NCBI RefSeq assembly: GCF_000317515.1
Contig: NC_019738.1
Span: 2,127,623-2,191,622, forward strand
From: Allocoleopsis franciscana PCC 7113
GTDB taxonomy: Bacteria; Cyanobacteriota; Cyanobacteriia; Cyanobacteriales; Coleofasciculaceae
DNA: 64,000 bases
Reading direction: 5' to 3'
In this document: piece after piece, positions 1-64,000 of the stretch
Layout: each line of letters starts with the position of its first letter
Numbering within the stretch: the first letter of the stretch is position 1
Translations under genes and position numbers: made by a program
The notes under the pieces: generated by a model
Told to the model about the DNA's origin: nothing
The model's input: the letters and a program-made list of their open reading frames with translations, nothing else
The model's database searches: none

Positions 1-1
1 A

Positions 2-454
2 CGTGCAGGTTGGCATTTTCCCCCCATATTTTTGTTAGGAGGTTGGCTAGCGGGTGGTCGGCATTGGCATTTTGCGGCGATGTGGATATTCTCGCTGAAT
101 TTACTGGGATATGGTCTTTATATTGTCATCACCCGACGTTGGAAACATCGCTTTTTAGGGTCTAATGACCTGAAGGCATTGCAAAATAGTAACAATAAAA
201 AACGTGTTACTTATGCTTGGCATCGATTGGCTTACACTATCATTATTCCCATTTTATTATTAGCTATTTTGAGCGGACTGGGGATGTATAAACCCGCCCA
301 ATTACACTGGATTGTTGACTTTTTTGGAAGTTGGCAAGCACTGAGAATTGTTCACTTCACCTCAGTCCCTATCGTCGTTATCTTTGCCCTTATTCACTCC
401 TTACTCGGTCTTAAGGTGGGGGGACAACGCCTTCTGGAATCCATATTTTGGTAG
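2..454 (+). CDS. Cytochrome b/b6-type membrane subunit, 5'-truncated by window edge
   Basis: The frame is open from base 2 with no start in the window, so this is the C-terminal part of a longer gene; the TTG at 32 is only a codon inside it. The protein has three or four hydrophobic segments and several membrane-adjacent histidines (HWHF, WHRLAY, IVHF, LIHSLL), as in the bis-heme cytochrome b561/thiosulfate reductase cytochrome b family. It ends 9 bp before a molybdopterin oxidoreductase gene on the same strand. The likely role, by inference, is quinone-linked electron transfer to or from that enzyme in the membrane. The substrate cannot be told. Confidence 0.8.
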   Translation, partial: RAGWHFPPIFLLGGWLAGGRHWHFAAMWIFSLNLLGYGLYIVITRRWKHRFLGSNDLKALQNSNNKKRVTYAWHRLAYTIIIPILLLAILSGLGMYKPAQLHWIVDFFGSWQALRIVHFTSVPIVVIFALIHSLLGLKVGGQRLLESIFW

Positions 455-463
455 AAATTTCCT

Positions 464-1186
464 ATGAATTTAATTCAAGTCCCTCGCCGTTCTTTCTCAC
501 GCCGCCAATTTCTTCAGTTATCTGGACTTTCCAGTATGGGTCTAGTTTTGGGGGGGTGTGCGTCATCTCTGTTTGAAGATTTAGTGGGTAAAACGGTTGA
601 ACCCCTTAACCAAAGTGTTGAAACTTTATTACTCAATCCTCAAAAACCCGTCCCTGAATTTCCAGCGAGTGCGATCGAGCCAAATGCCCTAATTGTTAAT
701 ACCTTTGACTTTACACCCAAAATTGATGTTAATACATTTCATCTAACGATTGACGGTGAGGTGAATAATCCGATTAGCGTGAGTATGGAACAAATCCAGC
801 AACTGCCTCTAACTGCCATGACGATTCGTCATGTTTGTGTTGAAGGTTGGGCTGCAATTGTGCAGTGGGGTGGGGTACGATTACGGGAATTAGTTACCCT
901 TGCCCAACCCAAAGCGGATGTCAAATATATTTACTTTCAGTCAGCGGATGGGTACTACGAAAGCTGGGATATTGCTTCGGCTTTGCACCCACAAACATTG
1001 ATGGCGTATCAGAAAAACAGTCAGCCGTTAAGTATTGATAATGGTGCGCCTCTGCGTCTTGCTTCTCCGATCAAATTGGGTTACAAGCAGAGTAAATGGG
1101 TGACTCGTATTACCTTAGTGAGTCATTTGTTTCCCCGTAGGGGTTATTGGGAAGATCAGGGTTATGAATGGTTTGCGGGGTTGTGA
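464..1186 (+). CDS. Molybdopterin-dependent oxidoreductase (sulfite oxidase/MsrP-like), exported
   Basis: This 240-residue protein belongs to the oxidoreductase molybdopterin-binding family (YedY/MsrP, sulfite oxidase fold). The N terminus carries a twin-arginine motif (SRRQFLQL, residues 12-19) followed by a hydrophobic stretch and a lipobox-like LGGC with Cys32, so export by Tat and possible lipidation are likely. Cys125 in the motif RHVCVEGW is the expected molybdenum ligand. The C-terminal part (LRLASPIKLGYKQSKW) is also typical. It lies 9 bp downstream of the cytochrome b gene and probably forms a two-gene redox module with it. The family reduces or oxidises sulfur compounds, but the substrate here is unknown. 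Confidence 0.85.
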   Translation: MNLIQVPRRSFSRRQFLQLSGLSSMGLVLGGCASSLFEDLVGKTVEPLNQSVETLLLNPQKPVPEFPASAIEPNALIVNTFDFTPKIDVNTFHLTIDGEVNNPISVSMEQIQQLPLTAMTIRHVCVEGWAAIVQWGGVRLRELVTLAQPKADVKYIYFQSADGYYESWDIASALHPQTLMAYQKNSQPLSIDNGAPLRLASPIKLGYKQSKWVTRITLVSHLFPRRGYWEDQGYEWFAGL

Positions 1187-1229
1187 CAAGGAACGATGAA
1201 TATTCCATCGTGACAAGTCCACGGGTTAC

Positions 1230-2561
1230 TTATTTCTTCAGTAACAAATAATACAATTGTCCATCAGCAACCGTTACCCCAGCCCGATCACCTGCTTCTT
1301 CACCCGTTCCTAAAAAATAATCCACACGACCTGGCCCTTTAATCGCCCCTCCTGTATCTTGGTCGAGTACGTAGCGGCTGACAGTCCGAAAATCCATGCC
1401 GCCTTTGGCATTCTTAAACGGAAAAGGAGCACGAATCAGCGCAAGTGCACCCGGTGGCATCAAAGATTTATCCGTGGCAATAGAACGCGATGCCGTTAGA
1501 GGTACGCTAATACTCCCCATTGCAGGTTCACCATGATTTTCTTGGAAAAACACAAAGCTTTTGTCACGCGGGATATAAATATTCAGTTCCGCAGGATTAT
1601 CCTGAAAATACTGAAGTATTTTTGGCATCGTCATCCCTTCTAAAGGTAATTTGCCATCATCTGCCAGCGCCCGCCCGATGCTGCTATAGTTGTAAGCCGT
1701 ATGTCCCGCATAGCCTACCGTGGTTTGTTTCCCATCCGGTAGAACCAGTCGCGCAGAACCTTGAATGTGAATCATGTAAGCTTGGAGGCGATCGCGCAAC
1801 CAAAATAATTCCAATCCCCGCAATTTACCCTTGGAACTTTGCAACCCATCCTTACCTTCGAGTTGTTCACGAGTGGGGTGAGGTTTAGGCCAAGCCTCTA
1901 AATTTGAAGGTCGTCGATAGAGGGGATAGCGATATTCTGGTGTCGGCACACGACTAGCGGCATAAACCGGTTCATAATAGGCAGTGAACAATACATTCCC
2001 CAAACCGTCTTTGCCAACGGATTGGTAAAACACAAATTCCCGCTTTACAGCCGCCTCTAGTTGTTCCGGGGAACGTGATGCAAGTACCAGTTGCCGAAAG
2101 CGGACAAGGCTGCGATAAACCCGTTCGCGAGTCACCCCAGACACTCGATATTTCTGGTATGCCGCCGCCGCCGTACTACTTTGCAGGTAACGCAGACTTT
2201 GAGCCATCGCGGCTAAAAGCGCCGGCTTGTCTCCAGACTGACCCAACTCTCCCCAAAGCTGCTCATCAACACCTAAATTCTGGGTAGAGCAAGGTGGGAA
2301 GGAGATTGCCGCTTTTTTGGGTCGCACCGGTGCCCGAAAGCGGTCTTGGTCAGACATAGGCTGATAGTCATTTTGGAACCAGTTGGGAGAGGAGGAGAGT
2401 AACAGACAAGGAAGAGTAGACACTTCTGTTAAAGAAGAAGTCGCGACTTTCCCCTGTTGCAAAGCCTCATCTTTATCTCTAGATGATGGAAAGAGAGTGT
2501 AGAGAATGATCCCAATCCCGACTCCCAGACTGAGAGTGTAGCAAATAAGAGTTCGTTTCAT
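1230..2561 (-). CDS. mltA: Membrane-bound lytic murein transglycosylase A (MltA)
   Basis: This 443-residue protein has an N-terminal membrane anchor (about residues 5-24), then an MltA domain and a C-terminal 3D domain. The 3D signature is visible as GGAIKGPGRVDYFLG with nearby Asp residues (DQDTGG, GDRAG). The enzyme cleaves the MurNAc-GlcNAc bond of peptidoglycan to give 1,6-anhydro ends and acts in the periplasm. It is convergent with the oxidoreductase gene, with 43 bp between the stops. Its promoter must lie in 2562-2769. Length and domain order are normal for the cyanobacterial family. Confidence 0.93.
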   Translation of the reverse strand: MKRTLICYTLSLGVGIGIILYTLFPSSRDKDEALQQGKVATSSLTEVSTLPCLLLSSSPNWFQNDYQPMSDQDRFRAPVRPKKAAISFPPCSTQNLGVDEQLWGELGQSGDKPALLAAMAQSLRYLQSSTAAAAYQKYRVSGVTRERVYRSLVRFRQLVLASRSPEQLEAAVKREFVFYQSVGKDGLGNVLFTAYYEPVYAASRVPTPEYRYPLYRRPSNLEAWPKPHPTREQLEGKDGLQSSKGKLRGLELFWLRDRLQAYMIHIQGSARLVLPDGKQTTVGYAGHTAYNYSSIGRALADDGKLPLEGMTMPKILQYFQDNPAELNIYIPRDKSFVFFQENHGEPAMGSISVPLTASRSIATDKSLMPPGALALIRAPFPFKNAKGGMDFRTVSRYVLDQDTGGAIKGPGRVDYFLGTGEEAGDRAGVTVADGQLYYLLLKK

Positions 2562-2633
2562 ACGTCAATTCTGTGCAGTTCATCGACCATCAATCATGGG
2601 TAGAATTCTTTCCCTATTCGGTTTTCCCTCGCT

Positions 2634-2668
2634 CATTACCTATTACCCATTACCCATTACCAATTACC
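2634..2668. repeat. Heptamer tandem repeat (STRR-like), five units
   Basis: Five consecutive 7-bp units of the CATTACC type (CATTACC, TATTACC, CATTACC, CATTACC, AATTACC). Short tandemly repeated heptamers between genes are a known feature of filamentous cyanobacteria. It lies in the upstream region of mltA. Confidence 0.75.
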
Positions 2669-2708
2669 CCTTTTCAATTTTTCCTGACGCATAGAGCGAT
2701 ATGCCGAA

Positions 2709-2771
2709 GACAGTAACAGATAGATGCACCCTGATGACTGTCCGAGAGCGGTTTTCGCTCTCGGTTTTTTT
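2709..2771 (+). terminator. Orphan intrinsic terminator, possible 3' end of a small RNA
   Basis: A perfect 9-bp GC-rich stem (CCGAGAGCG at 2742-2750 with CGCTCTCGG at 2756-2764, loop GTTTT) is followed by seven T. A second 6-bp hairpin, GACAGT 2709-2714 with ACTGTC 2737-2742, lies just before it and shares base 2742. The terminator works rightward, but the genes on both sides are on the minus strand and the nearest plus-strand gene ends at 1186. It therefore either ends an unannotated small RNA or stops antisense transcription into the STAND gene, whose stop codon (2770-2772) overlaps the T-run. Confidence 0.7.
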
Positions 2772-5700
2772 ATGGGTTGGCAACATCAACGGCCCCTAAT
2801 GCTTTCAAATTCGCGATCGCAACTTCTGTTAACCCTGTTACGCGTGTAATATTCATCCCCTCGTAGGGGCGATGGCTTCTGAGTGTCTTGAGGCACTCAC
2901 CCGTTTGAACATCCCATATCTTAATCGCGTCATCTCGGCTGCCGCTAGCTAACCTGTGACCATTGGGACTAAACGCGACAGAAAATAACCCCTGATCATG
3001 ACCTTGCAAGAGGTTGAGGCATTCCCCTGTTGAGGCATCCCATAACCTCACATTCTGATCCGTGCCGACACTGGCTAATGTCCGATTATTGGGACTAAAC
3101 GCAATCGACCAGATGCCATACCCATGAGTATCCTCTTGCCAACCTCTGAGACACTCACCCGTTTGAACATCCCAGATTTTGATGGTTTCATCAGAACAAC
3201 CACTCGCTAGAATTTGCCCATCGGGACTCCAAGCCACGCATTGTATCCAACTAATATGTCCCTGCAAAACCATCAGGCATTCACCGGTTGCCACATGCCA
3301 AATTCTCACCGTGGTATCTTCAGAACCACTGGCTAGCATGGAACCATCGGGACTAAACGCCACCGAAAAAACGATATCGGCATGTCCTGTCCAAGTTTTC
3401 AGGCATTGTCCCGTATCAACATCCCATAATCGGATGGTGCGATCGCTACCTGTCGCTAAATATTGACCATCAGGACTAAAGGCAACTGACCACCCACCGC
3501 CATTTAATCCCTGTATCGTTCTTAAACATTGACCCGTCTCAATATCCCATAGCTTCACCGTCTGGCCATAACTGCCACTGGCTAAAATTCGATTTTTGGG
3601 ACTAAAACTAACCGATAGTACAGCATTTAATAAAGTATCGCTGTGTCCTTGAAACGTCTTCAAGCATTGTCCTGTGGTCGTATCCCATAACTTCACACCC
3701 TGGTTATAGCTACTACTCGCTAAAATCTTACCGTCTGGACTCCAAGCCAGTGCCCGAATCCAACTACAACGTCCCTGTACAGTTCTCAAACAGCGACCGG
3801 TGGCGACATCCCAGAGTTTGACGGTTTGGTCGATGCTACTACTTGCCAGAATGTAACTATCGGGACTATTCCCCTGTCGTTGCGGTGCAAAAGCAACTGA
3901 CCAAATCCAACTGATATGACCTTGCAAGGTTTTTAGACAATAACCTGTCGGAGTATCCCACAACTTAACTGTGTGATCCGTACTACCACTAGCCAGAAGT
4001 TGACCATCGGGACTAAACGCCACCGACCAAACCCAATTCGTATGACCGTGGCAGACTTGAATACAATCACCCGTCGCAACATCCCACATCCGAATCGTAT
4101 GGTCTTGACTACCACTGGCAATTGTTTTGCCATCGGGACTAAACGCCACCGACCAAACCCAACGGGTGTGACCTCGGTAGACATGGAGACAACGACCTGT
4201 CGCTACATCCCATAACCTGACTTGGTGATCGATACTACCACTGATTAACCTTTTGCCATCGGGACTAAATGCCACTGACAACACAGACTGACTATCGTCG
4301 TGTAAAACGTGGAGGCATTGACCCGTTGTAATATCCCACAGTCTCACGGTGCTATCTACAGCGCCACTCGCGACCCTTTTCCCATCCGGACTAAAAACAA
4401 CTGACCACACCCAAAGGTCGTGACCCGTCAGAACATTGAGGCATTGGCCTGTTGAGGCATCCCACAACCTCACGGTGTGGTCATAGCTAGCACTGGCTAA
4501 GGTCTTACCGTCGGGACTAAAGGCAACACAGAGGACTCCGCCCGCATGTCCCTGACAGTTCAACAGTCGTTGACCATCCACCACCTGCCACAGGCAGATA
4601 TCCCCATTTGTATCACCCGTGGCTAAAATTTTCGCATCGGGGCTAAACGTGACGGATAAGACATTCTCTAAATTTTCTGCAAAAACGGATTTAGACAAGT
4701 CCGAGTAGGCAAAATTAACTTGGTGCAAATCAACATCGCATAGATAGGCTTGCCAAACGGTTAAATGAGAGAAATCTTGTCCTCTTAAATCAATTGGTAG
4801 TTGATTCATTAAATTCAGGGCATTACCCGCCGCATATCCCGTTTCAATCGGTGATTTTCCTCGTAATTGGTTGAGAAGTTGGCAAAGCTGATGTTGAATA
4901 TTGCTTGGGGAACCCAGAAGATACAGTAATTGCTGAATCATCGGATTCAAAATTAGGCGAATCTGAGTTTCTCTGACATAATCTTTCGCTGTTGCTTTGA
5001 TGAAAGCATAATCTTTAAACTGACGGATAGAAGACGAAGGATGGTTTTCAAGATAAGTGATAATTTCTTGGATAGAGTCTTCAATAAACTTTTCAGTCAG
5101 ATACTCCATGACCACAGGTTGTAGAGTAAACAGTAACTGATTTTTTGCTAAAAATGCAGGTGTAGCCTTTTCAATCAGTGAACGCCTCAGCAGAGATTCT
5201 AAGGCTTCTAGTAACTTAGCTTGAGAACAAGGAGCGACAATATCTTCTCGCAATTCCGTAAGAGAAATAGGCTCCCGATTCAACGCTAACCAATACATGA
5301 TTTGCATTTCTAAAGGGGATAACCGATGAAAATGCTGGTCAAGTAAATCGCGAATATCCCCAAAAACCGTGGTTCCTTGTTCTAAAAATTCTGATATACT
5401 GTTATTAAATAAATCTTGAATGGTTGTTGCTACAATCCTCAACGCTAAAGGATTACCAATGTAACGGTGAATCAAAACGTTCCAATCCGATTCGGAGCCA
5501 TTAAAATGATTCTGGTAGCGAAAAATTTCTTGTCCTTCTACAACATTCAATCCCATTAATGGTAAAGAACGAACTGGAAGATGCCCCCCTTCAAGACAAG
5601 CAATTTCTTTAGGTTTTTCCCTGGCTGTTAATATTAGACAGCTTTGATGAGATGCTTCTCCTACCCGTCTCAGTAACTCGCCATACTCTTCATATCCATC

Positions 5701-6411
5701 TCGATAACGTCCCACATGAGCACCACTGTCTAGAATGGATTCAACATTATCTAGAATGAGGAGGCAACGCGAGGAACGCAAATAATCAATCAGTTGAGAA
5801 ATCCGCTGATTCCTCTGTTCGGATAAATCCGTTTCTCCATCAGACAAACACTCAATCCAGTGAGCAAGAATTTCTGGGAGAGGGGGCGCATTCCGTAGCG
5901 ATCGCCAAATCACAAATTCAAATTGATTCTGAATTTGTTCAGCGAGTTTCACCGACAAAGCGGTTTTGCCAATTCCCCCCATCCCCACCAAAGCAATCAG
6001 TCGGCATCGCTGCTGCAAAATCCAGTATTCTAATTTGGCAAGTTCATCTGTGCGTCCAAAAAAGACAGAAACATCAATCGCTTCTCCCCAACTACAGCGC
6101 GTTGGCAGAATCGTTGTCTGATTGGGTTGTTCGCGATTAGAATTTACCCTGTCATAATCACCATCAGCCAATTCTAGGTTAAAGGCTCTAAAGAAAAGAA
6201 TCAGGGTTTGCTTATCCACCCCCTCTTCTCGCGCCAAAACCTTTGCCACGGTATAAGGTGCCAGTTGAGTGCGATCGCTGAGTTCCTCAAGAGTGTACCT
6301 TTCCCCCCCATTGTCCCCAAATTCAGCTTGAGCTCGTGCCTCTTGCAGCTTCTTAAAGCCAACAGAGGTAAGAACTACACCGCGTTTGCGTCTTTGCTTT
6401 TGCACAGCCAT
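2770..6411 (-). CDS. STAND (NB-ARC) NTPase with 14 WD40 repeats
   Basis: This 1213-residue protein has an N-terminal helix-turn-helix-like segment (about 10-85), an NB-ARC NTPase with Walker A GMGGIGKT (143-150) and Walker B LLILDN (217-222), a helical arm, a short pentapeptide-like linker ([16 protein letters not shown]), and 14 WD40 units ending in LWD-type motifs. The 14 units fit two seven-bladed propellers. A conserved-looking tail ([16 protein letters not shown]) follows. STAND proteins are ATP switches that oligomerise on ligand sensing. No nuclease, protease or CHAT effector domain is seen in it or next to it, so signalling or defence is only inference. The repeats are similar at DNA level, and antisense frames through them are shadows. 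Confidence 0.92.
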
Positions 6412-6668
6412 GCCTTGTTAAAGGTTAACTTCTATCGTGGCGGTACTTTTGCTAATTTTAAATAACAATCACTATTTTTTCTTAATTTTAAGGGGGAGGG
6501 GCAATTAATGATAGTACCAAAGCCGCATCATCAGGAATGAGCCAATCATCACTTGTAGGTTAATAGGAATTTCCAATAGATTGGTAACCGCTCAAGGTTA
6601 TAAAAACAAATTCTTGTGCGATTTAATACAGCATCGAACACATCCTACCTTGAATTTCATCACTTCTC

Positions 6669-7100
6669 ATGGCATCCTTAAAATCCCAGCAGTATCGTTT
6701 TTTAAAATATCGGCTTGCTCTGCTCATCAGTCTTTTAATTATTGTCCCTTTAGGTTACATGATTCGGTTTCATGGAGCTGCACCCGAATGGATGAATGAC
6801 TTGTTTGGAAGTATAGCGTATGAAATTTTTTTGATTTTACTGGTGGCTCTCCTGTTCCCCAAAGCTTCTCCTCTTTGGACGGCGATCGGAGTCTGCTTGG
6901 CTACTTGTATGGTGGAGTTTCTTCAACTGTGGCATCCTCCATTTTTAGAAGCCATGCGAGCGACTTTACCCGGTCGTCTTGTCCTAGGAAACTCCTTTAC
7001 TTGGTCAGATTTTCTTTCCTACTTTATCGGTAGCTTTTTCGGTTGGGCTTGGATGTGGGGGCTGCGCCAGCAAACTATAGTTCGATCAGGTGTACTTTAG
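6669..7100 (+). CDS. DUF2809 family membrane protein
   Basis: This 143-residue protein has about four transmembrane segments (roughly 14-31, 45-62, 67-86 and 112-132). Spacing and motifs such as FLQLWHPPFLE and SDFLSYFIGS match the DUF2809 family, whose function is unknown. The ATG at 6669 gives the expected N terminus (MASLKSQQY). The stop is 3 bp before the GTG of the aldolase gene, so the two are probably co-transcribed. Confidence 0.8.
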   Translation: MASLKSQQYRFLKYRLALLISLLIIVPLGYMIRFHGAAPEWMNDLFGSIAYEIFLILLVALLFPKASPLWTAIGVCLATCMVEFLQLWHPPFLEAMRATLPGRLVLGNSFTWSDFLSYFIGSFFGWAWMWGLRQQTIVRSGVL

Positions 7101-7103
7101 TTA

Positions 7104-7850
7104 GTGTCCGATTTTTCTCTTAGCACCTTCATGATTTACAGCAATTACCCTGTACTACCCGAAGCTCATACTCCTAGAATCCGCCTGTTTTTGGATACCG
7201 CCGATATCACTCAGTGGCAAAATTGGCTCCCTATGGGACTATTTTACGGCGTAACAACTAATCCACTTTTGTTAGAAAAAGCTCAAGTGACTTGTTCAGT
7301 TAAGTCGTTGAAAGAGTTAGCCCAAGAAGCATTTAATTTAGGCGCGAAAGAAGTCCAGCTTCAAACGTGGGGAACTTCAGTTGATGCCTTGGTGAAAACC
7401 GGCGAACGTTTAGCTGGAATTGATGATCGCGTTGTCGTTAAAGTACCCATTACTCAAGTTGGTACACAAGCCGCTTCTCGACTCATAGCACAAGGAATTC
7501 AGATTACGCTCACTGGCGTATATGCAGTTCCCCAAGTCCTAATTGCAGCCGCTTTAGGTGCCAATTATGCAGCTCCCTATCTGGGTAGAATTAACGATTT
7601 GGGGCGCAATGGATGTGATGATTTAGTGGCAATGCAGAAAGCCATTGTGGGAGTTGGCAGTACAACTCGAATTTTAGTTGCCAGTATTCGGAGTGTGGAT
7701 GATATGGCATTTCTCGCCACTCAAGGATTGGATACCTTTACCTTTCCAGAAGCGATCGCCTCTGCCTTTTTCGATGTTACGGCAACCCATCAAGCCGCCA
7801 CTGACTTTGAACAAGCCGCTCGTCGGATGGGTGCAGAAGAGATAAGTTGA
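7104..7850 (+). CDS. Transaldolase/fructose-6-phosphate aldolase-like protein
   Basis: This 248-residue TIM-barrel protein belongs to the short transaldolase (TalC/FSA) family. The family signature LFLDTADI is at about residues 28-35, TTNPLLLEK at 51-59, and the Schiff-base lysine is K113 in VVVKVPIT. GTG at 7104 gives the longest form; ATG at 7131 gives a protein starting MIYSNYPV that suits the family as well. It would transfer or cleave C3 units of sugar phosphates. The sequence does not say whether the reaction is true transaldolase or aldolase. Its stop overlaps the next start by 4 bp, indicating translational coupling. Confidence 0.85.
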   Translation: MSDFSLSTFMIYSNYPVLPEAHTPRIRLFLDTADITQWQNWLPMGLFYGVTTNPLLLEKAQVTCSVKSLKELAQEAFNLGAKEVQLQTWGTSVDALVKTGERLAGIDDRVVVKVPITQVGTQAASRLIAQGIQITLTGVYAVPQVLIAAALGANYAAPYLGRINDLGRNGCDDLVAMQKAIVGVGSTTRILVASIRSVDDMAFLATQGLDTFTFPEAIASAFFDVTATHQAATDFEQAARRMGAEEIS

Positions 7851-9004
7851 GTAATAAGAGCGATACTCAACTTCCAGCTCTCGTCAATTCTAAAGCTATG
7901 CCACAACTCACCACTCCCCCCAAAGACAATCCAATTCTCACCGAACCCCAAACCGAAACTGCCAAACCGAAAAAGAAGGGCAAATCGCTGCCTCCCAAAC
8001 TAATCATCAAATTGGGTAAGTTTGTCTGGACAACCCTGTGGCACATCATGATGTCCAATCTTGCCCCACGCAATAAACAAGGTGCATACATTCGCCCCAG
8101 CAGCCAGTTTCGCAACTTCATTGGTACAGAGGCAGACAACCCCTATCCACCAGCAGCAGGACGCTATCATCTCTACGTGGGACTTAGTTGTCCTTGGGCA
8201 CATCGTACTCTTGTGGTTCGCGCCCTCAAAGGACTCGAAGATGCCATATCAGTGTCCATCGTGTCTCCTTCACCCATTGAGGGAGGTTGGGTATTCAACG
8301 AGGAAGAACTAGGTTGCCGCACGCTGGCTGAACTGTACCAACTGGCAAAACCAGGATACACAGGGCGTTCTACGGTTCCTGTACTGTGGGACTCTCAGAC
8401 AAAGACGATCGTCAATAATGAGAGTTCTGAGATTATTGTGATGCTGAACTCCCAATTCAACGAGTTCGCCAAAAATCCCACCCTCGATCTTTACCCAGAA
8501 GAACAAAGGGACAAGATGGATGAATGGAACGAGAAAATCTACCACTCGGTAAACAACGGCGTGTATCGCTGCGGCTTTGCCCAAACTCAAGAGGCATATA
8601 ACCAAGTTTGCAATGAATTGTTCGCCACCCTTGATGAGATTGACGCAGCGCTGGAAACAAGTCGATACCTGTGTGGAGACAGAGTGACGCTGGCAGATGT
8701 GCGTCTGTTCACCACATTATTCCGCTTTGATGTAGCCTACTACGGGATATTTAAGTGTAACCGCCGGAGAATTCGGGACTATCAGAACCTGGGTGCCTAC
8801 CTGCGTGACGTGTATCAGCTTCCTGGAGTCGCGGATACTTGCAACTTAGAGGCGGTGAAGCAAGATTATTATGGCAATCTGTTCCCTCTCAATCCCGGTG
8901 GTATCATCCCTTCTGGCCCCGATATGACCAATCTCCTAGAACCACATGATCGCGAAAACGTTGGCAAGGAATCAGTCGTGTCCGTTAAAACCGATAAACT
9001 CTGA
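7847..9004 (+). CDS. Glutathionyl-hydroquinone reductase (Xi-class GST)
   Basis: This 385-residue protein is of the ECM4/YqjG/PcpF type. The catalytic Cys115 lies in SCPWAHR, followed by the thioredoxin-like domain and a C-terminal all-helical GST domain (RYLCGDRVTLADVRLF). The enzyme reduces glutathionyl-hydroquinones with glutathione. The first 75 or so residues, rich in Pro and Lys, are longer than in bacterial homologues. The start is TTG at 7847, overlapping the aldolase stop; ATG at 7898 is an alternative that removes 17 residues. It is co-directional with the aldolase gene. Confidence 0.88.
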   Translation: MSNKSDTQLPALVNSKAMPQLTTPPKDNPILTEPQTETAKPKKKGKSLPPKLIIKLGKFVWTTLWHIMMSNLAPRNKQGAYIRPSSQFRNFIGTEADNPYPPAAGRYHLYVGLSCPWAHRTLVVRALKGLEDAISVSIVSPSPIEGGWVFNEEELGCRTLAELYQLAKPGYTGRSTVPVLWDSQTKTIVNNESSEIIVMLNSQFNEFAKNPTLDLYPEEQRDKMDEWNEKIYHSVNNGVYRCGFAQTQEAYNQVCNELFATLDEIDAALETSRYLCGDRVTLADVRLFTTLFRFDVAYYGIFKCNRRRIRDYQNLGAYLRDVYQLPGVADTCNLEAVKQDYYGNLFPLNPGGIIPSGPDMTNLLEPHDRENVGKESVVSVKTDKL

Positions 9005-9190
9005 CTTAAGTTAGCAGCTTAACGCCTCGATCTTTACTGGCATAGACGCGATCGCACGGACACACTGAAAGTAGTCTCTCACTCAAAGCGGTTGACTCCA
9101 CATCCCCAAACCCTACATAGCGGATGTGACAACCCAGAACACCTGTGAGGACTATTTAATTAGGACTTAATCGTTCGGGAGATTGTGTTT

Positions 9191-10375
9191 ATGGCGATGA
9201 TTGAAACCAAAACCCAACCCATGATTCTCAACATGGGGCCTCACCATCCATCTACACATGGCTGCTTCCGACTCATCCTTACCCTAGATGGGGAAGATGT
9301 GATCGATTGCGAACCCGTTCTCGGCTACCTGCACCGAGGTATGGAAAAAATTGCCGAAAACCGCACGAATCTGATGTTCGTCCCTTACGTCAGTCGCTGG
9401 GACTATGCAGCAGGCATGTTCAACGAGGCAATTACCGTTAACGCCCCCGAAAAATTAGCCAATATTCCAGTTCCCAAACGCGCCAGCTACATCCGTGTGA
9501 TCATGCTGGAATTAAACCGAATTGCCAACCACCTGCTATGGTTGGGGAGTTTCCTGCTGGATGTGGGGGCAGGCACTCCTCTGTTCTATATCTTCCGCGA
9601 ACGGGAGATGATTTACGATTTGTGGGAAGCCACCTCAGGACAGCGCTTAATTAATAACAATTACTTTCGCATTGGCGGTGTAGCCGCAGATTTACCCTAC
9701 GGTTGGGTGGATAAATGCCAAGACTTCTGCGATTACTTTGCCCCCAAAGTCGATGAGTACGAACGTTTAATTACGAACAATCCAATTTTTCGTCGTCGCA
9801 TGGAAGGCATCGGTACCATCACACGGGAAGAGGCAATCAACTGGGGACTTTCTGGCCCGATGTTACGCGGTTCTGGAGTGAAATGGGACTTGCGAAAAGT
9901 TGACCATTACGAATGCTACGACGACTTCGACTGGGATGTGCAATGGGAAACAGCGGGAGATTGCCTCGCCCGTTATTTAGTTCGGATTCGGGAAATGCGA
10001 GAATCCGTTAAGATTATTCACCAAGCCTTGCAAGGATTGCCCGGTGGTGCTTACGAAAACCTGGAAGCCAAGCGAATGGTAGAAGGCAAGAAATCCCAAT
10101 GGCATGACTTCGACTATCAATTCATTGCCAAAAAAATTGCCCCTACCTTCAAAATTCCGTCAGGGGAACATTACGTCCGCATTGAAACCGGTAAAGGTGA
10201 AGTAGGCATTTTTCTAATTGGCGATGATAATGTTTTTCCATGGCGTTGGAAAATTCGTACCGCCGACTTTAATAACTTACAAGTTTTGCCCCAGTTACTG
10301 CGCGGAGTAAAAGTTGCCGATATCATGCCCATTTTAGGCAGCATTGATATCATCATGGGTTCAGTTGATCGATAG
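9191..10375 (+). CDS. ndhH: NAD(P)H-quinone oxidoreductase subunit H (NDH-1)
   Basis: This 394-residue protein is the 49-kDa-type subunit of cyanobacterial NDH-1, which forms part of the quinone-binding cavity in the peripheral arm on the thylakoid membrane. Motifs include [32 protein letters not shown] and the C-terminal [15 protein letters not shown] at 9191 is chosen over the in-frame GTG at 9185 because it gives the usual N terminus MAMIETKT. It is monocistronic by appearance, with a 186-bp upstream gap holding a HIP1 site near 9049. Confidence 0.97.
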
Positions 10376-10576
10376 AAACTATTTTCTCTTTCCTCCTGTT
10401 CTCTCTCCCCTTCCCCTCCTCATACTGAGTTGCGTTCATACGTAGTACTTTCTCCCCCTTGCCCCCTTGTCCCCCTATCTACTACCTTTGACTGCAACTT
10501 GATATCAGTTCAGTGCCCTCTGCACCTGGAGTGGTTTGTTCACCCTAAAAACATTGCAATTACAACAACTAAACTT
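10376..10576. repeat. Pyrimidine-rich intergenic tract with an inserted segment
   Basis: The gap between ndhH and the P450 is a C/T-rich plus-strand tract (about 10382-10419 and 10450-10474). It is interrupted at roughly 10420-10449 by a non-pyrimidine stretch bounded by short complementary ends (TACT and AGTA). An open frame starting at 10430 runs into the P450 gene but is unlikely to be coding here. Confidence 0.4.
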
Positions 10577-11965
10577 ATGAAATCCATCAATTTACCACCC
10601 AGTCCAAAAGGTCATTTTCTATTCGGCATTCTCAATGAATACGTCCGCGATAGCCTAGGCTTCTTAACTCAATCTGCCCAAGAATATGGTGATATTGTCT
10701 ACTTTCCAGGCATTCGATTTGTAGGATACAAAGCCTACTTTATCAACCACCCAGATTATATTGAAGAAGTACTCGCCACCAAAACTCACCAATTCGGCAA
10801 ATTTAACCAAGGTTTAGGAATTATTGGGCGAATTTTAGGCAATGGAATCGTCACCAGCGAAGGCGATTTTTGGCGTCACCAACGTCGCTTGATACAACCC
10901 GCCTTCCACCGAGAACGAATTGCAGCGTATGGAGAGGTAATGGTTGCCTATACCAACCGGATGCTGACTCGTTGGCAAGCCGGTGAAATTCATGATGTCC
11001 ACGAGGACATGATGCGCCTCACGCTGGAAATTGCGGCAAAGACGTTGTTTGATGCGGATATGGCGGATCAGGCGGATGAGGTGGGACAGGCACTCGCGTT
11101 TGCGATCGCTTATTTCGACCAATGGCAGCGCAATCCCATCGCCATGTTACTCCCCGAAAATGTCCCCACTCCTGGCAACCTGCGTTCCCGAAAAGTGATT
11201 CAGCGCTTAGATGCGATCGCTTATGAACTCATCCGCCAGCGCCGAGAAACTGGTCAAGATACCGGTGACTTACTCTCAGTGCTCCTGCATACTCAATACG
11301 AAGATGGCAGTCCAGTCACTGACCAACAAGTGCGGGACGAAGTAATGACCATCCTGTTAGCCGGTCATGATACCACCGCCTTAGCCATGACTTGGATGTT
11401 GTATCTTCTCTCACAGCATCCTGAAGTTGAAGCCAAGCTGGTAACAGAATGGCAAACCGTGTTAAATGGACGTGATCCAACTTTCGCCGACTTACCCCAG
11501 TTGCGTTATACCGACAGTGTGGTGAAGGAAGCGATGCGGCTTTACCCGCCTGTGTGGGGAATGGCACGAAGAGCAAACACGGATAGTGAAATCGGTGGAT
11601 ATCCTATCCCCAAGGGTAGCGTGATTATCCTCAGCCAGTGGGTCATGCAACGCGATTCCCGCTATTTTAACCAACCCGAAGTCTTTAACCCCGATCGCTG
11701 GGCAGATGGCTTGGCGCAACGGCTACCCACCTATGCTTATTTTCCCTTCGGTGGGGGGCCACGAGTCTGTATTGGCAAGTCATTTGCTCAGATGGAAGCT
11801 GTGTTACTGTTAGCTACCATGGCTCAAAAATTTCAGTTTACTCTTGTACCAGGGCAAAAAGTTGAGCCTTGGCCTGCTTTTACCCTGCGCCCAAAACAGG
11901 GAATCAAAATGGTACTCAGTGAGCGATCTCTTCAAGACACTCCAGTACTTTCTTCAAATTTATAA
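10577..11965 (+). CDS. Cytochrome P450
   Basis: This 462-residue P450 starts at ATG 10577 (MKSINLPPSPKG). The frame is open further upstream, but that part is repeat-derived pyrimidine tract. Diagnostic motifs are the I-helix AGHDTT (262-267), the K-helix ExxR (E318-R321), and the heme loop FPFGGGPRVCIG with Cys398 as axial ligand. No transmembrane anchor is seen, so it is probably soluble and served by ferredoxin. The substrate is unknown; the N-terminal proline-rich start and overall look are like fatty-acid or terpene hydroxylases. No redox partner or terpene synthase is adjacent. Confidence 0.93.
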   Translation: MKSINLPPSPKGHFLFGILNEYVRDSLGFLTQSAQEYGDIVYFPGIRFVGYKAYFINHPDYIEEVLATKTHQFGKFNQGLGIIGRILGNGIVTSEGDFWRHQRRLIQPAFHRERIAAYGEVMVAYTNRMLTRWQAGEIHDVHEDMMRLTLEIAAKTLFDADMADQADEVGQALAFAIAYFDQWQRNPIAMLLPENVPTPGNLRSRKVIQRLDAIAYELIRQRRETGQDTGDLLSVLLHTQYEDGSPVTDQQVRDEVMTILLAGHDTTALAMTWMLYLLSQHPEVEAKLVTEWQTVLNGRDPTFADLPQLRYTDSVVKEAMRLYPPVWGMARRANTDSEIGGYPIPKGSVIILSQWVMQRDSRYFNQPEVFNPDRWADGLAQRLPTYAYFPFGGGPRVCIGKSFAQMEAVLLLATMAQKFQFTLVPGQKVEPWPAFTLRPKQGIKMVLSERSLQDTPVLSSNL

Positions 11966-12014
11966 AACGATTCCAACTTTCCCTTCTGCCTTTTGCTATA
12001 CTTTTAGGCTCCTA

Positions 12015-12254
12015 TTAATGATCGACTCCATTTCCCCTAACAATGGACTTTCTCGTCCAAGTTAGAAGAATTTCTAAGCAATCGATCGCTTCGTCCCTTT
12101 CGTGATTATGAGGGCAATATTGTAAAATACTTTCCAGCATTTGTGACCCCATCTGTTCTAGGATACGAATATTTTTTAGGTCGTCTACAGTTGGAGATTG
12201 CCAATTGAGGATGCGATCGCGCAAAGCCCTCTCTTGGGGAGTTAGTTTATCCAT
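12015..12254 (-). CDS. Small Acb2/Tad1-like hairpin-domain protein
   Basis: A 79-residue protein from ATG 12254 (MDKLTPQERALRD); a longer frame starts at 12329 but adds a basic, unlikely leader. It is predicted as two helices around a short turn: about residues 24-46, the turn CPHNHE, and a second helix with the pattern RDEAIDCLEILLTWTRKSI. The R..AI..LE....W...SI pattern resembles the Acb2/Tad1 hairpin domain, whose phage members sequester cyclic-nucleotide signals of CBASS and Thoeris. That link is recognition by eye, not a search. It is convergent with the P450 and shows no phage genes around it. A 7-bp inverted repeat lies just upstream. Confidence 0.6.
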   Translation of the reverse strand: MDKLTPQERALRDRILNWQSPTVDDLKNIRILEQMGSQMLESILQYCPHNHERDEAIDCLEILLTWTRKSIVRGNGVDH

Positions 12255-12271
12255 GTTGTTAGCCTGATAGT

Positions 12272-12292
12272 TTAGAGAAATTTTCTCTCTAA
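12272..12292. promoter_or_regulatory. Inverted repeat upstream of the hairpin-protein gene
   Basis: TTAGAGA (12272-12278) and TCTCTAA (12286-12292) form a perfect 7-bp inverted repeat with a 7-bp spacer. It lies 18-38 bp before the chosen ATG at 12254 on the minus strand. It could be an operator or a leader hairpin; no factor can be named. Confidence 0.35.
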
Positions 12293-12432
12293 GGAATGAT
12301 TTTTTTCGATTCGCTCTTCGTGTTCTCAATGTTAATCGTGGGAAAACACACTTTACACATCAATTAACTGACTTCATGAAATCTTCTTATGCAAAGCAAT
12401 AATAAACTTTTCTGCTCATCCTGAGATAGCGA

Positions 12433-13239
12433 TTATGGTAACTGGAGCTGAGCTTGTGCGTTGAAAAATTGACGTGCAACACCTTGAGTAACCAAGACAG
12501 TTGTTGTCAGGTTGGCAAAGGCAATCATAAACATGATCAAAATCTGGTAAGATGCGGCATTTAACGGGTCAATCCCACTCAGTAATTGACCTGTAATCAT
12601 CCCTGGTAACGTAACAACCCCCACAATCATCATTTGATTCAACGTAGGAATTAATCCAGCCCGGATCGCCTCTTTGCGATAAGTTTCTACCGCCTGCTGG
12701 GGCGTTGCGCCCAAGCTAAGATGCGTTTCAATCTCCTGGCGGCTGCTTTTCACGCTACTGACGAAGCGTTCCCCCGCGATCGCGGCTCCATTCATGGCAT
12801 TACCCAGTACAATCCCCGCTAAGGGAATCAGGTACTGTGGCTCATACCAAGTTCTGGGGTGAATGATTAACAGATTGGTATAACTCAGAGTCAAGGCTGT
12901 ACTGAAAAATAGTGCACCGAACACTACGGGGATAAGCCGGGGAATCTTTTTTCCGACCCGATTGCGGGTGGTAATGGTGGCAATGGTCAGCATGATCATT
13001 AACACCCCTAGAACCCCTGGAACGGCGACGGGGTCTTTTAAATCAAAGATTACAGCCAGGATGGAACCCACGACCAACAACTGGACAACGGTTCTACCGG
13101 TGGCGATCGCAAGCTGAAATTCTAGCCCCAGCTTTTGCCAGCTCGATAAGCCAATGGCGATTGCCATCAAGCCTAATGCCCCAACTAAGTCAATCGGGTC
13201 AAGTTCAATTAAAGAATTTTCCACTCCACAACAACTCAC
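12433..13239 (-). CDS. fetB: FetB-type ABC transporter permease (UPF0014)
   Basis: This 268-residue integral membrane protein has about seven hydrophobic segments. Family motifs are TGRTVVQLLVVG, the region GNAMNGAAIAGERF, and LSLGATPQQAVETYRKEAIRAGLIPTLN split over a loop. In E. coli FetB pairs with the ATPase FetA and exports iron. No FetA-like ATPase gene lies next to it here, so the partner must be elsewhere. The extreme N terminus (MSCCGVEN) is uncertain. It is followed by the Acb2/Tad1-like gene on the same strand after about 180 bp. Confidence 0.85.
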   Translation of the reverse strand: MSCCGVENSLIELDPIDLVGALGLMAIAIGLSSWQKLGLEFQLAIATGRTVVQLLVVGSILAVIFDLKDPVAVPGVLGVLMIMLTIATITTRNRVGKKIPRLIPVVFGALFFSTALTLSYTNLLIIHPRTWYEPQYLIPLAGIVLGNAMNGAAIAGERFVSSVKSSRQEIETHLSLGATPQQAVETYRKEAIRAGLIPTLNQMMIVGVVTLPGMITGQLLSGIDPLNAASYQILIMFMIAFANLTTTVLVTQGVARQFFNAQAQLQLP

Positions 13240-13576
13240 TCACTTGGTTGAATAAGGCCAGAAGCTAGTCAAAAATGTGGGAAAAGCAGTCGTTGCAGCC
13301 CCTAGCTTCTCTCTAGACTATTCCGTCTGTGTCTCAAGTCACAACCTGTTAACGGACAAGGAAACCCTCGCTTTTGAAGTAAAAGGTGAACAAGTCAGAG
13401 GTTTAAGCGATAATAATTACTCCTTATTGGCTCAACTCTCCTGTAACGCCCATGATCCCCAACTCTGAAACAATTTGAGAACTTTAGCATTCTCAGGAAA
13501 TAATGAATGGGAACGCCTGGATTCCCTTTTGCCGCAAAATTTGGTTTATTTAAGTAAAAATTCTAGGTGTAAGCGA
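13240..13576. other. Intergenic region between divergent fetB-like and DegT genes
   Basis: The 337-bp gap holds a 9-bp inverted repeat, AGAAGCTAG 13260-13268 with CTAGCTTCT 13302-13310. A 63-codon frame at 13277-13468 has no recognisable feature and is not called a gene. The frame of the DegT gene is open from 13475, but that stretch does not look like protein of the family. Confidence 0.4.
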
Positions 13577-14716
13577 GTGAGAAATATTCCCCCTATTGAC
13601 CTGAAACGGCAGTACCAAATGATTGGCGAACAAGTCAGTGCTGCGGTTCAGGATGTCCTAACCTCCGGGCGTTATATTGGTGGTCCTAGTGTCGAAAGCT
13701 TTGAGCAGCAGTTTGCCGCTTACATGGGTGTGAGTGAAGGCATCGCCTGCAATTCTGGTACCGATGCCCTTTATCTGGCTCTACGGGCGTTGCAGATTGG
13801 CCCAGGAGATGAAGTGATTACAACACCCTTTACCTTTATTGCCACGGCTGAGGTGATTACAGCGGTTGGTGCAACGCCAGTGTTTGTTGATATTGATGCT
13901 CAAACGTTTAATCTTGACGTAACTCAGCTAGCCGCCGCCATTACTGATAAAACCAAGGCTATTATCCCGGTTCACTTATTTGGGCAACCGGTGGATATGA
14001 CTGCCCTGATGGATCTAGCAGAAACTTACGGATTGGCTGTGATTGAAGACTGTGCTCAGGCAACCGGTGCTGAGTGGGCAGGGCAAAAAGTAGGAAGCAT
14101 TGGACATGTTGGCTGCTTTAGTTTTTTTCCCACCAAGAATTTAGGTGCTTGTGGAGATGGTGGGGCAGTCGTCACTAATGATCAGAATTTGGCTACCTCC
14201 ATCCGTCAGTTGCGAGAACACGGTATGGTTAGCCGCTATTACCATGAAGCTACAGGTATCAACAGCCGATTGGATGCCTTGCAAGCTGCCATCCTCAAAA
14301 TTAAGCTACCTTATCTTGAGCAATGGAATGTTGCACGTCGTGAGCTAGCTGCCAATTATCACCAGTTATTGAAGCCAGTACCCGGAGTGGTGCTTCCTCA
14401 GGAACAACCAGGAAGTTGGGCGGTATGGAATCAATACACCCTTCGTCTCACTCAAGACAACAGCAGTGGACGCTTTCGGGATGAAGTGCGCCGTCAGCTT
14501 CAGGAGTTAGGCGTCACTGCAATGGTTTATTATCCCCTACCTTTGCATTTGCAGCCGGTTTATCAGAAATTAGGCTACCAAGTGGGTCAGTTTCCTGTGG
14601 CTGAAACCGTCTGCCATGAGGTATTATCTCTGCCCATTTTCCCAGAACTTTCCTTTGAGGAGCAGCAACAAGTGGTCTATCGCTTGAAGGATTGCTTAAT
14701 TTTGGAACGAGTTTAG
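13577..14716 (+). CDS. DegT/DnrJ/EryC1/StrS family aminotransferase
   Basis: A 379-residue PLP-dependent sugar aminotransferase. GTG at 13577 is chosen because it gives MRNIPPIDLKRQY, the family's usual beginning; an upstream ATG at 13475 would add 34 unrelated residues. The PLP-binding Lys187 lies in FFPTKNLGACGDGG, with NSGTDAL (59-65) and the aspartate of IEDCAQATGA (about 158). Such enzymes aminate 3- or 4-keto nucleotide sugars for surface glycans. No other sugar-nucleotide gene is adjacent, so the substrate is open. Confidence 0.9.
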   Translation: MRNIPPIDLKRQYQMIGEQVSAAVQDVLTSGRYIGGPSVESFEQQFAAYMGVSEGIACNSGTDALYLALRALQIGPGDEVITTPFTFIATAEVITAVGATPVFVDIDAQTFNLDVTQLAAAITDKTKAIIPVHLFGQPVDMTALMDLAETYGLAVIEDCAQATGAEWAGQKVGSIGHVGCFSFFPTKNLGACGDGGAVVTNDQNLATSIRQLREHGMVSRYYHEATGINSRLDALQAAILKIKLPYLEQWNVARRELAANYHQLLKPVPGVVLPQEQPGSWAVWNQYTLRLTQDNSSGRFRDEVRRQLQELGVTAMVYYPLPLHLQPVYQKLGYQVGQFPVAETVCHEVLSLPIFPELSFEEQQQVVYRLKDCLILERV

Positions 14717-14736
14717 CTGCTTGGTGGAATGAGGTA

Positions 14737-14777
14737 GGGGTATCCCTCAATGGCAGGGTACCCACAAGGGGTACCCC
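14737..14777. terminator. Hairpin between convergent DegT and DUF561 genes
   Basis: GGGGTATCCCT (14737-14747) pairs with AGGGGTACCCC (14767-14777), 11 bp including one G-U wobble. It lies between the two stop codons and could end both transcripts. There is no long T-run on either side. Confidence 0.5.
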
Positions 14778-14796
14778 GACTTTAATCTAGAGTGAG

Positions 14797-15546
14797 TTAA
14801 ACCTGAAGGCTCCGGGGGCTAACCGTCGCCAAGGCTTCAACCAGACTGCGGACAGCCGCCACCATGGCAACTTCGTTATCCAACTGATTGATGGCAGAAC
14901 CAACGCCAACACCCTTCGCACCTGCGGCAATCGCCATGGGTACAGTGACGTTGGATAAGCCAGAGGCACACATCACGGGTACTGATACCGCACGGGAAAT
15001 CTCATAAGCTGCCGCCAAGGTGGGGGATGCTTTTTCAATTAACCCTAGGGTTCCGGCTGAGCGGGGTGAACTGCTCGTTCCGCCTTCGGTTTGGATAATG
15101 TCGGCACCGGCTTGGACTAAGTCTTCCGCCAGTTGTACTTGCCGATCTAAGGTCAGAATGTGGGGGACGGTAACGGATAGGGTGATGTGAGGTAGGAGCG
15201 CTCGTGTTTCATAAGTCAACGCCAATACTTCTTCTGCCTCAAACCGCTTTCCTTGAGCGTAAAAGCTATCAAAGTTACCAATCTCGATCAGATCGGCACC
15301 GGCTTCAACGGCAGTAACAAATTGAGCCGATTCCACGGCTGATACACAAATTGGCATGTTTGTCAATTGGCGAACCAACCTGACCAAATCTGGATCGGCG
15401 GCGATATCCACAAACGTCGCACCGCCTCGATCAGCGGCTTTTACCGTCGCGGCAACGCTTTTGGCGTCAAAATTATTTAAACCGCTAATGACTTTGAGGA
15501 CTTGGCTCTGGTCGAATGCTTTTTGTAGGGTTGGATGCATAGTCAT
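14797..15546 (-). CDS. ycf23: DUF561/Ycf23-like TIM-barrel protein
   Basis: This 249-residue protein matches the DUF561 family, found across cyanobacteria and as Ycf23 in some algal plastids. It has alternating barrel motifs (GGATFVDIAAD, GADLIEIGNFDSFY, AGADIIQTEGGTS, VPVMCASGLS, GAKGVGVGSAIN). The phosphate-binding-like loops near the C terminus suggest a barrel that binds a phosphorylated ligand, but the function is not established. Start MTMHPTLQKAFDQ is at 15546. It is convergent with the DegT gene and divergent from the kinase. Confidence 0.88.
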   Translation of the reverse strand: MTMHPTLQKAFDQSQVLKVISGLNNFDAKSVAATVKAADRGGATFVDIAADPDLVRLVRQLTNMPICVSAVESAQFVTAVEAGADLIEIGNFDSFYAQGKRFEAEEVLALTYETRALLPHITLSVTVPHILTLDRQVQLAEDLVQAGADIIQTEGGTSSSPRSAGTLGLIEKASPTLAAAYEISRAVSVPVMCASGLSNVTVPMAIAAGAKGVGVGSAINQLDNEVAMVAAVRSLVEALATVSPRSLQV

Positions 15547-15733
15547 AGTTGATCTTCGATAGCCTGATTATCAACGAAGTAGGGCAGCACGATTGAAAAG
15601 TCAAACTCTAGATGGATGCCCATAAACTTCCCTCATCTGAATTTTTCTTCCTTGAGAGCTTAGACGAAGGGGAAGACTTTTGCCTAGACTAAAAGCATAC
15701 TGGAGATGTGTATCATCCTGCTCCTGAAGACGC

Positions 15734-16843
15734 ATGAATTTTGCACCCGGAAACTTGTCTTCTTTTCACTCTGATGTTTTGCAGCAAACACAGTTGGGTC
15801 AACTGTGTGGTCAACAACAGCTATTTCGCAATCGCTATGAAGTACTACGGATGCTGGGTCGAGGCGGGTTCGGTGTCACATTTCTGGCCAAAGATGTGTT
15901 ACTGCCGAGTGAACCTTTATGTGTGATTAAGCAATTGTGCCCTAAGGTTGCCGACCCTGCCGCTTTAGAAAACGCCCAAAGACGCTTTGAACGGGAGGCA
16001 AAAATTCTCGGCAAGTTGGGCAGCCATTCCCAAATTCCGAGATTGCTGGATTACTTTGTGGCAGACGGGGAATTTTACCTGGTTCAGGAATACGTTTGTG
16101 GCCCGACCTTAGCAAGGCTTGTGAGGCGTTCCGGTTGTTTTTCGGAAGAATGGGTGACACGCTTCCTCCGCGAGATGCTGGTGCTGTTGCAGTACGTTCA
16201 CAAGCAGCAGGTGATTCATCGAGATATCAAGCCTCAAAATATTATTCGCTGTCAGGACGATGGCAGGCTAGTACTGATTGACTTTGGAGCCGTTAAAGAG
16301 CTAGTGGCTCAAGCGGGAGAAACCAGCATGAAAGCGCCCACCACCCATTTTATTGGGACAGTGGGGTTTGCGCCGCCTGAACAGTTTTCTCTAAGACCTG
16401 TGTTTGGCAGCGATATTTATGCCCTAGGAATTACTTGCCTGTATTTGTTGACGGGGAAAGCACCCTTGGATTTTGATAGCGATCGCCATACCGGTGAGTT
16501 AATCTGGCAAAATTCCACCCAGGTGAGTGAACCCTTTGCTAATATTTTGAGCAAAATGCTCAAAATTTCTCTCAGTGACCGCTATCAATCCGTTGGCTCC
16601 ATCCTGCGATCGCTTGATCAGAACTCGACTCCAGATAATGCTCCAGATAATCTAGCTCGGTGTTTGTTGACTCGCCACCAACCGGCTCCACAAGCGTTGG
16701 CAAACAGAAATGACAGCAGTTCTCATAGCCATCAGTCTCCTGCTGCCAAAGCGGCGATCGCAATTCGAGACTGGAAATACCGGATGCAAGCCAGACAAAA
16801 GCAGCGTCAAAAGGACAAAATTAACCACATTCTGAGTGAGTGA
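15734..16843 (+). CDS. Serine/threonine protein kinase (Hanks type)
   Basis: A 369-residue soluble kinase. The kinase domain spans about 35-300: glycine loop LGRGGFGVTF (41-50), catalytic lysine K66 in CVIKQL, HRDIKPQN (162-169) and DFG (183-185). The activation segment is followed by GTVGFAPPEQF. The C-terminal tail (about 300-369) is Gln/Arg/Lys-rich with no sensor domain or membrane segment. Targets are unknown. A PP2C phosphatase is present in this window, but 46 kb away. A strong terminator follows at 16948-16994. Confidence 0.93.
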   Translation: MNFAPGNLSSFHSDVLQQTQLGQLCGQQQLFRNRYEVLRMLGRGGFGVTFLAKDVLLPSEPLCVIKQLCPKVADPAALENAQRRFEREAKILGKLGSHSQIPRLLDYFVADGEFYLVQEYVCGPTLARLVRRSGCFSEEWVTRFLREMLVLLQYVHKQQVIHRDIKPQNIIRCQDDGRLVLIDFGAVKELVAQAGETSMKAPTTHFIGTVGFAPPEQFSLRPVFGSDIYALGITCLYLLTGKAPLDFDSDRHTGELIWQNSTQVSEPFANILSKMLKISLSDRYQSVGSILRSLDQNSTPDNAPDNLARCLLTRHQPAPQALANRNDSSSHSHQSPAAKAAIAIRDWKYRMQARQKQRQKDKINHILSE

Positions 16844-16947
16844 ATCTAATCATTCTCCATGAACTCAGTCTTTGCCCAAGTCAAGGCAACTATCCTTCTA
16901 CCCGTTATAGATTGCTAATCATCCAATAGAGTGCGCTATTTAATTCA

Positions 16948-16994
16948 GGGAGCTTGTCTATAAAGATTCTACTGGCAAGCTCTCTCGTTTTTTT
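16948..16994 (+). terminator. Intrinsic terminator after the kinase gene
   Basis: GAGCTTG (16950-16956) pairs with CAAGCTC (16976-16982), with possible extension, followed by T7 at 16988-16994. It overlaps the last codons of the convergent lectin gene, whose stop is at 16969-16971. Confidence 0.75.
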
Positions 16995-17514
16995 GCTCAA
17001 AAATATTAGGAATTTTATCGATATAATTTTTAACAATTTCCACAATACCGCGAGATTTCACAAAAGTATTAGCAACGTCATTCCATTTTCCATTACTCTG
17101 CCAATTCATCACCACATAGTTTTCGCCCCCAAAATATTGGCCTGCATAGGATAAAGCATTATTAGGTTCGTTGGGAGTCCAATTTGTGTAAGTCACATTG
17201 TCTCCATTGCTCCATTTCCAAACACCTTCCATTTGTTCATCAGTGAGTCCGAGCCAAAAAAGCTCGGTGCCACCGAAAACATCTAAGAGCCACTTTTGTT
17301 CTTCAGCATCGTTGATGGTGACGAGATTTCCACCCGCCGCCATAGCTTCCGCTTGAGCTTCAGTCCAAGATGAGCGAGCTGTAGTTAAGAAATATTGATT
17401 GCCCGTTGTCGGGTTAGTAAATGTAAACGCTTGAGCAGCGGTTCCTACACTCAAAGACATTAATACTGTTGCAGCAGCTACGGATAAGTTTTGCCAGACA
17501 GAGATAAATTTCAT
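16969..17514 (-). CDS. Secreted C-type lectin domain protein
   Basis: A 181-residue protein with a Sec signal peptide (about 1-29, ending TAAQA) and a C-type lectin fold. The calcium and sugar motif EPN is at 116-118 (NWTPNEPNN) and WND at 144-146. EPN usually indicates mannose-type ligands. Many cyanobacterial relatives end in a PEP-CTERM anchor; this one instead ends in a short charged tail (IFEQKNERACQ) encoded across the opposing terminator. The protein is probably extracellular or periplasmic. What it binds is unknown. Confidence 0.82.
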   Translation of the reverse strand: MKFISVWQNLSVAAATVLMSLSVGTAAQAFTFTNPTTGNQYFLTTARSSWTEAQAEAMAAGGNLVTINDAEEQKWLLDVFGGTELFWLGLTDEQMEGVWKWSNGDNVTYTNWTPNEPNNALSYAGQYFGGENYVVMNWQSNGKWNDVANTFVKSRGIVEIVKNYIDKIPNIFEQKNERACQ

Positions 17515-18157
17515 AAATTTCCATACTCCAAAAAATAGACATTGACCTTAAATAAGAAATAAAAAAATAATTTTTACACAATAACTTTAAAAACTATTTT
17601 TTATTTCTAGAAGGCAAAACTGAAAAATTCAATTCAAATTAATGCCCTCTTAAATCAGTTGTAGCTTTTTCGCAGGAAGGCGATAACAGTAGTTATACGG
17701 ATAAAAAAAAGCGGCTCTAGAATATGGGTCTACGTAAATTTACGGCTATTCGTTAAATAGCTCAAGTTTCTATTTAAATAAATGGTCTATTTCCCTTTAA
17801 AATCAATACTTTTGGGTTATAAAAGCTAGATTTTTAGGAAAGATTTATAGGTTGTAATATAAAAAATAATCTTTATCTTGATTCAATCTTTACACTAATG
17901 TCTCACTTATAAAGCTATTGTAAATACTGGTTTGGCAACTCTCTGATTAGAGAATTAGTTAGATTTAAATATTGTTTAATCTACTTGATTTTTTTGATTT
18001 TTCTAGAACTACTACCTGCTCAGAGAACACAGAGAAAGAGAAGATCGGCTTATACAACAACAAACGTTTGAATTTAAATCAAAAAGCACCCTTCAGTTGA
18101 CAAAAATGCCGAAAGGTGCTTATTTTTTGCTAAAACTCAATTTTGGAGATTTATAAC
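17515..18157. other. 643-bp AT-rich intergenic region
   Basis: No convincing gene on either strand. It contains the promoter side of the lectin gene (minus), a perfect 12-bp palindrome CGTAAATTTACG at 17733-17744 that could be a protein-binding site, and the terminator hairpin at 18084-18128. The rest is A/T-rich with no structure I can name. Confidence 0.5.
18081..18128. terminator. Bidirectional intrinsic terminator downstream of desA
   Basis: AAGCACC (18084-18090) pairs with GGTGCTT (18115-18121). The stem continues after one mismatch with TTC and GAA. A-run 18081-18085 gives a U-tract on the minus strand, and T6 at 18123-18128 serves the plus strand. It lies about 30 bp past the desA stop. 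Confidence 0.7.
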
Positions 18158-19210
18158 CTAGAGTTTAGCTTGGTAGTCCTTAAAAGACTGATAGTAATTA
18201 TCTGCCCTGTGAAGGTGACACTCGTCTGTAATTTGCTTCATTAAAGACCAAGAGAAATTACACTCATAAAGTTTGTCACCCCAATTTTCTTTTAGGGCAC
18301 TATGAGCCAACCGCAGATTGTAGGAAGGAATAGCGGTAGAAATGTGATGGGGGATGTGGACGTTGATGTCGTGGCAGAGGAATTCGACCCAACGGGGATA
18401 GGTGCAATAGACGGTGCCAAAAAGCTGAGCTTCAGCCTCATTCCAATCACGAGTAGGTGTGAAAGGAATGTCAGGTGCTGTATGGTGAACAATCGTGAAG
18501 GTACTCATCCAGAAGTGGTAAACCATCCAAGGCATGAGCCAGAATTTGACAAAGCCCCAGATACCCGTTGTAGCTAAAAGTAAAGGAAACGCGATCGCCG
18601 CAAAACCAAGCGCCACTAAAGCCGAAAACTTCACCTGAGAGCGCTTTTTCCCCTGAAACTGAGTCCAGTTAAAGTGCATCAATCCCCAATGGGCGATCGA
18701 GCCAATCCACCAAACTCGACCCCGGATAAGCTGGTAAAAAAACTTTACCCAACCCGGACTACTGGCATAAAATTCCGGTGTAAAGGGGTGCCACGCATTG
18801 TCTTCTTCCAGCTTATTGGTATGGGCGTGATGGTGATTGTGTAGTAGTCGCCAACTGTGAAAGGGATAAATCAGGGGTAGAAAAGCCAAATGCCCGACCA
18901 GGTCATTCACCCAGCGCCGATTTGCAAAAGAGCGGTGCCCACAATCATGACCAATCACAAAAAAACCGGTCAACGCGGTACCGGTAAAAATCCATAAAGG
19001 GGGTAAAAGAAACCAGGGCACCACAGCTAGACCCCAGTAGCCCAAGCAAACCATTAACACGTTAATGATTACCAAAGTCCAGGCTTTACGACGGTCTTTC
19101 GTAAAAACCTCTCGCGGTAAGGTTCGCAAAATGTCCTTCAATCTTAAGGACGAAGCCGTCACTAGAGGCGTTGTGTTGGAACCTGGTTCTTTAATTGCCG
19201 ATATAGTCAT
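18158..19210 (-). CDS. desA: Acyl-lipid delta-12 fatty acid desaturase
   Basis: A 350-residue membrane desaturase. Three histidine boxes bind the di-iron centre: HDCGH (88-92), HNHHH (124-128) and HIPHH (285-289). Several hydrophobic segments lie between them. The wording around the boxes ([34 protein letters not shown]) is that of cyanobacterial DesA, which introduces the second double bond at delta-12 into membrane-bound C18 acyl chains using ferredoxin. The omega-3 enzyme DesB is related, so an assignment to that is possible but less likely. Such genes are usually cold-induced; no specific element was identified here. Confidence 0.9.
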
Positions 19211-19415
19211 GAAAAAATTGTTTTCTCCAAGGTCAGTATTGGTAGAGGACGCATGTTTAAGTCACGCTAAACCACCCGCCAGGATATTAAAGGTACTGGC
19301 AGGCAGGGCTTTTGCTCTGCTTGATATTCGAGTCAGAGACGAAAAGTATTATTACACCCAGAGCTATGCCCAGGGCGATCAGCCGTTTTACTGACGACAA
19401 AGTATTCTATTATCC

Positions 19416-19664
19416 TTAATTCCCCGTGTCTGAGTTGACCGACGAGCCTTGCCGTTGCTGCTTCAAAATTTGCAGGTGCTGCAAGAGGGATTCAACTTCC
19501 GCTTGCAAATGCAAATACTTGACTTGCTGGTCAGCCTGATACAGAGACTTCATCAATGCCATCAGGCGGGGATTTTCAGTTGCAGCAGCCCTTGAAGTTC
19601 TGATGAACTGAGCATTATCAACCGAACGAGGGGGAGCGATGAGACTAGATGAACGAGTTGACAT
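19416..19664 (-). CDS. Conserved-looking small protein with C-terminal coiled coil
   Basis: An 82-residue protein, not recognised. Residues 1-30 are Ser/Arg/Ala-rich and probably unstructured. Residues 34-73 have a leucine/glutamine heptad pattern (LYQADQQVKYLHLQAEVESLLQHLQILKQQ) expected for a helix or coiled coil. No signal peptide or membrane segment. It stands alone between desA and the methyltransferase-like gene. Codon usage looks like its neighbours. Confidence 0.55.
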   Translation of the reverse strand: MSTRSSSLIAPPRSVDNAQFIRTSRAAATENPRLMALMKSLYQADQQVKYLHLQAEVESLLQHLQILKQQRQGSSVNSDTGN

Positions 19665-19831
19665 CAGCCGTTTGGTAGTTATTTTTGCTTACTCACACCA
19701 ACGGACATTGTAGCCTGAATGTCAAGGTTAGTTAAGTTTAATGTGTCGCTTTTCTGACTGGTTGAGTTTGAAGTGAATTCATGCTAACATGTCCTATTAG
19801 CCGCTAATCGTACAAAATTTGTTGCTGCCCC

Positions 19832-20350
19832 TTAGTACAAACCAGGGATAAGTTTTTTCACCTGTTGCTGGTACTCTGCGTAATCTGAATATTTCTGAGT
19901 TAACCAGGCTTCTTCTCGGCGGCTTTTAGCATCGAAAAAGGTGAATAGGATAGCGGTTGCAATCAGGTGAGAAAGGCTGACATGGAAGACAGACCAGCTC
20001 AAGGCGACAGCAATCAGCCCAGTGTACAGCGGATGACGCACGATGCTGTAAATGCCAGACTGTACTAATTGTCCATCCTCTTTCGGGTAAGGCAAGGGGG
20101 TTAAGTTTCGCCCTAAGTCCAGCAGCCCTTTGCCGATGAAAATGGAGGCTGCTAGTCCCAGCACAGTAGCGATACCCCAGCGTAGAGACAAAAATAGGGG
20201 TGAGTCAATGACCCAGCCCACTGGGCGGTAAACTGGCAAGAATACAAAACCAATCATTAGGGCACCTTGAAGTAGGACTAAGTACTCCCCTCGTTCACCA
20301 TTGCGCCATCCTTGAAGTGAGAAGCCCCACTCTTGAAATATTTTCAGCAT
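19832..20350 (-). CDS. Isoprenylcysteine carboxyl methyltransferase-family membrane protein
   Basis: A 172-residue protein with about four transmembrane segments and the ICMT/PEMT signature near the C-terminal half: QSGIYSIVRHPLYTGL, then a glutamate-containing segment (SRREEAWLTQKYSDYAEYQQQVK). This family binds SAM at the membrane and methylates lipids, quinone-like molecules or prenylated substrates; bacterial members are mostly uncharacterised. The start is ATG at 20350 on the minus strand. Confidence 0.83.
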   Translation of the reverse strand: MLKIFQEWGFSLQGWRNGERGEYLVLLQGALMIGFVFLPVYRPVGWVIDSPLFLSLRWGIATVLGLAASIFIGKGLLDLGRNLTPLPYPKEDGQLVQSGIYSIVRHPLYTGLIAVALSWSVFHVSLSHLIATAILFTFFDAKSRREEAWLTQKYSDYAEYQQQVKKLIPGLY

Positions 20351-20644
20351 TTGCGAACCCTCCTCTTCTTCAGACTCATGAGGCTTTCGGATGCTCGAAC
20401 CTCAAATAACCCGTCCATGAAGAGTATGACATTTTCTATTCTTAGTTTGTCGGTGAGTGTTCAGGATGCCTCATCTCAACCGAAGAGAGGTTCACAAAAA
20501 ATTGTCAAAAAAAAGCCCTCTCAGAGCTTCCAGATGAGAGGGCATCTCAGTAGTCCAAATGCTTACAAATTAAAATGTACTGAGAAAGTGTGAATAATTT
20601 GTGAAATCCAACATGAGCAGTCACTTTAGGTATTTATCTGTTGC
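20351..20644. other. Intergenic region with PEP-CTERM terminator
   Basis: 294 bp between two minus-strand genes. It holds the terminator at 20506-20543 and the promoter side of the methyltransferase-like gene. An 86-codon plus-strand frame here has no protein-like features and is rejected. Confidence 0.5.
20506..20543 (-). terminator. Intrinsic terminator after the PEP-CTERM gene
   Basis: GCCCTCTCA (20515-20523) pairs perfectly with TGAGAGGGC (20535-20543), loop of 11. The A-run at 20506-20514 gives nine U after the stem on the minus strand. Confidence 0.85.
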
Positions 20645-21283
20645 TCAAGATACTCTCTTTTTCTTCATCAGCCAGCCAATGCCACCAGCGATTAGTACGC
20701 CAACTGATGTAATGGGTTCAGGTACCGATTGAGGCTGGGAAGGGATAAATTCTGCACCGGATAATCTTACAGCATAGTTCCCTTCATGAATGGGGTTCTG
20801 ATTATTGAATTGACCCGTGCCGTCAACTTTCAATACGTATTCTCCGGCTGACAAGTTATTAAATTTAACTTGAGCAATTCCAGAACTATAAGAAATTCGA
20901 CTACCTGATATATTCCCTAATCCCCAGGTAAAATCACCCATAAAATACCCACCCATTAAAGAGTAATTGCTATTAAAAAGCTGAAAAGCTGGAAAAGTAT
21001 TTGATGGAAATGGCATGTTGAAATAAGGGCCTGTTTCAATTGCCAAAGTTCCTATGCCACCAAAGGAAAAGCGAAAATAATCTTTATCTTGCGTTGATGT
21101 CAGGCTTCCCTCAATGATATCTAACAACTTGTTGTCTAATCCACTCACCGTTTGGGCACTATTAAACGTATTTCCGGCATCATTAATTTCCCAAAACGTG
21201 GCGGCTTGGGCCGGCATTTTAATTGCAGCCAAACTTATTCCTGCGAGAGTTGTATTAATGGCTATTTTGGTGTATATATTCAC
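20645..21283 (-). CDS. PEP-CTERM exported protein with PPC-like beta domain
   Basis: A 212-residue exported protein. Signal peptide about 1-27 (ending MPAQA). The middle is a beta-rich domain like bacterial pre-peptidase C-terminal (PPC/DVUA0089) domains: EINDAGNTFNSAQ, IEGSLTSTQDKDYFRFSF, YVLKVDGTG. The end is a classic PEP-CTERM sorting signal: VPEP, a transmembrane stretch, then KKKRVS. Such proteins are processed by exosortase and often go to the extracellular matrix. No exosortase gene is in the window. A strong terminator follows. Confidence 0.9.
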   Translation of the reverse strand: MNIYTKIAINTTLAGISLAAIKMPAQAATFWEINDAGNTFNSAQTVSGLDNKLLDIIEGSLTSTQDKDYFRFSFGGIGTLAIETGPYFNMPFPSNTFPAFQLFNSNYSLMGGYFMGDFTWGLGNISGSRISYSSGIAQVKFNNLSAGEYVLKVDGTGQFNNQNPIHEGNYAVRLSGAEFIPSQPQSVPEPITSVGVLIAGGIGWLMKKKRVS

Positions 21284-21681
21284 TTCTATTTCCAGCTTGA
21301 TAGCTTCATTTTAAGGAAAGTTTGTACCCAGTTTTGGAGAAATCTTTCTTGAGCCTTGTGATTCAATCGGTTGGCGTCAAGCTAGAACATCGTTTTAAAT
21401 ATTACAGGACTTACGCAACTGTCACAGGCGATCGCATTCACAAAACGAAGAAAGGCTGCTATCTTTGGCTGCAACGGGTTGCTATGCCCCTACAGGCTGA
21501 GCAGATGCCGAAATCATCGATGGATTGATCTCAATAAATAGAATTGTGATTTGATGCATCGCCTCTGGGTTGAGCAACCAAAAATCCCACTTTGCATCGG
21601 TCTACTGGAATGCTCTATTCTTGACGGTTGGCGAATTCGCTAAAGTGTCACATAGATGACCCATCGCAATCGAAAGCGTCT
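21284..21681. other. Intergenic region with a repeat-like segment
   Basis: The gap lies between the divergent PEP-CTERM and S9 peptidase genes. At 21404-21426 is ACAGGACTTACGCAACTG, a phrase I remember as recurrent between genes in filamentous cyanobacteria, followed by a HIP1 site and a segment ending CTATGCCCCTACAGG (about 21482-21496). It may be a degenerate mobile-element end. The frame of the peptidase gene is open from 21628 but is probably not translated there. Confidence 0.4.
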
Positions 21682-23583
21682 ATGACAACTACAACAAGCA
21701 GTGAATCCGCCACCCAACTCCCCCCACTTATCCCTCGCGAAATTCTGTTTGGCAACCCAAAACGTGCCCGTCCTCAACTCTCGCCGGATGGTCAGTATCT
21801 CACCTATCTCGCACCCGATGAAAAGAACGTCTTACAAGTATGGCTGCGGACGGTGGGGCAAGAAGACGACCGGAAGCTGACAGACGATAAAAAACGTGGG
21901 ATTCGCATGTACTTCTGGACATACAGCCCCCAACAACTGATTTATCTCCAAGACTCAGACGGTGATGAGAATTTCCATCTTTACTTAGTCAATATCCAAT
22001 CGAATATCGTCCGGGACTTGACTCCCTTCCAAAATGTTAAAGCCCAGGTCGTCGATCTTGACCCCAACTTCCCAGACGAAGTGCTAGTGGGACTGAACTT
22101 AAATAACCCACAAACGTTCGATGTTTACCGGATTAACCTGAATAACGGTGCTGTGGAGTTTGAGACAGAGAACCCCGGTAATATCGTAAGCTGGACGGCA
22201 GATGCCGAGTTTAAAGTAAGAGCTGCAACGGCAGCAACCCCTGATGGAGGTTCGGATTTATTATTTCGGGAAACCTTGGACAAGCCTTGGGAAACCCTGC
22301 GTCATTGGGGACCCGATGATGAAGGTGGGGCTGTTGGCTTTTCTGCCGATGGCAAAACCCTTTATCTAATTGGCTCTCATGAGGCTAACACTCAGCGCTT
22401 GATTGCCCTTGACCTGGCGACTCACCAAGAAACCGTGATGGCAGAGGATAGCCAGTATGATGTGGGTGGAATTATAGCACATCCCACGACACGAGTGATT
22501 CAGGCGGTTTCTTTCTACAAGGATAAAGTGAAGTGGCAAATACTGGATGAAAGTATTGCCGCCGATTTTGAGGCCATTTCCCAAGTCCGTGAAGGCGAAT
22601 TTGGCATTGGTAGCCGCACCTTGGCGGATGATACTTGGCTATTCGTTTATACGATCGATAATGGCCCTGTTTACTACTACATCTACGATCGCGCCTCCAA
22701 GTCCAGCACGTTACTCTTCAGCAATCAACCCGAACTGGAAGAATTATCCCTGGCTTCCATGCAACCAATTGCTTACCAAGCCAGAGACGGATTAACCATT
22801 CACGGCTACCTGACAACACCCGTGGGCATCCAGGCGAAAAATTTGCCTACCGTTCTCCTGGTTCATGGTGGCCCTTGGGCACGAGATACTTGGGGTTATG
22901 ATTCGGAAGCGCAATGGCTAGCCAATCGAGGTTATGCGGTGTTGCAAGTGAATTTCCGGGGTTCTACTGGCTACGGCAAAGACTTTTTGAATGCAGCGAA
23001 TCGCCAATGGGCGGCAACCATGCACGATGACCTGATTGATGCGGTGAATTGGTTGGTCGAACAGGGGATTGCTGACCCGAAGAAGGTGGCAATTATGGGG
23101 GGTTCCTACGGAGGTTATGCCACATTAGTTGGGTTAACCTTTACCCCAGAGGTGTTTGCGGCGGGTGTGGATATTGTTGGTCCCAGCAACTTGGTAACGT
23201 TGCTTAAAAGTATCCCACCGTACTGGGCACCTCTGCTCGCTAACATGTACCATCGAATTGGCAACTTGGAGACGGAAGAAGAGTTTCTTAATTCGCGATC
23301 GCCTTTATTTTTCGTTGACCGCATCCAGAAACCCTTACTCATTGGACAGGGTGCCAACGACCCACGGGTCAAGCAGGCAGAAAGCGAACAAATCGTTGAG
23401 GCCATGAAAAAGGCGGGCAAGCCTGTGGAATATGCACTGTACACCGATGAAGGACACGGCTTTGCTCGTCCGGAAAACCGACTCCATTTTTTTGCGATCG
23501 CAGAAGAATTCCTCGCCAAATATTTAGGGGGTCGCTTTGAACCCATTGGAGAGATTCCAGGACATTCCTGTATCCTACAATAA
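21682..23583 (+). CDS. S9 family prolyl oligopeptidase-like serine peptidase
   Basis: A 633-residue protein from ATG 21682 (MTTTTSSESATQL); an upstream TTG at 21628 is less likely. The N-terminal half is a beta-propeller (repeats such as PQLSPDGQYLTYLAP). The C-terminal part is an alpha/beta hydrolase with the triad Ser475 in GGSYGG, Asp560 in GANDPR and His592 in EGHGF. It resembles acylaminoacyl peptidases or dipeptidyl peptidases. There is no signal peptide, so it is probably cytosolic. It removes N-terminal residues or cleaves short peptides; specificity is not visible. Confidence 0.93.
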   Translation: MTTTTSSESATQLPPLIPREILFGNPKRARPQLSPDGQYLTYLAPDEKNVLQVWLRTVGQEDDRKLTDDKKRGIRMYFWTYSPQQLIYLQDSDGDENFHLYLVNIQSNIVRDLTPFQNVKAQVVDLDPNFPDEVLVGLNLNNPQTFDVYRINLNNGAVEFETENPGNIVSWTADAEFKVRAATAATPDGGSDLLFRETLDKPWETLRHWGPDDEGGAVGFSADGKTLYLIGSHEANTQRLIALDLATHQETVMAEDSQYDVGGIIAHPTTRVIQAVSFYKDKVKWQILDESIAADFEAISQVREGEFGIGSRTLADDTWLFVYTIDNGPVYYYIYDRASKSSTLLFSNQPELEELSLASMQPIAYQARDGLTIHGYLTTPVGIQAKNLPTVLLVHGGPWARDTWGYDSEAQWLANRGYAVLQVNFRGSTGYGKDFLNAANRQWAATMHDDLIDAVNWLVEQGIADPKKVAIMGGSYGGYATLVGLTFTPEVFAAGVDIVGPSNLVTLLKSIPPYWAPLLANMYHRIGNLETEEEFLNSRSPLFFVDRIQKPLLIGQGANDPRVKQAESEQIVEAMKKAGKPVEYALYTDEGHGFARPENRLHFFAIAEEFLAKYLGGRFEPIGEIPGHSCILQ

Positions 23584-23614
23584 GCCCTTGGTCGTTACAG
23601 TTCAAAATTGAACA

Positions 23615-25612
23615 GTGAGGGGTGTGGGGAACGTGTTGAGTTTTGTCAAGGGTATTCGGGCTAGTCGTTGGTTCCATCCTCTGCTGCTCTTGCTCTGGGT
23701 AGCCGTTGGGATTGGCTTGCGCTTGATGCGTCTAACCGCCAAAACCCCTTGGACGGATGAATTTGCTACCATTGTGTTTAGCTTGGGTCATAGTTTTAGA
23801 ACAGTACCCCTGGATCAGGCGATCTCCATTGATGTTCTCCTGAAACCGATCCAACCCGACCCCAGCACGGGAATTGGGGATGTCATTCATTATTTACTCA
23901 AACAGAGTAATCATCCCCCCCTGTATTTCGTGCTCGCTCACCTGTGGATGCGCTTGTTTCCGCCAGAGGACGGGATTGTGTCAATGTGGGCGGCGCGATC
24001 GCTTCCGGCTATTTTTAGTACACTCTCCATCCCAGCCATGTACGGTTTGGGTTATCTTGCCTTTCGTTCTCGATTAGTCGGGCAGATGGCAGCCGCAATT
24101 ATGGCGGTTTCACCCTTTGGTATCTTTTTGGCTCAGGAAGCACGCCATTACAGCTTAGCCATTTTGTGGGTGATTGCCTCAGTGTGCTGCTTAATCGTGG
24201 CAGTACAACACCTGTATCGGCATACCCTATTACCCCTGTGGATGGGATTAACTTGGGTCTTGATTAACACCCTAGGGGTTGCAACCCATTACTTTTTTGC
24301 CCTGACGCTGGGTGCTGAAGCGTTGGTGTTGTTGGCCGTGGCTTGGCGTCAAGGAAATAGAGAGAGGGAGAAGTCCTTAAATTTAACCCAAGAAGGGACA
24401 GCCGCTTTTACCCCCGAACCTCATCCCACTCCGACATTTTGGCAACGATTACGCCGAACGGAAAACACGACACAAACCTTATCACCCCCTCACTCCCTCT
24501 CGGTTGCTCTCGGTGAAACTCGAACCAAAGCCCACTTTCATTTCTTCTCTAAACCTTGGCGACGGATTTATGGGGTGGCGGCCGGTACGATAACAGGCGG
24601 CATCGTTTGGCTACCGATTTTACAATCCAACTACGATTACGACCTGACCCACTGGATTTATGACGGCAACCCCCTGGAACGCTGGCTTGAACCCATCGGT
24701 CGAGTGTTGGCTTGGTTGATGACCATTCTCACCTCGCTACCGATGGAATTGACAACGTTACCGTTAGCAATTTTGATTACCTCTGGCGTTGTGACGCTGA
24801 TTTTCGTGGTGTGGGTTATACCAATTCTTAGGTATGGTTTGAAGTCTGAACACTTTTCGCCCGATACCCGTTTGAATCTTCAGGTTTTGGGTGATTTTAT
24901 GATCGGGGCTTTGGTGATATTTTTTGGCATTACCTATACTCTGGGTGCGGATATGACCTTGGCACCCCGTTATCAGTTCGTTTACTTTCCAGTGGCGATC
25001 GCTTTAATTGCAGCAGCACTAGCAACGTCATGGACTACCTTGACCCCACCCGCTCAAATGCCCTTAACAGCGCCTCACCCATCCTCTAGGGTTCGATTTT
25101 CCAGAAGAGGGGGTAAAAAAGCTGTCATCCTGATTTGGCTGATGGGACTGTTGGGAGGGCTAACAGTAACTTGGAATCTGGGCTATCTGCAAAGTATTCG
25201 TCCCGATCTCATGGTCAATGTGATTGAGAAAGTGTCCGATGTGCCCGTTCTGATTGCTACGACTCATCAACACCATGGTCATACCGGTAGAATGATGGGC
25301 TTAGCGTGGGAATTCAAGCACCGTAACTCGTCTCATTCTTCAGCCAGTCGGGATACAACGTCTCCTACGTTTCTCTTAGCTCGTGACAAGTCAGATTCTC
25401 AACGGAAAAATCCGAGCATTACACTTCAAGAAACGGTGGCTGGACTACCCCGACCCTTGGATGTATGGCTTGTGAATTTTCATGCCGGTATAGACCTAGC
25501 GCAACAACAGTGTTTCGTGACCCCACAACGTTTGCCAAAGGTAGATAGCTACTGGTATCGACTTTATCACTGCCCTGCGCCTGAACGAGGGAATAACCCA
25601 GCCCCATACTGA
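23615..25612 (+). CDS. Membrane glycosyltransferase, GT39/ArnT-like (GT-C fold)
   Basis: A 665-residue polytopic protein with about ten or more transmembrane helices. The first periplasmic loop has the acidic motif PWTDEFAT, expected for GT-C transferases that use polyprenyl-phosphate sugars, and HPPLYFVLAHLW and QEARHYSL follow as in the ArnT/PMT superfamily. A hydrophilic loop of about 75 residues (roughly 247-322) is Pro/Thr-rich and looks like an insertion. The C-terminal soluble domain lies after the last helix. GTG at 23615 or 23633 is the start. It lies 31 bp after the peptidase gene. Confidence 0.8.
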   Translation: MRGVGNVLSFVKGIRASRWFHPLLLLLWVAVGIGLRLMRLTAKTPWTDEFATIVFSLGHSFRTVPLDQAISIDVLLKPIQPDPSTGIGDVIHYLLKQSNHPPLYFVLAHLWMRLFPPEDGIVSMWAARSLPAIFSTLSIPAMYGLGYLAFRSRLVGQMAAAIMAVSPFGIFLAQEARHYSLAILWVIASVCCLIVAVQHLYRHTLLPLWMGLTWVLINTLGVATHYFFALTLGAEALVLLAVAWRQGNREREKSLNLTQEGTAAFTPEPHPTPTFWQRLRRTENTTQTLSPPHSLSVALGETRTKAHFHFFSKPWRRIYGVAAGTITGGIVWLPILQSNYDYDLTHWIYDGNPLERWLEPIGRVLAWLMTILTSLPMELTTLPLAILITSGVVTLIFVVWVIPILRYGLKSEHFSPDTRLNLQVLGDFMIGALVIFFGITYTLGADMTLAPRYQFVYFPVAIALIAAALATSWTTLTPPAQMPLTAPHPSSRVRFSRRGGKKAVILIWLMGLLGGLTVTWNLGYLQSIRPDLMVNVIEKVSDVPVLIATTHQHHGHTGRMMGLAWEFKHRNSSHSSASRDTTSPTFLLARDKSDSQRKNPSITLQETVAGLPRPLDVWLVNFHAGIDLAQQQCFVTPQRLPKVDSYWYRLYHCPAPERGNNPAPY

Positions 25613-25640
25613 CCTGTCTGATTGTTTCCTATCCAATCAG

Positions 25641-25743
25641 AATTAACAAAAAATTAGCTCTCGCATTCTCTGCGTCCCTCTGCGAAAACCTCTGCATCCC
25701 TCTGCGTTAAAAAACCTAATATTGGGATACTCACGAATTCAAT
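25641..25743. repeat. Dispersed intergenic repeat, copy 1
   Basis: Begins AATTAAC and contains three CTCTGCG-type units, then GCGTTAAAAAA and CGAATTCAATA. A second copy with the same order of motifs is at 60261-60361, 35 kb away. It lies downstream of the glycosyltransferase gene. Confidence 0.7.
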
Positions 25744-25853
25744 ATCAATTGACTCGCATTCAAACTTCAATCTCCTTGCCTATTTAATAGGATAGCAGGG
25801 CAAAAATTAACAGGGATTCAGAGCCTTTGCCCTGCTCAAATGACGCTAACTTT

Positions 25854-26708
25854 TTACATCGCGTAATACAAGAGGTGATCTGTTGATACCGGGAGAATAG
25901 CACCACCAATTTGCATATCCTCAAAGTCAATCCCATTCAGCTTTGCTTCACTCAAATTAGCTCCCCTTAAATCTGCCTTTTTCAAAATTGCCCATGTCAG
26001 GTTAGCCTGTTCTAGAGAAGCTTTAGTCAGGTTAGCGCCTGTGAAGTCTACTCCTTTGAGATTAGCTCCGTGTAAATTGGCTTCACTCAAATTAGCCCTT
26101 GTTAAGTTTGCTCCTTCCAAGTTAGCACCGTTTAATTTAGCTTCCCTCAGGCTGACGCCTTCTAAATCAGCGCCACCCAGATCGACTTCTTTTAAAAAGG
26201 CTTTACTGAAGTTAACCCCATTCAACGAAGCTCCATATAGCTTTGCTCCAACTAATCTCGCCTCTGATAAATTCGCCCAGTTGAAGTTGACACCGCTCAA
26301 ATTGGTATCTCGGAGATTTGTTCTTTGTAAATCTGCGGAGCAGAGGTTAGCCCCCCATAAGTTAGCACGCCGCAGATTAACCGCACTAAGATTTGCACCA
26401 CTCAGCTTAGCTCCTGGAAGTTTTGACTTCACCATAAAGGCTCCGCTCAAGTTGGCTTTGGTTAAATCGGCTTCTACGAGTTTAGCTTCGCTCATTTTGG
26501 CAAAACTGAGATTAGCCCAGTTCATTTGAGCACCACTCAAATCTGACTTGGTGAGAAACGCTCGACTCAAGTTAGCACCGGTCAAATTAGCTCCTGTGAG
26601 GTTGACTCCAATCAGAGTGACTCCCCTTAAGTCTGCCCCACACAGATCGACACCTGAAAAATCTCTAGCTCCTTGGTCATAAAGGTTGAGCAGATATCTC
26701 ACTTTCAT
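25854..26708 (-). CDS. Pentapeptide repeat protein
   Basis: A 284-residue protein made almost wholly of A(D/N)LXX pentapeptides from residue 16 to about 266 (GANLTGANLS, AKLNGANLEG and so on). These should fold into a right-handed quadrilateral beta-helix of about 12 coils. The start MKVRYLLNLYDQGARDFSG is the usual cap of cyanobacterial members. There is no signal peptide, so it should be cytosolic. The biochemical role of these proteins in cyanobacteria is mostly unknown. An antisense frame at 26041-26529 is a shadow of the repeat. Confidence 0.93.
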   Translation of the reverse strand: MKVRYLLNLYDQGARDFSGVDLCGADLRGVTLIGVNLTGANLTGANLSRAFLTKSDLSGAQMNWANLSFAKMSEAKLVEADLTKANLSGAFMVKSKLPGAKLSGANLSAVNLRRANLWGANLCSADLQRTNLRDTNLSGVNFNWANLSEARLVGAKLYGASLNGVNFSKAFLKEVDLGGADLEGVSLREAKLNGANLEGANLTRANLSEANLHGANLKGVDFTGANLTKASLEQANLTWAILKKADLRGANLSEAKLNGIDFEDMQIGGAILPVSTDHLLYYAM

Positions 26709-27565
26709 AGCGTAGACACTCCAATGACGACGCTTTTACCTAGACGATTCAAAAGACTTGGATTACCAACTTTAATCACCATATCAGTCGTAGCTCATGA
26801 TTAACATTAGAAAAGATCTGATTAGGTTTTTTAAGTTTTTATCACCAATTAGAAGAAAACTTATAATAAATTTAAAATTCAATGTCTCATTTTTAATTTT
26901 ATCAAGTCAGTTATGATGTCTTAATCAAGGTTCAATAAATATTTGTGAAATTTGAGACGATTTTTGTTTAATTCTGTAATACAAATTTCGTCTTCAGGGA
27001 CGTAAATTAATATCACCTTGTGGATGTTTATAAAGATTAAAAAATGGGTAGACGGAGTTCGTGATTTTACGACATCTGAAGTATTTTGGTCAAAAAGCTT
27101 CAAGAGCAAGTCTGAAATGATGAGTAAGAACACCCTGTATTATTAAGACGACTCGCACATCTCTCTTCTCTCGGATCTAAGCCTCTGTGCTGATTTTAAG
27201 TAGCCTCTCAAAAGATATTATGTACCCTCTCTAAAGCAAATAGGTATAAATTTACATCTTGCACCATTCGACTAAGGAAATATTCATGTTTATTTACATT
27301 CCCAGGGAAGATTAGAAATAGACAAAAATCAGGAATTCCCAATTTTTTCACAACGTTCTCCCCAGGAGGAGGCAGAAAAAGTTCTAGCTCTCAACGTTCC
27401 ATCTAATACCTGAATTTGCCGCATCTAGCAACGACTCTCTTGGTTATCCAGTGAGGGTTCCGAACTCTATAAAGGATGGGTGGGACTAGAGTCGTTAATA
27501 GTCAAGAGCGATCGCCCAAAGGGGCGATCGCTTCTTTCTTAACCGCCGCCTAAGTTTTCTTAACG
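26709..27565. other. 857-bp intergenic region with candidate structured RNA
   Basis: Mostly A/T-rich on the left half. A 70-codon minus-strand frame at 26921-27133 lacks recognisable features and is not called. The right part holds the nested hairpins described at 27430-27540. Confidence 0.5.
27430..27540 (+). ncRNA. Candidate structured RNA with HIP1-built terminator-like hairpin
   Basis: AACGACTCT (27430-27438) pairs with AGAGTCGTT (27488-27496) across a 49-nt loop. Ten bases later AGCGATCGCCC (27507-27517) pairs with GGGCGATCGCT (27522-27532), loop AAAG, followed by TCTTTCTT. The two arms of the second hairpin are each a HIP1 octamer plus flanks. The arrangement of a long stem, a terminator-like stem and a pyrimidine tail is what a small RNA end looks like, but no promoter was proven. 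Confidence 0.35.
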
Positions 27566-28570
27566 TTAGGGCTGAGTCGGTAGTAGAGAATAGACCTGAC
27601 CATCAATTAACAGTCGAGTAATTCCTTTCGCTTGCAGATGAGAGCGAGTCTTCTGAAGCATTCGACTATCAGGAACTTTAATCACTCGCTGAGAACGATT
27701 AGAAAAGCGCCGTGCAACTTTGTGATTGTCAAAAATGGGTAGCGTTTTCTCCTGAATTTCTTCAGATGGAATCTGACCTAAGTCGCTAAACTCTTTCAGC
27801 GGTCGAGCGATTAACTCCGCTGCTCGGTCTACAACCAAATAGCAGGTTCTAGGCAGAGAAGCTTCCGAAAGGGGCAAAACTTGAACATTAGCACCGCTTC
27901 CGGTAAAAGACGTTTTTAACAGTTCTCGGCTGTTGTCATCGTCTCCGTCGTCTTCCCAGTCGTCATCATCCTCATCATCTAAGTCATCATCATCATCCTC
28001 TAAATCCATCAAGTCGCTATCCAACAACTCGTCTAAACGGTTAGGCTTTGCCTGTTCCATTTCATCGAGCAGCTCATCTGGCTGATCCGGCTCATCTGGC
28101 TCATCCGACTTCTCTGCCTGAACCCTAGCAGAAATATTCAGCGGTAATTCGGTCTGAATAGCCCTGCGATCCGAATCTGCTGGGTGAGGTACGGAAGAAC
28201 GTTTACGTCGCCGACGCCCGTCAATAGAACTTGAGTCTAATGATGGAGTCTCTAATTCTACCTTTCGCGGTAATTCTACCGTTCGTGGCTTCGGGGGCTG
28301 AATAACGGGTGCGGATTCTACCTCCAATTCGAGTGTTGGCTCAGGCGATTGGAGAATCGACGAAGCTCCACTCCCTGGAGTACGATTTAATCGCTTTTGC
28401 TGAATAAGATCTTCGTATTCAGACTCTAATAGGTTGCTTTTGAGGATGCGGCTAATGGTCGAGTTACTTACGCCATAGCGCACTGCCAGAGTTGAGGTTG
28501 TCTCTTCTGGGTGTCGATATAGGTTTAAGATATCGCTTTTGTCGGCATCCGATAGTTTTCTGGGACTCAT
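27566..28570 (-). CDS. HTH domain protein with long acidic tract
   Basis: A 334-residue protein. Residues 1-48 form a Hin/transposase-type helix-turn-helix (SDADKSDILNLYRHPEETT, then LAVRYGVSNSTISRILK). Residues about 50-160 are low-complexity with a basic patch (GRRRRKRS). Residues about 160-220 are an Asp/Glu tract with long runs of D. A globular C-terminal domain (about 235-334) ends RLLIDGQVYSLLPTQP. The combination suggests a DNA-associated regulatory protein rather than a transposase, since no catalytic domain is present. It is 8 bp downstream of the membrane protein gene, so the two are probably one operon. Confidence 0.75.
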   Translation of the reverse strand: MSPRKLSDADKSDILNLYRHPEETTSTLAVRYGVSNSTISRILKSNLLESEYEDLIQQKRLNRTPGSGASSILQSPEPTLELEVESAPVIQPPKPRTVELPRKVELETPSLDSSSIDGRRRRKRSSVPHPADSDRRAIQTELPLNISARVQAEKSDEPDEPDQPDELLDEMEQAKPNRLDELLDSDLMDLEDDDDDLDDEDDDDWEDDGDDDNSRELLKTSFTGSGANVQVLPLSEASLPRTCYLVVDRAAELIARPLKEFSDLGQIPSEEIQEKTLPIFDNHKVARRFSNRSQRVIKVPDSRMLQKTRSHLQAKGITRLLIDGQVYSLLPTQP

Positions 28571-28578
28571 AACTTAAG

Positions 28579-29622
28579 TTAAGCTCGCTTGCGCGCACTA
28601 CGGCGAGAGCGGCTTGATACGTCATATTCTAGAGCAGCACCAATGGCAAACAGTACACCACTAAAAACAAAAAAGACTTCTAGTAGACTACCGCTTTGAT
28701 ATTTTGTCTGTGTAGCATCTTCGTACTTAAAGTACATATCCGCAATATAAAGACACACCGTTGCGGCAGCAATCACTCGCCAAGACTGGGCAAACCGTCC
28801 GCCCCAAAACGCTAAAAAGAGAGTTGAGGCAATAATCAGAAGGAAGACATCGCCAACAATATAGAAGAAATTCACAGATTTAGAGAAGGGTTTAAGCGTT
28901 TCTTGGATGGAAATCGCCCAACCGGGTGCCCGATTTTCTCCAGTTTGAGATTCTTCTTCTACAGGTGGCGTGGCTGAGAATGGCTCACTAGCTTGGACTA
29001 ACAAAGCCTGTGGAGAACCTGCGGCTAGGGGTAAAGTTGCTCCTGTGCTTGTCTGTTCAATCGCGTTAAGCGGGGAAACTACCCCTTCTGCTTTCGAGTT
29101 AGCATTGGGTGTAGACAGCAAAACCAAAACCGCTAAGGCAATCCCTAGAACGGCGATAACCCCTACTGTTACCCACTGCCAAACTTCTAAATTCAAACGC
29201 CTGGGCAGAACGGCTAAAACCATGCCCCAGCTAAGAAATAGATAGAAAGTAATGTAAAACAAATCGGCCGGTGACACTTCGGGGCTAAGACCGAAATATA
29301 GTTCCCATACTCCAAATATTAAGTTACCAATAAACCACGAGATCATTCCCAGACCAATTCCTAGCCAAACATTACGTCCGCTAGCAATCTGAGGACTACG
29401 CCAGTTTCTGTAACAGAGTATAGCCGCCCCTAAAAAGGGAAGAGTTTCCAACACATAAGTACCAATCAAGTACCATAGCGGGCTATCTTCCCCAGGTGCT
29501 GTAATACTGAACAACAGAAAAAACAATAGCGAGATCACAGACCAAGCAATTCCCCCATAGACGATCTGCTGACCGCTTAAGGAGGAAGAAGTACCTGATG
29601 ATTTTTCTACAGAGCTGCTCAT
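28579..29622 (-). CDS. Polytopic membrane protein of unknown function
   Basis: A 347-residue protein from ATG 29622 (MSSSVEKSSGTSSS); a longer frame begins at 29661. About eight transmembrane segments are seen: six in the first 190 residues, then a hydrophilic Ser/Pro/Glu-rich loop (about 175-240), then two to three more. The C terminus is basic (SSRSRRSARKRA). I do not recognise a family. It is directly followed (8 bp) by the HTH/acidic protein gene, so a membrane-coupled regulatory pair is possible, by inference only. Confidence 0.65.
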   Translation of the reverse strand: MSSSVEKSSGTSSSLSGQQIVYGGIAWSVISLLFFLLFSITAPGEDSPLWYLIGTYVLETLPFLGAAILCYRNWRSPQIASGRNVWLGIGLGMISWFIGNLIFGVWELYFGLSPEVSPADLFYITFYLFLSWGMVLAVLPRRLNLEVWQWVTVGVIAVLGIALAVLVLLSTPNANSKAEGVVSPLNAIEQTSTGATLPLAAGSPQALLVQASEPFSATPPVEEESQTGENRAPGWAISIQETLKPFSKSVNFFYIVGDVFLLIIASTLFLAFWGGRFAQSWRVIAAATVCLYIADMYFKYEDATQTKYQSGSLLEVFFVFSGVLFAIGAALEYDVSSRSRRSARKRA

Positions 29623-29750
29623 AAGACTTTCACCCTTATCACTTACAAGGGAAATCCCCAAAAGCTAATGTTATAAACTGACGGACTAGCGCAGCCGTTT
29701 TGCGTTTGGATTGCCCAAGCACGGCCTATTGATGTGACCTTCTTTCTAGC

Positions 29751-30410
29751 TTATCGCCATAGTTTACCCAGTGGAGAAGATTGAAGCCACTCCAGAAACT
29801 GCGCGAGTTCAGTCTCTGACATATCTTGCAATATATCTCTTACTCCTTCCGCAAAGTTGGTATTCCCAAAATATTCCTTTCCAAGACGATAGAGTTCCTG
29901 TAATAGAGTAATTAGATGATGTTCTTCCCAAGGTGGTATCTGTAAGGCGGTGAGTGGGTCTATGCTGAGCAAATTTTTCACAGCCGCTGGTGAGTCAGCT
30001 TTTGGAAAGTGCCACTGCTGAAAGACTTGGGTGAGATCTTTCTGAAACAATCCCGCTTGCCGATTTCCGAGAAGGTCTTCAACATCCATATAAACGGTTT
30101 GTAGCAGTAAAAGACAGGCTTGGGTAAAAGGGACAATTTTCGCGTCAGGGCTACTTTCTGTTCCGAGCTGCTCAAGGCGGATTTTTCCCCAAACGCTGTA
30201 GCGCTCAGGCTCCTCTAATAAGACGCAGACTTTGCCGCGATTATCTGTGAGGTCTCGCCAGAAGGCTTTTGCATCTTCTGCTTGATTGGCACTAAATACG
30301 CTAATCAAACGAAAAGATTGCCCCTGATAATTGAGAATTGGGATTTGTTGGTCCCGCTTCGGGTGCTGAATGGTAGAGATTTCAACATCCTGCTTTTTCA
30401 GAATAAACAT
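29751..30410 (-). CDS. Npun_F0813-like conserved cyanobacterial protein
   Basis: A 219-residue protein from ATG 30410 (MFILKKQDVEIST). The frame extends to 30473, but the extra 21 residues are not typical. It reads like the cyanobacterial Npun_F0813 family: HPKRDQQIPILNYQGQ, VCVLLEEPERYSVWGKIRLEQL, and the C-terminal helical ILQDMSETELAQFLEWL. No membrane segment or catalytic motif is evident. The function is unknown. Confidence 0.75.
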   Translation of the reverse strand: MFILKKQDVEISTIQHPKRDQQIPILNYQGQSFRLISVFSANQAEDAKAFWRDLTDNRGKVCVLLEEPERYSVWGKIRLEQLGTESSPDAKIVPFTQACLLLLQTVYMDVEDLLGNRQAGLFQKDLTQVFQQWHFPKADSPAAVKNLLSIDPLTALQIPPWEEHHLITLLQELYRLGKEYFGNTNFAEGVRDILQDMSETELAQFLEWLQSSPLGKLWR

Positions 30411-30860
30411 GACATTGGTAAATGACTCTTGACCAGGCCGGCGGGTGCTAGGGGGACGCGCTGTAATACCCAAGCAACCATCTATCTCCAGTGCGCTTGC
30501 CGTGAGGGTTTAACTGAGCTGCGATAGACACGCAAGCGACTCGGCAAGGGGCTGATCCCTTGGAGTCATACCGCTGCCTATACAAGCACCTGATGATGAT
30601 GGTTTATAGTGTACCTTGCTCGTCAATCGGCTTGCCGCGATTAGCCATGCAGCGTTGAGAATCTTGACTTGCCATCACGCGTGTCGCACCAATACAATAC
30701 TTAATGTTATCCAACTGACTTGCTCAAAAAGACTATCATCTGTTTTTAGCATGGAATTGTTATCCTATTTCACAGGAATCTGCTACGGAGGGTGAAACCT
30801 ATTCTAACCAACCAGGCAAGCGCTATGTTTGCTGTTGGAATTTCTGTATGATAAATTTAT
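30411..30860. other. Intergenic region before tRNA-Arg
   Basis: 450 bp between the divergent Npun_F0813-like gene and tRNA-Arg(TCT). No gene or repeat recognised. The tRNA promoter should lie in the last 60 bases, where ATGATAAATT (about 30848-30857) is A/T-rich. Confidence 0.4.
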
Positions 30861-30933
30861 GCTCTCGTAGCTCAGGGGATAGAGCAAGGGATTTCTAATC
30901 CCTTGGTCGTAGGTTCGAATCCTACCGAGGGCG
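30861..30933 (+). tRNA. tRNA-Arg (anticodon TCT)
   Basis: A 73-nt cloverleaf. Acceptor GCTCTCG (30861-30867) pairs with CGAGGGC (30926-30932) with one G-U, and the discriminator is G30933. The D stem is GCTC/GAGC. The anticodon stem AGGGA/TCCCT encloses the loop TTTCTAA, giving anticodon TCT. The T arm contains GGTTCGAATCC. CCA is not encoded. The stop codon of a truncated cysH gene on the minus strand begins 4 bp past its 3' end. Confidence 0.95.
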
Positions 30934-30937
30934 TCCT

Positions 30938-31402
30938 CTAGACCCAATAAAACTTTGAAACTGTGTTGAGTTCTGCCAGACTCCGTTGTAGTGGTTCAAT
31001 CTTGGTCAGATGATGGAATTGTTGAATATCTTTATCCCAGAGTGCGTCACCATAACGCGCCGCAAAGGCTGCACGGGTATCAATATCAGGAATCCGATAA
31101 GTTCTTAGGTCTAGATTGTAAATCTCTTTGGCTTTGGCAACTAGCTCTAAGGTTTCAAGGAAATGATGTAGCGTGTCAAGAAACACTACCGGCACCGATA
31201 TTACTGGTTTAAGCTCACGATAGAGAATATCGGTAATCACTAAATCATCAACATTAAAGGCACTGGTCTGCACTAGACCTATGGGGATATTCTCAACACA
31301 CCAAGCCAAAATGTCTCTTGGATCAGCCGTATCGAATCGCTGATTGAGTTCCTCTAAATCAAAATTAGGAGATTGAACCAATGCTGATGCCGATTGAGTC
31401 AT
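30938..31402 (-). pseudogene. cysH: 3'-truncated phosphoadenosine phosphosulfate reductase (cysH remnant)
   Basis: A 154-residue frame matching the N-terminal two-thirds of PAPS reductase: VQTSAFNVDDLVI (nucleotide-binding), VVFLDTLHHFLET and FHHLTKIEPLQRSLAELN. The family continues for about 90 more residues with an Arg-rich segment and the C-terminal ECGIH catalytic cysteine. Here it changes after ...AELN to a short unrelated tail (TVSKFYWV) and stops beside tRNA-Arg. The missing catalytic cysteine means it is probably inactive. A full copy would be needed elsewhere for sulfate assimilation. Confidence 0.8.
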
Positions 31403-31685
31403 AATAGCTTTCGCCTCTCATTTTTGCAGACTGTTCAATCCAGTTCATCCTAACTAACCCAATCAAGATGAATCCACCAGAAAACCGTACATCAATTGGC
31501 GAAAAGTCTTACCAATAAAGCTGTATATTACCGAATACAGGTTCAATTTTTGGTTAAATCAATGGCACTCTGGGCTCAACCAAGGCAAGCCGAAGAAACT
31601 GGCGGATTGAGCAGAAATTAGAGGCTGATTCTAGTCGGAGCGAGCCAACTGTGCGTATAACCAAATAATTTTGGAGACAATTATT
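31403..31685. other. Intergenic region between divergent cysH remnant and glutaredoxin
   Basis: 283 bp with no gene or clear repeat. A purine-rich ribosome-binding site (GGAGA, about 31673-31677) precedes the glutaredoxin ATG at 31686. Confidence 0.4.
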
Positions 31686-31958
31686 ATGCAATTAATCCTA
31701 TATAGCAAGCCCGGTTGCCACCTGTGTGAAGGATTACAAGAAAAGCTCGAACAGATTCAAGGCTTAAACTTGGCTCTAGATGTGCGAGATATTACAACGC
31801 GTGAGGATTGGTTCCAAGCCTATCAGTATGAAGTGCCGGTTTTGTGCCGAGGCCGTGCGGGTCAGGAAGAACCCTTGCCTCGTCCTTCTCCTCGCCTGAG
31901 TGTTCAGCAGTTGGAACGAATGTTACAGAATTATTTATCGGTAGATGAGGCAAAATAA
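31686..31958 (+). CDS. Glutaredoxin family protein
   Basis: A 90-residue thioredoxin-fold protein from ATG 31686. Redox motif C11-H-L-C14 in YSKPGCHLC, followed by the pattern LALDVRDITTREDWFQAYQYEVPVL with the cis-proline of VPV. This matches the small glutaredoxin-like DUF836-type family rather than classic GrxC. GGAGA lies about 9-13 bp upstream. It precedes murE by about 110 bp on the same strand. Target disulfides are unknown. Confidence 0.88.
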   Translation: MQLILYSKPGCHLCEGLQEKLEQIQGLNLALDVRDITTREDWFQAYQYEVPVLCRGRAGQEEPLPRPSPRLSVQQLERMLQNYLSVDEAK

Positions 31959-32023
31959 GCGCAGAAACACGGAGAGAGGGGAACCGGAGAAAACTGCACA
32001 AGCTTAATCCAAGGGGACTGATT

Positions 32024-32040
32024 CCCCATGCCCCATGCCC
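32024..32040. repeat. Short heptamer repeat (CCCCATG)
   Basis: CCCCATG occurs twice in tandem followed by CCC, between the glutaredoxin gene and murE. It is of the same type as the other heptamer repeats in the window. Confidence 0.55.
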
Positions 32041-32066
32041 GTTCTTTGTGAGGAGCAACAATTGAG

Positions 32067-33569
32067 ATGAAATTACGCCAACTATTAGCTACGATTCCTA
32101 ACATTGTGCAAATGCCTGACCACCCAGCACTGGAGGCTGAGGTGAAGGGACTCTCGACCAATTCCCATGCCTGTAAGGCAGGGGATTTATTTATTGGGAT
32201 GCCAGGAACACGGGTTGATGGAGGAGAGTTTTGGCAAAGTGCGATCGCATCCGGTGCGATCGCTGCCCTAATTTCTACCCAAGCCGCTGAAAAAAGCCCT
32301 TCTCCAGAAGCTTTAGGGGCAAGTGCTTGTGTGATTTCTGCGACGGATATGACCATCGCCTGTGCCGAAGCCGCTGCCGCTTTCTATGGATATCCAGGAC
32401 AGCAACTCAAGCTGATTGGTGTGACGGGTACCAACGGTAAAACCACAACCACCCATCTCATTGAATTTCTCCTCACTCATGCTCAGCAACCTACAGCACT
32501 TCTAGGTACCCTTTATACCCGTTGGCCTGGTTTCCAACAAACAGCCGTTCATACAACCCCGTTTCCGGTGGAACTGCAACAACAGCTCAAGTCAGCCTTG
32601 GAGGCAGGATGCCAGTTGGGTGTGATGGAAGTCAGTTCCCATGCCTTAGCTCAAGGCCGAGTGCTTGGTTGCTCGTTTGAGGTCGGAGTGTTTACCAATC
32701 TAACCCAAGACCATTTGGACTTCCACCGCGATATGGAAGATTACTTTGCCGCCAAAGCGCTTTTGTTTAATGCCAATTATCTCAAAGGACGGGCGATTAT
32801 TAATATTGATGACCCCTATGGCAAGCGATTGGTAGAACAATTGCAGCCAGAACAGGTCTGGTCTTACAGTGTGCATGACCCCTCGGCTGACTTGTGGACG
32901 AGTGACCTGAACTATGAATCGACTGGGGTGAGTGGGATACTGCATACGCCTGCGGGTGAGGCTCCTTTCCGTTCGCCTTTGGTGGGTCAGTACAATTTAT
33001 CTAATTGGCTGGCGGCGGTAGGAGCTGTTTTACAGGTGGGTTTGAAGTTAGAGACGGTGGTGGAGGCGCTCCCGCAATTTATGGGCGTTCCTGGACGGAT
33101 GGAGCGGGTGCAAATCAAGCCAGAACAGGACGTGAGTGTGATTGTAGATTATGCTCATACGCCCGATAGTTTGGAGAATTTGCTCAAGGCATCGCGACCC
33201 TTTATTCAGGGCAAGATGATCTGTGTGTTTGGGTGTGGGGGCGATCGCGACCGCACAAAGCGTCCCAAAATGGGTAAAATTGCCGCCGAACTCGCTGATG
33301 TGGCGGTCGTGACTTCTGATAATCCCCGCACGGAAGACCCAGAGCGAATTTTACAAGACATCCTCGAAGGAATTCCGTCATCCGTGACGCCCATTGTACA
33401 AGGCGACCGCGCCACCGCCATTCGGACTGCTATCTTACAAGCTCAGCCGGGAGACGGTGTTTTAATTGCAGGGAAAGGTCACGAAGATTATCAAATTCTC
33501 GGTACTGAAAAAATTCACTTTGATGACCGAGAACAGGCACGAGAGGCACTTGCTGAGCGATTAGCCTAG
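32067..33569 (+). CDS. murE: UDP-MurNAc-tripeptide synthetase (meso-DAP-adding)
   Basis: A 500-residue Mur ligase that adds meso-diaminopimelate to UDP-MurNAc-L-Ala-D-Glu in cytosolic peptidoglycan synthesis. The ATP-binding motif GTNGKTTT is at 121-128. The mDAP-specific DNPR is at 418-421 (SDNPRTEDP), and GKGHEDYQ lies near the C terminus. Normal length. ATG at 32067 gives MKLRQLLATIP. The following histidine kinase gene is 92 bp downstream. Confidence 0.97.
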   Translation: MKLRQLLATIPNIVQMPDHPALEAEVKGLSTNSHACKAGDLFIGMPGTRVDGGEFWQSAIASGAIAALISTQAAEKSPSPEALGASACVISATDMTIACAEAAAAFYGYPGQQLKLIGVTGTNGKTTTTHLIEFLLTHAQQPTALLGTLYTRWPGFQQTAVHTTPFPVELQQQLKSALEAGCQLGVMEVSSHALAQGRVLGCSFEVGVFTNLTQDHLDFHRDMEDYFAAKALLFNANYLKGRAIINIDDPYGKRLVEQLQPEQVWSYSVHDPSADLWTSDLNYESTGVSGILHTPAGEAPFRSPLVGQYNLSNWLAAVGAVLQVGLKLETVVEALPQFMGVPGRMERVQIKPEQDVSVIVDYAHTPDSLENLLKASRPFIQGKMICVFGCGGDRDRTKRPKMGKIAAELADVAVVTSDNPRTEDPERILQDILEGIPSSVTPIVQGDRATAIRTAILQAQPGDGVLIAGKGHEDYQILGTEKIHFDDREQAREALAERLA

Positions 33570-33661
33570 TCTAAAATAGAATGATTCGTGACGTTTGAGT
33601 TTAAAAATCCTCATGAGACAAGCGATGATGACTGATGGCGAATGACTGGTGATTAACCGCA

Positions 33662-35164
33662 ATGACCCTACCCTCGTCTCAAGGTTTGTCTCTCTATCAA
33701 CTGGCTCTAGAAGCACTAGGAATTTCTCAGTCTTTTAGAGTCAGTTGTGACACGCTCAAATCGCTGGTAGGGGCATTAATCGATGTCCTGATTGAGGGGA
33801 AAATATCGGCAACACTTTGGGTCAAATTACCACCAAGAGTCGGCTGGTTAAGCGAACTTAAGCGTTACCAACAGCAAGCTTTTATGGCACACAAGATTTA
33901 TCTGTGCAACGGTCGAAAGGAGGATTTATTAGAGACTAAGGATGGTGTTGTTCAGCTTGCTAATGTCAAACCAGAGAGCCAATTTTTCCCGATACAACTA
34001 ACAGGGGGCAGCCAGCTAGAACGAGAATACTTTTTATTGATTCTCTCTGAGCCGTTTAGTGGTTTACTGGTGGCTCAGCCGATTGAGCCATGGGAATCCT
34101 CAATGCCAACGCAATTGCCTCAAACTCAACCGTTGTCAACGATTTTTACCCTGGAACGCCAAGTCATTCAGCAAGCCTTCGAGGGGATAAAAGAAGCGAT
34201 CGCGGTGGATGATGCTATTTCTGAAGAGGTTCTAGAGTTCTGGAAAACTCGCTTTCCCCAAGGTAGCGCTTCTCAAGAAAAGGAAATACTCACCCAGCTT
34301 TTAGTCAAGCAACTACAGCAGACGGAGGCAATTCTCCACCCGTCTATCCCTAGCGATTTAAGCCTAGGCGATGCCGTTAACCGTAACGCTACAACAGAGC
34401 TAACACCGATTTTAGACACTACCCCAACTACGGCACCACCACCGGATGATGGCTTACGTGACAAAGATGAGCTTCTAAAGCGAGTAGTTCAGGAATTACG
34501 CACACCATTGACGAGTATGAAAACGGCGCTGAAGCTGTTGGATGCAGCGCAACTCAAGCCAATTCAGCGTAAACGCTACATACAGTTACTGAATACAGAG
34601 TGCGATCGCCAAAATTCTCTGATGACTGGTTTTCTAGAGTTAGCCCAACTAGAGAGCGAACCCCAGCCCCCTGTAATGCCGTCTGTACAACTGGCAGACA
34701 TACTTCCCGGCGTGGTTAGCACTTATCAGGCGATCGCACAAGAAAAAGGTATCCAACTTGGCTATACAATTCCCTCTGGTCTTCCCTCTGTCTCCTGTTT
34801 GGAAACTTGGCTTCGACAAATCCTGATTAATCTTTTGCACAACAGTCTAAAGTTTACTCCGGCTGGCGGTCAAGTGAAAGTGCAAGCAACGCTTCAGGGT
34901 GAATATATCCAGTTAGTCTTTGAAGATACAGGTATTGGCATTGCCGCCCATGAAATACCCATCATTTTCGACATTTTTTACCGAGGACGCTCAACCATTA
35001 CCCAAAACACAGGTGCGGGTCTAGGTTTAACCATTGTGCAGCAATTATTACTACGCTGTGGGGGTTCGATTTCGGTTACGAGTCAGGTAGGTGAAGGTTC
35101 TAGTTTCAAAGTAATGCTACTTGTTGCCTCTTCTACTGCCCCTTTGTGCCAAGGACGGAAGTAG
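33662..35164 (+). CDS. DICT-domain sensor histidine kinase with Gln at the phospho-acceptor site
   Basis: A 500-residue cytosolic sensor. Residues 1-175 look like a DICT sensory domain (SLYQLALEALGISQSFR). A linker leads to a dimerisation segment at about 265-330 and a HATPase_c domain at about 365-495: N-box NLLHNSLKFTP, G1 FEDTGIGI and G2 GAGLGLTIV. In the H-box the motif reads VVQELRTPLTSM, so the usual phosphorylated histidine is Gln277 (codon CAG, 34490-34492). ATP binding seems intact but canonical autophosphorylation is not expected. No response regulator is next to it. Confidence 0.85.
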   Translation: MTLPSSQGLSLYQLALEALGISQSFRVSCDTLKSLVGALIDVLIEGKISATLWVKLPPRVGWLSELKRYQQQAFMAHKIYLCNGRKEDLLETKDGVVQLANVKPESQFFPIQLTGGSQLEREYFLLILSEPFSGLLVAQPIEPWESSMPTQLPQTQPLSTIFTLERQVIQQAFEGIKEAIAVDDAISEEVLEFWKTRFPQGSASQEKEILTQLLVKQLQQTEAILHPSIPSDLSLGDAVNRNATTELTPILDTTPTTAPPPDDGLRDKDELLKRVVQELRTPLTSMKTALKLLDAAQLKPIQRKRYIQLLNTECDRQNSLMTGFLELAQLESEPQPPVMPSVQLADILPGVVSTYQAIAQEKGIQLGYTIPSGLPSVSCLETWLRQILINLLHNSLKFTPAGGQVKVQATLQGEYIQLVFEDTGIGIAAHEIPIIFDIFYRGRSTITQNTGAGLGLTIVQQLLLRCGGSISVTSQVGEGSSFKVMLLVASSTAPLCQGRK

Positions 35165-35479
35165 ACAGTTATTTCAGAATCAATACGAGCTTATTTTTAT
35201 TTCTTTAGATAGATGATATATAATTTTACGCATAAAAACATATTCTCCGTGTGAAGTTTTTATGAAAAAAGTAGAAAAATTGATGGAGCTTCCGTAAAAT
35301 TCAGGTGATTTTGATTTACTTATGAATGCTTCATCCTTATTGTGTAACTTCTATAAGTGGTTATGTGCAGGTAGATTTATATTTACTTGTGCAAGCTTAA
35401 CCCCAAAAAAGTACTTCTAAGGTAAGGAGATTTCTCAGCCTCAGACGTTTGTTACAACAGCAGCTTCAAAGCATCTACT
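35165..35479. other. AT-rich gap at the left edge of the exopolysaccharide island
   Basis: 315 bp with no recognisable gene. It lies between the histidine kinase and the IS66 transposase remnant, and may hold degraded transposon sequence that I cannot resolve. Confidence 0.4.
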
Positions 35480-36088
35480 ATGAAGTGTCTTCAGTTACGG
35501 TTTAAGTTTGACGCTATTGTCAGCAGTGATGAGTTCAGAGCCTACAAAGGCTACCCAGTCAATGCTCAACAGAAATGTCTGCTACATGTGCGGCGTCACA
35601 TTAAGCAAGTAATGAACTTGGGCCACGGCAACAATTCTGAGCGTGGACAAGTGTTCTGGGACTTGATTGATAAAGCTGTTGCCCAGAATCTTCAGTGGCG
35701 CTTAAGTAATGAAGCAGCCTACCGAGTGTGGACAAACGGATTTAATTTCCGTCTCAAGCCTAGCCTACAGAGGTGGACAGCGCAAGCGGGAGATGAAACA
35801 GGCAGATTACTGCGTTCCCGGCACGACAAAATCCAGCAGTGGTGGTATTTCTTTGAATATCCGGAAGTTCCTTCGGTCAATAACGTGGCAAAGCCTGAGG
35901 CGTGCCGCTTAGCGCCTTGTTTCTCATTGTGTCTAGCCGTTACTAAGCAGCAGGCGCACAGGGGATCGCGTTCAATGAATCAATTTGCTCAAACAGCAGA
36001 CTTGCTGAGCGTAGTACAGACCAGTCGGCTACAGGGAAGGTGGGTGCGGTCGTTTTTCCACGAAGTCTCGATCACTAAGGCAGGGTAG
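35480..36088 (+). pseudogene. IS66-type transposase remnant (C-terminal part)
   Basis: A 202-residue frame matching the DDE_Tnp_IS66 core and tail: VSSDEFRAYKGYP, QKCLLHVRRHIKQV, QWWYFFEYPEVPSVNN, GSRSMNQFAQTADLLSVVQT. The N-terminal third of the transposase is missing and no terminal repeats were found, so the element is dead. The family normally reads NN.AERSLRLAVTK; here about nine extra residues (PEACRLAPC region) lie between the NNVA and SLCLAVTK parts, from about 35892 to 35918, without breaking the frame. It sits just before the exopolysaccharide genes. Confidence 0.8.
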
Positions 36089-36157
36089 AAGTCTCTACTC
36101 TCCCCCTTAGCTCAACTCGGTACCTGAATCCTTACTAGCCTATTACAGGAGTTTTCT

Positions 36158-38374
36158 ATGGAATCTAAACATTACGTCGAAGATATAGATTTTCAAAAGT
36201 ACTGGCTTATTTTAAGACGACATTGGCTACCCGGTACGACGGCCTTTGCGGTGATTGTTGTGCTCGCAACCAGCTTGGCGTTCTTGAAAAAGCCAACCTA
36301 TTCAGCACTAGGAAGGCTTCTGATTAAGAAGACAAATCCAACATCTGGCTTAGTAACAGAGGCATCAGCAAAAATAGGACAGTTGGAATCCTTAAATTTC
36401 ATGAATACGCCTCTGGATACAGAAGCGGAGGTAATTCGTTCCATCCCCCTGATCCAAAAAACCATAGATACCTTAAAACTAAAAGACAAAGAGGGGAAGC
36501 CTCTAAAACCTGAGGACTTCCTCAAACAACTCACAGTAAAAGGTATCAAAGGAACCGATATATTGGAGATTTCTTTTAAAAGCAAGTCTCCACAGGAAGC
36601 GGCACAGATCGTCAACACACTCATCGATCTTTATAAGCGGAACAATATACTTAGTAATCGAGCGGAGGCCGTTGCAGCTCGCCAATTTATCACCCAACAG
36701 CTACCCGCTAGTGAGAGTACTGTGCGTCAAGCAGAAGCGAATCTGCGTATCTTTAGAGAAAAAAACAACATAGTCGCACTAGAAGAAGAAGCCACTACGG
36801 CTGTGGAGGTAATTGCGGAGCTAGACAAGAAATTAGACCAAACTCGAACTGAGCTTGAAGGTGTAACGGCTCGGGTCGAAGAACTCCAAAGGAAGACAGG
36901 TCTCAATTCACGGCAAGCTATGGCTCTGAACTCCCTTACTCAGTCTCCTGGGGTTCAGGAAGCGCTCGAAGAAGTCCACAAGCTAGAAAACAAGCTGGCT
37001 GCTGAGCAAAGCCGATTCCGAGACCAAAACCCCAACATCGTTAACCTGAAGCTCGATTTAGACGCTAAAAAGGCACTACTACAGGATCGGATCAGGCAGG
37101 TTCTTGGCAGTGGACAGCAAGTTCCCGGCACGAATTTGCAGATGGGGGAGCAAAAACAAAAACTGATCGCAGACCTAGTGAATGCCGAGGTGGAACGCCA
37201 AGATTTGGCGAATCAAGTCACTTACCTGTATCAGGCTCGATCGGCCTACAAACAACGGGTGAATGTCATACCCCGATTGCAACAGGGTCAGCGGGATTTA
37301 CAGCGGCAAGTGGATGCCGCTCAAGCTTCCTATCAAGCTCTCTTAAAAAATCTCCAAGAAGTACGGATTGCGGAAAATCAAAATGTAGGTAACGCCAGCG
37401 TACTGGCCTATGCCAGCGTGGCAGACAAGCCTGTTGGTCCGAAGAAAAAGCTACTCCTAGGTGCAGGACTTGTGGGGGGCACCATGTTTTACGTAGTCGT
37501 TGCTTTCCTTCTAGACCTAAGAGATCCATCGATCAAAACAGCAAAAGATGTACGGGAGTTATATGGGTATACCTGGCTAGGAATGATTCCTAATTCAAAG
37601 AAAAAAGGGTTCTTTCATACCAGAAAACAAGACGAGTTTGTGCCGCCACTTCCCGTTAGAGACGCTCCTCAGGCGGTGAGTTCTCAAGCGTACCGGATGC
37701 TACAGGCTAACTTAAAATTTCTTAGCCCCGATAAAGAGCTGAAAGTCGTTGTAGTGACCAGTTCGGTTTCCAAAGAGGGCAAGTCTACGGTCTCTGCTAA
37801 TTTGGCTGTAGCTATGGCTCAATTGGGTCACCGGGTCTTGTTGATTGATGCGGATTTGCATCATCCGATGCAGCATCATATATGGCACTTAGCGAATGCG
37901 GTAGGATTGAGCGATGTCATCGTGAATCGGTCTGAATTTGGCATCGCGGTGAGAGAAGTGATGGATAAGTTAGATGTCCTGCCATCGGGAGTCATACCTC
38001 CCAATCCTTTGGCTCTGCTTGACTCCAAGCGAATGAACTCATTAATTGAGGAGTTTTCTGGGACCTATGATTTTGTAATTCTTGATACGCCTCCTCTGAT
38101 CTTAGCGGCTGATGCCCTAAGTTTGAGCAAAATGACGGATGGTGTTTTATTGGTAGCTCGACCAGGTATTCTCGACCGAGTCAGCGCTACCGCTGCTAAA
38201 CAATTTTTGGTGCAATCAGGACAGAAAGTTTTAGGTCTAGTCATCAATGGTGTAAGAGTTGGAAACGAACCTGATAGTTACTTCCACCATGCTAAGTCCT
38301 ACTACCAAGAGGACTTCACCACCTCAAAAGAGGTCACGACAGCTCAGAGGGAAAAAATTTCTGACCGCTCTTAA
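36158..38374 (+). CDS. Polysaccharide co-polymerase/tyrosine autokinase (Wzc-like)
   Basis: A 738-residue protein. An N-terminal Wzz-type domain is bounded by TM1 (about 25-46) and TM2 (about 430-450), with a long coiled-coil region between (roughly 185-400). A cytosolic BY-kinase domain follows with Walker A SKEGKST (Lys542), Walker A' LLIDADLHHP and Walker B VILDTPPL. The C-terminal tail is Tyr-rich (DSYFHHAKSYYQ). It controls chain length and export of a Wzx/Wzy-type polysaccharide and is regulated by autophosphorylation. AGGAG at 36147-36151 is a good ribosome-binding site. It heads the cluster. Confidence 0.92.
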   Translation: MESKHYVEDIDFQKYWLILRRHWLPGTTAFAVIVVLATSLAFLKKPTYSALGRLLIKKTNPTSGLVTEASAKIGQLESLNFMNTPLDTEAEVIRSIPLIQKTIDTLKLKDKEGKPLKPEDFLKQLTVKGIKGTDILEISFKSKSPQEAAQIVNTLIDLYKRNNILSNRAEAVAARQFITQQLPASESTVRQAEANLRIFREKNNIVALEEEATTAVEVIAELDKKLDQTRTELEGVTARVEELQRKTGLNSRQAMALNSLTQSPGVQEALEEVHKLENKLAAEQSRFRDQNPNIVNLKLDLDAKKALLQDRIRQVLGSGQQVPGTNLQMGEQKQKLIADLVNAEVERQDLANQVTYLYQARSAYKQRVNVIPRLQQGQRDLQRQVDAAQASYQALLKNLQEVRIAENQNVGNASVLAYASVADKPVGPKKKLLLGAGLVGGTMFYVVVAFLLDLRDPSIKTAKDVRELYGYTWLGMIPNSKKKGFFHTRKQDEFVPPLPVRDAPQAVSSQAYRMLQANLKFLSPDKELKVVVVTSSVSKEGKSTVSANLAVAMAQLGHRVLLIDADLHHPMQHHIWHLANAVGLSDVIVNRSEFGIAVREVMDKLDVLPSGVIPPNPLALLDSKRMNSLIEEFSGTYDFVILDTPPLILAADALSLSKMTDGVLLVARPGILDRVSATAAKQFLVQSGQKVLGLVINGVRVGNEPDSYFHHAKSYYQEDFTTSKEVTTAQREKISDRS

Positions 38375-38424
38375 GTTGATCTGAAAGGTGATCCCCGTAT
38401 TATTACTTACGTCAGAGGACAGGT

Positions 38425-38646
38425 ATGAGCCTAAAGACTCATGTCCTGGGTGGAGGAACCTACCTTTTACTCCGTCAGGGGCTAGGGGTGATCATTAGCT
38501 TTGTGGGCAAGATTCTCAGTTTCGGGAAGATTGCGACTTGTCAAATTTCTATCGCTACCCTAGCCCGCTTGCAGGGAAACCGAGAGCGTCTGCAACTAGA
38601 ACACCGTGAATCAGAAGAACCGGAATTTGTTTGTCAAAAAATCTAA
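38425..38646 (+). pseudogene. Short frame resembling the N terminus of a polysaccharide flippase
   Basis: 73 codons starting MSLKTHVLGGGTYLLLRQGL. The first 30 residues look like the beginning of an oligosaccharide flippase (basic start, then a first transmembrane helix). After about residue 35 the sequence becomes hydrophilic and unlike the family. A full flippase is encoded at 43488. It is probably a deleted relic of a second flippase; a genuine small membrane protein cannot be ruled out. Confidence 0.35.
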
Positions 38647-38697
38647 TTTGTAAAAATTATCTTTTCTCTGTTGCACTACTAGAGAGACTCCAGATTA

Positions 38698-40020
38698 ATG
38701 CTAGAGCCTTTACCACCACGTAAATTAGTTAGCCCACTCTTACACCTTGCCGAAGAGAGATTCGCGGTTTTTGGCGTACTCGTTTTTTCGGGAGTCTTGA
38801 CTTGTTCAAGCTATTACAATGTGTCGGAGGGCATCGGAGGATATGGTTTTTATGTCTCTTCCAGGTTCGACACTGCTGCATCGCTGATGCAGTTGGGAAT
38901 TTATGCGGCTACTATCTTCCTGCTGCTTGCGCGATTAAAAAGTGTTGTTCTTCCTGCGCTGAGAGACCCATTCCTATGGGGTTTGGTAGGACTTATCGTG
39001 TTCTCTTTTATTTGGTCTGATTTCCCCGAACTCTCACAAAAAGCCGGTATAAAAACTTTATATACAACCTTGTTTGGACTATACTTGGCTTCGCGCTTTA
39101 CCTTGAAAGAGCAACTACGGATAATAGCGTGGGCATTGCTTATCGCCACAGTGTTCAGCTTACTGTACACCCTAGCATTTCGGGGGGCTGGCATAGAGCA
39201 AGGAACTCATTCAGGCTCTTGGCGGGGACCGTTGATACACAAAAACCACTTTGGTCGCCTTATGGTCGTATCGTCGCTAGTTTGCTTACTGGCGGCTTTC
39301 AACAGTGGCAGGTATCGTTACCTGATGTGGGTTGGCTGTGGTCTTTCTGTTGCTCTGCTTCTGCTTTCAGATTCAGGAACCGGTTTAATCGTCTTTCTAA
39401 CCCTTGTGATTCTCTTGCCTTTTTACAGGGCTTTGCGGTTGAGCGACTCCCTGGCTATTCCCTTCTTTATTACTATGATCACCGTGGCTGGAGGTATAGC
39501 TTTATGGGCTGGCACCAATTGGAATGACTTACTGTTTAGTTACGGGAAAGACCCTACCCTCAGCGGTCGGACTCATATCTGGGATGCTGTAATTGAACGA
39601 TTATGGCATCGCCCGTGGTTAGGTTATGGGTATCACGGGTTTTGGGAGGAGAGAGGGGAATCAGTCTATGTTTTTCGTGCCGTTCACTACCTAGTCTACC
39701 AAGCTCACAATGGGTTTTTAAACATAGCGATCGAGCTTGGCTTCTTAGGGTTGTTTTGTTACTCGCTGAGTATGCTTTTCACCTACATCCGAGCAATAAG
39801 ATGCGTGCGTTCAGATCAAACATCCGCAGAGCTATGGCCAATAATATACGTAACATTCTTACTGATGTTTAACTATACCGAGACTACAACTGTAGAGCAA
39901 AACTCTATCTTCTGGGTATTATTTGTAGCAATAAGTCTCTCTTTAAAACGTGGAAAGTGGGTGAAGCTTCGGGAAGAAAGCGAAATCAGAGAAAAGAAAA
40001 ATTTAGTCGGACAGACCTAG
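38698..40020 (+). CDS. O-antigen polymerase/ligase family protein (Wzy-like)
   Basis: A 440-residue polytopic protein with about eleven transmembrane segments and the Wzy_C-type region: large periplasmic loop with LSGRTHIWDAVIERL, RPWLGYGYHGFW, and QAHNGFLNIAIELG. The conserved Arg in SGRT and His in AHNGF are as in O-antigen ligases. It probably polymerises or transfers repeat units at the outer face of the inner membrane. The start is ATG at 38698. It lies between the autokinase and methyltransferase genes. Confidence 0.85.
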   Translation: MLEPLPPRKLVSPLLHLAEERFAVFGVLVFSGVLTCSSYYNVSEGIGGYGFYVSSRFDTAASLMQLGIYAATIFLLLARLKSVVLPALRDPFLWGLVGLIVFSFIWSDFPELSQKAGIKTLYTTLFGLYLASRFTLKEQLRIIAWALLIATVFSLLYTLAFRGAGIEQGTHSGSWRGPLIHKNHFGRLMVVSSLVCLLAAFNSGRYRYLMWVGCGLSVALLLLSDSGTGLIVFLTLVILLPFYRALRLSDSLAIPFFITMITVAGGIALWAGTNWNDLLFSYGKDPTLSGRTHIWDAVIERLWHRPWLGYGYHGFWEERGESVYVFRAVHYLVYQAHNGFLNIAIELGFLGLFCYSLSMLFTYIRAIRCVRSDQTSAELWPIIYVTFLLMFNYTETTTVEQNSIFWVLFVAISLSLKRGKWVKLREESEIREKKNLVGQT

Positions 40021-40084
40021 AAAGGCTTCGCTATTCATTTAATTCTCACATCTTTTACCTTTCTCTCTAATATCCCTACTTATT

Positions 40085-41116
40085 ATGCTCAACCAATCTG
40101 TCGGCTTAACTGATTTACTATCCAAATCCCTGGCAGAGAATAGGTCTATGAATATCCAAGCAAAACTTCCGACCAGTATGCATCAAATGCTTAGCTGTCC
40201 AGTTTGCAGGTCGCAAGTGATATTGAATCAGGAGCAAATTGACTGCACCAACCCTTCCTGTAAAATGCAGTTTCCAATCGTTGATGGCATCCCAGTTTTA
40301 ATTAATGAATCTTCCAGTATCTTCTCTTTCAGTGACTTTTTGAGTCAAAAAGATACTACCTTCACTTTTCAGTCTCAGTCTAAACTCAAAAAATTCTTAA
40401 CGAATCGCCTACCCGATATTAATGCAAACATGAAGGGAAAGCGGAATTACAACAAGTTTTTAGAGCTGGTGAAGAAGCAGAATGAAAGACCTAAGATTTT
40501 GGTACTCGGTGGGGGTATTGTGGGGGATGGCATGGAAGAGATATTGTCCAATCCCTCTGTGGAGCTCGTTAGCAGTGATGTTTCTTTTGGGCCTTGTACA
40601 GCCCTGATCTGTGATGCCCACGATATCCCCTTTGAGGATAATTCGTTTGATGGTGTAATCGCTCAAGCGGTACTTGAACACGTTTTAGACCCCAATCGAT
40701 GTGTAGAAGAAATTCATCGAGTCCTGAAAGAAAATGGCGTGGTTTATGCCGAGACTCCGTTTATGCAACAAGTCCACATGGGGAGATATGATTTCACTCG
40801 CTTTACTCACTTAGGGCATCGTCGCTTATTTCGGAAATTTGAAGAAGTTTCGAGTGGTCCAACCTGTGGGCCGGGAATGGCATTAGCTTGGTCTTATCAG
40901 TACTTTCTTTTAAGCTTTGTCAAATCATCAGCCGCCAAAAATATTGTCAAAGCTTTTACTCGATTAACTTCTTTTTGGTTAAAATATTTCGATTATTTCT
41001 TGATTGATAAGCCGGGAACCTTTGATGCGGCATCTGGATATTATTTTATCGGTACCAAAAGCGATCGCGTTCTGGGCGATCGAGAACTGATAAAGCTTTA
41101 TCGAGGCATACAATAG
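40085..41116 (+). CDS. SAM-dependent methyltransferase with zinc-ribbon N terminus
   Basis: A 343-residue protein. Residues about 37-75 form a Trm112-like zinc ribbon (LSCPVCRSQ, then CTNPSCKMQF, IVDGIPVLI). The class I methyltransferase domain follows with motif I ILVLGGGIVGDG, LICDAHDIPFEDNSFDGV, and HRVLKENGVVYAE. It could methylate a sugar unit of the polysaccharide. Start at 40085 or an internal ATG at 40148. It is in line with the exopolysaccharide genes. Confidence 0.8.
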   Translation: MLNQSVGLTDLLSKSLAENRSMNIQAKLPTSMHQMLSCPVCRSQVILNQEQIDCTNPSCKMQFPIVDGIPVLINESSSIFSFSDFLSQKDTTFTFQSQSKLKKFLTNRLPDINANMKGKRNYNKFLELVKKQNERPKILVLGGGIVGDGMEEILSNPSVELVSSDVSFGPCTALICDAHDIPFEDNSFDGVIAQAVLEHVLDPNRCVEEIHRVLKENGVVYAETPFMQQVHMGRYDFTRFTHLGHRRLFRKFEEVSSGPTCGPGMALAWSYQYFLLSFVKSSAAKNIVKAFTRLTSFWLKYFDYFLIDKPGTFDAASGYYFIGTKSDRVLGDRELIKLYRGIQ

Positions 41117-41157
41117 AGACTTTAATTTTCGTGACAGACGTTTATTCAGCCTAAAAA

Positions 41158-42252
41158 ATGCCTAAACTCGCTATTTTTCTCACCTATCTCCGTGGAGGTG
41201 GGGTCGAGAGAGTCATCCTTAACTTAGCTCGTGGTTTTGTTGAGCAAGGTTTAAGCGTAGATTTAGTTTTAGTCAGGGAGGAAGGTGAATTTTTGTCCCT
41301 GGTACCGCCAGGGGTGCGAATTGTGAATCTGAACGGTAAACGCCTGATATCTAGCATCCCCGCTTTGGTACGCTACCTGCAACAGAACAAACCTGTTGCT
41401 TTGCTTTCGGCGATGCAGGATATTAACTTAGTAGCCCTCTGGAGTCGGAGGCTTGCGGGTGTATCGACCCGTGTGGTCATAAGTGTACACAACACCGTCT
41501 CGCAAGAGTCCCAAAATTCAGCCCAGTTGAAGCGACGATTTGCACCGTACTTGGCACGACTATTCTATCCTTGGGCAGATGCTATTGTTACGGTATCCCA
41601 AGGGTCGGCGGAGGATTTGATGCGTTTGGGCTTATCCTCAGAACGGATTCGCGTGATTTACAACCCAGTCGTAACCCCAGAGGTTTTTGAAAAAGTTGCT
41701 GAACCCATTGACCATCCTTGGTTTGAGCCTGGTTCACCTCCAGTGATTTTGGGTGTGGGACGATTGGCAAAGCAGAAAGACTTTCCCACGCTAATTCGAG
41801 CCTTTGCTCAAGTGCGACAGCATCGTCCGGCTAGGCTGATGATTTTGGGTGAAGGGCAAGAACGCTCAGAGATTGAGGCTTTAGTGCAAGAGCTAGGGAT
41901 AGAAAAAGATGTAGCTTTACCTGGGTTTGTGACAAATCCCTATGCTTACATGGCTTCATCGGCAGTATTCGTCCTATCCTCCTTATTTGAAGGGTTGCCC
42001 ACGGTACTGATTGAGGCGATAGCAGGGGGAACCAAGGTGGTTTCTACCGACTGCAAGAGTGGGCCGGCAGAGATTTTGTCAAACGGGCAGTACGGCAAGT
42101 TAGTGCCGGTGGGCGACATTAACGCTATTGCAGAGGCAATTTTGAGTAGCTTGGAGGAGCCTCCTAACCCTGAAGTGCTACAACGCCGAGCGGCTGATTT
42201 CTCGCTTGATAAAGCGGTTGCCCAATATGGGCGGGTATTGCAGGTCGGTTAA
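41158..42252 (+). CDS. Glycosyltransferase family 4
   Basis: A 364-residue GT-B protein with the GT4 layout: N-terminal Rossmann half (LAIFLTYLRGGGVERVILNLA) and C-terminal donor-binding half with VILGVGRLAKQKDFPTLI, LMILGEGQER and FEGLPTVLIEAIAGG. Retaining transferases of this type add sugars to lipid-linked units on the cytosolic side. The donor is unknown. It is followed by a 150-bp gap and a GT2 gene. Confidence 0.9.
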   Translation: MPKLAIFLTYLRGGGVERVILNLARGFVEQGLSVDLVLVREEGEFLSLVPPGVRIVNLNGKRLISSIPALVRYLQQNKPVALLSAMQDINLVALWSRRLAGVSTRVVISVHNTVSQESQNSAQLKRRFAPYLARLFYPWADAIVTVSQGSAEDLMRLGLSSERIRVIYNPVVTPEVFEKVAEPIDHPWFEPGSPPVILGVGRLAKQKDFPTLIRAFAQVRQHRPARLMILGEGQERSEIEALVQELGIEKDVALPGFVTNPYAYMASSAVFVLSSLFEGLPTVLIEAIAGGTKVVSTDCKSGPAEILSNGQYGKLVPVGDINAIAEAILSSLEEPPNPEVLQRRAADFSLDKAVAQYGRVLQVG

Positions 42253-42404
42253 TATAACCCAAACTAAGGCTAGAAACCAAGTGATTCACTGTTAAATTTG
42301 GATAACATTTTTGGGTGGTGCGATCACCTTACACAAAGCCTTGATCAATTAAGACTATTCGCCTAACACTTGTAATGATATTAAATGCCTATAGGGGGTA
42401 AAAC

Positions 42405-43358
42405 ATGAAGGATAAACCTGTCGTTAGCATCGCCATTAATAACTACAATTACGAGCGTTTCCTGCCGGAGGCGATTGATAGCGCGCTCAATCAAACCTAT
42501 CCCCACATTGAGGTAATTGTGGTGGATGATGGTTCTACGGATAACTCCAAGGAAATTATTAAAAATTATGGGGATAAGATTATCCCTGTTTTTAAAGAAA
42601 ATGGGGGACAAGCTTCGGCTTTCAATGCTGGCTTTGCGGCGAGTCGAGGGGATATTATTTGCTTTTTAGATGCTGATGATGCCTTTGTGCCGGAAAAGGC
42701 GGCAGAAATCGTGAAGGCATTTGGCGATCACCAAGATGCGGGTTGGTGTTTCCATTCCCTTAAGTGGGTGGATGCCGATGGCAAAACCTCTATTAATAAA
42801 AACAGCCAGGAAGATGCATCAATTCATAAAAACAGCCATGAAAGTCTAATTCACAAGTACGATTTGAGAGCGCACATCAAAGAAGGCAAACTCAAGGATA
42901 AATTAGACAATCTGCCCTCTACCACCGGTCTTTGCTTTACGCGATCGCTTCTACAACAGATTCTTCCCATGCCTGAAGCGAAAAGAATTGGTCTGAATGA
43001 TGGGTATTTAGAATTCACGTCCATCGGACTGAGTAAAGGCATAATCTTAAATCAAGAATTAGCGCTTTATCGGGTACATGGTTCCAATGCTTATGCCCAA
43101 AGACCAGACCGTCAAAAAGTACAAGCTAGAATTATCGTCTTAACAGCCTATTGGATGCGAACTAAATTCCCAGAATTTTCTAAGTTTACGAATAATTTAT
43201 TGGCAACGGGTTTGGGAATGTATCAACGTGCAGGAGGGGTTGAAATGGAATGCCAGGAATTTGTCGAAAATTATCTAACTTCTATTACGTTCCCAGAAAA
43301 ATTTGAAATATATCTTAGGGCACTTTACAATTACATCAAAAATACTAAATTTCAATAA
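42405..43358 (+). CDS. Glycosyltransferase family 2
   Basis: A 317-residue GT-A protein. VSIAINNYNYERFLPEAIDSAL begins the domain; VVDDGSTDNS and FLDADDAF hold the nucleotide and metal sites. Residues 100-317 contain the acceptor half with helical segments. A strong AGGGGG-type ribosome-binding site lies before ATG 42405. It adds a sugar by inversion to the growing repeat unit; the donor cannot be told. HIP1 site near 42945. Confidence 0.9.
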   Translation: MKDKPVVSIAINNYNYERFLPEAIDSALNQTYPHIEVIVVDDGSTDNSKEIIKNYGDKIIPVFKENGGQASAFNAGFAASRGDIICFLDADDAFVPEKAAEIVKAFGDHQDAGWCFHSLKWVDADGKTSINKNSQEDASIHKNSHESLIHKYDLRAHIKEGKLKDKLDNLPSTTGLCFTRSLLQQILPMPEAKRIGLNDGYLEFTSIGLSKGIILNQELALYRVHGSNAYAQRPDRQKVQARIIVLTAYWMRTKFPEFSKFTNNLLATGLGMYQRAGGVEMECQEFVENYLTSITFPEKFEIYLRALYNYIKNTKFQ

Positions 43359-43487
43359 ATCCATTTTTAAACGACGATTTTAGATTAATTTTGTCTTATT
43401 TTTTCAATTTTAATGTAAAAATCTCGCCGATAACATCAGTCTGCTATTTCGCTCTTTTTGTGTCTACTTACTTTATTGAGCTGCATT

Positions 43488-44822
43488 GTGAATAAGTTAA
43501 CGGCGGTAAGCCAAAAGCTCAGTCCTGGACTCCGTAAGATTATTAAGAACATAGGCTGGCTGTTTGCCGATCGCGTCCTACGCATGGGTGTAGGATTTCT
43601 CGTCGGCGCTTGGGTAGCCCGTTATCTAGGGCCGCAGCAGTTTGGTTTATACAACTACGCGATCGCTTTTGTTTCCCTATTTACTGCGCTTGCCACACTG
43701 GGATTAGACCAAATTGTGGTGCGTAATATTGTTCGTGAACCCTCTTGTAAAGATGAAACCCTAGGTACTACTTTCGCCCTAAAATTTATTGGCGGAATTG
43801 TCACCTTATGTCTAACCCTTGGCATCATTCACCTGCTACGGCCTGAGGACAGCCTAACTCGCTGGCTGGTAGGAATCACAGCAACAGGCATGATTTTTCA
43901 GGCATTTGATACCATCGATTTGTGGTTTCAGTTTAAAGTTGATTCCAAATATACGGTTGTTGCTAAAAATACAGGCTTTATCATTATCACGGTTATCAAA
44001 ATAGCTTTAATCCAAATTAAAGCTCCTCTGATTGCTTTTGCCTGGACAGGTTTATTGGAAATTGCTTTAGGGGCTGTAGGTTTAGTTCTTGCCTATACCT
44101 TAAGGGGAGAAAACTTTAAAGCATGGCATTTCAGTTGGCTACAAGCCAAAATGTTGCTGAAAGAAAGCTGGCCTATGATCGTTGCTGGCATATCGATTAT
44201 GATTTACGTGCGAATCGATCAGATTATGTTAGGTGAACTCATCGGTTCTGAGTCTGTGGGCATTTATTCAGTCGCCTCACGACTCTCAGAACTTTGGGGC
44301 TTTGTGCCGACAGCGATTGTTTCTTCCTTTAATCCTTCTATTATTGAAGCGAAGAAAGTGAGTGAAGAGCTTTACTATAATAAGCTACAGAAAGTTTTCA
44401 ATATTATGACGGTTTTAGCTTATGGAATTGCGATTCCCACTACGTTTCTGTCCCAAGAAATTGTTGTCCTTCTATTTGGTGATAGTTATGCCGCCTCTGG
44501 AGGGGTCTTGGCGATCTATATCTGGGGACAATTATTTTCTTTTTTAGGCATCGCTCGCATAACTTGGACTGTTACAGAGGGATTGACCATGTATGCCTTA
44601 GTTTTTGCCAGCGCTGGGGCTATTGTAAATATTATATTAAACCTTTGGTTAATTCCAATTTATCAAGAAACAGGAGCGGCAATCGCAACTGTGATTTCCT
44701 ACGGATTAGTAGATTACGTTGTTTTTCTTTTATATCGTCCATTTTTTAAAGTGGGTCAATTAATGACTAATGCGCTAACGTTGAGGTTTGTCTTTGCCCA
44801 TGTTCTGCAAAGACTGAGATAG
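43488..44822 (+). CDS. Polysaccharide flippase (Wzx-like, MATE/PST)
   Basis: A 444-residue protein from GTG 43488 (MNKLTAVSQKL); the frame is open from ATG 43458. About 12 to 14 transmembrane helices. Family wording: FADRVLRMGVGFLVGAWVARYLGPQQFG, SWPMIVAGISIMIYVRIDQIMLG, and SVASRLSELW. It should move lipid-linked repeat units across the inner membrane and pair with the Wzy-like polymerase at 38698. Confidence 0.9.
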   Translation: MNKLTAVSQKLSPGLRKIIKNIGWLFADRVLRMGVGFLVGAWVARYLGPQQFGLYNYAIAFVSLFTALATLGLDQIVVRNIVREPSCKDETLGTTFALKFIGGIVTLCLTLGIIHLLRPEDSLTRWLVGITATGMIFQAFDTIDLWFQFKVDSKYTVVAKNTGFIIITVIKIALIQIKAPLIAFAWTGLLEIALGAVGLVLAYTLRGENFKAWHFSWLQAKMLLKESWPMIVAGISIMIYVRIDQIMLGELIGSESVGIYSVASRLSELWGFVPTAIVSSFNPSIIEAKKVSEELYYNKLQKVFNIMTVLAYGIAIPTTFLSQEIVVLLFGDSYAASGGVLAIYIWGQLFSFLGIARITWTVTEGLTMYALVFASAGAIVNIILNLWLIPIYQETGAAIATVISYGLVDYVVFLLYRPFFKVGQLMTNALTLRFVFAHVLQRLR

Positions 44823-44931
44823 CCACTCAAAACTGTTATTTTGAAGTCTTCAATAGCTCAATCCATTAAGTCTTTAACCTCACCACTATTGCCCAGCACT
44901 GAAGACACCTTATTGTCATCCTTATATATTA

Positions 44932-47121
44932 ATGAAACCGGCAATAATCAGAAGGGAAACATTTAAAATACCACAGCTAATGCGTTGGGTTGTGGCTCCT
45001 GTCTTGATGGGCTTTATCGTTGGGTGTGCCACGAATAATCAAACACCTCAAGCGATTACACTGGCCGCGCCCATGAACTCAGCTATGGGGCAGAATGGGT
45101 ATCGCTGGGCTAATGTGTCTATAGGCGGGGGAGGCTTTGTTACAGGTGTTTACCTCCATCCCCGACAAAAAGATCTGGTTTATATTAGGACTGACGTGGG
45201 TGGCTTTTATCGTTGGAATGCCGCAGATAAAAGCTGGATTCCCTTAAATGACAGCTTTGGGCTTGCCCAAAAAACCTACTACGGCGGAGAAGCGCTAGCG
45301 GTTGATCCCAACAACCCCAATATTGTCTATATGGCGGCAGGGAAATACTCACAGTGGGAGCCAAAGGGGTCAATTTTTAAGTCTACAAATCAGGGCAAAA
45401 CTTGGACTAAGCTGAAGATAGATTTAGGGATGGACAGCAATGACGAGCAGCGTTGGGCAGGAGAGAGACTGGCCGTCAATCCATCGAATTCCAACGACAT
45501 CTTTTTTGGTTCTCGGCACGATGGCTTGTGGCAGTCGTCGGATGCGGGGGCGACATGGCGCAAAGTCACATCTTGTTCCCCTACTCTGACTAAAGGGATT
45601 GGCATTCTGGGCATCATGTTTGACCAGCAAGTGCCCGGTTTAATGTACATGAATGCCTATGGAGATGGAATCTATCAGTCCACGGATACGGGTGTGACTT
45701 GGAGCAAAATCGAGGGCAGTCCCCAGCAGGCACAACGTATGGCGATAGCGAATAACGGGGTACTCTATGTCACCCATAATTCTGGCGTGAGCCAATATGC
45801 AAACGGGGTTTGGCGCAATATCACCCCCAAGGGCAACCCATCCTCTTTTAACGCTTTGGGAGTGAACCCAACGAATCCCAAACACATCTTGGTCGCTTTG
45901 GAACAGTCAACCTCTACTAAAATCTATGAAACCTTAGATGGAGGAGATAACTGGACTGAAAAAAAGGCATCCATCAAGCACAGGGTTCCTTGGTGGGATG
46001 ACTCGATGTTTGCAACATGGACTTCCGCCATTGAGTTTGACCCAAACGTTTCAGGCAAAGTCTGGATGACGAATGGGTTTGGAATTTGGCAAACGGACAA
46101 TATCAACCCCAATCCAGTTGTTTGGACTAATTATCAGCAGGGACACGAGGAAGTTGTAGCGTTTGCCCTAGCAGCACCTACAAAAGGAGCTATGTTGTTG
46201 AGTGGTGTCGCTGATGTCGATGGTTTTTATCACAATAACGGGCTTGATGCCTTTCCATCCAAACGGTTTGACGGCATTGCTGACTCGAATCACGTCAATC
46301 GAGATACCCTTAGCATTGCCTATTCCGAAAGCGAACCCTTGCACATCGTCCGCTTGGGCGGTAGTCGCTGGAACTCAACCTTTACAGGAGCAACTTCTCA
46401 AGATGGCGGATTGACTTGGAAAAAGTTTCCGTCGTTTCCGCCGAAAACAATACCCCTGCGCGTCGCTGTATCGGCAACGAATCCCAAGCTGTTTGTCGTG
46501 ACACTGAGCAAAGCTCAACCTGTTCGCACAATGGATGGAGGTGCTTCATGGAGCAAAGTATCCGGATTGCCCGATGGTGCTGAAGGCCCGTGGTATTGGG
46601 GTCAGCCCTTGGTTGCCGACAAGGTAGAGGGTGATACTTTTTACTACTACAACGAAGGGAAAGTCTACCGCAGTACAGACGGGGGCGAATCTTTCAGCCT
46701 GGTTAACTCATCGCTTCCCACCCGCAAATGGGATTGGTATTCGCTGAAAACAGTACCCGGCTTTAAAGATGAAGTTTGGCTCAGCTTAGACTGGAACGGT
46801 TTGTACCGCTCAACCGATGGCGGTAAAACCATGACAAAGTTGTCCTCGGTGGAGCGGGCACATCTGTTTGCATTCGGAAAGCCAGAGACAGGAAGTACAA
46901 CGCCGACACTTTATCTGTATGGGAGAGTTGCCGGCATGGGGGACGGCATCTTCCGTTCTCTCGACAGAGGAGAAACATGGACTAGCATTGGTTCTGTAGA
47001 AAACCCGATTGGTGGTGAGCCAAATGTGATGGAGGCGAGTTGGAAGCAATTTGGGCTAGTCTTTATTGGCACTAACGGCAGGGGCATTTTTTACGGAACT
47101 CCAGACAGCCCTCAGCGTTAG
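44932..47121 (+). CDS. GH74-like beta-propeller lipoprotein
   Basis: A 729-residue protein with a signal peptide and lipobox ending at Cys32 (GFIVGC). The rest reads as two BNR/WD-type beta-propellers with many S.DGG.TW motifs. The N-terminal wording IGGGGFVTGVYLHPRQKDLVYIRTDVGGFYRW is that of GH74 xyloglucanases and includes the catalytic aspartate Asp88; I could not place the second catalytic aspartate with certainty. It is likely exported and attached to an outer or inner membrane, and could trim or bind the polysaccharide made by this cluster. The substrate is unproven. Confidence 0.75.
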   Translation: MKPAIIRRETFKIPQLMRWVVAPVLMGFIVGCATNNQTPQAITLAAPMNSAMGQNGYRWANVSIGGGGFVTGVYLHPRQKDLVYIRTDVGGFYRWNAADKSWIPLNDSFGLAQKTYYGGEALAVDPNNPNIVYMAAGKYSQWEPKGSIFKSTNQGKTWTKLKIDLGMDSNDEQRWAGERLAVNPSNSNDIFFGSRHDGLWQSSDAGATWRKVTSCSPTLTKGIGILGIMFDQQVPGLMYMNAYGDGIYQSTDTGVTWSKIEGSPQQAQRMAIANNGVLYVTHNSGVSQYANGVWRNITPKGNPSSFNALGVNPTNPKHILVALEQSTSTKIYETLDGGDNWTEKKASIKHRVPWWDDSMFATWTSAIEFDPNVSGKVWMTNGFGIWQTDNINPNPVVWTNYQQGHEEVVAFALAAPTKGAMLLSGVADVDGFYHNNGLDAFPSKRFDGIADSNHVNRDTLSIAYSESEPLHIVRLGGSRWNSTFTGATSQDGGLTWKKFPSFPPKTIPLRVAVSATNPKLFVVTLSKAQPVRTMDGGASWSKVSGLPDGAEGPWYWGQPLVADKVEGDTFYYYNEGKVYRSTDGGESFSLVNSSLPTRKWDWYSLKTVPGFKDEVWLSLDWNGLYRSTDGGKTMTKLSSVERAHLFAFGKPETGSTTPTLYLYGRVAGMGDGIFRSLDRGETWTSIGSVENPIGGEPNVMEASWKQFGLVFIGTNGRGIFYGTPDSPQR

Positions 47122-47273
47122 CAGGTTACATCTTCCACCAAGTGAAACGCGGTGAGTCGGGGAATCAATCAGCAGCACAGGCTTTCTACATCCGTGCGAT
47201 AAGTCGTTTGGCGGGTGCAATCTAAGTTTAAGAGGGCTTTTGTTTCGCTCCCTTGAATATGTATCGAAAGCGT

Positions 47274-47507
47274 TCAAGAAGAAGTTCCCAGCCTAGAGCG
47301 ACTTTGAGACTCTCTAGACACTCCTTTTTCGCCGATACTACGCTCTTTCAAGCTCTTCTTTTTCGCAGCTTTGGCGGGTGAAAAGAGAGAGGAAACCAGG
47401 GATTCGGCGGTCATGACAACAACCGAAATGGCCAAGACAATAAAAGCCCCAACGGTGAGACTTAACATCAAGGCTACAGAAGTTAGTTTTTTTAGGACTG
47501 CTGTCAT
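47274..47507 (-). CDS. Small single-pass membrane protein, paralogue 1
   Basis: A 77-residue protein with one strong transmembrane helix (about 8-35) followed by a basic, Ser-rich cytosolic tail (AKAAKKKSLKE). It aligns without gaps with the protein encoded at 47794-48072, about 27 identical residues of 47, with shared LTS, VLA.SVVV.T.ES.V and AKA.KK.S. Not recognised as a known family. The pair lies between the GH74-like gene and the deacetylase gene. Confidence 0.6.
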   Translation of the reverse strand: MTAVLKKLTSVALMLSLTVGAFIVLAISVVVMTAESLVSSLFSPAKAAKKKSLKERSIGEKGVSRESQSRSRLGTSS

Positions 47508-47667
47508 ATAGAGAGTTTCCAGTATAAGGTAGCTTCACTCTTACAGCATCTTAGAGAGTATGCCGTGTTGCCATCCGTAAATCTTCTGAAATTGAGTAGA
47601 AAAGAATCTATGATAAATAAGCGAAATAACACTTGTGTGATTACATAAACTATGCATCTAAGTTAGT

Positions 47668-47793
47668 GGCTCCCGTAGCGCTACTAACTCCCATCGGTTT
47701 AGCAAGACGGACGAAAGCGGAAAATCCCATCCGTGTCGAAGTTTGGCTAAACATTCATCCGTCTTGCCTGTTATCAACCTGGTAGTGGGAGCC
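47668..47793. repeat. Long imperfect inverted repeat
   Basis: Nested complementary arms: GGCTCCC (47668-47674) with GGGAGCC (47787-47793), and GCAAGACGGACGA (47702-47714) with TCATCCGTCTTGC (47755-47767, one mismatch). An alternative local hairpin is GTTAGTGGC (47662-47670) with GCTACTAAC. It begins at the stop of paralogue 2 on the minus strand and may be a terminator, a structured RNA or a miniature element. Confidence 0.5.
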
Positions 47794-48072
47794 TTAGTGG
47801 GGAGAGACGGGTTCGTCCTTGATTAAGTTCTGCCAACTCTCCTTTTTTGGTGCTTTTGCTAGTGAGAGTACCCTTTTAACGAAGGATTCGCCGGTTACCA
47901 CAACGACTGAAGCGGCCAAAACGACGAAGGCAAAAGCGGTAAACACCAACATTAACAACATAGAGGTGAGTCTTTGAGCCAGACTTCCTGCAAACACAAC
48001 GACTCTCGTTTTAAGGATAAAGCTCAAACACTGTGTAACTCGGTTTGATGGCTCCAACTGATTACGTTCCAT
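47794..48072 (-). CDS. Small single-pass membrane protein, paralogue 2
   Basis: A 92-residue frame with the same architecture as the protein at 47274: transmembrane helix at about 36-63 and tail LAKAPKKESWQN. The first 30 residues (MERNQLEPSNRVTQ...) have no counterpart in paralogue 1, so a later start is possible. The two genes are about 290 bp apart, in the same orientation, and probably arose by tandem duplication. Function unknown; position suggests a link with the surface polysaccharide. Confidence 0.6.
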   Translation of the reverse strand: MERNQLEPSNRVTQCLSFILKTRVVVFAGSLAQRLTSMLLMLVFTAFAFVVLAASVVVVTGESFVKRVLSLAKAPKKESWQNLIKDEPVSPH

Positions 48073-48575
48073 GTCAATTAGTACCTGAAGAATAAGTGCT
48101 GAGGTCGAGTAGATGTCTTGCTGAAGTCAGTTCTAGCTATCTAGCTATAGTACTTATCACCCTTGAATTGGTCTTTTATGCCATGAGCTGATTTTAGCCT
48201 TCTTAACCTTAAGTATTTCCTTAGATAGATGAAAGTTCATCATCCTTTTGAAAAAGTCCCATCTTTTTGAGGGAACTGTAAAGCTTAGCACACTTGTGCT
48301 TAATAGTAATGGTAACTCTGTCCATTGAACGCATGAGGATGATGAACCTGAGTTCAACACAAAGATATGACGGCACTACGCTAGCGACGAGAGAATCTTA
48401 CAGAAAATTAGATTGTCGGAAAGCTGATTTATAAAGGAAATCTTAAATATTTACGGTGTATTAACGCACTGTAACCCACCCGCTCAAGACGATGCATTAC
48501 GGCGCAGACAAGCGCCCAATAGAGATAAAATTGCCTGACATGATACCCCTAACGTCTCCTACGGGCACTTAATGT
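48073..48575. other. 503-bp gap without a convincing gene
   Basis: Lies between paralogue 2 and the deacetylase gene. A 67-codon minus frame at 48157-48360 has no recognisable features and is rejected. I see no strong repeat or terminator. Confidence 0.4.
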
Positions 48576-49310
48576 TTACTTTATAATTGACCTCTTACTG
48601 ATTAGGTTAGAAACGGTTTGAAAACTATAGCCCTTCTCCTTCAAGTTTTCAATCAATCTTTCCGTCGCTACAACGGTTCGTGAACGCTCTCCTCCGCCAT
48701 CATGCATCAGTATAATTGAGCCAGGACGAACCTGTTCAAGCACACTCGCTTCTATCACTTCTGAATTAGATGCTTCATAATCTTTTGTATCAATCGTCCA
48801 CAATATATTTTTCTTGTTTAACTTGGCTAGAAGGTAGGGAAGGACTATCAGTTTACGTCCATAGGGAGCGCGGAAATGAATTTCATCTTTCACACCTAAT
48901 TGACGCAGAAGTTGATCAGTTTTCTGTATCTCTGACCAAATAAACCCAGGTTTTTCAGAAATCAGCGCTTTGTGAGAATAAGAGTGATTTCCTATCTCAT
49001 GTCCTTTAGACACGATGAGTCGAAGGGTATCTGGGTATTTTTCAACTGTCTTGCCGACAACAAAGAAAGTAGCTTTGATCTGATGGCGCTCTAAAATCTC
49101 TAACAACTGATTGGTATAAGGTGGATTGGGACCATCATCATAGGTCAACGCCACTACTTTATCTTTTGTATTCACATGATTAACAAGTTCGCCAAAGCTT
49201 TGGAATTTTAAACTCATTGAAAATTTGTTTAATAGTTTTAATCCCAAAAATATAAAAGCCACAGTAAATAAAACAATTAAGATGTTAATAATATTACGAT
49301 CCATAAACAT
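48576..49310 (-). CDS. Polysaccharide deacetylase (NodB homology, CE4)
   Basis: A 244-residue protein from ATG 49310 (MFMDRNIIN); a longer frame begins at 49364. An N-terminal membrane anchor (about 4-25) is followed by the NodB domain with all five motifs: TYDDGP, GNHSYSH, RAPYG, IDTKDYEAS and ILMHDGGG. The His residues and first Asp bind the metal. It removes N-acetyl groups from GlcNAc-type polymers outside the cytosol, perhaps from the exopolysaccharide made by this cluster or from peptidoglycan. It is divergent from the GH31 gene. Confidence 0.9.
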   Translation of the reverse strand: MFMDRNIINILIVLFTVAFIFLGLKLLNKFSMSLKFQSFGELVNHVNTKDKVVALTYDDGPNPPYTNQLLEILERHQIKATFFVVGKTVEKYPDTLRLIVSKGHEIGNHSYSHKALISEKPGFIWSEIQKTDQLLRQLGVKDEIHFRAPYGRKLIVLPYLLAKLNKKNILWTIDTKDYEASNSEVIEASVLEQVRPGSIILMHDGGGERSRTVVATERLIENLKEKGYSFQTVSNLISKRSIIK

Positions 49311-49615
49311 AGTTTTACTTCTTACTTTTAAACCTGGAATGACGAGAACATTGATACTCAACAACTCAGCTAATCGGCATAAAACATTGAATAACTTAAA
49401 TAGACAGGATGCTCATCCCATTATAAAAAGGCGGAAATCTAAATCGCTCTCTTAAATACATAACAGCTTATACAGTAACTTTCGCCAACAGGCTCTTACA
49501 CCCAATACTTAATCCCCATACCTGAGATAGATGATTATTTTATCCAGTATTCGTAAAAAAAATTAAAGAAACTGTTAAGCGTCAAAAAAATTTATCCTAA
49601 TTTCAAGAAAGCGGA
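49311..49615. promoter_or_regulatory. Divergent promoter region, deacetylase/GH31
   Basis: About 300 bp of A/T-rich sequence between two divergent starts. It must hold both promoters, but no clear -35/-10 pair was picked with confidence. There is no repeat or open frame of note. Confidence 0.4.
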
Positions 49616-52054
49616 ATGAATATCTTTAAGCAACTCTCCCTATTACTACGGTTCGTTAGATTTAAGCGCTTTCTTGGTTCACTCTTCTTTTCTTATCAGC
49701 GAGATCGGTGGGAACGCCAGTCTCCCAGTTCTCAGACTTCGGAACCCTTGCAAGAACCAGGAAAACTGCTTCAAGCTGAACCAACAACAACCGGAGGGCG
49801 CTTTTACTTTGAGCAAGCCGAACTGGAAATTAGCTTTTTATCTGCCGATTTAATCCGAGTCGATTGGAAGCCTGGAATCCCTCCGATTCCTTATGGAATT
49901 GCCCGTCAGGATTGGTCGGAAGTAGAAACAAATTTACAGGAAACGGCTGAGGGTTGGGTGCTGTCGAGTACTGCCCTAAAAGTCGTTATCGCAGACAATG
50001 GCAAGCTAAAATTGCACAATGCTAACGGGCAGATCATCCGGGAAGAACGACCTCCACAGCGACAAGGTGAAGCCTGGACTCATCGGGCACAACTGCGAGA
50101 AGAAGAACACATTTACGGTTTAGGAGAACGGGCAGCCTCTCTCAACCTGCGTAGACCCAAAACTGAGGCGCAGCACATCGAAACTTACCGACTTTGGCAC
50201 TATGATGCAGGCGGGATGTATAGTTCTGGGACTGACCCCCTTTACCTGTGCATTCCAGTGTATTTGGGTTTACATAAACAAGGAAGTTACCTCGTTTTTT
50301 ACGAAAACACCCATTCCGGCAACGTTACTTTTAAAGATGTTGCTGAAGTCTCCTTTGAAGGCGGCGCACTGCGTTATTACCTGAGTGTGGGGCAGCCGAC
50401 CCAACTGCTGGAACGCTATACCGAGTTAACCGGACGCCCTCCCCTCCCTCCTCGTTGGGCATTTGGCTATCATCAGTCGCGCTGGGGTTATGAAACTGAA
50501 GAAGCTGTCCGAGAAACAGCCAACGGCTTTCAGCATCACGATTTACCCTTAAGTGCGATCCACCTCGACATCGACTGCAAAGACAATTTCCGTTCCTTCA
50601 CTATTGATCCCGATCGCTTTCCCAAACTCAGAGAATTCAACCAGGAACTCGCTGCCAAAGGAGTTCGCTTAATTACCATTGTCAACCCTGGAGTCAAAGC
50701 CGATCGCAACAGCGACCTATTTGAGGAAGGACGAGCACAAGAAGTGTTTTGCACCTATCCCAACGGCAAACTCGTCCTCGCCCCTGTTTGGCCTGGGATG
50801 TGCGCCTTCCCCGATTTTACCAACCCCCTTGCCCGTCATTGGTGGAGTCGGCAGTATGAATACCTCCTCGATTTAGGGGTAACGGGATTCTGGCACGATA
50901 TGAATGAACCGGGAGTTTTTACCCTGCGAGGAGATGCCACGCTTCCCCGCCCCACTCGGCATTCGATGGAAGGCAGAGGCGGTACCCACGTTGAGGCGCA
51001 TAACGTTTACGGATTGCAGCAGGCGCGGGCTGGGTATGAAGCCCTGTGCGAGTACCAACCGGAAAAACGTCCTTTTATTGTCTCGCGATCGGGTTGGGCG
51101 GGGTTGCAGCGTTATGCCTGGACTTGGACGGGGGATGTAGAAACCAGTTGGCAAGGGTTGCGCCAAACGGTGCCGACTATCCTAGGGATGAGTCTTTCCG
51201 GAATTCCTTACACAGGGCCGGATATTGGCGGCTTTAAGGGAAATCCTTCGGATGAGCTCTACCTGCGCTGGTTCCAACTATCCAGTTTTCTTACCTTTTG
51301 TAGAACACATTCGGCGAATAATGTCAAGCCACGTACACCCTGGAGTTATGGCGGAACGGTTCTTAATCATGTTCGGGAATGCTTGCGTCTGCGCTATCGT
51401 CTGATTCCCTATTTCTATACCCTAGCGTGGGAAGCAAATCGGACGGGGCATCCCCTGATTCGTCCCCTTTTCTGGTGCGATCCCGATGATCAGAGGCTTT
51501 GGGGTGTGGAGGATGCGTTTTGCTTGGGTGATGCGCTGCTGGTGTGTCCGGTGCTGGAAGAGGGAGTAGGATCGCGAAAAGTTATCCTTCCTCAAGGCGG
51601 CTGGTACAACTTCTGGGATGATGCGCTAATTACAGGAGCAAATGAGATTACTGTAGATGCTCCCTTAGAACGAATTCCACTTCTGGTTAAGGCGGGAAGT
51701 ATTTTGCCAATGGAAGAAGGGGAACAACTTACTCTTCATCTTTACCCACCTGTGCAAGGAAGCGGTGAAGGATGCCTGTATAGTGATGCAGGGGATGGAT
51801 ATGGAGAGTGGCGATGCGATCGCTTCCGGATGGACAAGGGTGAGAACGGCATCGAGCTAACCTGGGAGCAAGAAGGAAATTATCCTTTTCCGTACACGAG
51901 TGTCCAGGTTCATCTACACGGGATTGAACTCAAGCAAGCTTGGATGGATGGGAAAGAAGTCCCTTGCCAGGGAAATGTTGTGGAGTGCGATCGCTCCTTA
52001 TGGGACTCATCTCAAATTATTGCGATTAGATTTTCTACTCACCAAGTGGTTTGA
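49616..52054 (+). CDS. Glycoside hydrolase family 31 (alpha-glucosidase-like)
   Basis: An 812-residue protein with the GH31 layout: N-terminal beta-sandwich, (beta/alpha)8 barrel, C-terminal sandwiches. Nucleophile Asp428 in WHDMNEPGVF and acid/base Asp507 in TGDVETSW. Other family motifs: GLGERA, PPRWAFGYHQSRWGY. No signal peptide is clear, so a cytosolic alpha-glucosidase is most likely; alpha-xylosidase or related activities are possible. The two HIP1 sites near 51816 and 51987 mark the return of normal HIP1 density. Confidence 0.92.
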   Translation: MNIFKQLSLLLRFVRFKRFLGSLFFSYQRDRWERQSPSSQTSEPLQEPGKLLQAEPTTTGGRFYFEQAELEISFLSADLIRVDWKPGIPPIPYGIARQDWSEVETNLQETAEGWVLSSTALKVVIADNGKLKLHNANGQIIREERPPQRQGEAWTHRAQLREEEHIYGLGERAASLNLRRPKTEAQHIETYRLWHYDAGGMYSSGTDPLYLCIPVYLGLHKQGSYLVFYENTHSGNVTFKDVAEVSFEGGALRYYLSVGQPTQLLERYTELTGRPPLPPRWAFGYHQSRWGYETEEAVRETANGFQHHDLPLSAIHLDIDCKDNFRSFTIDPDRFPKLREFNQELAAKGVRLITIVNPGVKADRNSDLFEEGRAQEVFCTYPNGKLVLAPVWPGMCAFPDFTNPLARHWWSRQYEYLLDLGVTGFWHDMNEPGVFTLRGDATLPRPTRHSMEGRGGTHVEAHNVYGLQQARAGYEALCEYQPEKRPFIVSRSGWAGLQRYAWTWTGDVETSWQGLRQTVPTILGMSLSGIPYTGPDIGGFKGNPSDELYLRWFQLSSFLTFCRTHSANNVKPRTPWSYGGTVLNHVRECLRLRYRLIPYFYTLAWEANRTGHPLIRPLFWCDPDDQRLWGVEDAFCLGDALLVCPVLEEGVGSRKVILPQGGWYNFWDDALITGANEITVDAPLERIPLLVKAGSILPMEEGEQLTLHLYPPVQGSGEGCLYSDAGDGYGEWRCDRFRMDKGENGIELTWEQEGNYPFPYTSVQVHLHGIELKQAWMDGKEVPCQGNVVECDRSLWDSSQIIAIRFSTHQVV

Positions 52055-52201
52055 GCTAGACTGTGGCTTTACGCCCCAATGATTTGAAGGTTACGCATGA
52101 TTGCATCGAAAGTGCGATCGCATCAGTGGCAGTGAGGAGATTCCCTACAAGATAAGCTGTTACGCATGTAATTTGCTTGTTGAGGCGGCGGGGGAGCAGG
52201 G

Positions 52202-52219
52202 CCAGAGCTTTAGTGAGGA
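52202..52219 (+). repeat. 18-bp dispersed element, copy A
   Basis: CCAGAGCTTTAGTGAGGA lies inside a GGGGAGCAGG purine tract, splitting what would otherwise be a continuous tandem. It matches copy B at 55131-55148 in 17 of 18 positions. Confidence 0.7.
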
Positions 52220-52328
52220 CAGGGGAGCAGGGGAGAGGATTTGAGCTCTTTTATCCTGTGTTTAGAATGTGCAAGTTAAATGCGCTTTAGCTTACCTTTG
52301 CCTCGCCTGTTGGAAAACCCAATCATTG

Positions 52329-52365
52329 TGCGATGCCTACGGCGGTTCGCGCAGCGACCATCGCA
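52329..52365. repeat. Cyanobacterial palindromic repeat
   Basis: TGCGATG (52329-52335) and CATCGCA (52359-52365) are complementary ends around a GC-rich core (CCTACGGCGGTTCGCGCAGC). I recall similar segments between genes in filamentous cyanobacteria. Confidence 0.5.
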
Positions 52366-52462
52366 TAATGTCCGCGCAACACCAAAAATCTTCCTATGAT
52401 TTGCATAAGCTGAGTTTTTAGAGATATAGAAAAACTGGGTAAGAGAGTGAGGCATCGCCATC

Positions 52463-55400
52463 ATGAAGGGAAAAGCACCAGTCAGGAAAGCGCTACCGTG
52501 GGCGGTTACACTCATCACAGTCATGGAGTTACTGGGTGGAGTACCAGCACCCGTGGTAGGGCAAGCCAATCCCCCCCAGTCTGCCCAACAGTCAGCAGAG
52601 CTGGAGGAAGCTAAGCGGCTGAACCAACAGGTAGTTCAGCTTATAAACCAAGGGCAGTACGCTGCTGCCATTCCCCTGGCAGAACGCACCCTCGATATCC
52701 TCGAAAAAGTGCTGGGCAAAGAACACCCCGTTGTTGCCAGCAGTCTCAACAATCTGGCAAATCTGTACGTGGAGATGGGAAACTACAGCCAAGCCGAACC
52801 CTTGTACCAACGCTCTTTAGCAATCTCCGAGAAAGTGCTGGGTAAAGAGCATCCCGATGTTGCACAAAGTCTCAACAATCTGGTAGCGCTGTACCACACA
52901 CAGGGGAACTACAGCCAAGCCGAACCTCTGGTGCAACGCTCCCTCGCTATCCGAGAGAAAGTGCTGGGCAAAGATCATCCCGATGTTGCACAAAGTCTCA
53001 ACAATCTGGCAGAACTGTACAAGGCACAGGGAAACTACAGCCAAGCTGAACCTTTATACCAACGCTCCCTAGCAATCGAAGAGAAAGTACTGGGCAAAGA
53101 TCATCCCGAGGTTGCACAAAGTCTCAACAATTTGGCAAGGCTGTACGAAGTACAGGGGAACTACAGCCAAGCAGAACCCCTGTACCAACGATCCTTAGCA
53201 ATCCGCGAGAAAGTGCTGGGTTCTGAACATCCCGATTTTGCCACCGGTCTCTACGCTCTGGCAGTGCTGTACCAGGCACAGGGGAACTACAGCCAAGCAG
53301 AACCTCTGTACCAACGCTCTTTGGCAATCTCGGAGAGAGTACTGGGTTCTGAACATCCCGATTTTGCCACCAGTCTCAACGGTCTGGCATCGCTGTATAT
53401 AGCACAAGGGAATTACAGCCAAGCTGAACCCCTGTTGCAACGCTCTTTAGCCATCCGGGAGAGAGTACTGGGCAAAGAACATCCCGATGTTGCCCTCAGT
53501 CTCAACAATCTAGCAGGACTGTACCAGGTACAGGGAAACTACAGCCAAGCCGAACCCCTTTACCAACGCTCCCTCGCTATCCGAGAGAAAGTGCTGGGTT
53601 CTGAGCATCCCGATGTTGCACAAAGTCTTAACAATCTGGGAGGGCTGTACAACGCACAGGGAAACTACAGCCAAGCTGAACCTCTATTGCAACGCTCCTT
53701 GGCAATTTTGGAGAAGGCGTTGGGCAAAGAGCATTCCCTTGTTGCCACCAGTCTAGGCAATCTGGCAATACTGTACCAGTATATGGGAAACTACAGCCAA
53801 GCCGAACCCCTTTACCAACGCTCCATCGCAATCGAAGAGAAAGTGCTGGGCAAAGAGCATCCCGATGTTGCACAAAGTCTCAACAATCTGGCAAATCTGT
53901 ACAACGCACAGGGAAACTACAGTCAAGCCGAACCTCTATTGCAACGCTCCTTGGCAATTTTGGAGAAGGCGTTGGGCAAAGAACAGCCCCATATTGCCAC
54001 CAGCCTCAGGAATCTGGCATGGTTGTACCAAGCGCAAGGTGACACCGCCCGTGCCCTGGAATTCAAAACCCGTGCCACCAACATCGAAGAACGCAACCTC
54101 GCCCTTATCCTCACCACTGGCTCTGAAGCCCGAAAACGCGCCTACATGGCTACCCTCTCCGGTTACACTAACGCTAATATTTCTTTGCACGTCCAAGGCG
54201 TACCCAACAACCCGGAAGCTGCCCGCCTCGCCCTCACCACCACCTTACAACGCAAAGGTCGCATCCTCGATGCCCTCACCGACAGCCTGCAAACCCTACG
54301 CCAAAACCTCAAACCCGAAGACCAAACTTTACTCAGCCAACTCGCTGATACTCGCTCCCAGTTAGCCGCCTTAATCTTCAATAAACCCGAAGACATCCCA
54401 CTTGAACAATACCAACAGCAAGTCGCCACGCTCAAAGCTCAAGCCGAACAACTGGAAAATACCCTCTCCCGCCGCAGCGCCGAGTTCCGCACCGAAACCC
54501 AACCCGTCACCATCGAAGCGGTGCAGCAGTTAATTCCTACCGATACTGCCTTAGTTGAACTGGTACAGTACAAACCCTTCAACGCCAAAGCCACAAAACA
54601 AAATGAAAAATGGGGTAAACCTCGCTACGTCGCCTACATCCTGCACTCCAAAGGCAATATCCAATGGATAGACTTAGGCGAAGCTGCACCCATCAACCAA
54701 GCCGTTGAAGACTTCCGCAACGCCCTGCAATCCCCAACCTCAACTATCAAACCCATCGCCCGTACCTTAGATGAACTCTTGATGCAGCCCATCCGCCAAA
54801 AATTGGGCAATACTCGCACCATCCTCCTTTCCCCCGATAGCCAACTCAACCTCATCCCCTTCGCCGCCTTAGTTGATGAAAATAACCGCTATCTGGTCGA
54901 GAACTATTCCATCAATTACCTCAGTTCCGGACGCGACTTACTGCGCCTGCAAAACCACACTCCAAGCCGCTCAGAATCCGTCATTGTCGCTAATCCCGAC
55001 TACGACAAACCCGGCAATCCCTCAGTGAAAATAGCCAGTCAGCGGGGAACCTCTCCCCCAACCCCTCTCCTACGAGGAGAGGGGAGTAGGAGTAATAGTA
55101 ATCTTGTTCCCCCCTTCCCTGCTAGGGAAGCCGGAGCTTTAGTGAGGAGGCTAGGGGGGTTAGGTCAAACTCGCAGCACCGAAAACCAACGCTCATCAGA
55201 TCTCAGCCAATTCCAATTCGGCCCCTTACCTGGCACCGCCAAAGAAGCCGCCGCCATTACCCCCATGCTGCCAGGAGTCACACTCCTCACCGGCTCAGAT
55301 GCCACCGAAAATGCAATCAAACAACTCCAAGCCCCAAAGATTCTACATATCGCCACTCACGGCTTCTTCCTCAGCGATGTTGAACTCGTTGCCCCTGCTG

Positions 55401-55915
55401 ATTTCGGCGGTAGCACCTTTCTCTCCAACCGAGGACTGGGGGTAGAAGCGCGTCCCGGTATTGTTCCCAATTCCCCACCCGGCAAAACTGAAAACCCCCT
55501 ACTGCGTTCTGGAATTGCTCTGGCTGGTTTCAACCCGCGCCAGAGTGGCACTGAAGATGGCGTACTGACAGCATTAGAAACCGCCAGCCTCAACTTACGG
55601 GGAACAAAATTAGTGGTACTTTCCGCCTGCGAAACGGGATTAGGAGATGTGGCAAACGGAGAAGGCGTTTATGGCTTACGTCGAGCATTATCCATAGCCG
55701 GTGCCGAAAGTCAAGCCATCAGCCTGTGGAAAGTCTCGGATGAAGGGACAAAAGACTTAATGGTGAGCTATTATCAACGCTTACTCAATAATGTAGGACG
55801 GTCTGAAGCCATGCGCCAAACTCAATTAGAGATGTTGCAAAATCCAACTTACCAACATCCCTTCTACTGGGCAGCGTTCATCCCCTCAGGCAACTGGACG
55901 GCTATGGGATACTAG
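52463..55915 (+). CDS. Secreted TPR-CHAT domain protein
   Basis: A 1150-residue protein. Signal peptide about 1-34 (ending VVGQA). About 12 tetratricopeptide units of 42 residues (roughly 40-540), of the kinesin light-chain type, with near-identical wording (GNYSQAEPLYQRSLAI). A helical linker follows, then a C-terminal CHAT caspase-like domain (about 690-1150) with His966 in HIATHGF and Cys1056 in SACETG, so the protease dyad is present. The CHAT domain contains an insertion of about 40 residues (862-901) built from repeat DNA at 55047-55166. Likely exported; substrate unknown. Confidence 0.9.
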   Translation: MKGKAPVRKALPWAVTLITVMELLGGVPAPVVGQANPPQSAQQSAELEEAKRLNQQVVQLINQGQYAAAIPLAERTLDILEKVLGKEHPVVASSLNNLANLYVEMGNYSQAEPLYQRSLAISEKVLGKEHPDVAQSLNNLVALYHTQGNYSQAEPLVQRSLAIREKVLGKDHPDVAQSLNNLAELYKAQGNYSQAEPLYQRSLAIEEKVLGKDHPEVAQSLNNLARLYEVQGNYSQAEPLYQRSLAIREKVLGSEHPDFATGLYALAVLYQAQGNYSQAEPLYQRSLAISERVLGSEHPDFATSLNGLASLYIAQGNYSQAEPLLQRSLAIRERVLGKEHPDVALSLNNLAGLYQVQGNYSQAEPLYQRSLAIREKVLGSEHPDVAQSLNNLGGLYNAQGNYSQAEPLLQRSLAILEKALGKEHSLVATSLGNLAILYQYMGNYSQAEPLYQRSIAIEEKVLGKEHPDVAQSLNNLANLYNAQGNYSQAEPLLQRSLAILEKALGKEQPHIATSLRNLAWLYQAQGDTARALEFKTRATNIEERNLALILTTGSEARKRAYMATLSGYTNANISLHVQGVPNNPEAARLALTTTLQRKGRILDALTDSLQTLRQNLKPEDQTLLSQLADTRSQLAALIFNKPEDIPLEQYQQQVATLKAQAEQLENTLSRRSAEFRTETQPVTIEAVQQLIPTDTALVELVQYKPFNAKATKQNEKWGKPRYVAYILHSKGNIQWIDLGEAAPINQAVEDFRNALQSPTSTIKPIARTLDELLMQPIRQKLGNTRTILLSPDSQLNLIPFAALVDENNRYLVENYSINYLSSGRDLLRLQNHTPSRSESVIVANPDYDKPGNPSVKIASQRGTSPPTPLLRGEGSRSNSNLVPPFPAREAGALVRRLGGLGQTRSTENQRSSDLSQFQFGPLPGTAKEAAAITPMLPGVTLLTGSDATENAIKQLQAPKILHIATHGFFLSDVELVAPADFGGSTFLSNRGLGVEARPGIVPNSPPGKTENPLLRSGIALAGFNPRQSGTEDGVLTALETASLNLRGTKLVVLSACETGLGDVANGEGVYGLRRALSIAGAESQAISLWKVSDEGTKDLMVSYYQRLLNNVGRSEAMRQTQLEMLQNPTYQHPFYWAAFIPSGNWTAMGY
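55047..55166 (+). repeat. Palindromic repeat element absorbed into the CHAT reading frame
   Basis: Contains two perfect hairpins: CCCCTCTCCT (55062-55071) with AGGAGAGGGG (55075-55084), and CTTCCCT (55114-55120) with AGGGAAG (55124-55130). The text is that of a common cyanobacterial intergenic repeat ending in GGGTTAGGT. It keeps the frame open and encodes TSPPTPLLRGEG and related residues. Confidence 0.7.
55131..55148 (+). repeat. 18-bp dispersed element, copy B (within the CHAT gene)
   Basis: CCGGAGCTTTAGTGAGGA is inserted right after the second hairpin of the repeat element, where the intergenic version would normally continue with G-rich sequence. It differs from copy A by one base and is a multiple of three long, so the frame is kept. 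Confidence 0.7.
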
Positions 55916-56029
55916 AAAGGCAAAAGGCAAAAGTCACAAAAGGAATTCTTGAGGAGGATGACACCATTAATTAAACAATATTAAAGTCAGATCAATCTTC
56001 AGTAAGAATTAGAAAATGGAGGCAATACA

Positions 56030-57142
56030 GTGAGTTTAGGGAAATTGATTGGCTTTCTCGCCTTTGCAGTTTCTCTTTATATTTTGTGGGAGATCCGGCA
56101 AGTCCTTTTGCTGGTTTTTGCCGCAATTGTCTTTGCTGTTGCCTTAAATCGAGTGGTGCGTTGGCTTCAGCAAAGAGGAGCCAAACGAGGATACGCCATT
56201 GCGCTTACAGTAATTACTTTATTGTTAATCTTCGTTATCCTGTTCGCACTCATAGGGCCTTCTTTTGCGACGCAACTCGAACAATTAATTAACGCCATAC
56301 CAAGGTTGTTAGAACGGCTTCGTGACTGGTTAAATTCACTCTCTCCCTTCATTCCAGAGCAACTATTAGATGTCCGTAACCTTGGCAACTTCATTCCACG
56401 AGTTCAGCCTTTCGTCACTCAGTTATTAGGTAATGCCTATAACTGGTTCTCGGACTTGCTGTCAATTATTCTTAACTTATTATTGGTCATAATTCTGACC
56501 ATCATGTTATTAGCGAATCCCGCACCCTATCGACGGGGATTAATACTTCTCTTTCCGGCCTTTTATCGTCGGCGTGCTGATGAAATCCTCACAGAGTGTG
56601 AAACCACTCTAGTTGGCTGGATGACAGCCACTCTCATTAATATGGCAGCCATTGGTGGGGTGAGCTTTATTGGTTTATTAATTTTGCGAGTGCCATTAGC
56701 ATTAGCCAATGCTCTCTTAGCAGGCTTATTAGAATTTATTCCTAATATTGGCCCTGTTTTGAGTGTGATCCCACCGATGGCAGTTGCCTTATTAGATGAG
56801 CCTTGGAAAGCCATTGCAGTCCTTATCCTTTACCTCCTCATTCAACAATTTGAAGCTTATTTTCTTGTGCCATTTGTAATGAAGCAACAGGTGTCTTTGC
56901 TGCCCGCTGCTACTTTATTGTCAGTGATAGTTTTTGGCTCCTTTTTTGGATTTTTAGGGGTATTTCTTTCCGTCCCACTTGTAATTGTTTTCAAAATATG
57001 GATAACAGAACTGTTAATCAAAGATGTACTCAACAATTGGCATAAGGACTCAGAAGATGAGTCTCCCCCAGAGTTACAAATCATTTCCATGGAAACATCT
57101 CAAGAGCCACCCATTACTGACCAGGACACCCCTAACTCGTAA
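56030..57142 (+). CDS. AI-2E family transporter (PerM-like), copy 1
   Basis: A 370-residue protein with about seven or eight transmembrane segments and the family's C-terminal motifs: ALLAGLLEFIPNIGPVLSVIPPM and FLGVFLSVPLVIVFKIW. GTG at 56030 is the start. Family members have been tied to autoinducer-2 export in some bacteria and to Na+/H+ exchange in others, so the name should not be read as proof of function. It lies 9 bp from the longest tocopherol cyclase frame. Confidence 0.88.
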   Translation: MSLGKLIGFLAFAVSLYILWEIRQVLLLVFAAIVFAVALNRVVRWLQQRGAKRGYAIALTVITLLLIFVILFALIGPSFATQLEQLINAIPRLLERLRDWLNSLSPFIPEQLLDVRNLGNFIPRVQPFVTQLLGNAYNWFSDLLSIILNLLLVIILTIMLLANPAPYRRGLILLFPAFYRRRADEILTECETTLVGWMTATLINMAAIGGVSFIGLLILRVPLALANALLAGLLEFIPNIGPVLSVIPPMAVALLDEPWKAIAVLILYLLIQQFEAYFLVPFVMKQQVSLLPAATLLSVIVFGSFFGFLGVFLSVPLVIVFKIWITELLIKDVLNNWHKDSEDESPPELQIISMETSQEPPITDQDTPNS

Positions 57143-57145
57143 TAA

Positions 57146-58282
<1,137 letters not shown>

Positions 58283-58380
58283 GCTTCTCCCGGTGATAAA
58301 TCCTTTCCCCAAAGGGTACGAGTGGGCAAAATTTTCTCCACTTCTTCACAATCTGCTCTCTGTTTGTTAACAGCTTTGGC

Positions 58381-58386
58381 TATAAT
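58381..58386 (+). promoter_or_regulatory. -10 box of tRNA-Arg(CCT)
   Basis: Perfect TATAAT, 15 bp before the tRNA gene. No strong -35 hexamer at normal spacing was found; the nearest candidate is TGTTTG, which is too close. Confidence 0.55.
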
Positions 58387-58400
58387 GAGTGCGTATCATT

Positions 58401-58717
58401 GGGGCTGTAGCTCAGATGGATAGAGCGAGCGCCTCCTGAACAATCGGGCACCGTGGAGGAAACTCCATGAGTGAATGTGGTCAAATTCGGTGAAACCTAA
58501 AGAGTGACCCAACTGACAGGGCACCCTACGGCAATACCGAGCCAAGCCTGACTCAACACGATGGCATCAATTGTCAACGTTGTGTTCAGGAAGGTCTAGA
58601 GACTAGACGGCCACCACCTAAAGGCAATCAGCCTATGGTGAAGGTATAGTCCAGAGAGTGGGGAAACTCACACCAATCTGAAGCGCTAGGTCGCCGGTTC
58701 GAATCCGGCCTGTCCCG
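58401..58717 (+). tRNA. tRNA-Arg (anticodon CCT) interrupted by a group I intron
   Basis: Exon 1 is 58401-58437 and exon 2 is 58681-58717; together they make a 74-nt tRNA. Acceptor GGGGCTG pairs with CTGTCCC, with one G-U and one U-U mismatch; the D stem is GCTC/GAGC; the anticodon stem is AGCGC/GCGCT; the spliced loop CTCCTAA gives anticodon CCT; the T arm is GCCGG/CCGGC around TTCGAAT. The intron lies right after T36 of the anticodon. CCA is not encoded. Confidence 0.93.
58438..58680 (+). other. Group I intron (likely IC3) in tRNA-Arg(CCT)
   Basis: A 243-nt intron ending in G, preceded by U as group I rules require. Core elements are visible: a P/Q segment TACGGCAATACCGAGCCAAG (58527-58546), an R segment GACTAGACGG (58600-58609) and an S segment AAGGTATAGTCC (58661-58672 region begins at 58641). 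GGAGG at 58455-58459 can pair with CCTCC of the upstream exon as the P1 guide. There is no homing endonuclease gene inside. Such introns self-splice and are known in cyanobacterial tRNA genes including tRNA-Arg(CCU). Confidence 0.9.
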
Positions 58718-59117
58718 TTTTCTGTTAATCTAATCAAGTCCACCTTAGAGCCATTCATTCTTTAAGGTTTTGTTGCAACACAAAGCAAATATCTTCATGT
58801 CAACTGGTTCAGGATAACTAGCGAGTTGATCAAAATTTGTGCGGACTGCCATAGTTTCCTACAGGAAAGTGTTGAGGCGGTCAGTTCGACTGTTTCTTGT
58901 ATTTATTTCGAGACAGTTGGCATTACTCTTAGACTGTTATGTGGCTACGTTAGAAAGATTTCTGAATTCAATTCCAACACAGCAATCCCTTTCCTTTCTA
59001 GCGGGTTGAGGCTCAACCTTGAGGCAGAGATCGGGAGATGGGTTGATCAGAAAGAAATAAGATGTAGTGCATTAGTGTAGAAATGGCAGCGAGATAACCT
59101 GATTCATCTCTTGATTC
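58718..59117. other. Intergenic region after the intron-bearing tRNA
   Basis: 400 bp before the YdcF-like gene. An 84-codon frame at 58826-59080 shows no recognisable protein features and is not called. No attachment-site repeat of the tRNA end was found in the window. Confidence 0.4.
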
Positions 59118-59735
59118 ATGCTTTTGAGGATTGCTTCGCATAAGCGACGAGAACTAATTTCACCCACTCGGCGCTCTAGAGTTAGATTATTTTCTTTACT
59201 GATGCCAGTACTGGCGTTTTCGCTTATTTATGGCTATAAGCAAGTTGAAAGCCATTTTGTACAGCCGAAAGCGATTTTTGTCTTAGGAGGAGAAGAGGAG
59301 CGAGAGTTATTTGCCGCTAAGTTTGCTCAAAAGCATCCAGGAATACCCATTTGGGTGTCTTCAGGTAGCCCCCAATGGTATGCAAAGCGGGTGTTTACGA
59401 AGGCAGGAATTGAGACAAAGCGCATCAACCTAGACTATAAGGCCGAGGATACGGTTACGAACTTCACGACTTTAGTGGATAAGCTGCAATCCGAAGGGAT
59501 TGATAGCGTTTATTTGATTACCTCTGACGATCACATGCGTCGTGCTCGCGTCATTGGTGAAATTGTATTTGGGAGCCGAGGAATTGCCGTGAAGCCTGTA
59601 GAAATTCCCACAGGACGATCGCCTGAACCAATCGAAAAAGCGATTCGAGATGGCGCTAGAGCTATCCTTTGGGTGACGACCGGTTATACGGGAGCCACCC
59701 TGAGGTATAGTATCAAAAATGAAAAAAATGAATAA
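59118..59735 (+). CDS. YdcF/DUF218 family membrane-anchored protein
   Basis: A 205-residue protein with a basic start and one transmembrane helix (about 24-42), then a DUF218 domain: AIFVLGGEEERE, GIPIWVSSGSP, AEDTVTNFTTLVDKL and VYLITSDDHMRRARVIGEIVFG. Relatives include the vancomycin-high-temperature protein SanA and ElyC, which act on envelope carbohydrate metabolism. The role here is unknown. It is convergent with the DUF2288 gene. Confidence 0.85.
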   Translation: MLLRIASHKRRELISPTRRSRVRLFSLLMPVLAFSLIYGYKQVESHFVQPKAIFVLGGEEERELFAAKFAQKHPGIPIWVSSGSPQWYAKRVFTKAGIETKRINLDYKAEDTVTNFTTLVDKLQSEGIDSVYLITSDDHMRRARVIGEIVFGSRGIAVKPVEIPTGRSPEPIEKAIRDGARAILWVTTGYTGATLRYSIKNEKNE

Positions 59736-59742
59736 CAATGAA

Positions 59743-59764
59743 GGGGCGTAACTAATCACGCCCC
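59743..59764. terminator. Hairpin between convergent YdcF-like and DUF2288 genes
   Basis: GGGGCGT (59743-59749) pairs perfectly with ACGCCCC (59758-59764), loop of 8. It overlaps the last codons of the DUF2288 gene. On the minus strand a T-rich stretch follows at some distance. Confidence 0.55.
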
Positions 59765-60058
59765 CTGAGTCACTGACTCTTGCACTAAAACGTAGGGTTG
59801 CACGATTAAAGCTTGAAATCGCTTCGTCTGATTAGAGTTCCAATCGGCGAGTTGGTGGGAAGACGGCTTGTGAATGAGCTGCTCACTAATCCAATGCTGT
59901 ACTGTCAAAGCATCGTCACGAGCGATCGCAATTCCCACATCCAACAAATCTAATTGGGGATGAACAACCACCACTACATCCCGTTGGATATGAGGCTTTA
60001 GCCAGTCCAACTCGGCTTCATCCAAGGCTTCTGCTAACTGCGCTCTTAACTCTTGCAT
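59756..60058 (-). CDS. DUF2288 family protein
   Basis: A 100-residue cytosolic protein: LRAQLAEALDEAELDWLKPH, then RDVVVVVHPQLDLLDVGIAIA, VQHWISEQLIHKPS and KRFQALIVQPYVLVQE. These match DUF2288, whose function is unknown. The ATG at 60058 fits the family's start. It stands alone, convergent with the YdcF-like gene. Confidence 0.85.
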   Translation of the reverse strand: MQELRAQLAEALDEAELDWLKPHIQRDVVVVVHPQLDLLDVGIAIARDDALTVQHWISEQLIHKPSSHQLADWNSNQTKRFQALIVQPYVLVQESVTQGA

Positions 60059-60365
60059 TCTGACAAAACTCCGTTTTAATTAGGTCTTATTGTACTGGCT
60101 CAAGTTCAGGGCGATTCCATCTCCCTAGAGGGATTGACTAAAAAAGTCTGAAGTGTAAACACACAAAGATCAACAGAATTGATCGGTATATGTCCCCTTC
60201 CTTTAGGATAGGCACTTTCATACTTTATACTTCAGTTCATATTATTTCCGTTGGCACCGAAATTAACTAAAACTGGGCTACAAACTCTGCGCCCCTCTGC
60301 GTGACCTTTGCGCCCTCTGCGTTAAAAAAAATCTAATCTTCCAATACCAACGAATTCAATACCAC
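60059..60365. other. Intergenic region dominated by repeat copy 2
   Basis: 307 bp between DUF2288 and the second AI-2E permease, both on the minus strand. It holds the dispersed repeat at 60261-60361 next to the permease stop, and no gene. Confidence 0.5.
60261..60361. repeat. Dispersed intergenic repeat, copy 2
   Basis: Same order of motifs as 25641-25743: AATTAAC, three CTCTGCG-type units, GCGTTAAAAAA, CGAATTCAATA. It ends within 5 bp of the stop of the AI-2E permease gene. Confidence 0.7.
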
Positions 60366-61415
60366 TTATTCCTCTGCTTTCATTTCATCAATTTCAAATA
60401 AACTCACAATTACACCGGCGATCGGAATAGAAATAAAAATACCCAATAAACCTGCGACTCTAACGCCCACTAACAAAGCAAAAAATACCACAACTGGATT
60501 AATATTAAGTGAATCTTGCATAATCCTAGGCGCAATTAAATTATCTTGAATCTGTTGAAGGATAATGCACACTGCTATCACTTGAAACGCCAAAAAAACA
60601 TTTTGAGATAAAATAATTACAAAAACAACACTAACCCCCAAAGTTGCTCCAACCCCAGGAATAATATCAAGACCTCCAGCTATTAATGACAAAAGTAAAG
60701 GAAAAGGTACATTTAAAATTAAAAATACAATAAAGGTTGAAGTGATAAGAAAGAGGCTTAAGAGAATCTGCCCCTTAAAAAATCCCAGAAAGCTGCGTTG
60801 AATAATTTTATCAAACCTTTTTTGTAAAGACTTAGGCAATAACTTGATGATAAAATTCCAAATTCTTTCACCATCAAAAAGCATAAAAAAGGCAGTAGCG
60901 GCGATAAATATAAAATTTAAAAAATTAGACAGGAAAACTCTAATAGTTTCCACACTATAGCCGATCCCTACACCCAGTCCAGCTAAAATTTGGTCTCTTA
61001 ATTGCTCTTCAATCGCATTCAAGTTGACCTGAATATTTCGAGCCTGCAAAAACTCTTCTAATCTCCCTACTAATGGGACTAGAGAGTTCAAAAATGTAGT
61101 TAAGCTTTCAATGAATTGTTGTCCTTGGGAGAACAGCGCTAATCCCACCGTGAGTGTCAGACTAGCCAGTATGAGCATACCCAACAAAAAAACCAAGACC
61201 ACGGCTACACCGTGAGGCAAAAAACGACGTAGCCACCCAACTGGATAGCTGAGCAAGAAAGCGACGATGGCAGCGATCGTGAAAATGACAATGACCGTTT
61301 CAAAGTAATCTAAAATTTGGATCAATGCCCACCCAGAGGCGAACAGAAGTAGAAATCGGAGTAATACCGAGTTGTTCAGTCGCTCCAAAGGATTCTTTAG
61401 GGGTGGCTCACTCAT
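60366..61415 (-). CDS. AI-2E family transporter (PerM-like), copy 2
   Basis: A 349-residue polytopic protein with the same fold as the one at 56030: LLLSLIAGGLDIIPGVGATLGV and GLLGIFISIPIAGVIVSLFEI near the C terminus. Identity between the two is moderate by eye, so they are separate subfamily members rather than a recent duplicate. It follows plsC after 68 bp on the same strand and may share its transcript. Confidence 0.88.
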   Translation of the reverse strand: MSEPPLKNPLERLNNSVLLRFLLLFASGWALIQILDYFETVIVIFTIAAIVAFLLSYPVGWLRRFLPHGVAVVLVFLLGMLILASLTLTVGLALFSQGQQFIESLTTFLNSLVPLVGRLEEFLQARNIQVNLNAIEEQLRDQILAGLGVGIGYSVETIRVFLSNFLNFIFIAATAFFMLFDGERIWNFIIKLLPKSLQKRFDKIIQRSFLGFFKGQILLSLFLITSTFIVFLILNVPFPLLLSLIAGGLDIIPGVGATLGVSVVFVIILSQNVFLAFQVIAVCIILQQIQDNLIAPRIMQDSLNINPVVVFFALLVGVRVAGLLGIFISIPIAGVIVSLFEIDEMKAEE

Positions 61416-61483
61416 ACAAATTAAGCACGTAAGCAGGTTAGATGACTTCCTTTTCAGGATAGTTCGCCTCTAGGTGTGCTGAC

Positions 61484-62122
61484 TCAACGTCCTAAGTCAT
61501 GCATGGCATTAATTACCTCGGCACAATGTTGGGTCAAGGCTTCTAGTTCCTCTCGTTTGGTTGAAGTAGGGGCATCAATCACCTGACCAATTCGCACCGT
61601 GACAGGCACCGGACGCGGTATGGGTGAACCTTTGACGAGAACGTGCTGAGTGCCCCACAAACTGACGGGGAGCAGTGGGACTTGGGCTTTAGCTGCAATC
61701 CAAGCCGCACCCAGTTTAGGGTCTGTAATGCGAGCGTCAGGCGTCCTTGTTCCTTGCAAATACACACCCACAGCCCACCCATCTGTCAGACAATTCAGTG
61801 CTGAGCGAAGCGCACTTCGGTCTGCCATCCCTCGCTTCACTGGATAAGCACCATACAACTCAATCGCCTGCTTCAAGACAGGGACGCGAAACAATTCTTC
61901 CTTAGCCATATAGGCCACCGGACGCCGCAGGCAACACGACAAAAGCGGTGGGTCAAAGTCGCTGGCATGATTACTCACAACCACTAAAGGCCCTTCTTGG
62001 GGTACATTTTCCGCTCCGTAAATGCGACCACGCAAATAAGCGTGAAGCACCGGGCTGACAACAGACCACTTAAAGGCGTGGTAGAGAACTAGGCTGGCAA
62101 AGGGTTCGCGGTTTCTGCCCAT
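61484..62122 (-). CDS. plsC: 1-acyl-sn-glycerol-3-phosphate acyltransferase
   Basis: A 212-residue acyltransferase of the PlsC family. The catalytic HX4D motif is His52-Asp57 (NHASDFDPP), and the second motif reads YLQGTRTPD. It makes phosphatidic acid from lysophosphatidic acid and acyl-ACP at the inner membrane. It lies downstream of fabD, an order common in cyanobacteria, so initial lipid synthesis genes are linked here. Start MGRNREPFASLV. Confidence 0.92.
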   Translation of the reverse strand: MGRNREPFASLVLYHAFKWSVVSPVLHAYLRGRIYGAENVPQEGPLVVVSNHASDFDPPLLSCCLRRPVAYMAKEELFRVPVLKQAIELYGAYPVKRGMADRSALRSALNCLTDGWAVGVYLQGTRTPDARITDPKLGAAWIAAKAQVPLLPVSLWGTQHVLVKGSPIPRPVPVTVRIGQVIDAPTSTKREELEALTQHCAEVINAMHDLGR

Positions 62123-62193
62123 GAGGGTTGAATGTTGGAAGGTTGAAGGTTGAGAGGTTCTAACAGATTAACGTGTGGAGCGATCGCTAATCC
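62123..62193. repeat. Heptamer repeat (AGGTTGA type) between fabD and plsC
   Basis: Within 62126-62160, units of the type GGTTGAA/AGGTTGA recur in a 7-bp phase on the plus strand. A HIP1 site lies near 62180. Confidence 0.6.
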
Positions 62194-63075
62194 TTAAGTG
62201 GGTAACTCGGTGAGATTATTGATATTTTCCAACACTAAGTCAGGACACATCCGCTTAATCAGACCCGTGAGGACTTTACCAGGACCAATTTCCACCACTC
62301 GCTCCATACCTGCCACGGGCAACTGTAAACTAATCTCGCGCCAGCGCACGGAACCCGTCATCTGACGCTGGAGACGATGCTTGAGCTGTTCTGCCTCAAC
62401 AGTTGGCACGGGTTCCACATTAGACAGGACGGGCACTTGGGCGTTGGCAAAAGAAACGGATTCCAAAACCTCCTGAAACTCGGCAGCCGCTTCTGCCATT
62501 AAGGGAGAATGAAAAGCACCGGATACATTTAAAGGGACGGCACGCTTTACTTTAATATTGGCGAGGACATCCTTAACGGCATCTGGTGTCCCAGATATGA
62601 CGACTTGTGCGGGACTGTTGTCATTGGCGAGGACAACGTTTGGTGTTTGTTGAATTTGTTGTTCAAGCTGTTCGCGGTCAAACCCAATCAAAGCCGCCAT
62701 CATGCCATCAGAAGCGCTATCCATTAATTCCGCACGGCGCTTGACTAGGCGTAAACCCGCTTCAAAGTCAAATACTCTAGCGACGTAAAGGGCGACGTAT
62801 TCGCCCAAACTGTGGCCTGCTACGAGATCAGGTGTGTTGCCACGCTCGATCAGGACATCAGCGAGAATGCTTTCCACAACATACAAGCAAGGTTGAGTGT
62901 AAAGCGTGCGAGAGAGCTTGTCTTCCTGGCTTTGACAAATTTCTACAATATCCCATCCGAGAATCTCTTTCGCTCGCTCAAACTGACGCTGAGCCAAGGG
63001 CAAGTCTACTAAATCAACTCCCATGCCAATGGATTGAGAACCCTGTCCTGGAAACACCCATGCAGTTTTTGTCAT
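62194..63075 (-). CDS. fabD: Malonyl-CoA:ACP transacylase
   Basis: A 293-residue protein. Ser89 in the nucleophile elbow GHSLGEY, the N-terminal VFPGQGSQ and the histidine of GAFHSPLM (about 200) are diagnostic. It loads malonyl groups onto acyl carrier protein for fatty acid synthesis in the cytosol. ATG at 63075 gives MTKTAWVFPGQG. It is followed by plsC on the same strand. Confidence 0.96.
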   Translation of the reverse strand: MTKTAWVFPGQGSQSIGMGVDLVDLPLAQRQFERAKEILGWDIVEICQSQEDKLSRTLYTQPCLYVVESILADVLIERGNTPDLVAGHSLGEYVALYVARVFDFEAGLRLVKRRAELMDSASDGMMAALIGFDREQLEQQIQQTPNVVLANDNSPAQVVISGTPDAVKDVLANIKVKRAVPLNVSGAFHSPLMAEAAAEFQEVLESVSFANAQVPVLSNVEPVPTVEAEQLKHRLQRQMTGSVRWREISLQLPVAGMERVVEIGPGKVLTGLIKRMCPDLVLENINNLTELPT

Positions 63076-63216
63076 TCGTCATGCATTGTTAATGGTCAGG
63101 GATTTATTATCTGTGATCAGCGCACCCTGTTGAGTGTTCCCAGGCAGAAAGCTTTTTGGGCTAAAAAGAATAAGCCTTATCGATTGGTTCCATGGGCAGG
63201 CACCCACCCTTGAATG

Positions 63217-63954
63217 TTATTCATGACCTGTTTCGTTAATTTCCACAATCACCACCGTGATGTTATCTCGACCTCCCTTCTCTTTCGCCGCCTCAATCAG
63301 TTTGGTCGAGGATTGGTCTTTGCTCAAACCGGGCTGGAGATGGGAAGTAATTAAATCATCGGAGAGTTCTTCCGTGAGACCGTCACTGCATAAAAGCAAA
63401 CGATCCCCAGGCTGAACCTCTAGGGGGTAAACCTCAATCGGCTGTAAGTCTTTGCGACCCAAACATTGAGACAACACATGTCGCCAGGGATGTATCCGAG
63501 CCTGCTCTGAAGTAATATCACCGGCTTTCATCGCTCGTGCCACCCAGGTGTGGTCTTCCGTAATCTGTTCGAGTTTGGAGTTTCGTAAGCGATAGAGGCG
63601 AGAGTCTCCGACATGAGCGAACCAAGGCTGCTCTTGACGAAACATCGCGACAACGGCAGTGGTGCCCATATCTGAACGCTCTGGATGATTTTGCTGATCT
63701 TGCAAAATCGCCTCATTGGCCTCTAAGAGAGCCTGCGCCAGTAACTCATCAGATGGGATAACAGATTGCCAATGTTTATCTAAATAAGTGTGTATTGCCT
63801 CTGTAGCAAGTTGACTAGCCTCCTGCCCCCCGGCATGACCTCCCATGCCGTCGGCCACTATGAAAAAGCGTCCGTCAGGGTCGATATAGTAGTCATCCTG
63901 GTTGACAGTACGAAGTAAGCCCGGATCGGTGAGACCCGTGAAGCTACGTTTCAT
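63217..63954 (-). CDS. PP2C-type Ser/Thr protein phosphatase (Stp1-like)
   Basis: A 245-residue soluble phosphatase of the bacterial PPM/SpoIIE-like short form. Metal-binding aspartates are seen in VNQDD (about 20), VADGMGGHAGG (Asp35), CSDGLTE and GGRDNIT near the C terminus. It dephosphorylates Ser/Thr proteins and commonly opposes Hanks-type kinases. No kinase gene is adjacent; the nearest in the window is 46 kb away. The ATG is at 63954, 46 bp from the window edge. Confidence 0.93.
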   Translation of the reverse strand: MKRSFTGLTDPGLLRTVNQDDYYIDPDGRFFIVADGMGGHAGGQEASQLATEAIHTYLDKHWQSVIPSDELLAQALLEANEAILQDQQNHPERSDMGTTAVVAMFRQEQPWFAHVGDSRLYRLRNSKLEQITEDHTWVARAMKAGDITSEQARIHPWRHVLSQCLGRKDLQPIEVYPLEVQPGDRLLLCSDGLTEELSDDLITSHLQPGLSKDQSSTKLIEAAKEKGGRDNITVVIVEINETGHE

Positions 63955-64000
63955 AAATTGTTTACTGGCGTTTTTTAACTTTACGAGTGTTAGAACATGC

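Follow-up and report, generated by a model that had tools for sequence, protein, structure and literature searches.

The window analysed here is a 64,000-nt stretch of the Allocoleopsis franciscana PCC 7113 genome (G000, 7.97 Mb in nine contigs; contig C1, positions 2127623-2191622), in which an earlier note had pointed out two copies of an 18-bp element, one splitting a purine tandem tract and the other a palindromic repeat inside a CHAT gene. Both copies were found where the note had placed them, on the forward strand: CCAGAGCTTTAGTGAGGA at 52202-52219, a variant with A at position 3, and CCGGAGCTTTAGTGAGGA at 55131-55148. A search of the 64 kb with up to three mismatches gave these two matches against 0.03 expected by chance, and the observation is confirmed. 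Copy 1 lies within an octamer tract of GGGGAGCA (52190-52238, +; locus L016, where L numbers denote fetched loci), 243 bp before an open TPR-CHAT gene of 1150 aa (52463-55915, +; Pfam CHAT at residues 764-1144), and copy 2 lies inside this gene. The host of copy 2 is a 140-bp repeat with palindromes (55028-55167, +), inserted in frame in the CHAT domain and absent from the orthologue of the same-genus genome G001, which has 11 bp instead (net 129 bp). The note also held that removal of the element appears to restore the host repeat, which is right only up to three bases: across copy 1 the octamer is out of phase by 3 (CAGGG[GAG]CAGG, with GAG missing by consensus), and the palindrome around copy 2 has 6 C against 1+2 G. 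A weaker look-alike proposed at 47788 lacks both conserved ends of the element (see below), is not among the genome-wide matches at up to three mismatches and is unrelated; it is surrounded by an interrupted inverted repeat (GTGGCTCCCGTAGCGCTACTAACTCCC ... TGGTAGTGGGAGCC) at 47660-47803.

Copy number, ends and distribution of the family

A genome-wide search for the 18-mer allowing two mismatches had been named in the note as the test of mobility, with only two copies in the genome counting against it. We found 58 exact copies of CCRGAGCTTTAGTGAGGA in G000 (pattern CC[AG]GAGCTTTAGTGAGGA) on contigs C1, C3 and C7, which are the chromosome and two other contigs, together with 12 copies with one mismatch and eight with two, whereas the same pattern read backwards gave only four matches (3+1) even at three mismatches, so that chance or low complexity was rejected. 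The 18-mer is the commonest member of a family of 17-20-mers, CCGGAG-N5..9-GAGGA, with fixed ends and a core variable in length and sequence. The pattern CCGGAG-N4..10-GAGGA gave 126 matches in G000 (reversed control 5) and 192 in G001 (control 10). Recurring cores include CTTTAGT, CTCATAC, TTCATAC, ATGAGAGT/C, CTCTCGCGT, CTCTTATGT, CCGAAGGT, CGAAGGT, CGAAGT, CAAAGCGT and CCAAGCGT, and the last core base is nearly always T or C. Different members occupy the same position of the same host: AAGGCAGA|element|CAGAAGG was found with CTTTAGT, ATGAGAGT or CTCTCGCGT, and the octamer tract of window copy 1 has paralogues with CTTTAGT (L019) or CTCATAC (L185, L186, L192). At the same homologous position of L101 and L182 (about 71% over 648 bp) one genome has core CTTTAGT and another CTCATAC, reflecting either core replacement in place or two independent insertions at one site.

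Besides G000, the exact 18-mer was detected 69 times in G001, 19 times in G104, ten times in G111, eight times in G392, six times in G351, five times in G006 and four times in G031 (G numbers denote cyanobacterial genomes, f and g numbers their families and genera), thus in at least four families (f1, f8, f13 and f20). The family pattern is well above its reversed control in G000, four g24 genomes, G104/G108 and G111, with enrichment in f1/g1, f13/g24, f8/g19 and f20/g35, and near control in most of 386 cyanobacterial genomes, including the large family f19, inferred to be Nostocaceae. A scan of 84,980 prokaryote species found 41 stretches, all in cyanobacterial records (Symplocastrum, Synechocystis, Limnothrix, Coleofasciculus, Microcoleus, Tychonema, Halothece and the MAG SW_9_44_58). 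The patchy presence of one identical word in distant families means either horizontal spread or strong constraint on the core, and our data do not distinguish between the two. Carriage by phages was rejected, as no exact copy was found in 2.9 million viral contigs. Copies are depleted from genes, as seven of 30 lie in open frames of 150 aa or more, compared to 65% of random positions in the same loci. A conserved binding site or regulatory motif that arose repeatedly by selection could account for the near-perfect identity of the 58 copies and their location mostly outside genes. However, we consider this the least likely explanation, because the element appears as a block replacing three bases inside unrelated repeats, genes and itself, the core varies freely while the ends do not, and the element is absent from most relatives.

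Replacement of three host bases and nested copies

We were next interested in the state of the hosts without the element, as flanks in relatives that do not align in its absence had been named in advance as evidence against mobility. Sites without the element do align in homologous sequence, but simple insertion without loss of host bases was rejected by the tandem-phase and empty-site tests: each copy stands in place of three host bases, mostly purines. The host GGAGA-N-GTTTGGAGAGAGG in G000 and G001 contains GAG in 11 places and the 18-mer in four. In tandem hosts, among them AAGGCAG heptamers and the GGGGAGCA octamers, the two flanks are out of phase by exactly 3 in 14 of 14 scorable sites, 11 of period 7 and three of period 8. 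In G-rich hairpin hosts, the length of the C arm minus the G's flanking the element is 3 in 44 of 57 sites and in 11 of 17 more from distant families. In the tandem and hairpin tests the empty state is reconstructed from the repeat itself, and 19 of the 74 hairpin hosts deviate from 3. Homologous empty sites in longer alignments, L169 compared to L008 (630 bp, 78%) and L097/L102 compared to L232 (472 bp, 74%), showed a net difference of 15 bp. The cleanest case is a unique coding host, a tnpB gene (OrfB_IS605) in G351, which reads GAG A[element]CATGG where homologues read GAA A[GGG]CGTGG (L219) and GAA T[GGG]CATAT (L041), with the frame kept and five extra residues around the site. The replaced triplets are mostly purine triplets (GGG, GAG, AGG, GAA) and sometimes GCG or CGG, replaced purine strand to purine strand. 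Flanks of 218 distinct sites showed a purine at -1 in 95% and at -2 in 83%, G/C at +1 in 81%, a purine at +2 in 78% and G/T at +3 in 83%, giving the preferred flanks RR[RRR]SRK.

Members also sit inside members, where the host is known exactly: CCG[GAG]CTTTAGTGAGGA and CCGGAGCGA[AGG]TGAGGA, each with the bracketed triplet replaced and with several inner cores. The un-nested CCGGAGCGAAGGTGAGGA was not found in G000 and G001, but CCGGAGCGA[member]TGAGGA (33-35 nt) and CCGGAGCGACCG[member]CTTTAGTGAGGATGAGGA (48 nt) occur in many unrelated hosts, while the un-nested form has 7-11 copies in G149, G392 and G006. The simplest reading is that composites spread as units, so that the ends suffice, seem to define the moving unit instead of the core, and the core can be long. 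That several different members sit at the same internal site shows repeated hits there as well.

An alternative would be passive hitchhiking, with the element having entered a few repeat families long ago and then being copied only as part of those repeats. Some copies indeed share long flanks (L016/L019 and L117/L120/L123), so that independent events are fewer than copies, and several copies of the CHAT-type host repeat carry the element at the same place. As the work relied on pattern searches and fetched loci, independent insertion events were not counted exhaustively. Nevertheless, hosts are of many unrelated kinds (heptamers, octamers, several palindromic repeats, other family members and the unique tnpB site, which already weakens this reading), each host kind also exists without the element, and different cores occupy the same host position, making hitchhiking as the sole explanation unlikely. 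Among the fetched loci only one G000 site (L043/L134) was filled at the orthologous place in G001, although this low sharing could partly reflect turnover of the hosts.

Interpretation, possible movers and related repeats

Therefore, from copy number, fixed ends, empty sites and nesting, the 18-mer is, in the explanation we hold with fair but not full confidence, the dominant member of a family of very small, non-coding dispersed elements, 5'-CCGGAG-N4..8-Y-GAGGA-3', and one of the smallest mobile-looking DNA elements. The interpretation of the note, a very small mobile repeat of the cyanobacterial small dispersed repeat (SDR) kind that targets other repeats, is supported, with the refinements that the element replaces 3 bp instead of simply inserting, that it prefers purine triplets, which abound in repeats, but also sits in unique coding DNA, and that it is one member of a family. 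Our data demonstrate directly the fixed ends and variable core, dozens of copies per genome in a patchy set of cyanobacteria, the replacement of three bases with its purine-strand orientation and preferred flanks, different members at the same host position, and the nesting and dispersal of composites with the same outer ends. We only infer from this that the elements are copied to new places by something that recognises the ends, opens the target over a 3-nt stretch that is lost, and joins in a single-stranded DNA or RNA-derived copy, as no enzyme, intermediate or live transposition event has been seen and mobility rests on comparisons of filled and empty sites. The elements carry no gene, so the activity would act in trans. 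Purine tandem tracts and G-rich hairpins are probably preferred because they are rich in the target triplet, tend to become single-stranded and tolerate insertions.

The mover is unknown. Single-stranded DNA transposition by a Y1/RAYT-type HUH enzyme, as proposed for REPINs (PMC3116915), might be suggested by hosts that include hairpins and REP-like palindromes, and by one copy (L047, G000:C1:6681816-6681833) that lies 67 bp before the only intact Y1 transposase gene found in G000. However, G104, with 19 exact copies, has no Y1_Tnp match, the element is not a stable hairpin, and relatives rich in Y1 genes (G002, G007) lack it. Absence of Y1 genes from carriers with recent insertions is the finding expected to exclude this route, and G104 is already such a case if its insertions are recent; we regard the route as very unlikely. 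Likewise, carrier G111 has no RVT_1 reverse transcriptase match, whereas G149, a g24 genome of 3.8 Mb, has 31, far more than its relatives searched alongside. Neither class is thus present in every carrier today, although either could have been lost after the spread, and a host nuclease/repair activity or a still unrecognised enzyme is more likely than either.

A lead for an RNA origin, but no proof, comes from the 16S rRNA of g24 genomes (L213, 16S gene at 1146-2633, minus strand, confirmed by Rfam; L229; L235), which contains CCGGAGGAAGGTGAGGA, one base short of the abundant member CCGGAGCGAAGGTGAGGA. This member, CCGGAG-C-GAAGGT-GAGGA, equals the 16S word CCGGAG-GAAGGT-GAGGA plus one C, and three of 200,000 shuffles came as close to that 3-kb rRNA locus, about 1e-3 after allowing roughly for the number of members and RNAs. 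RNA-mediated insertion, in which the family would descend from a 16S fragment that was reverse-transcribed and joined at purine triplets, with cores diverging afterwards, is nevertheless doubtful in view of G111, because most members share only the ends with 16S, the 16S of G000 lacks the searched word, and the resemblance was found after the fact. A more far-reaching possibility, which is compatible with our data but which we consider less likely than not, would be a distinct mode of DNA mobility, in which units defined only by the two short ends, with a core of 5 to about 37 nt, are written into DNA by swapping out a purine triplet, without a Y1 transposase or RVT_1 reverse transcriptase in the genome, possibly through an RNA or single-stranded copy whose founder was a 16S rRNA fragment.

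The family most resembles SDR1-SDR8 of Nostoc punctiforme and relatives (Elhai et al., 2008, Genome Res 18:1484; cited in PMC4390886), which are non-coding repeats of about 20 nt in many copies, embedded in heptameric tandem repeats and mini-transposon-like repeats and nested within themselves, with precise insertion points and no known enzyme. Many dispersed near-identical copies, embedding in tandem heptamers and in palindromic repeats, and self-insertion (composites of 33, 34, 35 and 48 nt) were all observed here. A common predicted secondary structure with compensatory changes, as reported for SDR4-SDR6, was also looked for, but a weak shared fold (-1.2 kcal/mol, z 0.2) without covariation above shuffles leaves this point undecided. 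The present elements are slightly shorter (17-20 compared to 21-27 nt), have fixed ends with a variable core, replace three host bases and show no sign of HIP1 targeting, while SDR5 is reported to lie between nt 3 and 4 of HIP1 (PMC4390886). They are also not confined to a subgroup around Nostoc, with the f19 genomes at background. They appear to be a separate family with a three-base swap rule; none of the papers searched prints the sequences, and neither identity to SDR1-SDR8 nor loss of bases by those repeats was examined here. Like REPINs and RAYT-associated REPs (PMC3116915), they are very short non-autonomous dispersed repeats mostly between genes, but they are not palindromic, form no stable hairpin that could be the mobile feature, do not depend on Y1_Tnp genes, and insert into REP-like palindromes instead of being one. 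With MITEs they share being non-autonomous repeats that need a trans-acting mover, but they are much smaller, CCGGAG and GAGGA are not inverted repeats, and three bases are lost with no target-site duplication. Elements of about 20 nt look too small for a transposase to hold two separate ends, and how such repeats spread has, to our knowledge, been open since their description in 2008. The family described here gives a sharp, testable rule (element in, three bases out), points to the ends as the recognised part, shows nested composites spreading as units, and supplies genera with carrier and non-carrier species in which the responsible activity can be sought, for example g19 with G104 and G108 as carriers and G026 and G121 as non-carriers.
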